DNA of 47,616 nt from Planctomycetota bacterium (GTDB lineage Bacteria; Planctomycetota; Planctomycetia; Pirellulales; Pirellulaceae), in NCBI GenBank assembly GCA_026692845.1, contig JAPLNM010000140.1, forward strand, positions 1-47,616, in the 5' to 3' direction. This document shows positions 1-47,616 of this stretch, in pieces (the first letter of the stretch is position 1; every line of letters starts with the position of its first letter). Below the pieces are notes generated by a model, which made no database searches, was not told the origin of the DNA, and was given only the letters and a program-made list of their open reading frames with translations. A program made the translations under genes and the position numbers.

Positions 1-834
1 CTTCGCGGTATTCGACGCATTGGAGTCGACAGGCGCATAATCCGACAAGTCGTTTGCTCCCACAGTAGATTCCAAGTTCGTTACCAACGCATTGGAAACT
101 TGGAACGACGGCAAATAAGCAAACGGCGTCCTAGCGGTATTGTCGTCAGCGATGTCGTAGTAGTACCCGAATTGCCCCGGAGAGGTCAGCGGCACCAACA
201 TCAGTTCGTTGGCGGTAGCAAAAGTTCGATTCATCCAAATCGGCGACGTTAAATCGCGCGGTGATCCGTTGTATTCAGGTTGGTTTTGAACACGTTGCGG
301 AGGACCAAAGCCATCGTATTGGTCGGCCGTGTCGTTAATATTTCCGTTGATGTTTTGATGACGATATCCGACGTTGACATAGCCCAAGGTCGTTGCGCTG
401 CTATGAACCGATTGCGTCATATCGTTGTCGCCCGGTTGTTGGGACGCGTATCCTAGTTGGGCATTGAAGTAGGAAGGATAACGTTCGAACTGTTGACCGT
501 TCCCGGCAGGTGGATCTGGTTTGACAAAGCTGTTCTGGTACGGTGTGGTTCGTAGCTGAGCCGTCGATGCGGAGTGGTAGGAAAAGCCCCAATTCTTTTG
601 GCCTCCTGCAACTCCATTGGGTTGTCCGCTTGCCACAGACGACTTGGCATTTGCATTTCGGCGAGTCCCACCGTCTTTGTACCGCGATTGCAAGGCCACA
701 TTGGCTCCATTGTCCTGAGGATCATCACCCCGAGGAGCCTCGCCATTGAACACCGTCAAGTCGATCGAAATCCAGTCGACGGTGATGTAAGGATTGTTGA
801 CCGGGTCGAACGTTGTCGTACGTTCCGGTCCGAC
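1..834 (-). CDS. C-terminal part of the giant GspK-like protein, in a shifted frame, cut by the window edge
   Basis: This frame is open from position 834 to the left edge with no stop. It continues the protein encoded by 725-5026 after a one-base shift near 817-821. After the shift it reads FDPVNNPYITVDWISIDLTV, which fits an exported structural protein. The other frame degenerates into Arg/His-rich residues and stops at 725. The roughly 270 residues seen here are rich in Asn, Gly, Ser and Gln, with short aromatic patches such as SPIWMNRTFATANELMLVP. The true stop lies outside the window. The segment is most likely real coding sequence separated from its N-terminal part by a mutation, an assembly error or a recoding event. 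The sequence alone cannot tell which. Confidence 0.6.
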
Positions 835-3800
835 TCATCGGATTGCCATTGCTGGGATTCAAAATCGGATTGACTCCAGCTTGATAATCAAAAGGGGAAT
901 CCGGGAATGTCGACGTTCCAACATTCGAGCAGTCTATCCAGGAGTCTGGAGGTAGATCGTCGTAACCCCAGCGATTGTCCGATCGCCCTTGACGTCGATC
1001 CTGAGAATTCAAAACCGATGTGGGCTTGAGGTTCGCTTGCCAGTAACCCTGATTTGCAATGGGGTTGGACATCGAAACATTGATACCCACTCCATTGGAG
1101 ATCGACTCGCCATTGAGCAAGGTCGTCAAGACACTGCTGCCCGTGAGCGTTATGGCTTGGTGGCCCGGTGAATGGATCGGAGGATTGGTGGCCACCTGGT
1201 TCTTCATCAACTTTGCTGGCCATGTCGATCCATCGTCAGGATTGTGGACCAAGGATCCCATGTTCGTCTCGGCGCGTGGTCCTACCACCATGTAGTTGCC
1301 ACCCTCGAGCATCAGCCGGTTGCCTGCCTGGGTCGTACGGTTGTAATAGACCATGAACTCGCGATCCGCGTTTTGCTGCGCATTGTCCCATCCCCGCAAA
1401 TTAGGGACGCGTGGTACGGTTCGTGCCGATCGTTCGGTGAACCACACCATTCGCTCAAAGACTTCCGTGGGGGGCGTGGTGCTGTTAATAAGCTGAGCCA
1501 TTCCCGAGCCGATGTTGTATTCAGCCGATGGATTGTTCTGGTCCCCGTTGATCTCGTCGTCGTTGGCGAACTGAGGGTCCAACCAAGCCAACCGCGTGGT
1601 GTTGTTGTCGTTGGCTTGGTACAAGACGTTCGGGTTCTTGTTCCGATCGTTCGATCCCGGAGGGGCGCTCTCGGTAATACCAATTCGCCAAACCGGTTGA
1701 GCACCCCAATCCTGATTCGATGGAGCGGTCTTGTCGAGCAACAACTTGACCCGATTGCCATTGCTGGTGTCGACCGTATAGAGCGACGAGGGTGCACCGG
1801 GCAACACAGGGTCGGTGTTGACATAGGTCGATCGAGGTGCATAGAGCTCCAAGAACAACGAACCCTGAGGGAATCGGTATTGATCAAAGTCGTCGTCTCC
1901 CTGACCGACTTCCTTGCCCGATCCATTGTCGATGTTGGTATCCCTGAGCCGCTTGTCGTGGAATGCCAACGATTCGGTCAAAAGCAATTCCGGTTGCTCC
2001 ATCCCAAAAACCACGCCGATGTACTGACGCATGTTCGTATTGACGGTGTTGTTGCCGTTGTTGCCGGGATTGATCAATCGATCCGGTGCCCAGTAGGCTG
2101 GCCTGTCCAACGAACCACTCCGTACACCAAACGGATAGATGTCGTACTCGAAGCGGGTCATCGCCGCATCGGTGTCGCGGAAATCCACCACGTTGACTGC
2201 CCACTGTGCCAAGGCTCTGGCTCGAAGCTTGTCCTTGATGAGTTGATTCGAGACCTGTTCCATGCTCGGGAAGAGATGATCTCGGGGGACAATCAACTGA
2301 GCCAAACAATACAGATAGCGTGCCAAGAGTTGCCTGGAACCGAGGTAGATCCGGGACGTTGAGTTCCGGTCGTTGATCCCGCGACGGTAGTAACCAGTGT
2401 TACCAGAGGCCTGCACACCATTGCCGTTTTGCTTCCACTCTCTTTGCTGCGCGTTATTCAACTCGAGCGGCTCATCGATCTGTCCATTGGTTCCTTGGTT
2501 TCCGATCGCATCATCGACCCCGTTGCCAAAAGGACGATTGAGGTTCAGACGCAAGTTCATGCTGAACTCAGGCGGGAACAATTCGTTCAAACTCTCGACC
2601 GAAAGCGTATATTCGTCGGTATTGGCCGCATTGGGGACAGTTCTTTTGCGATAACGTTGCTCGTGGAGCATTCGAATCAGCCCGAGCATGTTGCCCGGAT
2701 CCTTTTGAAGATCATACCCATTGCTCGCGTTAGGCATCACCGCTGCGGCTGCCAACTTCGGATAACGCAACTCGGCACTCAATGTCGTCAGCAACGCATG
2801 GACCTCCGATCCAGATCCATAACCGGCTGCCGTCAGTCGATTTCGCAACTCGCTCGGCAAGGCCTCGACGTCCTCGTCATAGCGTCGCAAAATCGCCTCC
2901 AAATCGCTGAGCGTAAAGGGGGTATCGCCGTAGTCTCGCAATCCCGATCCTGCTTCATAGGCATCTCCGACGGTCTCCGACGGATAGCCTTGAGCCCCTG
3001 TATCTGGCGTCGCATCGGGCACTTGGGGATACAAATAAACAATATTGCCATGCTTGTCCAACGTAGGAGCCACGCTCGATCGACGTCCCATCGGCCCGCC
3101 AGGCATCGTCGCGTGCCCATACACACCATTGGCTGGCATCTCTCGCTCCATGAGCGCGCTCTGAGGATCGTCCCCAGTTCGCCCCGGGGAACGGTCGACC
3201 TGTAAACTAAAGTCGCTGTTGGCATAAGGCCTTGCACCATAACGCAAATCGAAGAGCGAATACCCACTGTTGGATGTCAGCAACGACGCGTTGTTATCGA
3301 AAAGCGGATTGAGCGAAATGTCCGCCGGGCCGAATCCGAATCCTTGCGATATCGACGTGCCGTCTCGGTGCAACCCACTGGAGTTTGCAAACGCATTGAA
3401 TCCAAGTCCACTGCCACCAAAATTCGCATTTGCAGAACCTTGCACGCGATCTCCGTGCAAGTTGATATTCAAACGGCCATCGAGGTCCTGAATCATCACC
3501 CCCGCCAACGGCTTGAGCAACCGTCCATCCGGCGCGTGGATCGTCTGCATATTCGGATTGATCCAAACGCTATCGGGCTTGCCGTCTCCATCGTTGTCGA
3601 TATCGAGCGTCCCATCGATAAGCTGTCGCATGTACTGCGTCAATGGGACATCGGCCAATAAGCTCTCCCGGGGATAGGTCGGAAAAGCACCATGGGGCTG
3701 GAAGTAAGGGTTGACCGATACGACCCCATTTTGACCTTGGTAACTGTAGCTCATCACCCGAGCCGTCGATGCGTCGACCATCCGCAGCAACTCCGAAGCC

Positions 3801-5026
3801 TCTGCCGCATTCGACGGAGCACCATAAAGGTTCGTCAAATAGTGGATCAACTCCGGGCGATGGAACGACGGAAGATGCACATTGACATCGGTATACGAAA
3901 GCCAGAAATCGCGCCAATCCGGCACATCGATCCCCTCGTTGCTCTGACCCTTGAGCAACCCCTGGTCCCCGACTCCCGAAACCCCCAGCACCCCATTGTT
4001 TGCGGCCATGTAGTCGCGATGCTGCAGGTAATCGTAGTTCGGCAAGAGTGCAGGTGATACCCGCTTACCTGCGTTGGCAGGGAGCGCCATAAGTCGACGC
4101 GAATCGAGATTCCCATAACCGGGTTGTGATGAGTCCGTCTCCAATCCGATACCGGCATTGTTAAACGCCGCGCCGTTGATCATGCACTTGTAGCCTTGGT
4201 GCGTCGCACCGCCTGGCTCATAAAAGTAAAACAGATTGCGCAGCCCCTGATTGTTGGGCAATGCAATCCAATCCCCTAGCTCACCCGAAAAATTCTCCAC
4301 GCGTGCCGTGCTCGGATTCCGCCACTTGCCTTCAAGCTTGCCTTTGACACTCGACAAATCGACCACGACCGAATAGTCATAGTCAACCGCGTCGCTCTGC
4401 GTGTAATTGGGCGGCAGACTTCCTGGGATGTTTCCGTCTAGGTTCGGGTCATTTTGCGAATCGTTGGCCGATCGGACAAAACCTACATACTTGATGATCC
4501 GAAACGATTGACCCGCCAAAGGACCCTCAAGGACCGTCAAGACGCGGCCATTGTAAGCTCCCTCGATGGAACTCAACGCCGCGCTGCTAGCGACCACACT
4601 CGTTGGATTCAACGAGAGCTTGATCAACTCGACCCCCGTGGAAGTCGATGGCGTGAGCTTCCGACACCACTTGTCCTGAAACGCAGTGATCGTGTTGCCG
4701 TAAAACCGATGCCCAAACTGCAAGCGGATCGCGTTGGCGTCGTAGACGTCCTCCAACAATGAGTGCTGATAAAAAGCACTCTTTTGATCCCGCGTTCCTC
4801 GCACGGCCATCTTCATGACCTCGCTGGTCATCCCCTTGACCGATGCGTTGGAGTGATTGGCCCGTATCCGCATGGCCTGAGCCCCGGCCCGCGAGGAACT
4901 CGCAGAGACCACCCAAGTCACAGCGAGCAACGAGAAAAGCGCAAGCATCCCCAAAGCCATCAGCAAGATCAATCCTTGCCGTGGTCGAGTCGCCATTCGA
5001 TTTCGCAGGTTCATCGGCTTTCGCAT
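725..5026 (-). CDS. Giant GspK-like pseudopilin-family protein (N-terminal 1433 residues before a frameshift)
   Basis: Likely a minor pseudopilin-like component of the type IV pilus/type II secretion machine encoded upstream. Residues 12-40 form a prepilin-like N-terminus: a basic stretch, Gly18, then a hydrophobic helix starting LILLMALGMLALFSLLAV. Glu at mature position +5 is absent, as is usual for GspK. The motif IQDLDGRLNINLHG recalls the GspK core. GspK is normally about 300-350 residues, so this protein, at over 1,700 with its shifted tail, is several times larger. I chose the ATG at 5026 because a GAGAGGG ribosome site precedes it; an in-frame ATG at 5098 exists but places 24 extra basic residues before the prepilin signal. 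The frame ends at 725 after an Arg/His-rich tail that looks out of frame, and coding continues in 1-834. It is the last visible gene of the operon, about 100 bp after the PilV-like gene. Family assignment is moderate; substrate is unknown. Confidence 0.7.
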   Translation of the reverse strand: MRKPMNLRNRMATRPRQGLILLMALGMLALFSLLAVTWVVSASSSRAGAQAMRIRANHSNASVKGMTSEVMKMAVRGTRDQKSAFYQHSLLEDVYDANAIRLQFGHRFYGNTITAFQDKWCRKLTPSTSTGVELIKLSLNPTSVVASSAALSSIEGAYNGRVLTVLEGPLAGQSFRIIKYVGFVRSANDSQNDPNLDGNIPGSLPPNYTQSDAVDYDYSVVVDLSSVKGKLEGKWRNPSTARVENFSGELGDWIALPNNQGLRNLFYFYEPGGATHQGYKCMINGAAFNNAGIGLETDSSQPGYGNLDSRRLMALPANAGKRVSPALLPNYDYLQHRDYMAANNGVLGVSGVGDQGLLKGQSNEGIDVPDWRDFWLSYTDVNVHLPSFHRPELIHYLTNLYGAPSNAAEASELLRMVDASTARVMSYSYQGQNGVVSVNPYFQPHGAFPTYPRESLLADVPLTQYMRQLIDGTLDIDNDGDGKPDSVWINPNMQTIHAPDGRLLKPLAGVMIQDLDGRLNINLHGDRVQGSANANFGGSGLGFNAFANSSGLHRDGTSISQGFGFGPADISLNPLFDNNASLLTSNSGYSLFDLRYGARPYANSDFSLQVDRSPGRTGDDPQSALMEREMPANGVYGHATMPGGPMGRRSSVAPTLDKHGNIVYLYPQVPDATPDTGAQGYPSETVGDAYEAGSGLRDYGDTPFTLSDLEAILRRYDEDVEALPSELRNRLTAAGYGSGSEVHALLTTLSAELRYPKLAAAAVMPNASNGYDLQKDPGNMLGLIRMLHEQRYRKRTVPNAANTDEYTLSVESLNELFPPEFSMNLRLNLNRPFGNGVDDAIGNQGTNGQIDEPLELNNAQQREWKQNGNGVQASGNTGYYRRGINDRNSTSRIYLGSRQLLARYLYCLAQLIVPRDHLFPSMEQVSNQLIKDKLRARALAQWAVNVVDFRDTDAAMTRFEYDIYPFGVRSGSLDRPAYWAPDRLINPGNNGNNTVNTNMRQYIGVVFGMEQPELLLTESLAFHDKRLRDTNIDNGSGKEVGQGDDDFDQYRFPQGSLFLELYAPRSTYVNTDPVLPGAPSSLYTVDTSNGNRVKLLLDKTAPSNQDWGAQPVWRIGITESAPPGSNDRNKNPNVLYQANDNNTTRLAWLDPQFANDDEINGDQNNPSAEYNIGSGMAQLINSTTPPTEVFERMVWFTERSARTVPRVPNLRGWDNAQQNADREFMVYYNRTTQAGNRLMLEGGNYMVVGPRAETNMGSLVHNPDDGSTWPAKLMKNQVATNPPIHSPGHQAITLTGSSVLTTLLNGESISNGVGINVSMSNPIANQGYWQANLKPTSVLNSQDRRQGRSDNRWGYDDLPPDSWIDCSNVGTSTFPDSPFDYQAGVNPILNPSNGNPMSRTGTYDNVRPGQQSLHHRRLDFDRLDGVQWRGSSG

Positions 5027-5125
5027 GTTTATTTCCCTCTCTCGCGAGTGGTTGGTTCGACGATGGCGTCTCTTTGAACGTATTTCGTTCCGATCCATTC
5101 GTTCCTACAGTATCCTACGCAGCAG

Positions 5126-5833
5126 CTAGCGCAATTCCATCTGTCGCTCGTAAACTTGTACTACATCCTTCATGATCACCGCTTGGGTTTCGTAAGTCCC
5201 CACTGCTGGCGGTAGTGTCGGAGCGACTTGGCCCTTTTCGAGCCTGTCGCTGATCTCCCCTTCGGTCCAATCCCAGGGCTTGCCCGCGACACGCAGACTC
5301 AACGGATAGCCGTCACCCGTTACCGAAATGATCCGATACCAACGGTTCACTTGCCGTGATATCGTGCCGCTCGTACGCGGAATCAAATCCCTAAAGGCAA
5401 ACCGGGACATCATCAACCAATCCCCCGCTTTGACTTTCGAATCCATCGTCGCATACCCGTTCACTTGAATATTGAATGTCCCGGAATGCAATGCGTCGGA
5501 AGACATGTCAGTGACCTTGACCACACGCTCGCCTGTAGGAACATTCATCACTTCTGACGGCCTTTCGACAGGCTGAATCTGCCCAGGGACTAAAACGGCC
5601 GTTGCCGCAAGCTCTCGTACATCCCGCTTGGAAAACACCACCAAAGCAACATCATAGAGCCGAGGCACATCGAGCGGTTGATTCGCCAAAAGATTCTGTT
5701 GGTAGATCGCTTTGACTCGATCCAAATCGATGATCGGTGTGCTTTCGGCTGGCGTGATCGTCGCCAACCAAGACGCCTGCTGGGCCGCAGTCCGTACCGC
5801 TGGGTTGGACCAAATCTCCACCGTACATCGTCG
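5126..5833 (-). CDS. C-terminal part of a PilV/GspI-like pilin, in a shifted frame
   Basis: This frame carries about 230 residues with normal coding character, starting EIWSNPAVRTAAQQASWLA and ending YERQMELR. It appears to be the continuation of the pilin whose prepilin signal is encoded at 6419. A stop at 5834-5836 closes this frame upstream. The upstream frame reads AAVRLATM just before the junction and then turns into Cys/Ser/His-rich residues. The change is a +1 shift close to 5822-5826. The only starts inside this segment are weak (a GTG at 5821), so independent translation is unlikely. The segment contains PIIDLDRV and KVKAGDWLMMSRF, but no enzymatic motif was recognised. Confidence 0.55.
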   Translation of the reverse strand, partial: RRCTVEIWSNPAVRTAAQQASWLATITPAESTPIIDLDRVKAIYQQNLLANQPLDVPRLYDVALVVFSKRDVRELAATAVLVPGQIQPVERPSEVMNVPTGERVVKVTDMSSDALHSGTFNIQVNGYATMDSKVKAGDWLMMSRFAFRDLIPRTSGTISRQVNRWYRIISVTGDGYPLSLRVAGKPWDWTEGEISDRLEKGQVAPTLPPAVGTYETQAVIMKDVVQVYERQMELR

Positions 5834-6419
5834 CTAAACGCACCGCCGCAGGTTGACGCAACCAACTCCCACGCAAGGCCAAGTGTGGATCGCTCAGCGA
5901 ACCCCTGAGGAGTCTCGGCGCACGAGGGGCGTTCTGTTGATCCGATACCAATAGCACAGGACTTGTGTTGTCAAACATGAACGGAAAGCGAGTCCTGAAG
6001 AACGGCAATGGAACGTTGTTGGTCGACCGGTTTTGATATCCCCAAAACAACGGATCTATGCAAAAACCAATCCCGATCGCTTCGTTCTGTGCGATGGCAG
6101 CCTGGACAGCATTCGGAGGGACCGGAAAGGTCATTGCTGCAGCGTTGTAAGCGTCCCGCATCGTCGATACCGAATGCTCGACCGATCCGATATCGTCGAC
6201 CAAACACCATGGGCTCTCGAGCGTCGGCTGCGCGACGTTCGTCGTGCTGAACATCGCCAATGCACTCTCGCCAGCGGCCAATCCCTGCGTGATCTGCTGG
6301 CTGTCCTCAGCCTCGCGACCCGCAAGCGGTATCAAAAAAACGATCGATACCAAACCGACCAAAAGCACCACCATCGAAAAGATGACTTCGAGCATCGTCA
6401 AGCCGTTGCGTGTTCTCAT
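5652..6419 (-). CDS. PilV/GspI-like type IV pilin, N-terminal part (frameshifted near 5822-5826)
   Basis: A minor pilin or pseudopilin. The N-terminus has a class III prepilin signal: MRTRNG, cleavage, then LTMLEVIFSMVVLLVGLVSI, with Thr at +2 and the hallmark Glu at +5 of the mature helix. The ATG at 6419 gives a six-residue leader and has a G-rich stretch (seven Gs) just upstream. Longer in-frame starts up to 6518 would overlap the previous gene and lengthen the leader. The true protein probably leaves this frame near residue 199 and continues in 5126-5833, giving a product of about 430 residues. After that point this frame becomes low quality and stops at 5652. It lies 37 bp after the preceding pseudopilin gene, so co-transcription is expected. 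PilD-type peptidase would be needed for maturation, but no such gene is in the window. Confidence 0.65.
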   Translation of the reverse strand: MRTRNGLTMLEVIFSMVVLLVGLVSIVFLIPLAGREAEDSQQITQGLAAGESALAMFSTTNVAQPTLESPWCLVDDIGSVEHSVSTMRDAYNAAAMTFPVPPNAVQAAIAQNEAIGIGFCIDPLFWGYQNRSTNNVPLPFFRTRFPFMFDNTSPVLLVSDQQNAPRAPRLLRGSLSDPHLALRGSWLRQPAAVRLATMYGGDLVQPSGTDCGPAGVLVGDDHASRKHTDHRFGSSQSDLPTESFGESTARCASAL

Positions 6420-6456
6420 CGTATGGCCCCCCCGAGCGCGTTGCATTCTCGTTGCA

Positions 6457-7896
6457 TTACTGTGCTGTGACATTCGAGTTGTACGTCCCTCGGCGCGATA
6501 GTTCGACCATGTCCCCAAAGTTCAGGTTGTTGACATTCAATCCTAGGATCGATACCTGCGTGTCGATGCTGACAATCGGCGAGGCGCTGATCGCCCCGGA
6601 ACTGGGACTGAGTCGAACCACATAGGCGCTCAGATCGGTCAGGTTGTTCTGGACTCCTAGTTGAACCGCGCCGCGCAGTCCATACGCATTGCGACCTAAT
6701 ATCCTCGGATCTGGATCCAAAGGCATCGCCACGCGATCGATCTTGCCCACATGCAAAAATACATCCTGCGTCGCATCGATCCGAGTCAGATTGCCTTGGT
6801 AGGATGTATCTCCAGCCGCATGCCGATCGTTGGCCCAAACATGGCTGAGCTGACCCTCAGGCGAAAACACGATGTACACAGGTCGCAGTTGCCATGGCTC
6901 AAGCGGTGTCGGTTCGTTGCCGATCCAATCCGACGCGAACCGCACACGGTAATCGAACCCGTCCATCGCCAAACCTGTCGGATCGAACACCGGTTGCTTC
7001 TCAGGAACCAAGGTCCCGTGGCCAGGCATCTTCTTTCCAAAACCGCTGAGCGATAGATCCACACACATCCCTCGGGGCAATTGCACTACCTGAGAAAAAA
7101 CCGGCTTGGGACGCTGGTAAATCTTGAACTGCTTGAAGATCGTCCCCGCTTGAAGGTCTACGTACGGTTCCTTGGCCCGCTCCGTATGCCCATCAAAGAG
7201 CTTCTCATTCATCACCGAAAACCAAATGGTCCCACCCCCAGCATCCCCATGGACCGTCGGAGAGCGAGGTGTGACGATGCTAAATCGACGCGACGAGTTT
7301 CCAAAACTGATCTGCGAGCCATTGGTCAAATACTCACCCACGAGCCAAGCAAGGTTGATGTTGCCCGAGGCGGTCACCTCAAAAATCCGCGCCTCTTGCA
7401 CATTCCCCTGATGCATGTCCAGCAACGAATCATCACCGTTGTAAGGGGCACCAGTCGGGATCGGAGGATTCAAGCCATCGTTAGGCTGGCGAACCCTAAA
7501 CGTAACGGCCGCAGGCAACATCGCTTCGCTGACCGGTAGTGGCTCTTCGGCCAGACTCATTCGAATGCAAGCGTTGTACGGAACAAAGTTCGCATCCGGG
7601 GTTGCATACGGGCCAGCCGGGGCCGTCTCCGAAACATAGACGCCATTGGAACCACTCGTCGCCCTTGATGAAAGCCGCTCAAAGACCACCGCTACGGATC
7701 GATTCCGACCAACCGCACGTGTCCGTGCTGCCTCGATGTAGTTCCTGACCATAATCGCCGCTTGACTCGACTTGCGATCGGTCAACACCGATTTGATCCC
7801 CGGCAGCATCACCGCCGCGATCACCGAGGCGACTCCGACGACGACCAATAGTTCAACAAGCGTCAGACCACGCTTCGTTCGTACGCGACGAATCAT
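6457..7896 (-). CDS. Large pseudopilin with prepilin N-terminal methylation signal
   Basis: A 479-residue pseudopilin-like protein. It starts with a ten-residue basic leader ending in Gly, then LTLVELLVVVGVASVIAAVM, with Glu at mature +5. The next residues (IMVRNYIEAARTRAVGRNRSVAVVFE) match the GspH/FimT style, in which the first helix continues into a domain annotated as 'type II transport protein GspH'. GspH proteins are usually 150-200 residues, so this one carries a long additional exported domain with no recognised fold. The start codon overlaps the stop of the preceding gene in an ATGA (7893-7896), a clear sign of translational coupling. No truncation or frameshift was seen in this gene. 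Assignment as pseudopilin is firm; the GspH subtype is an inference. Confidence 0.8.
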   Translation of the reverse strand: MIRRVRTKRGLTLVELLVVVGVASVIAAVMLPGIKSVLTDRKSSQAAIMVRNYIEAARTRAVGRNRSVAVVFERLSSRATSGSNGVYVSETAPAGPYATPDANFVPYNACIRMSLAEEPLPVSEAMLPAAVTFRVRQPNDGLNPPIPTGAPYNGDDSLLDMHQGNVQEARIFEVTASGNINLAWLVGEYLTNGSQISFGNSSRRFSIVTPRSPTVHGDAGGGTIWFSVMNEKLFDGHTERAKEPYVDLQAGTIFKQFKIYQRPKPVFSQVVQLPRGMCVDLSLSGFGKKMPGHGTLVPEKQPVFDPTGLAMDGFDYRVRFASDWIGNEPTPLEPWQLRPVYIVFSPEGQLSHVWANDRHAAGDTSYQGNLTRIDATQDVFLHVGKIDRVAMPLDPDPRILGRNAYGLRGAVQLGVQNNLTDLSAYVVRLSPSSGAISASPIVSIDTQVSILGLNVNNLNFGDMVELSRRGTYNSNVTAQ

Positions 7897-9227
7897 TGGT
7901 AAGCTCCATTGATGCTGTAGTTGGTAATGTCGTCTTCAAATTGTTTAGCGTAGGACGGGTCAACGAGTGGATCTGGGATTGCCCCTAGTCGATAGCTTCC
8001 AATCGTCAACGGGATGTTGGGGTCCACTTGACGAGGGAACCACGGATCACACATCATGACCCTTGAAGCACCACCGTTATCATAAGGTACCGGCATGATG
8101 ACGTCGGTCGTCGAACCAGATGGTGGAATAGATCCTTCTTGAGGACGAAGCTTGTAATTACGATCATCATTGGGTAAGGGTATGAAACCCCGTTCATGCC
8201 ATAATTTAACGCCGAATCCATACGCTCCATCGGCATCTTGATCTGGTCCTGAAGAAATCACCAAAGGAAAGGCCATCGCAGAGGGCTTGTAAACCTTGGT
8301 CGACTGCGATTTAATCCGATACCCTGGATCCGCTTTGCGTGGGTCTAGAGGATCACTAAACGCGTAGTTCGCAAAACCTTTTATATTGAAACTCGGGTCG
8401 AGCAAATCAGGATGGAATCGTGTCGTCTCAGGAAAACCCGTCGGCCAACGCACCCAGCAAATCGGCTGCCGGAACGAATCGAGAAATTCCAAAAGCCCAT
8501 CTCCATCGGTATCCCCGATCTCCGACTTGCCAAACAACTCGATCGCTGGACTTCCATTGAGAATTGAATCCTCGACGATCAAGTACAGGAACTCTGCATT
8601 GGACCTCGTCAACTCCCTCTCGAGTTCGCTTTTCGAGTTTGGAAGTGACTGGTACAAGAGTTCGATTTTTGAAGCCCAATTTGAGTTGGCCTGATTCAAT
8701 CGAGCCTTCAAGCGTGCGGCCCTCGGGGACTCCGAAGCCGTTACGACGATCGCTTGAGGACCTGCATTGGCATTGGGACCAACTGCGGCCAGTCCAGTCC
8801 AATAGTTCTTGACGATCGGTGCAGAAATCTTGATGTCCTGGTAATAATCCGGCATCTCCTGGGCGATCATCTCTCGCAAGAGCATCACTCGCAGCCGTTC
8901 CAATAGAATTCCCTTGGGTTCGTACTCGTCGGCTGTCGCTGGCAATGCCGTAATGGCGTTTCCTGGCACCGGTGTGGCAAAGACGTTGCCCGTACCCCTC
9001 GCAAAACTGATGGGGTAGTTCTCGTACTCTTGCATCCGCGAGACCAATACCTCGCTGATCTTGCGAATCGTACTCTGCGTCCGCATGTTCGAGGCTTCGG
9101 TCGCCGCCGCCCGATAGGCGACCAAGAACATGCTCGAGACGACCGTGATCAAACTGATCGATACGAGCAACTCGACCAACGTCAATCCTGGTCGTCGAAC
9201 TGGTTTGTTGAAGTATGCTTGTTTCAT
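7893..9227 (-). CDS. Pseudopilin (PulG/GspJ-like N-terminus) with large exported domain
   Basis: A 444-residue protein with a 14-residue leader ending RRPG, followed by LTLVELLVSISLITVVSSMF and Glu at +5. The remaining ~400 residues are hydrophilic and contain DTDGDGLLEFLDSF, an Asp-rich loop that could bind calcium, and DPLDPRKADPGYR. The ATG at 9227 overlaps the stop of the GspG-like gene by four bases (ATGA), and its own stop overlaps the next gene in the same way. It therefore belongs to a tightly coupled three-gene run. A start seven codons upstream (9248) is possible but lies inside the previous gene. It may be the GspJ-like or PilW-like minor pilin; sequence alone does not settle the subtype. 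Confidence 0.78.
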   Translation of the reverse strand: MKQAYFNKPVRRPGLTLVELLVSISLITVVSSMFLVAYRAAATEASNMRTQSTIRKISEVLVSRMQEYENYPISFARGTGNVFATPVPGNAITALPATADEYEPKGILLERLRVMLLREMIAQEMPDYYQDIKISAPIVKNYWTGLAAVGPNANAGPQAIVVTASESPRAARLKARLNQANSNWASKIELLYQSLPNSKSELERELTRSNAEFLYLIVEDSILNGSPAIELFGKSEIGDTDGDGLLEFLDSFRQPICWVRWPTGFPETTRFHPDLLDPSFNIKGFANYAFSDPLDPRKADPGYRIKSQSTKVYKPSAMAFPLVISSGPDQDADGAYGFGVKLWHERGFIPLPNDDRNYKLRPQEGSIPPSGSTTDVIMPVPYDNGGASRVMMCDPWFPRQVDPNIPLTIGSYRLGAIPDPLVDPSYAKQFEDDITNYSINGAYQ

Positions 9228-10381
9228 CTTACGAACCCTCCACCACAAAAAAACTCAGGATTGTAAAAGCGTACCGACGATGTCCCGGGCCTAGTGAAGG
9301 TTAAAGTCTGCACGTTGAGCATCGCTGTGTTGCCACCCGGAACCGTGAACAAGAACGCAGGCTTCGATTCGGGCGAAGCGATATTCTTGACCGATTGGCA
9401 ACCATAAATCCGATCGTATCCACCATTCATGACCTGAAAGGTTTTATCGTTCGCATAACGCAATGCATTGCCTATCTTGTTCGGATCCAAGTCCATCGAC
9501 AGAAAAGGCCGAGCGCAGTTCCGCGTGCAAGCGGCAATGTTCTGTATATCAGCCAACCCCGGGGAATAAAAGTTAAAGTAGTAGCTCGTGTCACCCACCG
9601 TGGCGCCGGCGATTTGATAGGTGCGGCTATCGAAATAAATAATCGGCACTCCAAGCTGCTGATACGTCGGTCCGTTCCCGACATACACCGGCATCAAGTC
9701 GTTTGGTACCCCTTCGGAATAGACCGTCTCGTCGGTCGATGCACCGGTGTTCGGGTCGAGCGTCAATCGCCCGATCTTGAACTCGAAAAACGCATTCTCT
9801 CGCTGCGTGTTGTAGATATATGCACTTCCCACTTGCTTGAGTGGTCCTCCAGGGCCGGTGATCGGTCGCTGCGGATCGGTGCTAAACCCACCTAGAAAAA
9901 ACACCAACGCTTCGGCCGAATCGAACACTCGCCCGCTGCGCAGGCCCGGCGATGTCGGTAAGTACCTCGGCAAATGCGGATGCGATCCGGTCAAATCGTT
10001 GTCGTTGCGTATCAGCCCGTTCTGCTGACTTAGGGCCGGATTCAAAAGCCCCAACTCCGATGCCAAGATATTCGGAAACGCCTTGCGCAAGTGCGCTTCC
10101 ATCACCGGCCAGGAACTCCCATCCGGAGGGTAATCCCCATACTTGGTCCTATAAGCCTCAACGGCCGAAGCGATCGACTGGACCTCAAAGGCCTGGGCCC
10201 GCTTGAGAATCGCTACCCGCGCCGCATTGACGCCCCAGGCAAGCAACCCCGCAAGGATCCCAAGGATCGCCATGACCACAAGCAACTCCACAAGGGTAAA
10301 GCCTCGACGAAGTCTCCTTAGATACCCAACACTCCGTGTTGCTCTCTGCTTCGATCCGATTCTCTTCGATCCGATGGTCAT
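9224..10381 (-). CDS. GspG-like major pseudopilin
   Basis: A 385-residue pseudopilin. The leader is long (27 residues, rich in Arg/Lys/Ser) and ends RRG. It is followed by FTLVELLVVMAILGILAGLL with Glu at +5, the canonical GspG/PilA start. Further on, AFEVQSIASAVEAYRTKYGDYPPD matches the GspG pattern of a long helix leading to a Tyr-Pro-Pro turn. Usual GspG is about 140 residues, so this version has roughly 240 extra exported residues. The ATG at 10381 is chosen because GGGGGAAAG lies just upstream; the frame is open much further but would run into gspF. A three-copy 15-bp tandem repeat fills the gap to gspF. Confidence 0.82.
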   Translation of the reverse strand: MTIGSKRIGSKQRATRSVGYLRRLRRGFTLVELLVVMAILGILAGLLAWGVNAARVAILKRAQAFEVQSIASAVEAYRTKYGDYPPDGSSWPVMEAHLRKAFPNILASELGLLNPALSQQNGLIRNDNDLTGSHPHLPRYLPTSPGLRSGRVFDSAEALVFFLGGFSTDPQRPITGPGGPLKQVGSAYIYNTQRENAFFEFKIGRLTLDPNTGASTDETVYSEGVPNDLMPVYVGNGPTYQQLGVPIIYFDSRTYQIAGATVGDTSYYFNFYSPGLADIQNIAACTRNCARPFLSMDLDPNKIGNALRYANDKTFQVMNGGYDRIYGCQSVKNIASPESKPAFLFTVPGGNTAMLNVQTLTFTRPGTSSVRFYNPEFFCGGGFVR

Positions 10382-10397
10382 GAGTCTTTCCCCCAAA

Positions 10398-10442
10398 AAC
10401 TGGTTGGCTTGCAACTGGTTAGCTCGCAACTGATTAGCTCGC
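10398..10442. repeat. Tandem repeat, 3 x 15 bp, between gspF and the gspG-like gene
   Basis: Three head-to-tail copies of the unit AACTGGTTAGCTCGC, with one or two substitutions per copy, fill most of the 71-bp gap between the gspF stop (10453) and the gspG-like start (10381). On the coding strand an open but probably untranslated frame would read a repeating LRANQ. No protein-binding motif is recognised. Confidence 0.85.
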
Positions 10443-10452
10443 AACTTTATGG

Positions 10453-11925
10453 CTACTTCGCACCGCTCAAATTCGTGATCAGCGAAATCAACGGCATGAA
10501 CAACGATACGACGATAAATCCGACGGCAACCCCAAGGAACACAATGAGCAACGGCTCGATCAGCTTGGTCAAGCCTTCGGTCATCACGCTGACTTCTTCG
10601 TCGTAGTTGTCGGCAATCTTGTAAAGCATCGTGTCGAGTTCCCCGGTCTCCTCGCCCACGTCGATCATGTTGACGACCAAGTCGTCGATCACCCGCGATC
10701 GGGTCTTGAGCGCATAGAGCAATGCACATGCGACCGCTCCGATGGCGATCGTTCCGAGACTCATCATCAAAAGCTGTCCGGCGCCACCGGCATTCTTCGA
10801 CGGGCCGCCGTCGGTCGATTTGCCCGCACCCCGACCGGCCGTAACGGCCACCGAGAGCATCATGATCCCCGGGAACATCCCCATCCAAACCCAATAAAAC
10901 AATGCCATCGGATGGAAACCCAAGTACGAATTCTCCTTCATCGGCTTGGAGATCGTCTCGCCCTCGCGGATCGCTTCGCTGACCTTCGTGAAGATGCGCT
11001 CGAACATCGCATTGCCCGAGGTCTCCCGAGTGATATTCAACGCTTCGAGAATCGGAACACCCGAGGTGACCAATGTCCCTAAGGTCCGTGTGGTTCGGGC
11101 CAAGATGTTCTTCTCGACAAGATTCCCGAAAACCGGAATCTTGATAATGAACATGTCATAACCCATCCGTCCATGCTTGAACTTGCGGATCAACTTGCCA
11201 ATGAGCCAAAGGACCACCGGCAATAGAATCATGAGCCAGAAGTAACCCACGACGTAATCGCTCATGGCCATGAGCAAGACCGTCGGAGCCGGTAGCTTGA
11301 GTTCGAACTCGTCGAACATCTTCTTAAACGTCGGGACGATGAAGTACATAATCCCAGCCAGAATCAACACCGCGACCATCACGACGGCCACCGGGTAAAT
11401 CATCGCACCCTTGACCTTGCGTTTGAGCGATTCGCTCCGCTCGAGAAACTCGGCCAAACGTTGCAAGATCGTCTCAAGGGCACCACCGGCCTCACCGGCC
11501 TTGATCATGTTGACGTACAGACGGCTGAAAACCTTCGGGCACTTCGACATCGCCTCGGATAGCGTCGATCCGGTCTCGATCTCGTCGCACACATCCATCA
11601 GCGAGTTTTTGAGCTTGCCACCCTTGATGTTGTTCTCAAGGATCCGAAGCGAGCGTAGGATCGGCAAACCGGCGTCCTGGAGGATCGACAACTGACGGGT
11701 GAACGTACAGATGTGCTTGGTCTTGGCACCACCCATCGCAAAGGGACGCTTCTTCTTGACCCCAGCCCCAGCGGCTTGGGCCGTCCCCTTCTTGAGCGAA
11801 AGCTTCGTGACAAAGTAACCCATCCCCTTGATGGTGTTCTGTGCCTCTTCTTCGCTTGGAGCCTCAATGACGTCCTTGATTTCTTGGCCCGTGCGGTCCA
11901 TGGCCTCGAACTGATACATTGGCAT
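10453..11925 (-). CDS. gspF: GspF/PilC-type inner-membrane platform protein with an internal insertion
   Basis: Inner-membrane platform protein of the pilus/type II secretion machine, which couples the cytoplasmic ATPases to pilin assembly. The first T2SSF domain spans about residues 75-205 (FTRQLSILQDAGLPILRSLR, then AGEAGGALETIL), followed by a membrane helix near 170-195. The second domain begins near 280 (TLVTSGVPILEALNITRET) and ends VGEETGELDTML and LIEPLLIVFLGVAVGFIVVS. Between about residues 337 and 412 is an extra ~75-residue segment containing two hydrophobic stretches (ALFYWVWMGMFPGIMMLSVA and a later ALA-rich one) joined by a Gly/Ser/Lys linker. Standard GspF is about 400 residues; this one is 490. 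The segment interrupts the second domain just before its conserved VGEETGE box. The start is the ATG at 11925. Confidence 0.9.
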   Translation of the reverse strand: MPMYQFEAMDRTGQEIKDVIEAPSEEEAQNTIKGMGYFVTKLSLKKGTAQAAGAGVKKKRPFAMGGAKTKHICTFTRQLSILQDAGLPILRSLRILENNIKGGKLKNSLMDVCDEIETGSTLSEAMSKCPKVFSRLYVNMIKAGEAGGALETILQRLAEFLERSESLKRKVKGAMIYPVAVVMVAVLILAGIMYFIVPTFKKMFDEFELKLPAPTVLLMAMSDYVVGYFWLMILLPVVLWLIGKLIRKFKHGRMGYDMFIIKIPVFGNLVEKNILARTTRTLGTLVTSGVPILEALNITRETSGNAMFERIFTKVSEAIREGETISKPMKENSYLGFHPMALFYWVWMGMFPGIMMLSVAVTAGRGAGKSTDGGPSKNAGGAGQLLMMSLGTIAIGAVACALLYALKTRSRVIDDLVVNMIDVGEETGELDTMLYKIADNYDEEVSVMTEGLTKLIEPLLIVFLGVAVGFIVVSLFMPLISLITNLSGAK

Positions 11926-12060
11926 GGTGTTATCCCCTGCTGGGAAGTGGTGGACGAAAGTTATGGTTTGAGTGAAAAGCTAAGGGGCTCAGTGTTACTA
12001 TTCGAGCCGTGTGGCTAAAAATCTAATTTCAAGCTTAAAATCTAGTGGTTGGGCAAAAAA

Positions 12061-13776
12061 TCAACCGTCATGCACCGTCTCGCGAACGACCTCTTCGGCC
12101 GTCGTATGGCCCTGGAATACAAACTGCTTGCCGTAATCCCGCAGCGTGATCATCCCATAGTGCACAGCCCTGGCTCGCAATTCATCGGTCGTAACGTTCC
12201 TCAGGATCATTTCTCGCATCTCGTCATTCATGACCATCAGCTCGAAAAGACCGATGCGACCCTTGTAGCCGGTGTTGTTGCAATTGTCGCATCCCTTACC
12301 CCGATAAAACTTCTGATCCTTGATGTCGGACTTTTCCATCCCCAACTCGTAGAGGACCTCCAAGGGCGGTTCGACCTGTTCGCGGCACTTGGTGCAAATC
12401 CGACGGACCAGCCGCTGTGCCAAGATCGCTTCGACCGTCGCGGTGATCAAAAACGTGGGAATCCCCATGTCCTTCATCCGCGTAATCGTGCTCGGTGCAT
12501 CATTGGTGTGCAACGTGCTAAAGACCAAGTGCCCCGTAAGGGACGCCTGGACGGCGATCTCGGCAGTCTCCAAGTCGCGGATCTCTCCGACGAGGATAAT
12601 GTCGGGATCCTGCCGCAAAATCGCTCGCAAACACGATGCAAACGTAACCCCAATGTCGTGGTCGATCGGAATCTGAACGATCCCGTCGATGTCGTACTCG
12701 ACTGGATCCTCGGTCGTGACAAGCTTTTCGCTGATCTCATTCATCTCCGATAAGGCCGAGTACAACGTCGTGGTCTTGCCCGATCCGGTCGGACCCGTCA
12801 CGAGCACAATGCCGTTGGGACGCCTCATGATCCGACGGAAATTCTCCTTGGTCGCCTCGTCCATGCCGACTTTGTCCAGCGACAAATTCACCACGGAACG
12901 ATCCAAAATCCGCATAACGACGCTCTCGCCAAACATCGTCGGCAAGACGCTCACGCGAAGGTCGATCGGGTGTCCACCGACCATCAACTCAATCCGACCG
13001 TCCTGCGGCAAGCGACGCTCGGCAATGTCCAAGTTCGCCATGACCTTGATCCGTGTCGTGATCGCAAAGGCCAAGTGACGAGGTGGAGGAACCATCTCGT
13101 ACAAGACCCCCTCGGCCTTGATCCGTATGCGAAACTCGTCTTCGAAAGGCTCAAAGTGAATGTCGCTCGCGTGGTCCTTGATCGCAAGCAAAAGCACCAA
13201 ATTCAATAGCTTGCGCACCGGCGCACTGTCGGCCAACGCCTCGGCACCGTCGAGGTCGAACTTGTCCCCCTGCAACTTGCTGGCCGCGACAAACAACTCT
13301 TCGTCGTCATTCAAATCGGCGATGATCTTCTCAACACTCAACGACTCCGGTGAGTAAAACCGATCAATCGTCGCCTTGATCTCTCGCTCGGTGGCCACGA
13401 CCATCTCAATGTCCAATCCCAAGAACGTCCTGAGCTCGTCCTGGACCGTCAAATTCTGTGGATCGCACGTGGCGATCGTCAAGCGATTGCCGTCGAACTT
13501 CACCGGCACGACCCGGTAAAGCTGCGCCATCACATCGGTTAGCTTCTCAAGCAATGCCTTGGGAATCGGGTCGTCACCAAGTGTCACGACCCTCATATTC
13601 ATCTGCTCGCCGAGAGCCTGTGCAAGCTGCTCGTCGGTGACCAACGCCATGTCCTCGGCCAACTTGCCGAGCAAGGCTCCGGGTTGCTGCTGCTGCTCTT
13701 CAAGCAGCAACTGAAGTTGTTCATCGGTGATGAACCCCATGTCGACAAAGATCTGGCCGATTTTTCGCTGAGACAT
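12061..13776 (-). CDS. gspE: GspE/PilB-type secretion ATPase with MshEN-like N-terminus
   Basis: Hexameric cytoplasmic ATPase driving pseudopilus or pilus extension (571 residues). Residues 4-28 (KIGQIFVDMGFITDEQLQLL) follow the 24-residue MshEN consensus, G-x2-[FLV]-V-x2-G-x2-x4-L-x3-L-x2-Q. A second, weaker copy starts near residue 34. This family domain can bind cyclic di-GMP. The core has Walker A GPTGSGKTTT near residue 325, the Asp box TEDPVEYD, Walker B DIILVGEIRD and the His box STLHTNDAPSTITRM. A CxxC...CxxC zinc module follows (CTKC, then CDNCNNTGYKGR). All catalytic positions look intact. It lies between the gspF and pilT genes, with a gap of about 135 bp to gspF and about 106 bp to pilT; the latter contains a 14-bp tandem repeat. 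Confidence 0.93.
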   Translation of the reverse strand: MSQRKIGQIFVDMGFITDEQLQLLLEEQQQQPGALLGKLAEDMALVTDEQLAQALGEQMNMRVVTLGDDPIPKALLEKLTDVMAQLYRVVPVKFDGNRLTIATCDPQNLTVQDELRTFLGLDIEMVVATEREIKATIDRFYSPESLSVEKIIADLNDDEELFVAASKLQGDKFDLDGAEALADSAPVRKLLNLVLLLAIKDHASDIHFEPFEDEFRIRIKAEGVLYEMVPPPRHLAFAITTRIKVMANLDIAERRLPQDGRIELMVGGHPIDLRVSVLPTMFGESVVMRILDRSVVNLSLDKVGMDEATKENFRRIMRRPNGIVLVTGPTGSGKTTTLYSALSEMNEISEKLVTTEDPVEYDIDGIVQIPIDHDIGVTFASCLRAILRQDPDIILVGEIRDLETAEIAVQASLTGHLVFSTLHTNDAPSTITRMKDMGIPTFLITATVEAILAQRLVRRICTKCREQVEPPLEVLYELGMEKSDIKDQKFYRGKGCDNCNNTGYKGRIGLFELMVMNDEMREMILRNVTTDELRARAVHYGMITLRDYGKQFVFQGHTTAEEVVRETVHDG

Positions 13777-13809
13777 GCGCAGGCTTTTTGGCTAAAGGCT
13801 TAGGTTTCT

Positions 13810-13851
13810 TGACTCGTGTTTCGTGACTCGTGCTTCATGACTCGTGCTTCA
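13810..13851. repeat. Tandem repeat, 3 x 14 bp, between pilT and gspE
   Basis: Three consecutive copies of TGACTCGTGCTTCA (the first with two changes) lie 34 bp upstream of the gspE start. A partial fourth copy begins at 13852. The array fills the gap between the pilT stop (13883) and gspE (13776). Confidence 0.85.
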
Positions 13852-13882
13852 TGACCCATCGCAATGCAATGACGGCGGAATC

Positions 13883-14998
13883 TCAACTGCCGTGGTCGAA
13901 TTCATCTTCGGGCTTCTCGTCCTCGACGCCGCGTCGCGCATTGACAATCCGCTTGGCCAAATCGTCCGGTCGGTGGGCCTTGGACAAGATGTCCTCGATC
14001 TCGACTTTGCCATCCCGCCAAAGATTGAACAACGAGTCGTCCATCAACTGCATCCCGAACTTCGCTCCCGTCTGGATCGCAGACCCAATCCGGAACGTCT
14101 TGTTCTCACGGATCAAGTTGGCGATACCCGGTGTGACGACCAGGACTTCGTAAGCCGCACAGCGGCCTCCTCCGATCTTAGGGATCAAGGTCTGGGCGGC
14201 CACTCCAAGCAAACTCGTCGAAAGCTGAGTTCGAATCTGATCCTGCAAATTGCCAGGGAAAGCATCGATCAAACGATTGACCGTCCCTTGGGCACTGTTG
14301 GTGTGCAACGTTCCAAACACGATGTGGCCAGTCTCGGCCGCACTGATCGCCGCAGAGATCGTATCCAAATCCCGCATCTCACCGACGAGAATACAGTCCG
14401 GGTCCTGACGCAATGCTCGACGGATCGCCTCGGAAAAACTAGGCACGTCGACCCCCACCTCGCGCTGGTTGATCGTCGACTTTTTATGCTCATGGTAAAA
14501 CTCGATCGGATCCTCAATCGTGATGATGTGGTGATCGTGATTCATATTCAAATAGTCGATCAAACTCGCCAATGTCGTGCTTTTGCCCGATCCTGTCGGA
14601 CCCGTTACAAGCACCAAACCACGCGGCCGCAATACCATCTTGACGACCGACTCAGGGAGCCCAAGTTGCTCAGGACTGAGCTTGTCATTGGGAATCTGAC
14701 GCAGCACCATCGAAATAAAACCGCGCTGCTTAAAAATCGAAACGCGGAAACGGGCCAATGTCCCAAAGGCAAACCCAAAGTCCGCCGATCCAACCTCCTG
14801 CAACTCCCGCTGACAACGCTCCGGAGCAATCGATTTCATCAACTGCATCGTGTCGTCGGCCTCAAGCACCTTGGTCTCCAACTTGCGCATCCGACCGTGA
14901 AGCCGAAACACTGGAGGTTGACCAACGACAATATGAATATCGCTGGCACCCTGCTTGACGGCCGCCTGGAGAAGCTTATCGATTAGGACTGTTGCCAT
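13883..14998 (-). CDS. pilT: PilT-type retraction ATPase
   Basis: A 371-residue twitching-motility ATPase that powers pilus retraction by disassembling pilin subunits. The N-terminal PAS-like domain opens LLQAAVKQGASDIHIVVG, the usual PilT start. Catalytic elements are complete: Walker A GPTGSGKSTT near residue 130, Asp box TIEDPIEF, Walker B DCILVGEMRDLDT, and His box GTLHTNSAQGTVNRLID. The C-terminal AIRNxIRE-like region of classical PilT is less clear here. Length matches the family (340-380). It sits between two extension-type ATPases (gspE and pilB2), so this operon encodes both extension and retraction. A second PilT-like protein is encoded at 20412-21596 on the opposite strand. Confidence 0.93.
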   Translation of the reverse strand: MATVLIDKLLQAAVKQGASDIHIVVGQPPVFRLHGRMRKLETKVLEADDTMQLMKSIAPERCQRELQEVGSADFGFAFGTLARFRVSIFKQRGFISMVLRQIPNDKLSPEQLGLPESVVKMVLRPRGLVLVTGPTGSGKSTTLASLIDYLNMNHDHHIITIEDPIEFYHEHKKSTINQREVGVDVPSFSEAIRRALRQDPDCILVGEMRDLDTISAAISAAETGHIVFGTLHTNSAQGTVNRLIDAFPGNLQDQIRTQLSTSLLGVAAQTLIPKIGGGRCAAYEVLVVTPGIANLIRENKTFRIGSAIQTGAKFGMQLMDDSLFNLWRDGKVEIEDILSKAHRPDDLAKRIVNARRGVEDEKPEDEFDHGS

Positions 14999-15197
14999 AA
15001 CGGTGATTTGATGAGTGTTAGGATGAGATTGAAGTCGAGATTCGAGCCCCTGGCTTGAGCGCTACGATTGCATTGTACTCAAGCTCCAGGCTAGCAATGA
15101 TTTAGGGACTGAAAAAACCGCCGTGGTCACGGGTGCTAAGCCAGGCAACCAAGCTACCAAGCTGCCAGGCAAACAAGCTGGTAGCTAAGGCTCAAAA

Positions 15198-15248
15198 CTA
15201 AGATGCAGACGGGACTAAGACGCAGATGGGGCTAAGACGCAGCCGGCG
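15198..15248. repeat. Tandem repeat, 3 x 17 bp, spanning the pilB2 stop codon
   Basis: Three copies of a 17-bp unit beginning CTAAGACGCAG follow each other. The third contains the TAG stop codon of the pilB2 gene (15232-15234). A less regular repeat of ACCAAGCT lies just beyond, around 15148-15175. The whole 233-bp gap (14999-15231) is repetitive and holds no gene. Confidence 0.8.
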
Positions 15249-17013
15249 CTGGGGCCGGACCGTCGAGGATCTCCTTGGTCACCCTGGCAATCGCAATATG
15301 CTCCTGCTCGGTCTTCTTGGCCGAACGGTACACCTCGTCGAGGGTCGATATGCCGTTGATCACTTTTCTTAATCCATCGCAGTACAAGGTCGTCATTCCG
15401 GCGATAATCGCTTCGGTCCGTAAGTCCGCCGAAGATTTCGAAGCAAACATCATCTCCCGGATCCGCCCGTTGATAAGCATCAACTCGTAAATCCCAATTC
15501 GGCCCCTGTAACCCTTCTTCTGGCAGTAGGGACACCCCTTGCCCTTGGAAAACTTCGCATACGGCAAGACCTCTGGCGGAAGCCCAGCCTCCTCCAACAG
15601 CGCTTCGCTGAGCGTCGTGGAGTACTTGCACCTCGTGCAGATCTTCCGAACCAGCCGCTGGGCCAAAACCGCAATCACCGAACTTGCCACCATGTACCCT
15701 GGCACCCCCATATCGGTCATCCGTGTGACAGCACTGGGCGCATCGTTCGTGTGCAGTGTACTGAATACCAAGTGTCCAGTTAGACTGGCCTGGATACCCA
15801 TCTGGGCCGTCTCGGTATCCCGCATCTCGCCGACGAGGATGATGTTCGGGGCCTGGCGAAGCATCGCTCGGATGATGCGGGCAAAGTCCAGCCCGATGTT
15901 GTGCCGGACCTCGACCTGATTGATCCCGGGCAAGTAGTATTCGACAGGGTCCTCTGCGGTGATGATCTTGCGATCCGGACGATTCAACGCGTTGAGCGCC
16001 GCATAAAGCGTCGTGGTCTTGCCCGAGCCAGTCGGACCCGTAACCAAAAAGATACCATTAGGCCGCTTAATAAGCCCGGAGAAGTGCTTGAAGTCTCGGT
16101 CGCCAAGACCGAGTTGCTTGACCCCGACGCGGATGTTGTCGCGGTCCAAAAGCCGCATAACGCACGACTGCCCGTGGTTCGTCGGTATGATCGAGACGCG
16201 TAGATCGAGCTCTTTTTCCCCGACGGTGATCTTGATCCGACCGTCCTGGGGCCGACGTCGTTCGGCGATGTCGATCCTGGCGAGAATCTTGATCCGAGAT
16301 AGGATCGCTCCGAGCAAACGACGCGGAGGACTGTCGCGCTCGACCAACACCCCGTCGATCCGGTAGCGGATCCGAACCCGGTCCTCGAACGGCTCGACGT
16401 GGATATCCGATGCGCGAAGCTGGACGGCTTCTTGGATCATCAGGTGTACTAATTTTACCACCGGGGCCGAATCGTCTCCCTCGCCATCCCCGTCGCCCAT
16501 CCCGTCTTCTTCGGTGGTGGTAAAGTCGATTTGAGTGTCGGTAAACTCCTGAAGCATCGAGTCGGCGGACTCTTCGCCGACTTGACCATAGTACCGGTTG
16601 ATCGCTTCTTGGATCTGCTCGATGGGAGCCAGAGCCGTTTCGACCTTGCGGTTGAGAATAAACCGCAGCTTTTCGATCGTTTCGATATCGAATGGGTCGG
16701 CCACGAGGACCTTGATCGTGTCGTCTTCGTCGGAAACCGGAATGATTTTGTTTTCGCGTGCAACGGATTCGGGGACCAACTCGATGGCCTGGTCGGGAAT
16801 CCGGATCGCTTGCAAGTCGACGTATTCGAAGTGATGGAATTCCGCAAGCGTCTGGGTTACCTCTTCACCCGTGGCGTATCCGAGGCTCGTGAGCATCGCC
16901 CCGATTTGCTTGTCCTCTTTCCTGGCAAACGATTTCGCTTCATTGAGTTGCTCAAGGGAAATGATCCCCCGTGAAAGAAGTAAATCGGTGTAATCCCGCG
17001 CGGGTCCAGGCAT
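15232..17013 (-). CDS. pilB: Second GspE/PilB-type extension ATPase
   Basis: A 593-residue ATPase of the GspE/PilB family. The ATG at 17013 is preferred because GGAGACTC lies directly upstream; the TTG at 17064 has no comparable site. The N-terminal ~150 residues resemble an MshEN domain (TDLLLSRGIISLEQL and QIGAMLTSLGYATGEEV). The core has Walker A GPTGSGKTTT, Asp box AEDPVEYY, Walker B NIILVGEMRDTET, His box STLHTNDAPSAVTRM and a zinc module (CTRC, then CPYCQKKGYRGR). The Walker B region reads QAPNIILV where most relatives have QDPD. All catalytic residues seem present. It is the first gene of the minus-strand operon, so its promoter should lie in 17014-17182, shared with the divergent permease gene. 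Whether it or the gspE at 12061 drives pilin extension cannot be decided here. Confidence 0.92.
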   Translation of the reverse strand: MPGPARDYTDLLLSRGIISLEQLNEAKSFARKEDKQIGAMLTSLGYATGEEVTQTLAEFHHFEYVDLQAIRIPDQAIELVPESVARENKIIPVSDEDDTIKVLVADPFDIETIEKLRFILNRKVETALAPIEQIQEAINRYYGQVGEESADSMLQEFTDTQIDFTTTEEDGMGDGDGEGDDSAPVVKLVHLMIQEAVQLRASDIHVEPFEDRVRIRYRIDGVLVERDSPPRRLLGAILSRIKILARIDIAERRRPQDGRIKITVGEKELDLRVSIIPTNHGQSCVMRLLDRDNIRVGVKQLGLGDRDFKHFSGLIKRPNGIFLVTGPTGSGKTTTLYAALNALNRPDRKIITAEDPVEYYLPGINQVEVRHNIGLDFARIIRAMLRQAPNIILVGEMRDTETAQMGIQASLTGHLVFSTLHTNDAPSAVTRMTDMGVPGYMVASSVIAVLAQRLVRKICTRCKYSTTLSEALLEEAGLPPEVLPYAKFSKGKGCPYCQKKGYRGRIGIYELMLINGRIREMMFASKSSADLRTEAIIAGMTTLYCDGLRKVINGISTLDEVYRSAKKTEQEHIAIARVTKEILDGPAPAPAAS

Positions 17014-17182
17014 AGACGAGTCTCCGATGAGAGCCAAGAGATGATCAGGTATTAGGCTAACCAATCCATCGAAATAACCTAACCAAAACCGATCGATGGA
17101 GTTGTTCGACTAACCCTTAGAAGTATACTCGACGCCCCTTTGGCTCAACAAACACCAAACCGGTGATGCAGATACGTTTTCC

Positions 17183-18208
17183 ATGAAAAATCCGGTAGAG
17201 TTGCACAGCCAGGCCCGATCAAGCTTACCCGTCCAAGTCCCCTCGGGCACGCAAAAACCAGGACCGATGTCCATCGCCCTGGCTCTGCTGATTCTCTATG
17301 TGGTATGGGGGTCGACCTACCTAGCCATCCGGGTCTCGGTTCAGACCTTTCCCCCGCTTTTGATGGGATCGACGCGCTTTGCGCTCGCCGGAATCCTGCT
17401 GCTGATCCTCTTGCAATGCTTGCGCTCGGTGCGATTGACCCTTCGGCAATGCATCGACAATGCGATCGGAGGTTTTTTCATGCTTCTTGGAGGCAACGGA
17501 CTGGTCTGCTGGGCCGTCCAGGAGATCCCCTCGGGCGTCGCGACGCTGGTCGTGGCACTGAACCCATTGTTTTTCGTCGCCGCTGAGTCGCTCCTGGGCG
17601 CCTGGGGTGCCCACAAGCAGACCTTGGAGTTTGCCGAACCGTCGAGTCTCGGCTCGACCCTCATCGCCCATCTTCCCAAAGGCTGGACCCAACTTGGCCT
17701 GGTCGTCGGCTTCCTAGGGCTTTGCATCCTGGTGGCTCCTTCGTTCCTGGAGCCTAGCCAAGCCCAATGGAACTTGGCTCGAATCTCGGCCCTGGTCTGG
17801 GCTTGTTTGTGCTGGACGATCGGCTCGATGTACATCCGCCATGTTCGCGATGCTGCCGACCCAATGGCCGGAGCAGCGGTCCAAATGCTCGCCGGAGCGT
17901 TTTTCTTGCTCCTAGCTAGTTACTTGCTAGGAGAATGGAGTGGATTTACTTGGGGACAAATCGCCCCAGAGGCGTGGTGGGCCTGGGCCTACTTGGTCCT
18001 GGCTGGCTCCCTGGTCGGCTACACATCATTTGTCTGGCTCATGAAACACGCCTCACCAACGCTCGTTAGCACCTACGGATACATCAATCCGATGATCGCT
18101 GTCTTCTTGGGCTGGTGGGTCCTTGGCGAACAAGTCGGCCCTCGTATGCTGATCGCTTCGACGACCATCATTGCAGGCGTGGTGCTGATTTCGTGGTCCA
18201 AGCGATAG
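17183..18208 (+). CDS. EamA/DMT-superfamily permease (YedA-like)
   Basis: An inner-membrane transporter of the drug/metabolite superfamily with about ten predicted helices in two EamA repeats. The first begins LALLILYVVWGSTYLAIRVS and the second is in the C-terminal half, ending GPRMLIASTTIIAGVVLIS. The signature PPLLMGSTRFALAGILL is typical of the YedA/RhaT group. The substrate is unknown; members export amino acids or metabolites. At 341 residues it has a ~28-residue hydrophilic N-terminus if translation starts at 17183. A second ATG at 17267, preceded by CCAGGACC, would give a more standard start directly before the first helix. It is divergent from the pilus operon and 98 bp upstream of carA. 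Confidence 0.85.
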   Translation: MKNPVELHSQARSSLPVQVPSGTQKPGPMSIALALLILYVVWGSTYLAIRVSVQTFPPLLMGSTRFALAGILLLILLQCLRSVRLTLRQCIDNAIGGFFMLLGGNGLVCWAVQEIPSGVATLVVALNPLFFVAAESLLGAWGAHKQTLEFAEPSSLGSTLIAHLPKGWTQLGLVVGFLGLCILVAPSFLEPSQAQWNLARISALVWACLCWTIGSMYIRHVRDAADPMAGAAVQMLAGAFFLLLASYLLGEWSGFTWGQIAPEAWWAWAYLVLAGSLVGYTSFVWLMKHASPTLVSTYGYINPMIAVFLGWWVLGEQVGPRMLIASTTIIAGVVLISWSKR

Positions 18209-18306
18209 CCGACGCGGAATTAACCCTGGTGGATCCAAGACAAAAAGACTATCATCCGGTAGGGATATTTCAGCTTGATCGAATCACAAGCAGGGGAAGA
18301 TCGCAG

Positions 18307-19470
18307 GTGACTGACCAGGGCAATCGCGGGTTCTTGGCGTTGGAAGACGGAACGGTCTACGAAGGCGTATCGATCGGTGCCCAGGGCGAGAAAGACGGCG
18401 AAGTCGTCTTCAATACCTCGCTGACAGGCTACCAGGAGATCTTGACCGATCCGAGCTACCGTGGCCAAATCGTCACAATGACCTACCCGATGATCGGTAA
18501 CGTCGGGATCAATCGGCAAGACTGCGAATCTGCCAAGTCCCATGTCGCTGGCTTTATCGTTCGCGAAAATAGCCGCATCTCAAGCAACTACCGATCCGAA
18601 GAATCGCTAAGTCATTACTTGATCCAACAATCGGTCGTTGCCATCGCACAGATCGATACGCGGGCCCTGGTCCGCCGCATCCGAGATCGCGGCGCCCAAC
18701 GCGGGATCCTTTCAACCATCGACTTCGATCACGATTCGCTCGTCGAGAAAGCTCGCAAAAGCCCAGGTCTAGTCGGTAGGGACCTTGTCCGCGAAGTCGT
18801 CCCCGAGTCGGTCCGAAAGTGGTCCGAGCCTCTACACGATCTGGCGATCCCAGTTGCCATCGACCCAATTTCCATCAACCCAGAACACACCTCCAAAACT
18901 GGTTTTCATGTCGTGTGCTTGGACTATGGCATGAAATGGAACATCGCCCGGCATCTTGCCAACCAAGGCAACCGCGTGACGATCCTTCCAGGTACCGCCT
19001 CGGCCGACGATGTCCTGGCACTGCACCCCGATGGGGTCTTTCTGAGCAACGGGCCAGGGGACCCCGAACCGCTCGACTATGCCCAAGAGACCATCCGAGG
19101 TGTGCTTGGTAAAAAGCCTGTCTTCGGAATCTGCCTCGGACACCAACTCCTGTCGCTTGCCACCGGAGCAAAAACCTACAAGCTCAAGTTCGGCCATCGC
19201 GGTGCAAACCAACCCGTCCTCCAATGCGGGACCGGCCGTGTCGAAATCACCTCCCAAAATCACGGCTTTGCCGTCGAAGAGTCGAGCCTGCCAAACTGCT
19301 TGGAAATCACCCACCGGAATCTCAACGACAATACCATCGCCGGCGTCCGACACAAAGAACTACCCGCCTTTAGCGTTCAATATCACCCCGAGGCTTCTGC
19401 CGGTCCCCACGATAGCACCTACCTGTTCGATACCTTTCAACAGATGATGCACCAGCACAACCACCGCTAA
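18307..19470 (+). CDS. carA: Carbamoyl-phosphate synthase small subunit
   Basis: Glutamine amidotransferase subunit that hydrolyses glutamine and channels ammonia to CarB for carbamoyl phosphate, used in arginine and pyrimidine synthesis. The N-terminal CPSase domain opens [20 protein letters not shown] and includes [17 protein letters not shown]. The class I amidotransferase domain follows with the nucleophile elbow FGICLGHQ (Cys near residue 276) and the His/Glu pair in QYHPEA (near 360 and 362). The GTG at 18307 is chosen because AGGGGAAG precedes it and it gives 387 residues, the family length. Upstream ATGs would run into the permease gene. carB is not adjacent. hisF follows after only two bases. 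Confidence 0.95.
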
Positions 19471-19472
19471 CT

Positions 19473-20243
19473 ATGCTCGCCAAACGCGTTATACCCTGTT
19501 TGGATGTCCATGCCGGTCGCGTGGTCAAAGGGACCAACTTCGTCCAACTCCGCGATGCGGGTGACCCAGTAGAAATCGCCGCTCGCTATGAACTCGAAGG
19601 AGCCGACGAATTGGTCTTCCTCGATATCACCGCAAGCCATGAACAACGCTCCATCATGATCGATGTGGTCCGTCGAACTGCCGACCAAGTCTTCATGCCG
19701 CTGACCGTCGGAGGCGGGATCCGTACCATCGACGACATCCGGGATTTGTTGCAAGCCGGTTGCGATAAAGTCTCCCTGAATTCGATCGCTTGCACAAACC
19801 CAGAGTTCATCCGCCAAGCCTCCGAACGCTTCGGTGCCCAATGCATCGTCGTGAACATGGACCCCCGAAGGGTTATTAAAGACGGCAAGGAGTTTTGGGA
19901 AGTCCACATCCACGGCGGACGGACCCCAACGGGCATCGAAGTCGTCGAATGGGCCCAACGGGTCGAAGAACTCGGTGCAGGCGAAATCGTCGTGACCAGC
20001 ATGGATCGCGATGGAACCAAAGACGGTTACGACCTGCCCATTACCAAAGCAGTCTCCAAGGCCGTCTCGATCCCAGTGGTCGCAAGTGGCGGTGCTGGCA
20101 ATCCACAACACATGGTCGACGCGATCCTCCTGGCCCAAGCCGACGCGGTCCTCGCCGCGAGCATCTTCCATTTCGGCCAATACACCATCGCTCAAACCAA
20201 AAACCTCATGGCCGCCAACGCAATCCCCGTGCGACTCGGCTAA
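19473..20243 (+). CDS. hisF: Imidazole glycerol phosphate synthase cyclase subunit
   Basis: TIM-barrel cyclase subunit that, with HisH, converts PRFAR and ammonia into imidazole glycerol phosphate and AICAR in histidine synthesis. Diagnostic sequence includes [16 protein letters not shown] with the catalytic Asp11, and VVNMDPRR with Asp130, the second catalytic acid. The phosphate-binding motifs [10 protein letters not shown] and VVASGGAGN are intact. The length (256 residues) is normal. It starts two bases after the carA stop, so it is surely co-transcribed. Pairing hisF with carA is uncommon, but both products handle glutamine-derived ammonia. hisH is not in the window. Confidence 0.96.
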
Positions 20244-20411
20244 GGCGGTCGACCCGCTGAAATCGGATTTCCAAACAGAATCCTTTGGGCATCTTAGAGG
20301 AATTCACTCAAGCCTTGCAAAAACAGGGTGACAGCAAGCGACCGATGAGTCAAAATGATCGACGCTTGTCCTCGGTTTCTATGTCCTTCGACACCCTCAT
20401 CCCCAGTTGCC

Positions 20412-21596
20412 ATGTCCATCTCTGAAGCTCCCCGCTCGGTTCCTACTAAGGCTTCCTCCCAAGACGAACTTGTCGCATCCCTTTTGGTAACCAAGCAGGA
20501 ACTCGAGGTCGACAAACTATTCAAAGCCTGCGTGAAACTCGAAGGAAGCGACTTGCACCTGAAAGTCGGCACCGCGCCGATCGTCCGCGTCAAAGGGGAT
20601 CTAAAACCCCTGAATCGATCTCCGATCGAAGTCGAAGAAATGGTCCGCTTGCTGATCCCCATGCTCAACGATCGAAACCGACGGATCTTCGAAGAAGAAG
20701 GAGGCGCTGACTTCTCCTATACCGTCACTGTCGATGGCGAAAACTGGCGATTCCGAGTCAATATGCTCAAACAACTAGGCCGACCAGGATTGGTCGCCCG
20801 GAGAATCAATAACTTCATCCCGAACTTCGAAGGCCTCTTCCTACCCCCGATCCTCGAAGAACTTTGCAAGTACGATCAGGGCATGGTGCTTCTGGCCGGT
20901 GTTACCGGATCAGGAAAAAGTACCACCATCGCCTCGATGCTCAATTGGATCAACCGCAACTATCGCAAACACATCTTAACCCTCGAAGACCCCATCGAGT
21001 TCGTCTACGTCGAAGACAAATGCTTGATCAACCAACGCGAAGTCGGTGCCGATGTCAAAGACTTTAGCATCGCGATGAAACACGCCGTTCGCGAAGACCC
21101 AGACATCATCCTCGTCGGTGAAATGCGCGACGAAGAAACCTTTATGACCGCTATCCATGCGGCCGAAACCGGCCACTTGGTCTTCGGTACCATCCACGCT
21201 TCGACAGCTCCCTCGACCATCGGACGGATCTTGGACCTGTTCCCCGACGCAATGCACAAAGCGATCCGAAACGCCATCGCCTTCAATATGAAAGGGATCG
21301 TCGCTCAGAAGCTTCTTCGATCGATCCGCCAAGGCGTCTCACGCGTTCCGACCTGCGAAATCATGACCTTCACTCCCATGATCCGAAAACTCCTGCTCGA
21401 AGAAAAGGACCAGAAACTCTCCGATGCGATCCGTATCGGTGCGGCCGAAGGCATGCAAGACTTCACCATGAGCCTCAAACAACTCATCGACGATGGGCTG
21501 ATCGATCGACCTACGGCCTTCGAAGTCGCTCCCAACCCCGAAGCACTCAAAATGGCCCTCAAGGGAATCAACGTCAGCCAGCCGGGTATCATCTAA
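20412..21596 (+). CDS. PilT/PilU-like retraction ATPase
   Basis: A second PilT-family ATPase (394 residues). The PAS-like domain reads LFKACVKLEGSDLHLKVG. Walker A is GVTGSGKSTT, with Val replacing the usual Pro but all functional residues kept. The Asp box is TLEDPIEF, Walker B DIILVGEMRDEET and the His box GTIHASTAPSTIGRILDLFP. The ATG at 20412 fits best; an upstream ATG at 20355 adds a Cys/Pro-rich stretch unlike the family. It is followed 88 bp later by a catalytically dead GspE-like gene, and the two probably form a unit apart from the main operon. It may act as PilU, an accessory retraction motor, but that is inference. Confidence 0.88.
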   Translation: MSISEAPRSVPTKASSQDELVASLLVTKQELEVDKLFKACVKLEGSDLHLKVGTAPIVRVKGDLKPLNRSPIEVEEMVRLLIPMLNDRNRRIFEEEGGADFSYTVTVDGENWRFRVNMLKQLGRPGLVARRINNFIPNFEGLFLPPILEELCKYDQGMVLLAGVTGSGKSTTIASMLNWINRNYRKHILTLEDPIEFVYVEDKCLINQREVGADVKDFSIAMKHAVREDPDIILVGEMRDEETFMTAIHAAETGHLVFGTIHASTAPSTIGRILDLFPDAMHKAIRNAIAFNMKGIVAQKLLRSIRQGVSRVPTCEIMTFTPMIRKLLLEEKDQKLSDAIRIGAAEGMQDFTMSLKQLIDDGLIDRPTAFEVAPNPEALKMALKGINVSQPGII

Positions 21597-21684
21597 TCGC
21601 GTCTACGACCTCCCACCCCCAAACCCCTCTTGCTACCTCTGTCTGTTCATCGAATCCTCTCAATCTACCAACGACCAACCACTC

Positions 21685-23043
21685 ATGATTTTTGGGAAAA
21701 AGAAAAAAACCGCCGACAAAAAAGAATCCTCCGGCGAGGTCCAAGTCCCTAACTTGGAAGTCAAAGCCGTCGGCGTGCCCAAAGAAGAAGCCGTCGGACT
21801 GCTGATCGCTTGCCGGCAACTCCCAGGCTACCCTCTTGCGATTATTCTCGTAGCCAACGCAATCAACTCGCGCGCCGATCGAATCCTGATCGACTTTTCC
21901 GCCCAAGGTGCCGTCGCTAGATACCGCGTCGACGGCATTTGGGAAACCCTTCCGGCCATGGACCGACCCACCGCCGACGCACTGCTGGTCGTTTGGAAAA
22001 AAGTACTCGGACTCAACCCCGCTGAACGCAAAGCCCGCCAAGACGGTAAGTTCGCCACCAACTTCCGCGACATCGATTGGGTGATCTCCTTGATGAGCAC
22101 CGGTGTCCCCTCGGGCGAACGGGTCCTGTTTACCATCGAACGCAAAAAACCGGTCCTCAAAACACTCGCCGATCTAGGCATGCGCGATGCCGTCCAAGAA
22201 ACCTTCAAAGGACTCATGAACGGCGACCAAGGGATGGTCGTCATCAGCGCCCCTCCAACCCACGGCCTACCAACCACCTGGCGACTAGCACTTGAAAACG
22301 CCGACAAATTCGTCCGTGACTGGGTCCTTATCGAAAACAAAAAAAACCAAGATCCCGAAATCATCAACGTCACCGAGTTCTTCTACGAAGACACCGGAGA
22401 CTCGCCCGAAGCAGTCTTCGACAAAGTCCGCTTGAAACAACCCGACGTCTACGTTCTCCCCTCGCTTATTAGCCCCCAAATCGTCGAAGCCCTACTGAAT
22501 CAAATCCATAAAGAACAAAAACACTCTGTCACCCGTGTCGTCGCCAACGATGCGGTCGACGCTGTGATCCAAGTCCTCAAAGGAAACCCCAAGCATGCCA
22601 AGGCTATCCTGGGGATCATGCAAGGTGTCCTCAACCAACGACTAATCCGGCGATTGTGCGAGTCCTGCAAACAAGCCTACCAACCGACCCCGCAACTCCT
22701 CCAAAAACTCAATCTGCCCGCCGGTCGAGTCCCCAAACTCTACAAGCCGACCATCCCTCCACCCCTCGATCAACGTGTCGATGCCAAAGGAAACCCCATC
22801 GAAATCGAAATCTGCAAGCGATGCAACGGTCGTGGGTACTTCGGACGAATGGCTCTGTTCGAACTTCTGATCATCAACGACAAAATGCGACAAGCCATCG
22901 CGCAACTTTTAGAGAAACCCGACGAACTCAGAAAGTTCGCCAAACAAAACGGACACTCGGGATTCCTAGAAGAAGGCATCCTCGCCTGCGCGCTTGGGCA
23001 AACAAGCCTCGAAGAAGTCCAACGCATCCTCCAAGCCAAGTAA
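21685..23043 (+). CDS. GspE/PilB paralogue lacking ATPase active-site residues (pseudo-ATPase)
   Basis: A 452-residue protein with the GspE/PilB fold. It resembles the family in the N2-like domain (LIDFSAQGAVARYRVDGIW, matching the SDIHxEP...RxRIDGV region), in LGMRDAVQETFKGLM, in QRLIRRLCESC and in the zinc-module tail (CKRCNGRGYFGRMALFELL). The nucleotide site is lost. Where Walker A should read GPTGSGKTTT there is SAPPTHGLPTTW (about residues 187-198), with no Lys. Walker B (ILVGEIRD in relatives) has become DVYVLPSLISP with no Glu. The His box is also replaced (NDAVDAVIQ). The gene is intact with no stops, so it looks like a maintained non-catalytic subunit rather than decay. It follows the PilT/PilU-like gene by 88 bp. 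Confidence 0.85.
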   Translation: MIFGKKKKTADKKESSGEVQVPNLEVKAVGVPKEEAVGLLIACRQLPGYPLAIILVANAINSRADRILIDFSAQGAVARYRVDGIWETLPAMDRPTADALLVVWKKVLGLNPAERKARQDGKFATNFRDIDWVISLMSTGVPSGERVLFTIERKKPVLKTLADLGMRDAVQETFKGLMNGDQGMVVISAPPTHGLPTTWRLALENADKFVRDWVLIENKKNQDPEIINVTEFFYEDTGDSPEAVFDKVRLKQPDVYVLPSLISPQIVEALLNQIHKEQKHSVTRVVANDAVDAVIQVLKGNPKHAKAILGIMQGVLNQRLIRRLCESCKQAYQPTPQLLQKLNLPAGRVPKLYKPTIPPPLDQRVDAKGNPIEIEICKRCNGRGYFGRMALFELLIINDKMRQAIAQLLEKPDELRKFAKQNGHSGFLEEGILACALGQTSLEEVQRILQAK

Positions 23044-23086
23044 GTTTCGCATCGAAACGGTCCTTAATCATCTCAGGAATTCCCAA

Positions 23087-23980
23087 ATGCTGCTTCGTCT
23101 ATGCTTCGGCGGTATCGTCGCTCTTTGTGCCGTCTTCGCAACAAGCCACGTTCAGGCCCAACAGTCCGGAACCAAACGAAGTCTCTTTGCAGCCGATTAC
23201 CAAAAGAAACTCGCTGCGGTTCTCGATGCCGATAACAACCCAAAATGGAAATTGCCCATCGGCGATATCCACGATGCCCAACCCCTGCCCAACGGTGGCT
23301 GGCTGACCCAAACCTCCTTCAAAAACGTAGTCGAACTCAATGCCGATGGCAAAGAAGTCTGGCGATTCGATGCAGGGAATACCGATGCGGGTGGACCGAT
23401 CGAAATCCACGCGTTTCGCCGACTGCCCAACGGACTGACCATGATCGCCCAAAGCGGAGCCGCAAGGATCATCGAAGTCGACAAAGATAAAAAAATCGTC
23501 CACTCCATCCCACTGTCTGTACCCAACCCCGATCCTCACCGAGATACCCGACTCGTTCGGCCAACTCCAAACGGCAACTACATCGTCGCACACGAAGCCC
23601 TCGGATTGGCTCGCGAATACGATCGAACCGGCAAAATCGTCTGGGAATACAACGTCGGTTCCAAACTCTACTCCGTCGTCCGATTAGCCAACGGAAATAC
23701 CTTGATCGGAACCGGTGACGGCCACCGAGTCGTCGAAATCAATCCCAACAAAGAAATCGTATGGGAACTCAAACAAGGGGATATCCCAGGTGTGACACTC
23801 GCATGGATCACCATGGTCGAACGACTCGAAAACGGAAACACTTGGGTCGTCAATTGCCATGCTGGACCCGAAAACCCCCAAATCCTCGAAGTCACCCCCG
23901 ATAAGAAACTCGCCTGGAGCTTCAAAGATTTCGAACGCTTCGGAAATGCCCTCCCAGTGGCCGTTCCTCTGAGCCCCTGA
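23087..23980 (+). CDS. Secreted beta-propeller (PQQ/arylsulfotransferase-like repeat) protein
   Basis: A 297-residue exported protein. The N-terminus MLLRLCFGGIVALCAVFATS, with a VQA-QQ cleavage context, is a Sec signal peptide. The mature part has about five repeats of the form RLPNGN-T-x..., then EL/EVN-DGKEVW, for example RLANGNTLIGTGDGHRVVEI and RLENGNTWVVNCH. This is the blade pattern of six- or seven-bladed propellers of the arylsulfotransferase/PQQ-like type. The ATG at 23087 is preceded by CAGGAATT at a good distance. Earlier in-frame starts lie inside the pseudo-ATPase gene, whose stop is 41 bp upstream. No catalytic residue was identified. It is probably periplasmic or cell-surface and could bind ligands. 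Confidence 0.8.
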   Translation: MLLRLCFGGIVALCAVFATSHVQAQQSGTKRSLFAADYQKKLAAVLDADNNPKWKLPIGDIHDAQPLPNGGWLTQTSFKNVVELNADGKEVWRFDAGNTDAGGPIEIHAFRRLPNGLTMIAQSGAARIIEVDKDKKIVHSIPLSVPNPDPHRDTRLVRPTPNGNYIVAHEALGLAREYDRTGKIVWEYNVGSKLYSVVRLANGNTLIGTGDGHRVVEINPNKEIVWELKQGDIPGVTLAWITMVERLENGNTWVVNCHAGPENPQILEVTPDKKLAWSFKDFERFGNALPVAVPLSP

Positions 23981-24075
23981 GTCTTTCCCCCGGTGAAACT
24001 TCGCAGTGACACTTCGCGTTGATCAACCCGTAAATCAACTGCTAGTACCGCCCTGAACTCAACGAACGCAACGGC

Positions 24076-25011
24076 ATGAATCCCAATACGACCGCAACCC
24101 TACTACGTCTACAGAATAACATCGGGTCGGTCGTGCTCGGCAAACAGGAGGTCATCCGAAAGGTCCTGATCGCTCTGCTTGCAGGCGAACATATCCTGCT
24201 AGAAGATGTCCCAGGGGTTGGGAAAACTCTCGTTGCCAAAGCCCTCGCAAAAAGCGTCGACGGACGCTTCACCCGCGTGCAATTCACTCCCGATCTACTC
24301 CCGAGCGATATCGTCGGTAGCAGTATCTATCACGACGGAGAGTTCAAGTTCAGTCAGGGGCCAATCTTCGCGAATATCGTCTTGGGCGACGAAATCAACC
24401 GAGCCCCGCCTCGCACCCAAAGTGCTTTGCTCGAAGCCATGAGCGAACGGCAAGCGAGTATCGATGGTACGACCTATCCGATGCCAGATCCGTTCATGGT
24501 CATCGCTACCCAAAACCCCTTCGAATTCGAAGGCACCTACGTGCTGCCCGAAAGCCAACTCGACCGTTTCCTCATGCGTATCGATCTAGGGTATCCGGCG
24601 CGTGAAGCCGAACGCAATGTGCTCCGCTCCCACCGCGGAGGCGAACCGGTAGATACCCTAGCATCAGTCGCCCAATTGGCCGAAATCAAAACCATCCAAC
24701 TTCAAGTTCGAGAAATTCGCTTCGAAGACTCTCTGGTCGATTATCTTCAAGACATCGTCGATCGAACGCGTCAGAGCAACGATCTACAAGTGGGTGTGAG
24801 CACCCGAGGGACGCTGGCCTTTTACCGAGCCGCTCAAGCAAACGCCCTGCTCAGTGGACGAGATTATGTCGTTCCCGATGACATCAAAGAACTTGCCATC
24901 AACGTACTTTCACACCGTGTTATGCCTAGAGGCTTCGCAGCTGGAAGCGAACGCGTTGCCGTCGAATCGATGATCCAACGTTGCCTCGAATCGGTCCTGG
25001 TACCGGTCTAA
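24076..25011 (+). CDS. MoxR-family AAA+ ATPase
   Basis: A 311-residue MoxR chaperone-type ATPase. Walker A is EDVPGVGKT (near residues 43-51), Walker B is LGDEINRAPP, and the sensor and second-region motifs are ATQNPFEFEGTYVLPE and QLDRF. The C-terminal lid domain ends SVLVPV. MoxR proteins remodel partner proteins, often in concert with DUF58 and vWA-domain membrane proteins. The next gene is DUF58, only six bases downstream, which is the standard pairing. The start region (AACGGCATG) has no strong ribosome site, but the N-terminus aligns with the family. No transglutaminase or vWA gene follows. Confidence 0.93.
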   Translation: MNPNTTATLLRLQNNIGSVVLGKQEVIRKVLIALLAGEHILLEDVPGVGKTLVAKALAKSVDGRFTRVQFTPDLLPSDIVGSSIYHDGEFKFSQGPIFANIVLGDEINRAPPRTQSALLEAMSERQASIDGTTYPMPDPFMVIATQNPFEFEGTYVLPESQLDRFLMRIDLGYPAREAERNVLRSHRGGEPVDTLASVAQLAEIKTIQLQVREIRFEDSLVDYLQDIVDRTRQSNDLQVGVSTRGTLAFYRAAQANALLSGRDYVVPDDIKELAINVLSHRVMPRGFAAGSERVAVESMIQRCLESVLVPV

Positions 25012-25017
25012 CCCACG

Positions 25018-26316
25018 ATGAGCTCCATCAAATCGCTCATCGCTGCTCCTCTTACCAAACTCCGAGAGCTTGGAAGTTGGACGCTCGGAACCTACCGAGC
25101 ATTCCGACACTCCAACAATCCGGTTTATACCAGGCTCACCCGCGAAGGCTGGCAGTTCTGGTTCATGGTCGCCTTCATCCTCTTGGGGGCTTCGCTGCGC
25201 AACGCAAACCTCCTGGTCATCTTGGCCGGCGCTCTGATCGGCATGATCTGGATCCAATGGCGCGTTTGCACGCGTACCCTTGCAAACCTCTCGGTCGCAA
25301 GACGATTGCCCCGCACGATCCAAGCGCGCCGCGCCTTCGAAATCGAGCTCAATGTCAAAAACCCCAAAGGCTGGCTCGGAGCTTGGCTAGTCCTAGTCCA
25401 AGACCGCTTGGTCTTCGCCCCATTGCAAAAATCGATCCACAGCGCCTCGCAAGCAATCCAATTGCTCTTCCTGTCGATTCCCCCGAAAACCACCCGCTCG
25501 CAACGCTACCAATGCATCGCCCAACGCCGAGGACGCTACCAATGGCTCGGATTGGAAATCACCACACGCTTCCCCCTCGGACTCATGCGAGCGTTCCTCC
25601 AACAAAAATCCCTCCAGTACCTAATCGTCCAACCAGCTCTTGGAAAACTCTCCCCAAATTGGAGCGAGCTGTTTCGCAAAAGAGATTCTGGAAATCGCCA
25701 ACGCCAAGTCCGTGCGCTGAGCGATGAAGGGGATTTCTTCGGACTCAGAGCCTACCGCGCAGGGGACTCCAAACGTTGGATCCACTGGAGATCCTCCGCT
25801 CGACGCGATGAATTGGTCGTCAAACAATTCCAACAACCCGAGAACCAGGAACTGGTGATCCTGCTCGATCTGTTCGAACCGATCGCCAGCGATGAAACAA
25901 CAAAAAAAGAATTTGCATCCATCGAAGATTCCGCCGTGGAGTTTGTCGCAACCCTCGTCCACCAAATCACCTCAAGCAACATCGGGTCGGTCTCGGTTGC
26001 TATCAGCGATGCGACCCCAACAGTCGCGTCTCGTGTCGCTGCCAAATCCCAAGCCTACTTCTTGCAAGAAAGACTTGCCACTGCCCATGGCCGGTCGATC
26101 TCATCGCTCGGAGAAGCTCTGGCCCTGCTGGAACGCGAACACCGAACCGTCGATCATCTCCTGGTTATCAGCACCCGAGCCATGCCAGAGAATTTCGGAG
26201 ACTCCCAAAAAGCGTCCCAAGCGACCTTAGGGACCTCGCACGCCTTTTGGAAATCTATCCGCTGGATCGATGTAAGGGCAAGTGAGGCGAGTCGCTACTT
26301 CACTCCCGCTCCCTGA
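25018..26316 (+). CDS. DUF58-family protein
   Basis: A 432-residue DUF58 protein, usual partner of MoxR. Two membrane helices lie near residues 45-80 (WQFWFMVAFILLGASL and NLLVILAGALIGMIWI). The DUF58 core is recognisable at GDSKRWIHWRSSARRDELVV and the following hydrophobic strand LVILLDLFEPI, which resembles the vWA metal-site strand. It starts six bases after the MoxR stop and is co-transcribed. Its 3' end overlaps the convergent TPR gene by 22 bp (26295-26316). Function is unknown beyond a presumed membrane role with MoxR. Confidence 0.9.
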   Translation: MSSIKSLIAAPLTKLRELGSWTLGTYRAFRHSNNPVYTRLTREGWQFWFMVAFILLGASLRNANLLVILAGALIGMIWIQWRVCTRTLANLSVARRLPRTIQARRAFEIELNVKNPKGWLGAWLVLVQDRLVFAPLQKSIHSASQAIQLLFLSIPPKTTRSQRYQCIAQRRGRYQWLGLEITTRFPLGLMRAFLQQKSLQYLIVQPALGKLSPNWSELFRKRDSGNRQRQVRALSDEGDFFGLRAYRAGDSKRWIHWRSSARRDELVVKQFQQPENQELVILLDLFEPIASDETTKKEFASIEDSAVEFVATLVHQITSSNIGSVSVAISDATPTVASRVAAKSQAYFLQERLATAHGRSISSLGEALALLEREHRTVDHLLVISTRAMPENFGDSQKASQATLGTSHAFWKSIRWIDVRASEASRYFTPAP

Positions 26317-27887
26317 ACCGAACCCTGCTTGGACTGGATCGATGCACCCGCAGATCGCATTTGCTCAATCCGCAATCGGTACTGCTCCGAAAGATCCCGT
26401 TGCCCCAACTCTTGATAGCATTGAGCGATTTTCTCAAGCGTCGGTATCGGATTTTGTGAGTTCAGAAGCGACAACTCAAACTCCGCGATCGCTTCGGTCC
26501 AACGCCCCTGCTTGACCAATACCAACCCCAGAGTGTCGCGGTAGGAGGCAGAAGAAGGAAGCAATTCCACCGCCCGACTCGCATGCCTATGAGCTTGCTC
26601 TAGCTCCTCGGGCAATACCGACGTTTGATCGATCAAAAGCCAAGCCAAGTTATTCATCGCAGGATGAAACTCCTGGTCCTTTTCGACAATTCCCCCAAGT
26701 ATTTCCAAAGCCAATTCGGGCTGTTTGTCCATGAGCAAAAGATTCGACTTGGCAAATAACAGCCCCGATGAAAACTCAGAGTCATCGAGCAGCATGTCGA
26801 TTTTGGTCCGTACCATCGGCCCGATCGGCCTGGCTTTCACGTCGGCACACATTTGCGATAAAGCTTCGTATACCAATCGGTTTTTAGCATTCCATTCCAA
26901 GGCTCGTTGCAGGTAGTCCCATTGCTGCTCGATAGGGCCTTGGATGTTTCGCTGCTTCTGAAACTTCATCAGATAGACCTCGCACAAGCCTTCGCGGAAA
27001 CGCTCATCGGGCGTCAGTTTCCAACCGTTGCTCATGATCTCGATGGCCGAATCGAACTCGCCGAGTCTTCCCAATGCTGTCGCGTAGCGGATTCGAGACT
27101 CGATGTCTGCCGGATTCAGACCGGTGCGTTTTTCATAGGCCACAGCGGCTCGACCCAGTGCATTTCGAGCCAAATTCAAATCGCCCCTCGAAAGCAATAC
27201 CTCGGCCAGTGCAAACCAATACTCCGGCGAAGCATCCGCCAACTTAGAAAGTTCGCTCAATGCTAGATCCGTCTTTCCGGTGACTAAGTAGAAATCGCTG
27301 CGCAGGCGTTGCAAAGTTTCATCTTCGATCCCCAAAGACTGCTGAACATGCCAACCTAACGACTCAAGCTCTCTCGCATCGATCGGTCTTTGCCCCAGGA
27401 TCCTCGAGCGGGCAAGCGCCCGTGCACGATGTGCCGGTGCGTACCCTTGCGAATCATCCGGTGCCAAGTAATCCAAAAGCCGATCGGATCGCGCTGCGTA
27501 GAGATCAGGATCTAACTCGGACAAACGACAAGCCAACTCAAAGCGTTCCTCGGAGCCGAAGACCGAACTGTCCGATTCAATCCGTTGCCCAAGCCGGACG
27601 ATTCGGATGCCTTGTGGATCCCCAGCAAGGCCCACCAATCGCTCCCGATAGCGTTTTTGAACCCCAGAAGCCGAAGCCCCCGCTAGAAGCCCGATACCAA
27701 GGACGCAAACTCCTCCAAGCAACGCGGGAATCGACCATCTCAAACACTTGCGACGATGCTCAACGGATGCCGGAATCGGCATGTCCGGATCGCGACGGAG
27801 CCAGTACTCATAGAAATAGACAAACGGTTCAGCACATTGCTGAACCAATCTCATTAGGAATTTCAAAAGATAACGAAGGAAACTCAT
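26295..27887 (-). CDS. Membrane-anchored TPR protein
   Basis: A 530-residue protein with a cytoplasmic basic N-terminus, one membrane helix near residues 52-72 (IPALLGGVCVLGIGLLAGAS) and about 430 residues of helical repeats. TPR-like units are visible at ALSELSKLADASPEYWFALA, ALGRLGEFDSAIEIMS, NNLAWLLIDQ and YRDTLGLVLVKQGRWTEAI. The final repeat ends IAQCYQELGQRDLSE. Such proteins usually scaffold complexes. No enzymatic motif was seen. It is convergent with and overlaps the DUF58 gene by 22 bp at the 3' end. The start at 27887 lies 166 bp from the divergent DUF3088 gene. Confidence 0.82.
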   Translation of the reverse strand: MSFLRYLLKFLMRLVQQCAEPFVYFYEYWLRRDPDMPIPASVEHRRKCLRWSIPALLGGVCVLGIGLLAGASASGVQKRYRERLVGLAGDPQGIRIVRLGQRIESDSSVFGSEERFELACRLSELDPDLYAARSDRLLDYLAPDDSQGYAPAHRARALARSRILGQRPIDARELESLGWHVQQSLGIEDETLQRLRSDFYLVTGKTDLALSELSKLADASPEYWFALAEVLLSRGDLNLARNALGRAAVAYEKRTGLNPADIESRIRYATALGRLGEFDSAIEIMSNGWKLTPDERFREGLCEVYLMKFQKQRNIQGPIEQQWDYLQRALEWNAKNRLVYEALSQMCADVKARPIGPMVRTKIDMLLDDSEFSSGLLFAKSNLLLMDKQPELALEILGGIVEKDQEFHPAMNNLAWLLIDQTSVLPEELEQAHRHASRAVELLPSSASYRDTLGLVLVKQGRWTEAIAEFELSLLNSQNPIPTLEKIAQCYQELGQRDLSEQYRLRIEQMRSAGASIQSKQGSVQGAGVK

Positions 27888-28053
27888 CGACGAAGACCGC
27901 CGATCCCCTTACGGATCGATTCCGATAGCGACCAAGAAAATGCTGCCAGCCCAAAGGGGGCGACGACGGCTTTGGATTATAGTTCGAGAAAGCTACAATA
28001 CACCTGCGATTTGTTCCGCGATTTCGAAAACCCTCGATCACCAGGAGACATTC

Positions 28054-28401
28054 ATGGCCAGAGATACACTGTTTTTGCTAAAAGAGGATTTTGCCGACGG
28101 TCCAGGAGCCCCTTACTACTGTCCCGATTGCGCCCAAATCACCGGCGTGATGGCTTACTTTCCAAAACTTAGACACCAACTCGATGTCCGCTACGTCGAT
28201 TTTGCCAAGCCTCGAAAGGATATCGTTGCAGTCCTCTCCGAGCAGCACCAAGGCTGTCCGGTCTTGATCCTCGACCAACCCCCAGCAATGGACGCACTGG
28301 CTTATATAACCGGCCAAGTCAACGGCAAGAGCTTTATCGCCGGTGCCAAGGCGATCAGCAATTATTGGGCCTACACACACGGTGTCTCACGCCCGCACTA
28401 A
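28054..28401 (+). CDS. DUF3088 family protein (thioredoxin-like)
   Basis: A 115-residue cytoplasmic protein matching the DUF3088 pattern: RDTLFLLKEDFADGPGAPYY, then CPDC, then a hydrophobic core and CPVLILD. The CPDC pair resembles a thioredoxin-like CxxC, but redox activity is not shown. The ATG at 28054 is preceded by CCAGGAGAC, a strong ribosome site; an upstream ATG at 27940 adds 38 poorly coding residues. The stop is four bases from the stop of the convergent PQQ-type gene. Confidence 0.85.
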   Translation: MARDTLFLLKEDFADGPGAPYYCPDCAQITGVMAYFPKLRHQLDVRYVDFAKPRKDIVAVLSEQHQGCPVLILDQPPAMDALAYITGQVNGKSFIAGAKAISNYWAYTHGVSRPH

Positions 28402-28405
28402 ATGC

Positions 28406-29566
28406 TCATTCGCCAAAGCATGCTACCGTCCCTTTGTCCGTCACGGCAAGGATCCTCCCCTCGGCAATCGCACACGATGCGAGCAACTGACCTGAGAGCT
28501 GGTAGCTCCAAGCCTCCGAACCGTCGGCAGTATTGAAGGCATATAAGTTGCCATCCAAACCACCGACCCAAACTCGAGAGTCGCAAATCACCGGCGATGC
28601 ATCGCAACGCTTCCGAACCAGTGCCTCCCACAACATCTTGCCCTCGCTCAGGTCGATTCCCAAGACCCGGCGATTGCGAGTCGTGAGGATCGCTAACTTG
28701 CTCGCCGATGAAATCGCTGGACTAGAACGTATTTCCTGTGCCCGCTCGGCATCGGAGAAACTCCACTTCTTCTGACCACTGGCAACGTCGTAAGCTAGAA
28801 CTTGACCCGATTGCGTCGGCACGATTGCCACCGATCCATGCATCGCTGGGGTCGAGCCACTAGGACCATCGAGCGACAAACCCTCCCCCTGGGCCGTTCC
28901 TAGCTTCAAGTCGATTTTGTGAAGCCGTCCGTCGCAGCCTCCCAGAAGAGCAAAGTGATCCCAAATCGTTGGCGCCGAGCGCAGTTGGTCACCGGTCGAG
29001 TATTCCCAAGCTTTCGAGCCGTCTTGAAGCTTGAAAGCAAACAGCACTCCAGCTTCGCTGCTTATAAGTACCATATCCTCATAAAAATTCGCTCCGCCTG
29101 CCATCGCTTGCATCGCGTCGGCCTCCCAAAGAACCTTGCCGTCCTGCGCAGACAAGCAGTAGATTCGGCCATCGTAGTCGCCAAGAACCAACCTGCCATC
29201 GCGATAAGCCAACGAAGCTACGAAACCGTTTTTAAACGACTGCTTCCATACTTCAGAGCCATCGGCAAGGTTCAGGCAGTAAACGTTCCCCTCGACATCC
29301 GCAAGCCAGCACTTCCCCCCGGAGATCACCGGCGTTCCTTCAAAGCCGGATTTCTCCCAAGACTTCTCCCAGAGAAGCTTGGGCGCTTTGGGAAGCTTAC
29401 CCAATACAAAGCCACTCGAGCCCGAGTCGGCGCGGCTGACGGTCCACTCCTGAGACTGAGCTTGGCTTAAAAGCAAAAGCCCTAAGCAAAGCGCGGGCAA
29501 GCCCCTTAGGATCAACTGCCACGAAGAGCTCGAGCAGCCGGCAAAATCTACGTTGGTTTGGATCAT
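28406..29566 (-). CDS. Secreted PQQ-type beta-propeller protein (BamB-like)
   Basis: A 386-residue exported protein. Residues 17-38 (LILRGLPALCLGLLLLSQAQ) form a signal peptide. The mature part has repeated WxxxF/AxxxxG blades: LNLADGSEVWKQSF, LSAQDGKVLWEADA, FKLQDGSKAWEYST, DVASGQKKWSFSD, DLSEGKMLWEAL, FNTADGSEAWSY. This is the PQQ-repeat pattern of BamB and related quinoprotein-like propellers. No dehydrogenase active site is evident. The start codon lies only eight bases beyond the transcription terminator of the upstream sulfatase gene, with no ribosome site visible, so translation initiation may be weak or leaderless. It could act in outer-membrane protein folding, but that is inference. 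Confidence 0.85.
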   Translation of the reverse strand: MIQTNVDFAGCSSSSWQLILRGLPALCLGLLLLSQAQSQEWTVSRADSGSSGFVLGKLPKAPKLLWEKSWEKSGFEGTPVISGGKCWLADVEGNVYCLNLADGSEVWKQSFKNGFVASLAYRDGRLVLGDYDGRIYCLSAQDGKVLWEADAMQAMAGGANFYEDMVLISSEAGVLFAFKLQDGSKAWEYSTGDQLRSAPTIWDHFALLGGCDGRLHKIDLKLGTAQGEGLSLDGPSGSTPAMHGSVAIVPTQSGQVLAYDVASGQKKWSFSDAERAQEIRSSPAISSASKLAILTTRNRRVLGIDLSEGKMLWEALVRKRCDASPVICDSRVWVGGLDGNLYAFNTADGSEAWSYQLSGQLLASCAIAEGRILAVTDKGTVACFGE

Positions 29567-29574
29567 GGATGAAT

Positions 29575-29613
29575 AAAAAAATGGACCCGAGAGAAAAACA
29601 CTCTCGGGTCCAT
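29575..29613 (-). terminator. Intrinsic terminator of the arylsulfatase gene
   Basis: A perfect 13-bp stem (ATGGACCCGAGAG and its complement, 29581-29593 and 29601-29613) with a seven-base loop is followed on the minus strand by a run of Ts (29575-29580). It lies 76 bp after the sulfatase stop and directly before the next start codon at 29566. Confidence 0.9.
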
Positions 29614-29688
29614 TGTAGTGTCTTGGCTCAAAAGTGGGAACTTTGAGCCCAGACTTGCTCCGGGGACCTAAACAAAAAGGCCAAGAGC

Positions 29689-31236
29689 TTATTGCTTTCC
29701 TTGGGAAGCCGTTACCGCTTCCATCACACGCTCAAGGTTGAAACTACCTGGCTTTTGACGCGGAGGGAATTCGCGGAAGCTCTGGAGCCAATTGCCCACG
29801 TAGCCCGCAGCCGGGGCGATCATGAACATGTGCTCAAGGTACCAGCGCTGGTAATCCATACCGATGTCTTGAGCCAACTCGAATGGATCCATACGAAGGT
29901 TGACCAAGGTCGGCGCTCGGAGAACTTCGAAAGGCTCTTGCCAAACGTGCATTCCGTGCGCTCTTTGGACCAAAAAAGTCGCCTTCCAATTGCCGTAGCG
30001 AAGTGCTGCTACGCTGCCGTCATCGGTCCAGTAAATGAACTCCTTACGAGGCCAAGGTGCTAGGCCTTTGAGGGCCGGTGCAAGGTCATAACCATCAAGG
30101 TGAACCTTGTACTCCCGATCGCCGATCTTGCGACCCTTGAGCAAATCCTCTTTGACCGTCTTATCTCCTGCAGCAGCCACAAAGGTCGTGAGCATGTCTT
30201 CATGAGCGCCGATGTCGTTGACGACAGTGCCAGGCTTGATCACACCAGGCCAGCGAATCATGCAAGGAACTCGGTAGCCACCCTCCCATTGGGTGTTCTT
30301 TTCACCACGGAACATCGTGGTACCACCATCGGGCCAGGTGAAAGCCTCGGCACCATTGTCCGTCGAGTACATGACGATCGTGTTTTCGTCCAATCCAAGT
30401 TCTTTGAGTTTGTCGAGAATAATCCCGACTTGACGATCGTGCTCGACCATTCCGTCTGCGTAAATACCCAAACCGGTTTTTCCAGCAACCCCTTCTTTGA
30501 GGTGGGTGAAGATATGCATCTTCGTCGAGTTCCACCACAGGAAGAACGGCTTGTTGGACTTCTTGGCACGCTCCATAAAATCGATTGCCTTGGTGTTGAC
30601 CTCCTCATCGATCGTTTCCATCCGCTTCTTCGTCAGCGGACCGGTGTCTTCGATGCGGCCATCGGCAAAACTGTGCATCACACCGCGGGGACCAAATTTC
30701 TTTTTGAATTCGGGATCCTTTGGATAGTCGGGATGCTCGGGCTCCTCTTCGGCGTTGAGGTGATAGAGGTTTCCGTAAAATTCATCAAAACCGTGGGCTG
30801 AGGGGAGCATTTCATCCCGGTCGCCCAAGTGGTTTTTGCCAAACTGGCCCGTGACATAGCCTTGAGCCTTGAGCAACGTCGCAAGTGTCGGATCTTCCTT
30901 GCGCATCCCCTCAGGAGCACCAGGAAGTCCCACTTTGGTCAGTCCCGTGCGGATCGGAGATTGACCGGTGATGAACGCGGCACGGCCAGCCGTGCAACTT
31001 TGTTGACCGTACCAATCGGTAAACAAAGCACCTTCCTTGCCGATACGGTCAATATTCGGGGTCTTGTAGCCCATCATCCCTTGGTTGTAGGCACCGACGT
31101 TGAACTGGCCGATGTCATCTCCCCAAATCACCAAGATGTTGGGTTTTGATTGCTGCGCTTGGGCCACTGAGGCCAAACTGCCCAGGACGCAGCACGCGGC
31201 CGTCATCCAAAGGAATAAATTTGCTATGGATTTCAT
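29689..31236 (-). CDS. Secreted arylsulfatase (formylglycine-dependent)
   Basis: A 515-residue sulfatase of the alkaline-phosphatase superfamily. It has a signal peptide (MKSIANLFLW..., cleavage near Ala-Gln-Ala/Gln, residues 24-28). The metal-binding pair is in IWGDDIGQ (Asp40, Asp41). The sulfatase signature QSCTAGRAAFITGQ has Cys81 in a C-T-A-G-R context, the site converted to formylglycine by an FGE-type enzyme. Another metal site motif is STDNGAEAF. The ATG at 31236 has AAGGATCC upstream; a start at 31302 would disrupt the signal peptide. No maturase gene is nearby. Planctomycetes carry many such enzymes for sulfated polysaccharides, but the substrate cannot be read here. The gene is monocistronic, ending at a strong terminator. 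Confidence 0.93.
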   Translation of the reverse strand: MKSIANLFLWMTAACCVLGSLASVAQAQQSKPNILVIWGDDIGQFNVGAYNQGMMGYKTPNIDRIGKEGALFTDWYGQQSCTAGRAAFITGQSPIRTGLTKVGLPGAPEGMRKEDPTLATLLKAQGYVTGQFGKNHLGDRDEMLPSAHGFDEFYGNLYHLNAEEEPEHPDYPKDPEFKKKFGPRGVMHSFADGRIEDTGPLTKKRMETIDEEVNTKAIDFMERAKKSNKPFFLWWNSTKMHIFTHLKEGVAGKTGLGIYADGMVEHDRQVGIILDKLKELGLDENTIVMYSTDNGAEAFTWPDGGTTMFRGEKNTQWEGGYRVPCMIRWPGVIKPGTVVNDIGAHEDMLTTFVAAAGDKTVKEDLLKGRKIGDREYKVHLDGYDLAPALKGLAPWPRKEFIYWTDDGSVAALRYGNWKATFLVQRAHGMHVWQEPFEVLRAPTLVNLRMDPFELAQDIGMDYQRWYLEHMFMIAPAAGYVGNWLQSFREFPPRQKPGSFNLERVMEAVTASQGKQ

Positions 31237-31885
31237 GGAGCGGATCCTTACTAGCGTACAAAGAAAAGAGAAACATGAGCCGATTTGGAACGGACGATCC
31301 AAACTGTACCCTGACAGTTCGAGTCGACATTATGATAAGACGCCGACCAATCACAACCAGACGAAGCAATTCTACTCTAGTTTACGACGACTCAGCGACC
31401 ACACCAAAGTGCGCCAAAGCAACGGTTAATCACCCATGCAAACCGCCAGATCGGTGCCAGGCACCTGATCAGACCTCTGGACTGGACCCAAGTAATGCTA
31501 GCATCCTCCCCCAAAAAACCCGGTGCCCGTCCCCTGCAAATTTCGATTTTTGCCAGCATTTCGATCGTTCCAACGCGTTCAATGCTGCTTTTTTAGGAAC
31601 CCTAGCCGACTAACCTTCATCCAATGGGTCCAGATCCCAAAACTCTACGAATATCCTTTTTCCAGAAAAATCAAATCAGCGACCGGAAATATCACAAAAA
31701 CCTATCAAACACACCAACTCCACGCCGAATGAAAAAACGGTAGAATCCAACTAGCCTTAGCTTTTGTTTTCGTTCGGTTACCCCGCTTGATCCTCAGTGA
31801 CCTAAAAACCTCTCGAACCACCCTCCTGGCTTACGAATCAGGAACCAGAATTAGTTTCCCTTAACCTTATCCAGACTGGTCTGCA
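31237..31885. other. Divergent intergenic region with no convincing gene
   Basis: About 650 bp separate the sulfatase gene from the GAF-HlyD gene, transcribed in opposite directions. I see no ORF with coding character, no tRNA and no clear consensus promoter. The region is more AT-rich than its surroundings and contains a 13-bp palindrome at 31453. It must hold promoters for both flanking genes. Confidence 0.6.
31453..31465. repeat. 13-bp palindrome GGTGCCAGGCACC
   Basis: GGTGCC-A-GGCACC is a perfect dyad flanked on both sides by GATC. Only one copy was noticed in the window. It could be a REP-like remnant or an operator. Confidence 0.5.
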
Positions 31886-33961
31886 ATGTCTTCGGGTTCC
31901 TCAGAAGAAAATGTCGAGCAAACCAAACGGCAAATTCGAACCTTGGTCAACGAGGTTGCCGAACTGTCGAAGTCCGAAGTTGGGGCCGCTGAATTCTACC
32001 CGGCTGTTTTACAAAAAGTGGTCAATGCTCTGGCCGCTCGCGGTGGTGCTGTCTGGCTACTCGACGGCGAAAATGGACTTCGACTAGCACACCATATCGA
32101 TATCGCTCCGAATTTGGTCGATGCGAACAACCAGGAGGCGATCAGCCACGGCCGACTCTTGGGCCGCTTGATCCAACGGGGTATTCCAGAGCTTATTCCT
32201 CCTTACAGTGGCTCAGAACAAACCGGCGAAGCGAATCCAACCCCATTCCTGCTGGTGACCTCGCCGCTTGCCTCCCCAAGAGGCCCTGTCGGATTGCTTG
32301 AAGTTTTTCAACGTGCCCAAACCCCGCCCGAGGCGCAAGCTGGCTACTTAAAATTCGTCAAACATATTACGGATTTAGTCGGCGACTGGCTCAAGGGCCA
32401 CACGCTTCAGCAAGCCTCTACGCGCCAAGAACTCTGGCAGCAATCCGATCAATTCGCACGCTTGGTCCACGAGAACTTGGATTTGAAGGATACAGCTTTT
32501 ACGATCGCCAATGAGGGCCGCCGACTCATCGATTGCGACCGTGTCAGCGTCGCAATCCTCAAGGGTGGTAAGGCCAAGGTGATATCGATCTCCGGGCAGG
32601 ATTCGATCGAGAATCGGTCAAACAATGTCCAAGCTTTGAACAACCTTGCCACGCGTGTGATCAAAAGCGGTGAGCCTCTTTGGTACGACGGTTCGACCGA
32701 AGATTTGCCTGCTCAACTCGAGGAAGCAATCGAAGACTACGTCGATCTGTCTCACGGACGGACCGTCGCGGTCTTGCCGATTCGCCAACCGGAACGCAAG
32801 CTCGAAGGGGACGTGTTGGCCGAACGCAATGAGACGAACGAAGCCCGCATCCGCCGCGATATTATCGGTGCTCTGATCGTCGAACAAATCGAAACACAAC
32901 TGTCTCGCGAAACACTCGAAGGACGTGTCGACTTAGTCTACGAACACGCTTGCCGTGCGCTTTCGAACTCGATCAACCACAGCAACATCCTGTTTATGCC
33001 CATCTGGCGTTTTCTCGATCGGTGCTTGTGGATGTTCCGTGGCTCAGCCCTTCCAAAGACAGCCTCCATCTTAGGTTTGATCGGTGCTGGAATCCTCTCG
33101 ATGTTCTTGATCCCTATGGATTTCGACTTGCAAGGCAACGGCGAGCTCAAGCCCACGATCGAACGGCAGGTTTTCGCACATGTCGATGGCGAAGTCGAAA
33201 AGGTGCTTATCAAGCACGGCGACGAAGTCAAAAAAGACCAAACGCTCGTCAGTCTCAAGAACAACGAACTCAACCAACAAATCCAAACTACCCAAGGCCA
33301 GTTCTACCAGTCCAGTCAGCAAGCTTACGAGCACGAACGTCAACTCAATAACCTTACTTCGCTGACCGAAGCAGAACGCATTCGATTGCAACAAGAACTG
33401 AACCAATCCAAACAAGAAGCGCTCAACCGCCAAGCCGAATTGCAACTGCTGGTAGAACGGCAAACCAAACTCCAACGAAAAAGCCCAATCGATGGCCTTG
33501 TCACGACTTGGGATGTCGAAAAAATCCTCAATGCCCGCCCGGTGGTCACCGGCCAAGTCTTGATGACAATCGCCGATCCAAGCGGACCTTGGGAAGTCGA
33601 GGTCTTGATGCCAGAAAAGCGAATGAGGTACCTCGATGGTGCTTTCAAAAACGAAAAAGTCAGTAAAGCAGACGAAAACGGGCAGCGGTATTTGGATGTA
33701 GAAATCATTTTGATGACCAAGGCGGATACCAAGTACTACGGCAAGCTGTACAAATCTGCCGTTGGCGAGCGTGCAGAACTAGATCCCGAGGACGGTGCAG
33801 TCGTCCGCTTGCGCTGCGTCCCGAACGATGAGGCCCTCTTAGAGATCACTCGGCGTCCGGGTGCTCAAGTCATGGCTGACGTGAAATGTGGAAAACGCAG
33901 TGTCGCTTTCGTATGCTTCTACGAAGTGATCGAATGGATCCGAGCCAACGTGTTCTTCTGA
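31886..33961 (+). CDS. GAF-GAF-transmembrane-HlyD fusion protein
   Basis: A 691-residue protein joining a sensory half to an export-adaptor half. Residues about 10-175 and 190-345 look like two GAF-type domains (GGAVWLLDGENGLRLAHHID and CDRVSVAILKGGKAKVISIS). One membrane helix lies near 393-411 (ASILGLIGAGILSMFLIP). The periplasmic part has a lipoyl/HlyD half-motif (FAHVDGEVEKVLIKHGDEVK, about 429-448), a coiled coil of roughly 65 residues rich in Gln/Glu/Leu, and the returning half-motif KSPIDGLVTTWDVEKILNAR. A beta-barrel domain follows. GAF on an HlyD protein is unusual. It begins a four-gene plus-strand cluster. A sensing role for the GAF domains is inference; ligand residues were not identified. 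Confidence 0.82.
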   Translation: MSSGSSEENVEQTKRQIRTLVNEVAELSKSEVGAAEFYPAVLQKVVNALAARGGAVWLLDGENGLRLAHHIDIAPNLVDANNQEAISHGRLLGRLIQRGIPELIPPYSGSEQTGEANPTPFLLVTSPLASPRGPVGLLEVFQRAQTPPEAQAGYLKFVKHITDLVGDWLKGHTLQQASTRQELWQQSDQFARLVHENLDLKDTAFTIANEGRRLIDCDRVSVAILKGGKAKVISISGQDSIENRSNNVQALNNLATRVIKSGEPLWYDGSTEDLPAQLEEAIEDYVDLSHGRTVAVLPIRQPERKLEGDVLAERNETNEARIRRDIIGALIVEQIETQLSRETLEGRVDLVYEHACRALSNSINHSNILFMPIWRFLDRCLWMFRGSALPKTASILGLIGAGILSMFLIPMDFDLQGNGELKPTIERQVFAHVDGEVEKVLIKHGDEVKKDQTLVSLKNNELNQQIQTTQGQFYQSSQQAYEHERQLNNLTSLTEAERIRLQQELNQSKQEALNRQAELQLLVERQTKLQRKSPIDGLVTTWDVEKILNARPVVTGQVLMTIADPSGPWEVEVLMPEKRMRYLDGAFKNEKVSKADENGQRYLDVEIILMTKADTKYYGKLYKSAVGERAELDPEDGAVVRLRCVPNDEALLEITRRPGAQVMADVKCGKRSVAFVCFYEVIEWIRANVFF

Positions 33962-34032
33962 TCCGGCGGTTTTGCATGGCTCCCTTCCTCGCACCCTACA
34001 CACACACACACAATCTTTGGACCCTATCTGTT

Positions 34033-35202
34033 ATGACGCAAAAAGTACTTGTCGCTTTGTCATTGCTTGTCATGGCTGTTTCACTTGGCGGATACGTCTG
34101 GCAGTCGAAGAAAATCCAGGTGCGAACCCCGCTGGAAAACGACCCGCCCTCGTCGATGATCAATTTAAACCTACCGACGGCCAAAAGTACCGAGCTTATC
34201 AGCGCTCAAGATAGCAACGCCGCGACTTCTCCAAAGCTCGTCCAGATCGATCGAAGTCAATCCGAGGTGCTCGTCCCGACCCCCATCTCGCTGACCCAGG
34301 CTGCCTTGATTCCAACCTCACCTTCAAGCCAACTGCAAACCCCCAGCGAGCAGACGCTTGGGACCACCCAAGACGGCATTTTGCGTTACAAAGCCATCCT
34401 CTCGTTTGTCAACGATATCAAAGTGGTCGCACAGACCGATGGAATCATTCTGGATATCCTGGTCGACGAAGGCTCAGGGGTCACCAAGGACGCGATCATG
34501 ATCCAAATCGACAATCGTTTGGCCGTCGCCGAGAAGGAAGTCGCTGGCAAAGAGCTCGAGTCGGCTAAGCTCAAGGCCGAGGATGACAGTCAAATCAAGT
34601 TCTCAGCGGCTTCGTATGAAGTCGCCACAAGTGTCTTCAATCGATCCCAAGATCTTTTTGCCAAAAGTGTTGAGGCCCAAGAGGAATGGGAGAAAAAACG
34701 ACTCGAGAAAATCAAAGCCGGCTTTCAAATCGACGTTTCTAAACGCGAGCAACTGATCAATCAAGCCGCTGTCGGGGTCAACGAAGCTAAACTCAACGCA
34801 TCGAACGTCCAACTTGAACTGCGAACGATCAAGGCTCCGTTTTCCGGCGTTGTCGCTTCGATGCAAAAAGAACGCTACGACTGGGTCAAAGCCGGCGAAG
34901 AGATCCTCAGGCTCGTCTCGCTCGACAAGTTCCGCGTCAAAGGAACCGTTCGAATCGCCGGCTCGCCCAACACCCTCGAAGGTGCCCGGGCCAATGTGAT
35001 CATTCCGACCGGGACCGGTACAGTAGAGCGTATAGACGGTGTTGTCGGGTTCGTTAGCCCTGAGTCCCAAGGCTCCGGGGCACGCAATGATGGAACCCAA
35101 GAATACACCGTTTGGGTCGAGATCCCCAACAAGCAAGTCGGGGGCAAATACCTTTTCCGCGGGGCCATGGATGCCATCGTGGAAATCATCCCGACTCCCT
35201 AA
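34033..35202 (+). CDS. HlyD/RND-type periplasmic adaptor protein
   Basis: A 389-residue membrane-fusion protein. The N-terminal segment LVALSLLVMAVSLGGYVW is an anchor or signal. It is followed by a ~90-residue low-complexity linker, then a lipoyl-like half-motif (VVAQTDGIILDILVDEGSGV), a coiled coil (about residues 170-265) and the second half-motif (IKAPFSGVVASMQKERYDWV). The beta-barrel region contains FRVKGTVRIAGSPNTLEGAR. The ATG at 34033 is preferred because it places the hydrophobic stretch at the N-terminus; an in-frame ATG at 33976 adds a short polar tail. The gene starts 71 bp after the GAF-HlyD gene and is probably co-transcribed. Such adaptors normally link an inner-membrane pump to an outer-membrane channel; neither is visible here. 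Confidence 0.85.
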   Translation: MTQKVLVALSLLVMAVSLGGYVWQSKKIQVRTPLENDPPSSMINLNLPTAKSTELISAQDSNAATSPKLVQIDRSQSEVLVPTPISLTQAALIPTSPSSQLQTPSEQTLGTTQDGILRYKAILSFVNDIKVVAQTDGIILDILVDEGSGVTKDAIMIQIDNRLAVAEKEVAGKELESAKLKAEDDSQIKFSAASYEVATSVFNRSQDLFAKSVEAQEEWEKKRLEKIKAGFQIDVSKREQLINQAAVGVNEAKLNASNVQLELRTIKAPFSGVVASMQKERYDWVKAGEEILRLVSLDKFRVKGTVRIAGSPNTLEGARANVIIPTGTGTVERIDGVVGFVSPESQGSGARNDGTQEYTVWVEIPNKQVGGKYLFRGAMDAIVEIIPTP

Positions 35203-35291
35203 CTAGCCGTATTCTCTTTAGCATCTTAATGCGATTGCTGGTCCTGTTGATACTGGTTCCAACGAAACTCTTCTGAAGGATATTCGATTCG

Positions 35292-37532
35292 ATGACAACG
35301 ATGGCAGACTCACTGGTCAACAGCGCTATGCGGCCTCTGAAGCTGCGCCGTCGCCCCGACCTGGAGTCCCGCAAACATCACTACGACGGTCGGTCGTATT
35401 GGGTCGTCAAAGAACCACTGGGACTCAATTACTTCCGATTCCACGAGGAAGAGTTTGCAATCCTAAACATGCTCGATGGTCAGACCTCCTTGCAAGCAAT
35501 CAAAGATCGCTTCCAAGCCGAGTTTGCTCCCCAGCGAATCAGCCTCCAAGACCTACAGCAATTCGTTGGAATGCTCCATAAAAGCGGTTTGGTCATCTCG
35601 CATGCCGTCGGACAGGGCAAGCCCCTGCGACGCCGAGGGGAAACAAAGAAACGCAAAGAGTGGATCAGCAAACTATCGAACGTCTTTGCGATTCGTTTTC
35701 GCGGCATCGATCCAGAACGGATACTCAATGCCCTGCTTCCTTGGTTCGGGTGGCTCTTTACAACGTGGTGCTTGTTTCTGGCGATGTTTTTCGGCTTGGC
35801 CGCCATCACCCTGGTGCTGGTCAACTACCAAGAGTTTCGTGGGAAACTGCCGACGTTCGAGACCTTTTTCGCCGCCAACAACTGGCTCTGGCTCGGTCTG
35901 ACCATGGGTGCAGTCAAAGTACTACACGAGTTTGGACACGGTCTGAGTTGCAAGAAATTCGGTGGCGAATGCCACGAGATGGGTTTGATGTTCTTAGTCT
36001 TCACCCCATGCTTGTATTGCAACGTCTCGGATTCATGGATGCTGCCCAATAAATGGCAGCGTGTATTTATCGGTGCTGCAGGGATGTATATCGAATTGAT
36101 CATCGCTTCGATAGCGACCTTTTTATGGTGGTACAGCGAAGACGGCATGTTCCACTTTTTATGCTTGAGCGTCATGTTCATCTGCTCGGTTTCCACAGTG
36201 GTTTTTAATGGAAATCCATTGCTGCGATTCGATGGCTATTACATTCTGATGGACACATTGGAAATCCCGAACCTCAGGCAAAAGGCCAGCGAGATTCTCA
36301 AACGTTGGTTTCAGAAAAATTGCTTGGGACTCGAACTCCAAGAGAATCCTTTTTTGCCGCAAGGCAACCGATTGCTCTTCGGCGCTTATACCATCGGTTC
36401 GTTCATCTACCGATGGGTCGTGGCTTTCGGAATCATCATGTTCTTGAACCAAGTTCTAAAGCCCTATGGCCTTCAGTCGCTCGGGCGTGCCTTTGCAGTC
36501 GCAGGCTTGGCCGGAATGGTAGTACCAGGGGCCATGTCGGTGGTGAAGTTTCTAAGACAACCCGGGAGGGCAGCGAAAATGAAGCGAGCAAACATCACCA
36601 CAAGTCTGATCGTCGCGAGTGCGATCCTATCGGCCATCGCGTTTCTTCCACTCCCTTTTTATGTCTACTGTCCGACCGAAATCCAACCGACGCGTTCGTT
36701 CGAAGTTCGAACCATCGTCGCTGGTCAGTTGGTTTTGTGGCACAAAAAACCGCAAGACTCGGTGCTGCAAGGTGACATCATCTGCGAATTGCAGAACATG
36801 GAATTGAAATACCAGCGGGCCAAGGCCGAGGGTGAATTGCAATCGGCCATGATCAAACTCCAAGACCTACAGCGTTCCTCTGCAGCCGATTCGCAGCAAA
36901 CCCAATACCTGCGAATCCAATACGAGGATGTGCAGGCCAAACGGAACTTGCTGGCTGTGCTCGACCAAAAAATCGCAAACCTGGTAATCCGCAGTCCCAT
37001 GGACGGATTTGTTTTCAAAGCCCCACCAAAAGAGGAAAGCAAAGCGGCAAAAGCCCAAGAGCAATTGCCAGGCTGGCACGGTGATCCCTTCGATCCAGCC
37101 AACAGCGAAGTCTACTTTAGCGAAGGCGATCTGCTCTGCTTGGTCGGGCCCGAAAAGAAAATGGAAGGGATCATGATCGTCGATCAGCACGACCGAGATT
37201 TGCTCCAGGCTGGGGACCGCGTAAGCCTCATGCTCGAATCGGCTAGGCTAGAATCGCTCAAGGGAACCATTGTCGGTTTCAGCGCATCGGAGATCAAGGA
37301 AGCTCCCCCTCAGTTATCCATCCAAGTCGGGGGTTCTCTCGATACGAAATCCGACGAATCAGGCCGAACAATACCGATAAGCACCTCCTATCAAGCAAGA
37401 GTCGAATTTGATTCCGCCGAGATCCCGAGCAGGCCCGGGTATCGAGGAGAATCCAAAGTCCATTTGGACTGGAGATCCCTCGGATGGAGATTGAAAAGAT
37501 ACTTCATGAAAACCTTCAACTTTGAGTTCTAA
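35292..37532 (+). CDS. PqqD-like / M50 zinc metalloprotease / HlyD fusion protein
   Basis: A 746-residue membrane protein. The N-terminal ~110 residues (YWVVKEPLGLNYFRFHEEEF, then LLDGQTSL-type helices) resemble the PqqD-like domain in peptide-modification and export proteins. The middle is a site-2-protease-like domain with the zinc motif HEFGH near residues 214-218 and the third-ligand motif NPLLRFDGYY near 309-318, among several membrane helices. The C-terminal part is HlyD-like: a coiled coil flanked by lipoyl half-motifs (LVIRSPMDGFVFKAPPKEES). This matches the 'putative peptide zinc metalloprotease' type found with peptide export systems. The start has GAAGGATATTCG upstream. Co-transcribed with the two adaptors before it. 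Whether it cleaves a peptide is not shown. Confidence 0.85.
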   Translation: MTTMADSLVNSAMRPLKLRRRPDLESRKHHYDGRSYWVVKEPLGLNYFRFHEEEFAILNMLDGQTSLQAIKDRFQAEFAPQRISLQDLQQFVGMLHKSGLVISHAVGQGKPLRRRGETKKRKEWISKLSNVFAIRFRGIDPERILNALLPWFGWLFTTWCLFLAMFFGLAAITLVLVNYQEFRGKLPTFETFFAANNWLWLGLTMGAVKVLHEFGHGLSCKKFGGECHEMGLMFLVFTPCLYCNVSDSWMLPNKWQRVFIGAAGMYIELIIASIATFLWWYSEDGMFHFLCLSVMFICSVSTVVFNGNPLLRFDGYYILMDTLEIPNLRQKASEILKRWFQKNCLGLELQENPFLPQGNRLLFGAYTIGSFIYRWVVAFGIIMFLNQVLKPYGLQSLGRAFAVAGLAGMVVPGAMSVVKFLRQPGRAAKMKRANITTSLIVASAILSAIAFLPLPFYVYCPTEIQPTRSFEVRTIVAGQLVLWHKKPQDSVLQGDIICELQNMELKYQRAKAEGELQSAMIKLQDLQRSSAADSQQTQYLRIQYEDVQAKRNLLAVLDQKIANLVIRSPMDGFVFKAPPKEESKAAKAQEQLPGWHGDPFDPANSEVYFSEGDLLCLVGPEKKMEGIMIVDQHDRDLLQAGDRVSLMLESARLESLKGTIVGFSASEIKEAPPQLSIQVGGSLDTKSDESGRTIPISTSYQARVEFDSAEIPSRPGYRGESKVHLDWRSLGWRLKRYFMKTFNFEF

Positions 37533-37641
37533 GCGTTGTCGACAGACGACCAAAACCCGCTTAAAGTGAAGGAAGTTGATTTTGGGGCCCTCCCCGGTGA
37601 ATCTTTAGTTTGTTAGTTGTTTTACAGAGAAAGAACGAACG

Positions 37642-37980
37642 ATGTCCAACGATTTAGAGCAAGAAGCCGGCCAGGATACCCGAGCAGGTGGCCAAGCTCC
37701 ACAACAAGTCTCGGTTCAAGTTAGGGACGAAGATGCGATCGCCCTGTACGCGAATTTTTGCAGAGTCACCGGCTCGCCTGAGGAACTCATTGTCGATTTC
37801 GGCCTGAATCCCCAGCCAGTAGGGATCCCCAAGGATCCGATCCATGTCAAGCAAAGGATCATCATGAATTTCTTCACCGCCAAGCGATTGCTTGCCGCCC
37901 TGAGCATGTCTGTCCAACGGCACGAACAAGTCTTCGGCGTATTGGAAACGGACATTCAGAAGCGACTACGAGTGCAGTAG
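37642..37980 (+). CDS. DUF3467 family protein
   Basis: A 112-residue soluble protein. After a polar N-terminus of about 25 residues it has the DUF3467 pattern: VQVRDEDAIALYANFCRVTG, then PEELIVDFG and RIIMNFFTAKRLLAAL, ending QRHEQVFGVLETDI. No catalytic or binding residues are recognised. The family is widespread and uncharacterised, and is often near phage-like or secretion genes. The ATG at 37642 is preceded by AGAGAAAG. It starts 109 bp after the M50-HlyD gene and probably ends the cluster. A 14-bp hairpin follows its stop. Confidence 0.85.
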   Translation: MSNDLEQEAGQDTRAGGQAPQQVSVQVRDEDAIALYANFCRVTGSPEELIVDFGLNPQPVGIPKDPIHVKQRIIMNFFTAKRLLAALSMSVQRHEQVFGVLETDIQKRLRVQ

Positions 37981-38008
37981 TCCTTTATTTGGCCTTGAGA
38001 TACGAAAT

Positions 38009-38043
38009 TTCGGCCCGTTTGGCGGTTTGCCAAACGGGCCGAA
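38009..38043 (+). terminator. Strong 14-bp hairpin downstream of the DUF3467 gene
   Basis: The arms TTCGGCCCGTTTGG (38009-38022) and its exact complement (38030-38043) enclose a seven-base loop. The position 29 bp after the stop suggests termination. No T-run follows, so Rho-independent activity is uncertain. It may insulate the following tRNA gene. Confidence 0.6.
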
Positions 38044-38126
38044 CTCGTTACACTCTTGACTCTTCGACGAGGCGGTCAACCGGGGCAATCAGCTTGCAGG
38101 TTTGGCTGTTGAAATCGGCGAAAAAT

Positions 38127-38201
38127 CGGGCCGTAGCGCAGCCTGGCTAGCGCGCTACCTTGGGGTGGTAGAGGTCGTGGGTTCGAATCCCGCCGGCCCG
38201 A
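38127..38201 (+). tRNA. tRNA-Pro (anticodon GGG)
   Basis: A 75-nt cloverleaf. The acceptor stem CGGGCCG pairs with CGGCCCG (38194-38200), with discriminator A at 38201. The D-arm is GCGCAGCCTGGCTAGCGCGC. The anticodon stem CTACC/GGTAG closes the loop TTGGGGT, giving GGG. The T-arm is GTGGG-TTCGAAT-CCCGC. CCA is not encoded. The 3' half, from the anticodon loop on, lies inside the 103-bp att repeat, so it has been supplied by the element at 38160-46296 while restoring a complete tRNA. An intrinsic terminator follows. Confidence 0.95.
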
Positions 38202-39939
38202 TTAGCGAAAACCCTTGGGTTCCTTGCGAATCCAAGGGTTTTTTCGTTTCGTGGTCGCTTGTCGCCGCCGTCTTGATATTGTCCCAAAATGCCCCTTTTT
38301 GACCTGTTTGGACGGTGTTAGGTGCAACCATTGGTGCAACCGAAGGTGCAACCAAAAAAGCCTCATCGGTTCCGGTTCGACGCAAGCTTGCCGTCGCGGT
38401 GATCGACTCAAGCGACAAGTTCGGCAACGCATCGACAGCCCCGGCAACGTCCAGCAATCGCGGGTCGGTGTAGGTCTTCATTGTTAAGCGGATGTCGCTA
38501 TGTCTCATCGCTTGTTGCGCTGTCCTGGGTGCAACGCCCCCCTTGCTTAACAGCGTCCCAAACGTATGTCGCAAAGCGTGTACGTCGACAGTCCGGCCCC
38601 GGTCGTCTACCTTGGCAATGCCCGCCGCCGCAAGGTCGCGATCCAAGCAGCGAACCAAGCTTTTCGGAACGTTGAATAATCGCAAAGTCCGGTCGATCGA
38701 TGCCGACTTGAAATTAAGGACCGATCGCGACCGCGTCTTGATTTCGACCCATTGCCGCAACTCGTCTAGCAAGTCGGCCCGCAGCGGCAGGTCGACCGCT
38801 TCGCGGTTCTTGGTGTCTTTCGGTTTCATGCTCAAAACTGCTGTCGGCCCGTCTAAGCGTAGATGGTCAAGGGTCAGCGATGCGATTTCCCCGCGACGCA
38901 AGCCAGTTAAGACCGCGACCTTGTAAACCAAGTAGCGTTCGAACCCTCTTTGGTCTAGTTTCTCTAGGAACGCCGTATTTGCCCCAAGTTTAGCTTTCGC
39001 AATGTCGACGGCTCGTTGGATGGTTTCGAAGTCCAAACGCGCCAGCGACCACGTTTTGCGGCTTGTGGGGGACGTTGGCAGGTCGTCGCCTAACTTTGCG
39101 ACAGTTTCCCGCCCATACTCGGCAAGCGGTCGCCAACGTGCAACGAAAAGCAGTCTTCGAAGTTCGGTTTCGTTAAGCGCCCGCCGTTGTCGTCGCAGGT
39201 CGTCCGCTTCGTTGTATTTGCCGACCCCCGCAAAGGGGTTAATCTCTAACCGCTTGTCGCCTAGCATGCTCGATTTCTTGTTGCGAACCCGTTTTCCGGT
39301 CAACCAGTAACCGAACGATATAAGCGTTCCGGTGTAATCGTTGATGGTCGCAAGCGATCGGTCTTTTTGCAGTTCGCCCGAAAGCCATTTGATAAACTTG
39401 TCCGCGTTCAAGTCGTGCAAGCGTCGAAAGTCGCAAGCGTCGGCGACTTCAAGTAACCGTTTTCTTGTCGTCTTGACCCGGTCCGGGTGTTTGTTTTCTT
39501 GGGTCAGATAATCGCAGTAGTCCGCGATATGCTCCAAGACGGATCGCTTGGCATGCTTACCCGTCTCGGCATCCTGGGAAGTGATAACGCCGCCCCGGAT
39601 TTTCTCCGATGTGCTTTCTAGTTCGGCAAGCTTGCTTTTCGCCGCTTGTTTGTCTCGGCAGCCGGTAGGGGTTTCTCGAACGATGCCGCGCCCATCGCGA
39701 TATTTCGCAAAGTAGGTCTCGGACTTGGTCCTAACCTTACGCGACCCGTCCGCAGCGGTGACAACAACGCCCGATCGCTTTTCGCCGGTCCGGTCGGTCC
39801 AAGTCGCGATCGACTCAGCAACAAAGGCCCGGCCCGGTTGCTCTCGAAGTTCCTTCGATGTTGCGACTCTTTGCTTAGTCGAAACCTTGGCTTGGCTTGG
39901 TAGCGGTCGCGTAGAGGTCTTTTTGTAGATTGTGCCCAT
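38155..39939 (-). CDS. int: Tyrosine integrase of the element, with attachment site inside its 3' end
   Basis: A 594-residue site-specific recombinase. An N-terminal ~120-residue region rich in basic residues precedes a SAM-like core-binding domain (about 130-250, VLEHIADYCDYLTQENKHPD). The catalytic domain has Arg in LTGLRRGEIASL (near 345), HALRH (near 455), the second His/Arg region MRHSDIRLT and the nucleophile in MKTYTDP (near residue 489). All are present. The ribosome site AAAGGAGAATTG precedes the ATG at 39939. After the nucleophile, about 100 residues continue through the att repeat, where the frame reads the tRNA as GPAGFEPTTSTTP, then stops one codon outside it. In the circular form the same frame would continue for 58 other residues (46018-46193). 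The last 35 or so residues are dictated by att DNA. Promoter and control may lie at 40332-40398. Confidence 0.95.
   Translation of the reverse strand: MGTIYKKTSTRPLPSQAKVSTKQRVATSKELREQPGRAFVAESIATWTDRTGEKRSGVVVTAADGSRKVRTKSETYFAKYRDGRGIVRETPTGCRDKQAAKSKLAELESTSEKIRGGVITSQDAETGKHAKRSVLEHIADYCDYLTQENKHPDRVKTTRKRLLEVADACDFRRLHDLNADKFIKWLSGELQKDRSLATINDYTGTLISFGYWLTGKRVRNKKSSMLGDKRLEINPFAGVGKYNEADDLRRQRRALNETELRRLLFVARWRPLAEYGRETVAKLGDDLPTSPTSRKTWSLARLDFETIQRAVDIAKAKLGANTAFLEKLDQRGFERYLVYKVAVLTGLRRGEIASLTLDHLRLDGPTAVLSMKPKDTKNREAVDLPLRADLLDELRQWVEIKTRSRSVLNFKSASIDRTLRLFNVPKSLVRCLDRDLAAAGIAKVDDRGRTVDVHALRHTFGTLLSKGGVAPRTAQQAMRHSDIRLTMKTYTDPRLLDVAGAVDALPNLSLESITATASLRRTGTDEAFLVAPSVAPMVAPNTVQTGQKGAFWDNIKTAATSDHETKKPLDSQGTQGFSLIGPAGFEPTTSTTPR
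38160..38262. repeat. Left attachment repeat (103 bp, perfect direct repeat)
   Basis: Identical over 103 bp to 46194-46296. It covers the tRNA-Pro sequence from TTGGGGT in the anticodon loop to the 3' end, then the terminator hairpin and TTTCGTGGTCGCTTGT. This is the complete-tRNA junction. The sequences diverge on both sides of the repeat. Confidence 0.95.
38208..38244 (+). terminator. Intrinsic terminator after tRNA-Pro (left copy)
   Basis: AACCCTTGG (38210-38218) pairs with CCAAGGGTT (38232-38240) and is followed by a T-run (38239-38244). It begins six bases after the tRNA and lies inside the att repeat. Confidence 0.9.
38321..38353. promoter_or_regulatory. Three GGTGCAACC repeats, 12-bp period (candidate arm-type integrase sites, left)
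   Basis: GGTGCAACC occurs at 38321, 38333 and 38345, all in the same orientation with three-base spacers, 58 bp inside the left att repeat. The sites lie within the int gene and encode APSVAPMVAPN. The same 12-bp-period repeat occurs about 62 bp inside the right att, in another reading frame. Direct repeats of 9-10 bp flanking the core are typical of arm-type sites bound by the N-terminal domain of tyrosine integrases. Confidence 0.6.
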
Positions 39940-40019
39940 TGTGCAATTCTCCTTTGCATCTACTCAAGTTGAAAAAAGACGCGGCAGCCGGTGAGTATTC
40001 CGGTTTTCGGTCCGTCGAC

Positions 40020-40262
40020 CTATCCGCGCCGGTTCAAGTGTAACTGATCGCCCTTGGGACGATAACCTAGAAATCGACCACAGCGCCGGCATTCTGAACG
40101 AATAACCCCCGGTCTTTTCGGGTCTTCGGTTTCGATCGTATCGAAAAGCGCCAGGATATGAAAAAAGCATTCCGCCGACGGATCGCAAGCGACAGTCACC
40201 TTGGTAATCGGTGGCTTGTCGTCCCATGCTTGCCGCAGTCGTTCTTGTAATTCATGGTTCAT
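40020..40262 (-). CDS. Small Cys-containing protein upstream of int
   Basis: An 80-residue protein of unknown function. Cysteines occur at ACDPSAECFF and in ECRRCGRFLGYRP, an arrangement that could bind one zinc ion. The C-terminal CRRCGRFLGYRPKGDQ is similar in style to short zinc-ribbon tails of mobile-element proteins. The ATG at 40262 has AAGGGCGG upstream; an alternative ATG at 40286 has GGGCGGCGG. It is the first gene after the SOS-box-like repeats and is followed by int after 80 bp, so the two probably share a promoter. Size and place would suit an excision or control factor, but nothing in its sequence proves it. Confidence 0.6.
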   Translation of the reverse strand: MNHELQERLRQAWDDKPPITKVTVACDPSAECFFHILALFDTIETEDPKRPGVIRSECRRCGRFLGYRPKGDQLHLNRRG

Positions 40263-40331
40263 AAAACCGCCCTTTATGCTCGGCATCCGCCGCCCTAGGT
40301 GGCAGGATGCCCTTATGTCCCTTATGGGATA

Positions 40332-40398
40332 TAGGAACTAGGGTTCCGCAGTTGCATACCGAAATTTTCCTCAGTACTTAGGAACTAGGGTTCCGCAG
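40332..40398 (-). promoter_or_regulatory. Paired 20-bp direct repeats with LexA/SOS-box-like dyads
   Basis: TAGGAACTAGGGTTCCGCAG occurs twice, at 40332-40351 and 40379-40398, spaced 47 bp apart. Each copy contains the dyad GGAAC-TAGG-GTTCC, and so GAAC-N4-GTTC, the form of LexA box known from Bacillus and actinobacteria. Reading the minus strand, the copy nearer int is followed directly by TATATC, a -10-like sequence, with TGCAAC 17 bp earlier. The repeats sit upstream of the small Cys protein and int. The far copy overlaps the stop of the winged-helix gene. A phage-type or element repressor could also bind here. Confidence 0.5.
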
Positions 40399-40779
40399 CG
40401 ATGCGACGCGGTAAACCGACAACCCCTTATTCAGTCCGCCTTGATAGACGACAACCAGCAACCCTAAATCGGCAAGCTTGCTTATCGCGTTGCGTACCGA
40501 TCGCGATGAAACCCCTAACCGCTTCGCGATGTGCCCTTGGGAAGTCTTCGCGGTTCCGTTGCGGGTGTCTCGATACAATACAAGCCAAGTTCCGATTTCC
40601 GCCCTGGTTAGTCCTTGCAGCGACAAGTCGACGAACTCATTAAGGACCGCAAAGCGATCGCGGGTTGCCTTGTGGCTTGGCTTATGCCCCTTGGCTTTCG
40701 ATGTCTCGTTGCCCTGGGTGGGGTTGCTCATCGGTGGCAAGACCGAAGCGCCCGGCAGTCGTCGACTTAGGGTTGCCAT
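40378..40779 (-). CDS. Winged-helix DNA-binding protein
   Basis: A 133-residue protein. After a basic, Pro/Ser-rich N-terminus of about 45 residues it has a winged-helix domain (LQGLTRAEIGTWLVLYRDTR, then the recognition part SQGHIAKRLGVSSRSVRNAI, then a beta-wing VVVYQGGLNKG). The ATG at 40779 is chosen: GGGGGGG lies upstream, and the gene overlaps the stop of the DnaB-like gene by 13 bp. It may be a replication initiator-type or plasmid-style regulator. The 20-bp repeats overlapping its stop are candidate targets, but this is a guess. It is the last gene of the coupled replication operon. Confidence 0.75.
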   Translation of the reverse strand: MATLSRRLPGASVLPPMSNPTQGNETSKAKGHKPSHKATRDRFAVLNEFVDLSLQGLTRAEIGTWLVLYRDTRNGTAKTSQGHIAKRLGVSSRSVRNAISKLADLGLLVVVYQGGLNKGLSVYRVASLRNPSS

Positions 40780-41717
40780 ATTTGCCCCCCCGCCGACGGT
40801 GTACTGTCCCAAAGGTCTTGCAGCGTCGACAGTAGCGACCCGTCCGCATTGCCTTGGCTTGTCGTCTCGATCGCTTCGAATTGTTGGACCGCCCCGTTAA
40901 ACGAAAGCTTGATTGCCCCGGTTTCACCATACCGCGCCTTGTGTTGTGACAACAAGCGGTCGGTCGAACTCGACGCGGTCAGGATAAACGCATCGTCCGC
41001 GCCATACTCAAGTTCGCCGGACTCCTTGAAGCTTGCAAGGTTCATAAGTTCGCCGCTATAGCTTGACCGGCCCGCGTTGTCTTTTTGCCGACCAACGCTT
41101 GAGACAACCAAGACCGCCGCGCCCGCCTCAGCAAAGGCCCTCAAGTAGCTCATCGCGGCATCGATCGACCCGCGCCGGTCGCCTTGGGTGGCAACGGATG
41201 AAACCGGTATTCGTTGGATATAGTCGATAACGATAATCAAGCGATCGTCGGCCCCGGTCAAGGGTGCGAACTCATCGACAGTTGCCGCGATGTTTTCAAG
41301 TGTGAACGGTGGTCGAACAAAACAAAGTCGCGGGTTAATGCGTTCGATCGCTTCAAGACCGATTGCGACCCGGTCGGCATGCTCGGAACCTAGGTTCCGG
41401 TGTCGAATGTTGGTCAATGGAACGCCGGACAGTCGCGACAATTGCCTATCAAGCAAAACGTCCGGCCCCATTTCAACATTGCAAACGACGGCCCGCAGGT
41501 CCTCATCTAATCGCATCGCATCGACTACAGCTTGGCAAACGAAAGCGGTCTTGCCCGCGCCCGGTGACCCGCCGAACAAAGTGACAAGCTTAGGACCGAT
41601 TTCAAGCTTGCTTAAAGGTCCTTGTTCCGCGACGCGAAAGAACGTCGGCGACTTGCCCGAAAGTAGGTCGGTTTTCCAAGTAGCGAACGCATCCGAAGCG
41701 GTAATGAATTTAGCCAC
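40767..41717 (-). CDS. DnaB-like RecA-fold helicase/ATPase
   Basis: A 316-residue ATPase resembling the C-terminal domain of DnaB helicases and RepA-type proteins. Walker A is FGGSPGAGKT near residues 48-56. Walker B is LIIVIDYIQRI, where DnaB has IDYLQL, and the C-terminal strand reads AIKLSFNGAVQQFE. The DnaB N-terminal domain is absent. The GTG at 41717 is chosen because AAAGGGGGC lies just upstream, and the eight-base overlap with the primase gene is GTGGCTAA. A longer ATG start would run deep into the primase gene. With the primase and DUF669 genes it probably replicates the excised element. A RecA-like loader is the other possibility. Confidence 0.8.
   Translation of the reverse strand: MAKFITASDAFATWKTDLLSGKSPTFFRVAEQGPLSKLEIGPKLVTLFGGSPGAGKTAFVCQAVVDAMRLDEDLRAVVCNVEMGPDVLLDRQLSRLSGVPLTNIRHRNLGSEHADRVAIGLEAIERINPRLCFVRPPFTLENIAATVDEFAPLTGADDRLIIVIDYIQRIPVSSVATQGDRRGSIDAAMSYLRAFAEAGAAVLVVSSVGRQKDNAGRSSYSGELMNLASFKESGELEYGADDAFILTASSSTDRLLSQHKARYGETGAIKLSFNGAVQQFEAIETTSQGNADGSLLSTLQDLWDSTPSAGGQIWQP
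41384..41399. promoter_or_regulatory. Perfect 16-bp palindrome inside the DnaB-like gene
   Basis: CGGAACCTAGGTTCCG is fully self-complementary. It shares the GGAAC-N4-GTTCC pattern with the two sites at 40332-40398, so it also fits GAAC-N4-GTTC. It is inside coding sequence, so it may be coincidental or an internal operator. Confidence 0.4.
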
Positions 41718-42684
41718 AATTGCCCCCTTTGCGGATGCCGCATTCAATTTGCCGCCGAACTTCGCTTGGTGGTAGTCCAGCGTCCAAGGCGGACTCGGAC
41801 AGCAAGGCGAATGCAAGTTCCATCGAACAACCGAACTCGGCAAGGTTCGCAGCGGCAGAAAAAAGCGACCTTGCCCTATCGCCCGCCGCCGACCCTTGGC
41901 GGATAAAATCAAGTGTCGATCGGTTTAACGTGCTAGGCCCGCATCCAACGCGACGCGATGCGATTTCGGCTTGCTTGTGATCGACAGCATCGACCGCCGC
42001 TTGCCAGTCGGCGACCGCTTGTTGGTTCGTCCTGGGTGCCCTGGGTAGCTCAAAGGCTATCGGCTCGGATGCCATGCTACGCAACCGCGACGGCTCAAGG
42101 TGTAGCAGTTCGTCCAGCAAGACCCGCCGCTTGTGTAGTCCGGTCTTGGGGTGTTTGCTATTAGGTGCCCTGAACGCTCGGACGCGATCATAAACGGATA
42201 AATCGATGCCGACTTGGTGCAAGCTTGCGATCGACTCAGCATAGGCCCGACAGTGTCCAGCGAACGACGGCCCCGGCAGCGGCCCCCAAAGCGAAGTCGG
42301 TAAGCCAAGGTGGTAGCCCTTGGACCCGCTAAAAAATACAAGCAGTTCGTCGTCGATCGCGTATCGATTGCCAAGACCACAAGCTAAGCGTCTTGCATCG
42401 ATCGTCGCTTGTTCGAAGTCGTCTTCGCGGTCGATGTCGAACCAAAGCCAACTCGAATAGGTTTCGCCGGTGTAGCCTCTAGTCGTCCGGTTCGTCTCAA
42501 GGTAGCGTCGGAACGCATCGCCAAAACAAAACGCCGATAAATAGCATTCGGACCCCGTATCCGCCTTTTCGTCGCATTCGCAATAGGCAACGAACGCCGC
42601 CGACCAAGTAATTAGTCGGCGATCGTTCCTTGTGTCGCCCGCGATGCGAAACCCATAGGGGAACGCATCGCAAGGACTAGCCAT
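41710..42684 (-). CDS. Archaeo-eukaryotic-type primase (AEP superfamily)
   Basis: A 324-residue primase-like protein. Motif I is WLWFDIDRED (Asp-x-Asp), motif II is FFSGSKGYHLGLP (Ser and His), and motif III is RAFRAPNSKHPKTGLHKRRV. This set is typical of AEP primases of mobile elements. The C-terminal part (PPSEVRRQIECGIRKGG) resembles the primase-helicase tail of the PriCT family. The start is the ATG at 42684 with AAGGGGGCGC upstream; the eight-base overlap with the DUF669 gene is coupled translation. Its product should prime DNA synthesis for the element together with the DnaB-like ATPase encoded next. Polymerase activity cannot be judged from sequence. Confidence 0.8.
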   Translation of the reverse strand: MASPCDAFPYGFRIAGDTRNDRRLITWSAAFVAYCECDEKADTGSECYLSAFCFGDAFRRYLETNRTTRGYTGETYSSWLWFDIDREDDFEQATIDARRLACGLGNRYAIDDELLVFFSGSKGYHLGLPTSLWGPLPGPSFAGHCRAYAESIASLHQVGIDLSVYDRVRAFRAPNSKHPKTGLHKRRVLLDELLHLEPSRLRSMASEPIAFELPRAPRTNQQAVADWQAAVDAVDHKQAEIASRRVGCGPSTLNRSTLDFIRQGSAAGDRARSLFSAAANLAEFGCSMELAFALLSESALDAGLPPSEVRRQIECGIRKGGNCG

Positions 42685-43180
42685 TATCCGCGCCCCCTTC
42701 GCTTGGTTCCTGGGTGGTCGCTTCGGATTGCTCCGAGGGTGCGAACGCGTCCGGCAGCTCCTTGTCGAATCCGATAGCCTCAAAGGACTTGACCCGGTTT
42801 CGTTCGGTCCCGTCGTCGTCGGCCCTCAAAGCAACCTTGACCCGGCAGCGGATGAAACGCGGCAGCGGTTTTTTCAGTTGCTCTAAGGACTGGATACCAA
42901 GCTTGCCAAGGTCGCGTTTTGTTTGTGGCATCGCGGCAGCGGTCAACCAGCAATCCGCCCAAAGTAAACGCCCGGCATGCTCCGAAGGTTCTAAGACCTT
43001 GAAGGTAATTTTGAAACCGGGTGTCCCTGAACGTGACTTGTCCAAAACGCCCTCGACAGCATGGCAAACGTAATTGCCCGGTGGTAATGGCTTGAAGTCG
43101 TCCGCCGCTTGGGAGTTATCCCAAAGGTTTTTAAGGTCGCCGTCGCCGTTGCCGTTAGGTAGAATATCAAGCAGTCCCAT
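42677..43180 (-). CDS. DUF669-type phage protein (probable ssDNA-binding role)
   Basis: A 167-residue protein matching the DUF669 pattern: LPPGNYVCHAVEGVLDKS, then GTPGFKITFKVLEP, then AGRLLWADCWL, and a basic central region. The C-terminus is acidic and Glu-rich (PSEQSEATTQEPSEGGADNG), as in single-strand DNA-binding proteins. DUF669 genes occur in phage replication modules, and the placement before the primase fits. The ATG at 43180 is preceded by GAAGGAAC. It overlaps the preceding gene by 14 bp. The direct ssDNA-binding role is inference. Confidence 0.72.
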   Translation of the reverse strand: MGLLDILPNGNGDGDLKNLWDNSQAADDFKPLPPGNYVCHAVEGVLDKSRSGTPGFKITFKVLEPSEHAGRLLWADCWLTAAAMPQTKRDLGKLGIQSLEQLKKPLPRFIRCRVKVALRADDDGTERNRVKSFEAIGFDKELPDAFAPSEQSEATTQEPSEGGADNG

Positions 43181-43643
43181 TCGTTTGTTCCTTCGTGGTT
43201 GTTGGTGCAAGTGATTGATCTAAGGCCCCATCGGTTGCCGCCGGTGGGGTTTTTTCGTTGGTGATCCATGCGACCGCCTCGGCGAATGTACGCAAGTAGT
43301 CCACAGCGCCGGCCCGGTCAGCAAGACGCAAGACCGCGACATACCCGCGATGCCGACTTGGTCTTACGCTCTGAGTTACGCCCTCGATGGTTGCGAATCC
43401 ATCCGCGATAACCGACTTGGTAACGGTTCCGCGCCAACGTCCGCCGTCAGCGAATTGGTTTCGTAAATCGTCAGCCCCGGTTGCGTCGTCGATGGTCGCC
43501 GATCCGGTATCGGATCGCAGTAGCGACGCAAGCAGCGTCAACCGGCCCAACGTGACGCGGTCGATATTGTTCGACGCGGCAAGCGCCATGCCGACCCGTT
43601 TTCGTCTTTCGCCGTCGGCGATTAAATCCTTGGTTTCGCTCAT
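43167..43643 (-). CDS. Unknown 158-residue element protein
   Basis: No family recognised. It is soluble, with no membrane segment or signal peptide. The N-terminal half is helical (LIADGERRKRVGMALAASNN, then TLGRLTLLASLL); the middle contains ATIDDATGADDLRNQFADGG and a basic patch SVRPSRHRGYVAVL. The C-terminus is Thr/Ala-rich. The ATG at 43643 has AAAGGGGGGC upstream and lies two bases after the AlpA-type gene stop. It may be an anti-repressor or replication accessory, but only the location suggests this. Confidence 0.65.
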   Translation of the reverse strand: MSETKDLIADGERRKRVGMALAASNNIDRVTLGRLTLLASLLRSDTGSATIDDATGADDLRNQFADGGRWRGTVTKSVIADGFATIEGVTQSVRPSRHRGYVAVLRLADRAGAVDYLRTFAEAVAWITNEKTPPAATDGALDQSLAPTTTKEQTNGTA

Positions 43644-43645
43644 CG

Positions 43646-43861
43646 TTACTTGCCCCCCTTTTCGACTTGAGGACAACCGGCAGCGATCCAACTAGAAATC
43701 GCGGTTCCGTCCCATCGGACAGCGCCGCCTAACTTGATCGGACGCGGCATTTTTCCCGCGTCGCTTAAGCGGTAAACATGCCGCTTGCTAACGTCCAGCA
43801 TCGACGCGACCGATTCAACGGTCAGCAATCTACTTGGACCCTTCGTTGCTTGTTCTTGCAT
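43646..43861 (-). CDS. AlpA/excisionase-type HTH protein
   Basis: A 71-residue protein with a MerR/AlpA-like helix-turn-helix: LLTVESVASMLDVSKRHVYR, then LSDAGKMPRPIKLGGAVRWDG, with Trp and Ile in the typical wing. AlpA proteins activate integrase or excision genes in satellites and cryptic prophages, and Xis proteins bend DNA at att. The ATG at 43861 has AAGGAGCAAATACC upstream, the best ribosome site of this region. It starts the coupled operon 43861 to 40378, and its own promoter lies in the repeat-rich 43862-44094 region. Confidence 0.85.
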   Translation of the reverse strand: MQEQATKGPSRLLTVESVASMLDVSKRHVYRLSDAGKMPRPIKLGGAVRWDGTAISSWIAAGCPQVEKGGK

Positions 43862-44094
43862 GGTATTTGCTCCTTGGTGCAAGACATTGAAACCAATGTG
43901 ACCCGATGTCGCGTTGCATGCCAAGACGATAGGACTCAACCGGTTACAAGTAAACAATCACGAAATATTGCGTAACCAAGTTTTTTGTTGTGTCACGGTT
44001 TGCAGGACGCGACCACAAGCGGAAAAAAAGGGTCTACGCTCTCGGCATCATAGAGAAGTTTTTTTCGGTTACGAAATACACGGCTCCTATTTCG
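43862..44094. promoter_or_regulatory. Regulatory or origin-like region with GGTTAC and ACGAAATA repeats
   Basis: The 233 bp between the AlpA-type gene and the HTH gene hold no ORF. GGTTAC occurs at 43942 and 44068, and in inverse orientation at 43972. ACGAAATA occurs at 43960 and 44071, and inverse (TATTTCGT) at 44089. The pair at 44068-44099 forms an imperfect inverted repeat overlapping the HTH gene stop. Two T-runs (43981 and 44058) are present. This suits an operator for AlpA autoregulation or an iteron-type origin. No -10/-35 could be assigned. Confidence 0.45.
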
Positions 44095-44883
44095 TTACTG
44101 TTTTGGCACGTTGCCGCGTACAATAATCGCCCTTATCGATCTTACCTTTTTAGAGACGTAAGATTGAGGCTTTTTAAGTTTCGCAGCGATCGCTTGCGGT
44201 TTCATTCCTTTTTCCATCAATTCATGTATTTTCAGTTCGTCTTGTTCCCAATCCTTAAATCGTCTGCCCGCCTTTCCGCTTGGCTTTTTGGGTTCGGCGA
44301 CCTTGGCTTGTTGTTCCTTCGGTTGGTCTTGTTGGGTCGCGGTAAAATTTGGCTTGCGATCTACATCGATTAAAGCGAACTCGTTTCGCAGGTTTTCGAT
44401 TAGCCCCGGTATAGCCTCGATTTCCTCGATATCGAATCCGTATTTCATCCAAATCGCCCGGCAGTCGTCGACCTTGTCAAGATACGCTTTAATCGTTCGC
44501 TTACCCTTAACGGGTGCCAACCCTTCAAGCAGATAAAGATAAAGCTTTCGGGACTTCACAAGATAAAGGTTCGCGTCGTTGATGTACGGTTGCCGCCGTT
44601 GGGTCGCCCTTGTTCGAAAAATCAGTTCGCCGACTTGCGGTTGTTGCCTAAGGTCGCGATTTAATTTAGCCGACTCATCGAAGTGACCTAACAGCCATCG
44701 GTAAGTTTCAATCAAGCTATCGAAATTCGCCCAACATTCTGTCGCCTTTGGACCGCGTTCGGCAGGAAAACAAGGGTCGGTTAGGCGGTCGTGCATGTGG
44801 CGGTCTTGGACAAGCCAAAGGTCGCCGATTGCGCGATGATACAAGACCGCGACCGGGTCGGACCCGGTGTTTTCCGTTGTCAT
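44095..44883 (-). CDS. Element protein with C-terminal HTH
   Basis: A 262-residue protein. The N-terminal ~165 residues show no recognised domain but are helical and include a strong WLVQDRHMHDRL-type region and KLYLYLLEGLAPVKGK. After a Lys/Pro/Gln linker (about 180-200) the C-terminus has a helix-turn-helix-like stretch, KDWEQDELKIHELMEKGMKP, then AIAAKLKKPQSYVSKKVRSI. This resembles the 'terminase-like HTH' of phage packaging or regulator proteins. The ATG at 44883 has GGGGTTC upstream. It lies 116 bp after the small terminase gene. It might regulate the element or assist packaging; no catalytic residues were seen. Confidence 0.7.
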   Translation of the reverse strand: MTTENTGSDPVAVLYHRAIGDLWLVQDRHMHDRLTDPCFPAERGPKATECWANFDSLIETYRWLLGHFDESAKLNRDLRQQPQVGELIFRTRATQRRQPYINDANLYLVKSRKLYLYLLEGLAPVKGKRTIKAYLDKVDDCRAIWMKYGFDIEEIEAIPGLIENLRNEFALIDVDRKPNFTATQQDQPKEQQAKVAEPKKPSGKAGRRFKDWEQDELKIHELMEKGMKPQAIAAKLKKPQSYVSKKVRSIRAIIVRGNVPKQ

Positions 44884-44999
44884 ATTGTGAACCCCATAGT
44901 GAACAAAGGCCGACCGGCCCGCCCGGTTGCCTATGGGTGCAACCGCGACGGGTGGTCGTTCGGTCGATAGCTAGTCGACCTACCTTTTTTGAAACTAAA

Positions 45000-45413
45000 T
45001 CAACTCATCGAATCGCTACGCGACCGACTTCTTGCAAGCCACTGGTCAAACTCATCCGGCTCGTTGTCGATCGGCTCGATTTTCAGTCGGCAGCGATCCA
45101 TCGGCGACAGTCCAAACAGCCCCCCAAGCTTTCGGACTTGATCGACTACAGCAAGCCAAGACCGGGTTTTTTTGGCGTCGGTCGGATCGCTCATAGCGGC
45201 AGCGGAAAGCGCCTTTGAGTAGGTGACCAACTCGGCAAGGTTCCGCAGTTGCAACGCATCAACGCGCCGCAGGATGCCCGGTTCGATCATGGCAAGCAGT
45301 TCGTCCCAAGCGGCATTCGCCGACCCTAGATCGTTTGGCTTGACCGGTAAACCGTCCGCCTTGGTCCCATCGGTCCCAAGTGATCGATCGCCCCCGCTAT
45401 GATGTCCGCCCAT
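45000..45413 (-). CDS. P27-type terminase small subunit
   Basis: A 137-residue protein that follows the P27 (Terminase_4) pattern: AAWDELLAMIEPGILRRVDA, then LRNLAELVTYSKALSAAA, then SWLAVVDQVRKLGGLFGLSP with MDRCRL, matching the family's 'LGLTPAARARL' end. Small terminases recognise the packaging site on phage DNA. Satellites use such proteins to redirect a helper's large terminase. The ATG at 45413 has AGGATGGGC upstream. No large terminase follows. Similarity was judged by eye, so a profile search is needed for certainty. Confidence 0.75.
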   Translation of the reverse strand: MGGHHSGGDRSLGTDGTKADGLPVKPNDLGSANAAWDELLAMIEPGILRRVDALQLRNLAELVTYSKALSAAAMSDPTDAKKTRSWLAVVDQVRKLGGLFGLSPMDRCRLKIEPIDNEPDEFDQWLARSRSRSDSMS

Positions 45414-45488
45414 ATTCAGCCCATCCTAAAAAAAGTTTTTGGTTGCCTTGCGTCTCACTCAGGGGGGCAAGCGATCGTCGCCCCGTTG

Positions 45489-45833
45489 CTAGACAATCGG
45501 ACCGCCCCCGGTTTCGAACAACGGCCCATCGGGTAGTTCTATTCCGGCAGCCTTGGCGGTCAGCCTTAGTTGATACTCTGGAACCCTTTGAAGGATGCGG
45601 ACAATCCTAGCCCGGTAATCAAGTTCCGCCGCTTCTTGCTTTGCAGCTTGCTTTTCGCGTTTAACGTCGATAGCGTCGGCATCGATTAGGATTTTCGCCG
45701 CCTTTGGTGCAAGCTTCGGGTCCTCTAGGCATCGCACAAGCGCCGCCTTAACCGCTTCGCGATCGACGTTCCATCGTTGTGTAATTGCTCGATTCACTAG
45801 CCCTAAGTCCTTTTCGTTGGCGATCGTAAACAC
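45489..45833 (-). CDS. Unknown 114-residue element protein
   Basis: No family recognised. The start is a GTG at 45833 with GGGGGTCT upstream. The sequence reads VNRAITQRWNVDREAVKAAL, a possible HTH-like or scaffold start, then VRCLEDPKLAPKAAKILIDA and a charged coiled-coil region (DVKREKQAAKQEAAELDYRA). Short helical proteins of this kind sit next to small terminases in phages. It is the first gene of the element read from the right att. There is a 75-bp gap to the terminase gene. Confidence 0.65.
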   Translation of the reverse strand: MFTIANEKDLGLVNRAITQRWNVDREAVKAALVRCLEDPKLAPKAAKILIDADAIDVKREKQAAKQEAAELDYRARIVRILQRVPEYQLRLTAKAAGIELPDGPLFETGGGPIV

Positions 45834-46017
45834 AAGACCCCCGGCCCCAAATTAAAAAAATTTAGGAAAACCGAAACTAACTCATATGAGCGTGCGACTT
45901 CAACCGCCTCAGGTCTTTTTTTAAGGTCGAAAAGGGACCCAAGACCGCCGCCCCCGTCCTTGTCCCTTCATTGTATCCCCTACCCAAAGTTTCGCAAAGT
46001 CGCAGCATGGCGACGGG
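45834..46017. other. Non-coding 184 bp between the last element gene and the integrase tail segment
   Basis: No gene was found. It contains an A/T-rich stretch (45853-45870), a 10-bp palindrome CTCATATGAG near 45880 and purine-rich runs. It could hold the promoter of the terminase unit or a packaging site; neither is recognisable. Confidence 0.4.
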
Positions 46018-46193
46018 TTATTGCAGCAACAAGACCGCAAGCTTGCGTCGCTCATCGTTGGATAATTGCCGTTTCAAAGCGTCGGCAAGTTCGAGCAAAC
46101 AGCGGTCGCAGGTGCAACCGTTGGTGCAACCGTTGCCTTGGGTGATGCGTTTCCCCTTGGTTTTCGTTGGTCCGCTTGGGGTCGTCCGCTTCG
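46018..46193 (-). CDS. int: 58-codon integrase C-terminal extension present only in the excised circle
   Basis: The reading frame through the right att repeat is the same as that of int through the left repeat. It continues here for 58 codons to a TAA at 46018-46020. After excision the att repeats merge, so int would read past TSTTP into TKRTTPSGPTKTKGKR, then a Cys-rich stretch (GCTNGCTCDRC) and an amphipathic helix (LLELADALKRQLSNDERRKL). In the integrated form this segment has no start codon of its own and is separated from int. It is listed as a gene part, not as an independent gene. Confidence 0.6.
46111..46131. promoter_or_regulatory. Two GGTGCAACC repeats, 12-bp period (candidate arm-type integrase sites, right)
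   Basis: GGTGCAACC at 46111 and 46123, same orientation as the left set, 62 bp from the right att repeat. In the frame that continues from int, they read GCTNGCTC, which differs from the left set. Only the DNA sequence is common. A single further copy lies at 44936. Confidence 0.6.
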
Positions 46194-46296
46194 TTGGGGT
46201 GGTAGAGGTCGTGGGTTCGAATCCCGCCGGCCCGATTAGCGAAAACCCTTGGGTTCCTTGCGAATCCAAGGGTTTTTTCGTTTCGTGGTCGCTTGT
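46194..46296. repeat. Right attachment repeat (103 bp, perfect direct repeat)
   Basis: The second copy of the 103-bp att repeat. It carries only the 3' half of a tRNA-Pro and the terminator, and so is not a functional tRNA gene. Upstream (left) sequence is element; downstream (right) sequence is chromosomal. Confidence 0.95.
46242..46278 (+). terminator. Intrinsic terminator, copy in the right att repeat
   Basis: The same hairpin and T-run as the left copy, 8034 bp away. With no intact tRNA in front of it, its role here is uncertain; it could block transcription entering the element. Confidence 0.75.
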
Positions 46297-46717
46297 TGCA
46301 ATTTCGCGATTGTCTCGCCCCGGCGTTTTTGCCGTAGGGTACGTGGAGCGGTCCGGATAGGAGTCTTTGGAACCTGTGTTCCATCGTCCACCTCCATTAC
46401 CCAACATGGCCGTTACCCAACATGGCTTGACCAACGAGAAGGACCGCGGAACGTACCATAGGAGTATCGATGTGGTCGATTGTGCCAAGGTACGGTGCGC
46501 GGTCCCTTGGGGTTCTTTGGAGGTTTGCGAGATGATGCAAGGGGCAAATGCGGTAAGGGTCCAGGCAACCATAGACCGGACTGCTTCACCAATGCGATCC
46601 ATCCAAACGTCGAAATCCTAGGGATCTCGAAACCAACCAGATAGTGTTGACCGATTGAGATGAACCACGGTCGGAACAAAATCCATTTCACGCTGAACCA
46701 ATACGCCTGCAGGGAAG
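46297..46717. other. Chromosomal flank, 421 bp without a convincing gene
   Basis: This stretch follows the right att repeat. A minus-strand frame is open from 46602 through the att repeat, but the residues are not protein-like and it exists only because of the integration. A two-copy 16-bp tandem repeat (TTACCCAACATGGC, 46397-46428) and a GGAAC-CTGT-GTTCC dyad (46369-46382) are present. Nothing else is recognised. Confidence 0.5.
46397..46428. repeat. Tandem repeat, 2 x 16 bp
   Basis: Two adjacent copies of TTACCCAACATGGC plus two variable bases. It lies in the chromosomal flank of the right att. Confidence 0.7.
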
Positions 46718-47365
46718 CTATTCGACCCCTTGTATCGAAGTGCGCAGTCGCTCCGATTCAGTCATGTTCGTAGCCCTCGTGTGCTTTGACTGCAGTACGG
46801 CGTTTAGAATGTGCCAGGCATCTTTGCTCAACCAATAGTTGGTCTTGCAAAATGCACTATTCTCTCTTTCCATGTAGAAGGGTATGTCAAGCTCAACCAC
46901 ACTCCATGCTTGGACATCACCATGCGGCGGCACCGGAAAGTACCTGTGCGATTTTAGCGAAGACGCCAAGCTAAGAATGTTCCGATCCGGCTCTGAATCT
47001 GAAAGTTGGCGTAACCGTCCGAGATTGATGTACTCTGCCCTGGCACAATCGCAATCAGGCGAGAGCACCATCCAGTTAAGGTCTGCTGATCGCCCACTTG
47101 GCCCTAGAACATGCGACGACTCGATGATACTTCCTTGAAGGAACCAATAGACGTTCTTATTTGCTTCTTCGTCAGTTTCCCAGACTCCTCTAGATCTATT
47201 CAAATCCCATGAAATCGCTGCTTCGATAAACCGCGATTGCAGGAATGGACGTTTGTCTTGCTTGAGTCCACGCAAGAATTCAGTGAGTTCAACTAATTCC
47301 AAAATGCCGTGCGCCGATTTCTTTAGACGCCCAAGGATCTCGGCAAAAGTCTCGTTTCGATCCAT
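46718..47365 (-). CDS. Unknown 215-residue protein
   Basis: No family recognised with confidence. The protein is soluble and acidic, with N-terminal helices (FAEILGRLKKSAHGILELVE) and a core strand WMVLSPDCDCARAEYINLGR. The DCDCAR stretch recalls 'SxDCD' segments of some nuclease- or defence-associated proteins, but this is a loose resemblance. The start at 47365 has GTGAGGGT upstream. Its base composition is lower in GC than the host genes to the left. It is 25 bp after the preceding partial gene, so the two are probably co-transcribed. Confidence 0.65.
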   Translation of the reverse strand: MDRNETFAEILGRLKKSAHGILELVELTEFLRGLKQDKRPFLQSRFIEAAISWDLNRSRGVWETDEEANKNVYWFLQGSIIESSHVLGPSGRSADLNWMVLSPDCDCARAEYINLGRLRQLSDSEPDRNILSLASSLKSHRYFPVPPHGDVQAWSVVELDIPFYMERENSAFCKTNYWLSKDAWHILNAVLQSKHTRATNMTESERLRTSIQGVE

Positions 47366-47390
47366 AATCGCTTTACCCTCACGTCATTTT

Positions 47391-47616
47391 TCAGGAGTCT
47401 TCCTCCTTTTGTAATTCCTTGGCTAGACGTATTTCCTCCTCACTCATTTTGGAATGTGGCGTTTCTATCGGATTGGGCAATACGATGGAAGCTGTCACCT
47501 TGCTAATGTAAATTTCCAGCGCATCAATATTTGCGAATGCAGCCGCGAGTGCGTCTCGTGCTGGTGAGTCTTGTTCCGGACCGAGCGTGTTGCGAAGCAT
47601 CTTCAAAACACTTTTT
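47391..47616 (-). CDS. C-terminal part of an unknown protein, cut by the window edge
   Basis: The frame is open to the right edge, so only the last ~74 codons are visible (ending ...SEEEIRLAKELQKEEDS). The sequence is hydrophilic and helical, with a Glu/Lys-rich end. It is upstream of and close to the 215-residue gene. Function is unknown. Confidence 0.5.
   Translation of the reverse strand, partial: KSVLKMLRNTLGPEQDSPARDALAAAFANIDALEIYISKVTASIVLPNPIETPHSKMSEEEIRLAKELQKEEDS

Follow-up and report, generated by a model that had tools for sequence, protein, structure and literature searches.

In PICIs, among the closest described systems, the int and alpA genes adjoin each other, and an AlpA regulator together with an int-alpA RNA is typical of phage-related islands. 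The small terminase subunit (TerS) is missing from many known satellites, and tycheposons and VEIMEs are marine integrative elements tied to virions. According to PMC6092414, PICIs are characterized by a conserved organization of integrase, replication module, and master regulator, by att sites of their own at which prophages never integrate, by the absence of phage structural or lytic genes, and by a size of typically about 12–15 kb. The PICMIs of the Vibrionaceae, as described in PMC10803314, are located at fis, with a prototype of six genes, a DUF3987/DUF5906-type primase in their model, and no mandatory TerS. Among the titles and abstract openings of open-licence PubMed Central, we found none that dealt with phage satellites in Planctomycetota.

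Structure and integration site of the element

The window analyzed here, a 47,616-nucleotide stretch of planctomycete contig JAPLNM010000140.1, contains an 8,034-bp insertion (offset 8034) in a tRNA-Pro gene (Table 1). The perfect 103-bp repeats and the tRNA target reported in an earlier sequence-only reading were both confirmed, and the element shows integration between att repeats, a general feature of satellites. The unoccupied site was found in two genomes of the same genus, in which a gapless run leads from the left flank through a single att copy into the right flank. The right-flank match extends for 197 bp at 87% identity and then ends in one of them (L315 in G763), and for 162 bp at 83% identity up to the contig end in the other (L316 in G780).

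Table 1. Features of the integrated element and its target, in window positions
Feature	Position	Strand	Evidence
tRNA-Pro(ggg), integration target	38126..38202	+	intact on attL side
Tyrosine integrase; 3' end enters attL and tRNA	38155..39939	-	PF00589 3.7e-18
attL, 103-bp perfect repeat; spans tRNA 3' part and terminator	38160..38262	+	repeat, empty-site comparison
GGTGCAACC x3 repeats, candidate integrase arm sites	38321..38353	+	repeat family D5; role inferred
int-alpA RNA (RF02996), int leader, loop-tail pairing	39962..40030	-	55.9 bits; pairing test, 23 copies
zn88, small Cys-rich protein	40020..40262	-	in 17/61 prim+hel+hth loci
Probable replication origin: identical 20-bp repeat pair, 47 bp apart	40332..40398	.	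D19; family-wide test; role inferred
Winged-HTH protein, probable replication initiator	40378..40779	-	HTH_36 6.7e-6; PHROG replication initiation protein 1e-6
DnaB-C-type hexameric helicase	40767..41717	-	PF03796 (DnaB_C) 4.1e-19
Archaeo-eukaryotic-type (AEP) primase	41710..42684	-	phrog_16345 1.6e-14; PriS 7.8e-6 with family profile; motifs
DUF669/SSB-like protein	42677..43180	-	DUF669 8.7e-4, just short of Pfam cut-off; phrog_2300 4.4e-11
p7, conserved protein	43167..43643	-	in 27/61 prim+hel+hth loci
AlpA-like HTH regulator/excisionase	43646..43861	-	HTH_17 2.1e-9, Phage_AlpA 1.3e-5
p9, HTH-like C-terminus	44095..44883	-	phrog_323 0.0012
P27-type small terminase subunit (TerS)	45000..45413	-	phrog_83 6.6e-7; prophage-only model 1.5e-7
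p11	45489..45833	-	without relatives in fetched loci
GGTGCAACC x2 repeats, candidate arm sites, opposite end	46111..46131	+	repeat family D5; role inferred
attR, copy 2 of 103-bp repeat	46194..46296	+	repeat, empty-site comparison

Profile searches recovered the integrase and the AlpA-like regulator that had been read from the sequence; a match of the latter to a small terminase (phrog_57, 0.03) was ascribed to its HTH. The short repeats near both element ends are probably integrase arm sites. The leader of int contains an int-alpA RNA in which the loop–tail pairing forms a covarying pseudoknot, which is new in this analysis. When 38 chosen genomes were searched for this RNA, 14 had matches, 13 of them above the cut-off. 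The zn88 protein had no match in Pfam or PHROG.

The primase, DnaB-like ATPase, and DUF669 protein of the earlier reading also held up. The primase matched Pfam weakly (DNA_primase_S, 0.007) and a phage primase PHROG more strongly, and its family profile matched a solved archaeal PriS. The residues that we take to be the DxD and SGxKGxH motifs were invariant in all 22 aligned sequences, including that of the window. In tblastn, the primase matched nine phage and eight plasmid records, all at <60% identity. Past the HTH gene, element-specific repeats spaced 46–49 bp apart were found in 31 of the 61 related loci described below, compared with 4 of 597 control windows. In 14 loci, a repeat pair at half this spacing occurred. 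Across the family, the spacing is conserved and the sequence varies. These repeats probably constitute a replication origin, which is new in this analysis.

The P27-type TerS fell below the cut-off in Pfam (0.002) and was detected by PHROG and by a model built from 26 prophage TerS alone, which bears out its identification in the sequence-only reading. Against solved structures it returned just two de novo TIM-barrel matches, which were deemed spurious. With TerS, the element has a phage packaging gene homologue, a general satellite feature, with a putative redirecting role. Apart from TerS, neither Pfam nor PHROG nor the prophage models detected a TerL, portal, or prohead protease gene, or any further head or tail gene, in the element, in agreement with the reported absence of capsid, portal, tail, and large terminase genes; the structural gene set that a prophage would carry between its att sites was not found. 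The assignments of TerS, AlpA, and primase survived the profile searches. Like p11, p9 had no relatives in the fetched loci, and different proteins occupy its place in other elements.

Relatives in Planctomycetota and in phages

The search of planctomycete genomes and the comparison of att-bounded islands called for by the sequence-only reading revealed a family of related loci. The primase, helicase, and HTH genes (prim+hel+hth) were shared by the window and 61 other loci, comprising two phages and 59 further loci, the latter mostly from Planctomycetota. No pair among these loci shared 97% identical DNA over 400 bp, and L206 was retained because it had no significant DNA match with L069; the fetched loci leave out weaker places in G597, G555:C86, G472, G586, and G450. 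Twenty-nine elements, including that of the window, were tRNA/att-bounded and had sizes of 7,206–11,985 bp (median 9,477). Boundary repeats were short in L043 (18 bp), L051 (19 bp), L075 (21 bp), L174 (22 bp), and L046 and L186 (24 bp each), the outer repeat of L068 was situated at a contig end, and L204 was excluded from the bounded set for its weak repeat (E 0.006). The elements of Adhaeretor mobilis HG15A2 and Aporhodopirellula sallentina SM41 were bounded by repeats; for the family members in Botrimarina hoheduenensis and Aeoliella straminimaris, boundary repeats were not found. A. sallentina (previously Rhodopirellula) belongs to the Pirellulaceae in the NCBI taxonomy, the family of the host, as does G723, and L184 is the same locus as L068.

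The core gene order was kept across the family, with int and alpA at opposite sides of the replication module. The core genes were open and conserved over dozens of divergent loci, and split integrase or primase frames were seen in L054, L055, L060, L061, and L206. In the phylogenetic tree, the primases formed a clade of 65 rows (support 98/91) that included the two phages; the other 63 rows were labelled as small elements, a label that was checked against att repeats for some of the rows. The small elements were spread throughout the clade and were not lone degenerate tips beside the phages. The approximately sixty relatives point to a family of phage parasites, so far undescribed, in the little-studied Planctomycetota.

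The two phages, G776 (L181/L214) and G777 (L215), are full phages with IMG/VR records of 55 and 44 kb, respectively, with genes for a terminase, a portal, and head or tail proteins. Their ssb–primase–helicase module is homologous to that of the element, with primase identities to the window of 50% and 38%, and the replication module is therefore not specific to satellites. Among the 80 IMG/VR loci kept of 135, a near-full-length primase match at an identity of at least 38% occurred only in these two, and seven of the other 78 served as tree rows. These matches came from an alignment query; a single primase sequence gave none in IMG/VR. The satellite interpretation of the sequence-only reading remains the best supported, and the full structural gene sets in relatives that would speak against it were encountered in part, in G776 and G777.

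The expected helper with a matching P27 small terminase was not found. The host assembly (96% complete) had no match to either of two profiles, TerL_ATPase (P27-type large terminase) and Phage_portal, and the window TerS reached a top identity of 30% with 37 other TerS (alignment A3, to which relatives of the element contribute 5); therefore, no matched helper pair was obtained. P27 prophages with TerS–TerL–portal–protease were present in the same genus, two in G604 and one in G703.

Packaging genes and cargo of the bounded elements

Packaging genes of unrelated kinds were located in the variable part of 12 of the 29 bounded elements. P27 TerS was encoded in six (the window element, L043, L051, L062, L074, and L186), a second TerS-like type in four (L047, L052, L057, and L152), and a gpA-type TerL in two (L177 and L190); L043 also encoded a major capsid protein, the only one among the 29. 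The second TerS type was matched directly by PHROG in L047 (1.5e-6) and L139 (4.4e-8); in L052, the best PHROG was a sigma factor (9.6e-5), with terminase at 0.022, and L057 and L152 were assigned by a local profile alone. The remaining 17 elements had no packaging gene recognized by Pfam, PHROG, or the local profiles. Among the matches listed for 141 non-core ORFs of at least 80 amino acids from the 29 elements (the best 25 of 45 PHROG families, and all 24 Pfam families at E 1e-8), there were no portal or tail families. A further PHROG scan covered the best 25 of 87 families, and in both PHROG scans single structural matches could be hidden among the remaining families.

Within the bounded elements, a database assembled from 280 prophage ORFs, which failed to detect the gpA-type TerL, matched the L043 capsid protein and the TerS of L051 and L186. 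It also matched a short uncharacterized ORF in L065 and L066. In the longer TerS loci, P27-type TerL was present in just 16 of 40. L145 and L148 combined alpA and TerS with a gene for a capsid protein or a head protease, without P27-type TerL. The cargo among the 141 ORFs included EcoRI-type, N6, and C5 methylases, an MvaI/BcnI endonuclease, and a GmrSD gene, each in one member.

Interpretation and alternative explanations

Judged by its precise insertion in a tRNA gene and by its genes, the window element is probably a helper-dependent phage satellite, with packaging by a presumed helper. Infection by this helper, or its induction, would lead AlpA to drive excision, with int translation under the control of the int-alpA leader RNA. 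For replication, the HTH protein may then bind the repeats past its own gene and load both the helicase (DnaB-C) and the primase (AEP). TerS would subsequently mark the element DNA as a substrate for the large terminase of the helper, which would lead to its packaging in helper particles. This helper would probably be a temperate tailed phage whose terminase is of the P27 type, like the prophages of the same genus.

It is unlikely that the element is instead a helper-independent, integrated-plasmid-like element that replicates as a circle, spreads by transformation or generalized transduction, and carries TerS as an acquired passenger. The lack of a recognized packaging gene in more than half of the bounded elements would fit such a life, the replication module and probable origin would suit a plasmid-like circle, and a Hymenobacter plasmid encodes a distantly related primase (28% identity across 87% of the query). 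However, a passenger gene would not account for unrelated TerS and TerL families in 12 elements, one with a capsid gene; no relaxase or conjugation family was among the matches listed (the best 25 of 54 Pfam families, and all 24 in a second scan); and AlpA with an int-alpA RNA points to a phage-related island. Decay of a prophage that lost its structural genes and retained those for integration, replication, and TerS is quite improbable. The homologous module of the two full phages, the phage family of TerS, and the few relatives with split frames are what such decay would leave, whereas open core genes in dozens of divergent loci, 29 tRNA-bounded elements of similar sizes, small elements clade-wide in the tree, and an origin-repeat spacing retained despite differing sequence argue against it.

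We regard as even less probable a defence island on a satellite chassis, for which cargo such as restriction-modification genes would be the main benefit and mobility would be rare. Methylases, the endonuclease, and GmrSD do occur in single bounded elements, and PADLOC families were matched among 108 upstream ORFs, but no cargo of this kind was seen in the window element, whose additional genes are TerS, which had no PADLOC match, and p9 and p11, which gave no defence family in Pfam or PHROGs. Cargo and a satellite lifestyle can, moreover, coexist.

If the helper-dependent satellite reading is extended to the relatives, the whole may represent a phylum-wide satellite family of Planctomycetota, a proposal to which we give slightly less than an even chance. 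Such a family would combine a constant chassis (the AEP-primase module, origin repeats that differ between elements and, in some, int-alpA leader RNAs) with one variable region that swaps packaging adaptors (P27 TerS, HTH-type TerS, gpA-type TerL, or TerS plus capsid), and through this swapping each element would track a different helper phage. If true, the range of satellites would gain a further phylum, in which they rely on a replication chemistry of their own, and the exchange of packaging genes would offer a natural experiment in how satellites select their helpers. The question is open to test because the four named strains or species above carry family members.

Comparison with known systems

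The temperate phages G776 and G777 share alpA and HTH genes as well as the replication module with the window element, and differ from it in their size and their virion genes. Capsid-forming PICIs are partly resembled by L145, L148, and L043, which has TerS and a major capsid gene, whereas the window element has no capsid gene. PICMIs, as described in PMC10803314, are similar in their small size, in having int, alpA, and a primase, and in the absence of capsid-remodelling genes, whereas the window element is located in tRNA-Pro and encodes an AEP primase and TerS.

The resemblance to PICIs lies in the integrase, AlpA-type regulator, replication module, and TerS, the att boundaries, and the absence of virion genes, and the family median of 9.5 kb equals the mean PICI size of 9.5 kb quoted in PMC10803314. 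All three parts of the conserved PICI organization were found, in a family-conserved order, but with the integrase and the regulator on opposite sides of the replication module. The window element has no recognized structural or lytic genes; within the family, the capsid gene (1/29) and TerL (2/29) are exceptions. At 8.0 kb (7.2–12.0 kb for the bounded members), it is smaller than the typical range in PMC6092414. Unlike in PICIs, the replication module lies between int and alpA, replication relies on an AEP primase, a DnaB-C helicase, and an HTH protein, the hosts are Planctomycetota, several tRNA genes serve as targets, and two members encode TerL. The window element is best read as PICI-like in its logic, yet it is not classed as a PICI.

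Gene content and integration site of the element

The window element is delimited by perfect 103-bp att repeats, as the sequence-only reading had reported; the two copies are offset by 8,034 bp, and the left copy starts within tRNA-Pro(ggg) and extends beyond the tRNA 3′ end. The unoccupied site was found in two genomes of the same genus (G763 and G780), where the left flank, a single att copy, and the right flank are contiguous; the right flank matched over 197 bp in the stretch L315 and over 162 bp, reaching the contig end, in L316. Repeats of GGTGCAACC occur near both ends of the element, with three in the 3′ part of int and two within attR, and six relatives (L047, L052, L057, L064, L074, and L079) carry secondary 21–26-bp repeats inside both ends, a pattern consistent with the expectation for integrase arm sites. 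A short conserved ORF, also present in relatives, adjoins attR and overlaps the GGTGCAACC repeats (...LADALKRQLSNDERRKLAVLL); its profile gave 49 matches at E 0.01, in which duplicates are still counted and some matches are probably spurious.

The genes, identified with Pfam and PHROGs, all read leftward in the order p11, terS, p9, alpA, p7, ssb, primase, helicase, hth, zn88, and int. TerS and the primase, the weak points of the earlier reading, were both upheld. A profile built from 26 prophage TerS alone matched the TerS of the window element (1.5e-7) as well as that of the relatives L051 (4.4e-25), L062 (8.8e-19), L074 (4.6e-6), and L043 (2.2e-5). The family primase profile matched archaeal PriS at 7.8e-6, and the DxD and SGxKGxH residues were invariant in 22 of 22 aligned sequences.

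Coordinates of features in the window and in other fetched stretches
Feature	Stretch	Coordinates
Element with att repeats	Window	38160–46296
RF02996 copy	Window	39962–40030
Origin repeat copies (probable)	Window	40332–40351 and 40379–40398
Short conserved ORF	Window	46018–46140
gpA-type TerL	L177	5167–7245
gpA-type TerL	L190	4677–6794
int-alpA RNA, P27 TerS, and alpA	L137	2383–7175
P27 TerS and second TerS-like type	L139	9693–10449
P27 TerS with capsid or head-protease gene	L145	8580–10025
P27 TerS with capsid or head-protease gene	L148	3571–6408

Distribution of the family

Of the 392 genomes sampled across the phylum, 8 had a primase match, as did 41 of the 396 sampled from the order; the element's own genome is counted in each. 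Among the 253 order genomes with at least 90% completeness and at most 5% contamination, 33 had a match. Forty regions were fetched, 39 via the order search and one via the phylum search. Scanning public genomes yielded 62 loci, the titles of which named Planctomycetota for 56 and other phyla for six (L164, L185, and L208–L211). Twenty-one duplicates and two further entries (L207 and L214) were removed from the family set. The primase, helicase, and HTH genes occur together in 61 loci besides the window, two of which are phages; these 61 also contain ssb (57), alpA (43), the family integrase (42), p7 (27), and zn88 (17). No pair of family loci shared 97% identical DNA over 400 bp, and the closest primases were 96% identical.

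Direct repeats at a tRNA bound 29 elements, the window included, which span 7,206–11,985 bp and whose targets include the tRNAs for Pro, Val, Ala, Ser, His, Met, Leu, Arg, Lys, Glu, Gly, Ile, and Thr. Two divergent members, L079 and L080 (named copies, L201 and L205), come from a gut Thermoguttaceae genome. At the position of the DnaB-C helicase in other members, L079 encodes a phage-type DNA primase (phrog_1156, 1.6e-47), which is probably one of the two DUF5906 members in the Pfam scan of non-core ORFs.

Packaging genes and the proposed helper phage

Among the 29 bounded elements, six encode a P27 TerS (the window element, L043, L051, L062, L074, and L186), four a second TerS-like type (L047, L052, L057, and L152), and two a gpA-type TerL (L177 and L190, neither with a capsid or portal match), and no packaging gene was recognized in 17. 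These genes lie in the variable part by the att site distal to int. L043 is the exception, with its TerS gene placed between zn88 and a different integrase gene; this element additionally encodes an HNH protein and a major capsid protein (3.5e-49). No portal or tail protein was found among the families listed for the 141 called non-core ORFs of the 29 elements (25 of 45 PHROGs and all 24 Pfam families). In L139, the P27 TerS and second TerS-like genes overlap, end to start, so that one of them may serve a different function.

PF05119 matches occurred in 65 of 396 genomes of the order, a search in which the window TerS fell below the threshold. When 40 of these places were considered as longer stretches, all 40 contained TerS, a P27-type TerL was present in 16, a P27-type portal in 15, and the two together in 13; many stretches lacking TerL or portal reached a contig edge or may be part of other elements. 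Three matches (G529, G432, and G491) fall in family loci, which on a rough estimate is far above the family's share of the DNA. In L145 and L148, a P27 TerS adjoins a capsid or head-protease gene; the fetched stretches also contain alpA but lack a P27-type TerL. Both loci are candidates for a separate kind of capsid-forming satellite in this order.

P27 prophages were found in the same-genus genomes G604 (two) and G703. The proposed helper with a matching P27 TerS did not emerge, the window TerS being at most 30% identical to any of the 37 others aligned. Given this value, and because neither TerL_ATPase nor Phage_portal had a match in the host assembly (96.2% complete), the helper can be described as a class, not as one named phage.

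Replication module and probable origin

Two IMG/VR records are full phages with the same replication module: G777 (44 kb) encodes P27 TerS, TerL, portal, and protease, and G776 (55 kb) encodes TerL, portal, major head protein, and tape measure. Over 12 kb, G776 has the same sequence as L181, which comes from a Phycisphaerales genome. Both phages fall within a 65-row clade of the primase tree (support 98/91) that otherwise comprises small or unbounded loci. Full structural gene sets in relatives, named in the sequence-only reading as evidence against it, are present in these two phages. Their position in the tree indicates that the module has passed between phages and small elements.

A repeat pair (match at ≥13 of 16 bases) lies directly downstream of hth in 48 of 61 loci, the window and both phages included, and is spaced by 46–49 bp in 31 loci and by about half, 22–26 bp, in 14 others; the loci are partly close relatives and hence not independent. 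Such a pair occurred in 78 of 597 windows placed at random in these loci, with four at 46–49 bp and six at 22–26 bp. The 46–49-bp group includes G776 (as L181) and excludes G777. The repeat sequences vary from element to element and many are palindromic; we infer that they are iterons bound by the HTH protein.

The int-alpA leader RNA

In the window, 22 nt separate the 3′ end of RF02996 from the downstream start codon of int. The RNA was found in 14 of 38 chosen genomes, in 13 above the cut-off. By coordinates, it stands at the start of int in the window, L047, and L068, and at the start of the gene block upstream of alpA in L046, L049, L055, and L059, of which the last three are unbounded loci and the copies of L049 and L055 are under the cut-off. 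Of 15 other places, 10 have the start of the next same-strand ORF of >150 aa, or of the next integrase or HTH match, 7–31 nt downstream of the RNA. L137 combines this RNA with P27 TerS and alpA, and its fetched stretch contains no match to the family primase.

Hairpin 2 pairs through its loop with the 3′ tail, with a mean longest stretch of 5.13 in the own sequence versus 3.83 in crossed sequences, and none of 20,000 permutations of 23 copies (alignment A4) was as high. In the window copy, the longest match found by the script was another stretch, and the loop–tail pairing ACTCA/TGAGT, likewise of 5 nt, was spotted by eye. The pairing is absent from the cmscan structure line of RF02996. Covariance-type models, as run by cmscan, cannot represent pseudoknots, and Rfam's own annotation may therefore include it. 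In many copies the pseudoknot lies near the start codon of a mobility or early gene, and it may act in translation control.

Comparison with known satellites

PICI criteria and PICMI features were taken from PMC6092414 and PMC10803314, respectively. In gene content, the window element works like a PICI-type satellite, in agreement with the sequence-only reading, and probably depends on a helper. Its size lies outside the PICI criterion of PMC6092414, and because gene order is also not decisive, we do not claim PICI membership. No description of planctomycete satellites was found among the titles and abstract starts listed from open-licence PubMed Central. The window element and its relatives are a new family within a known kind of element.
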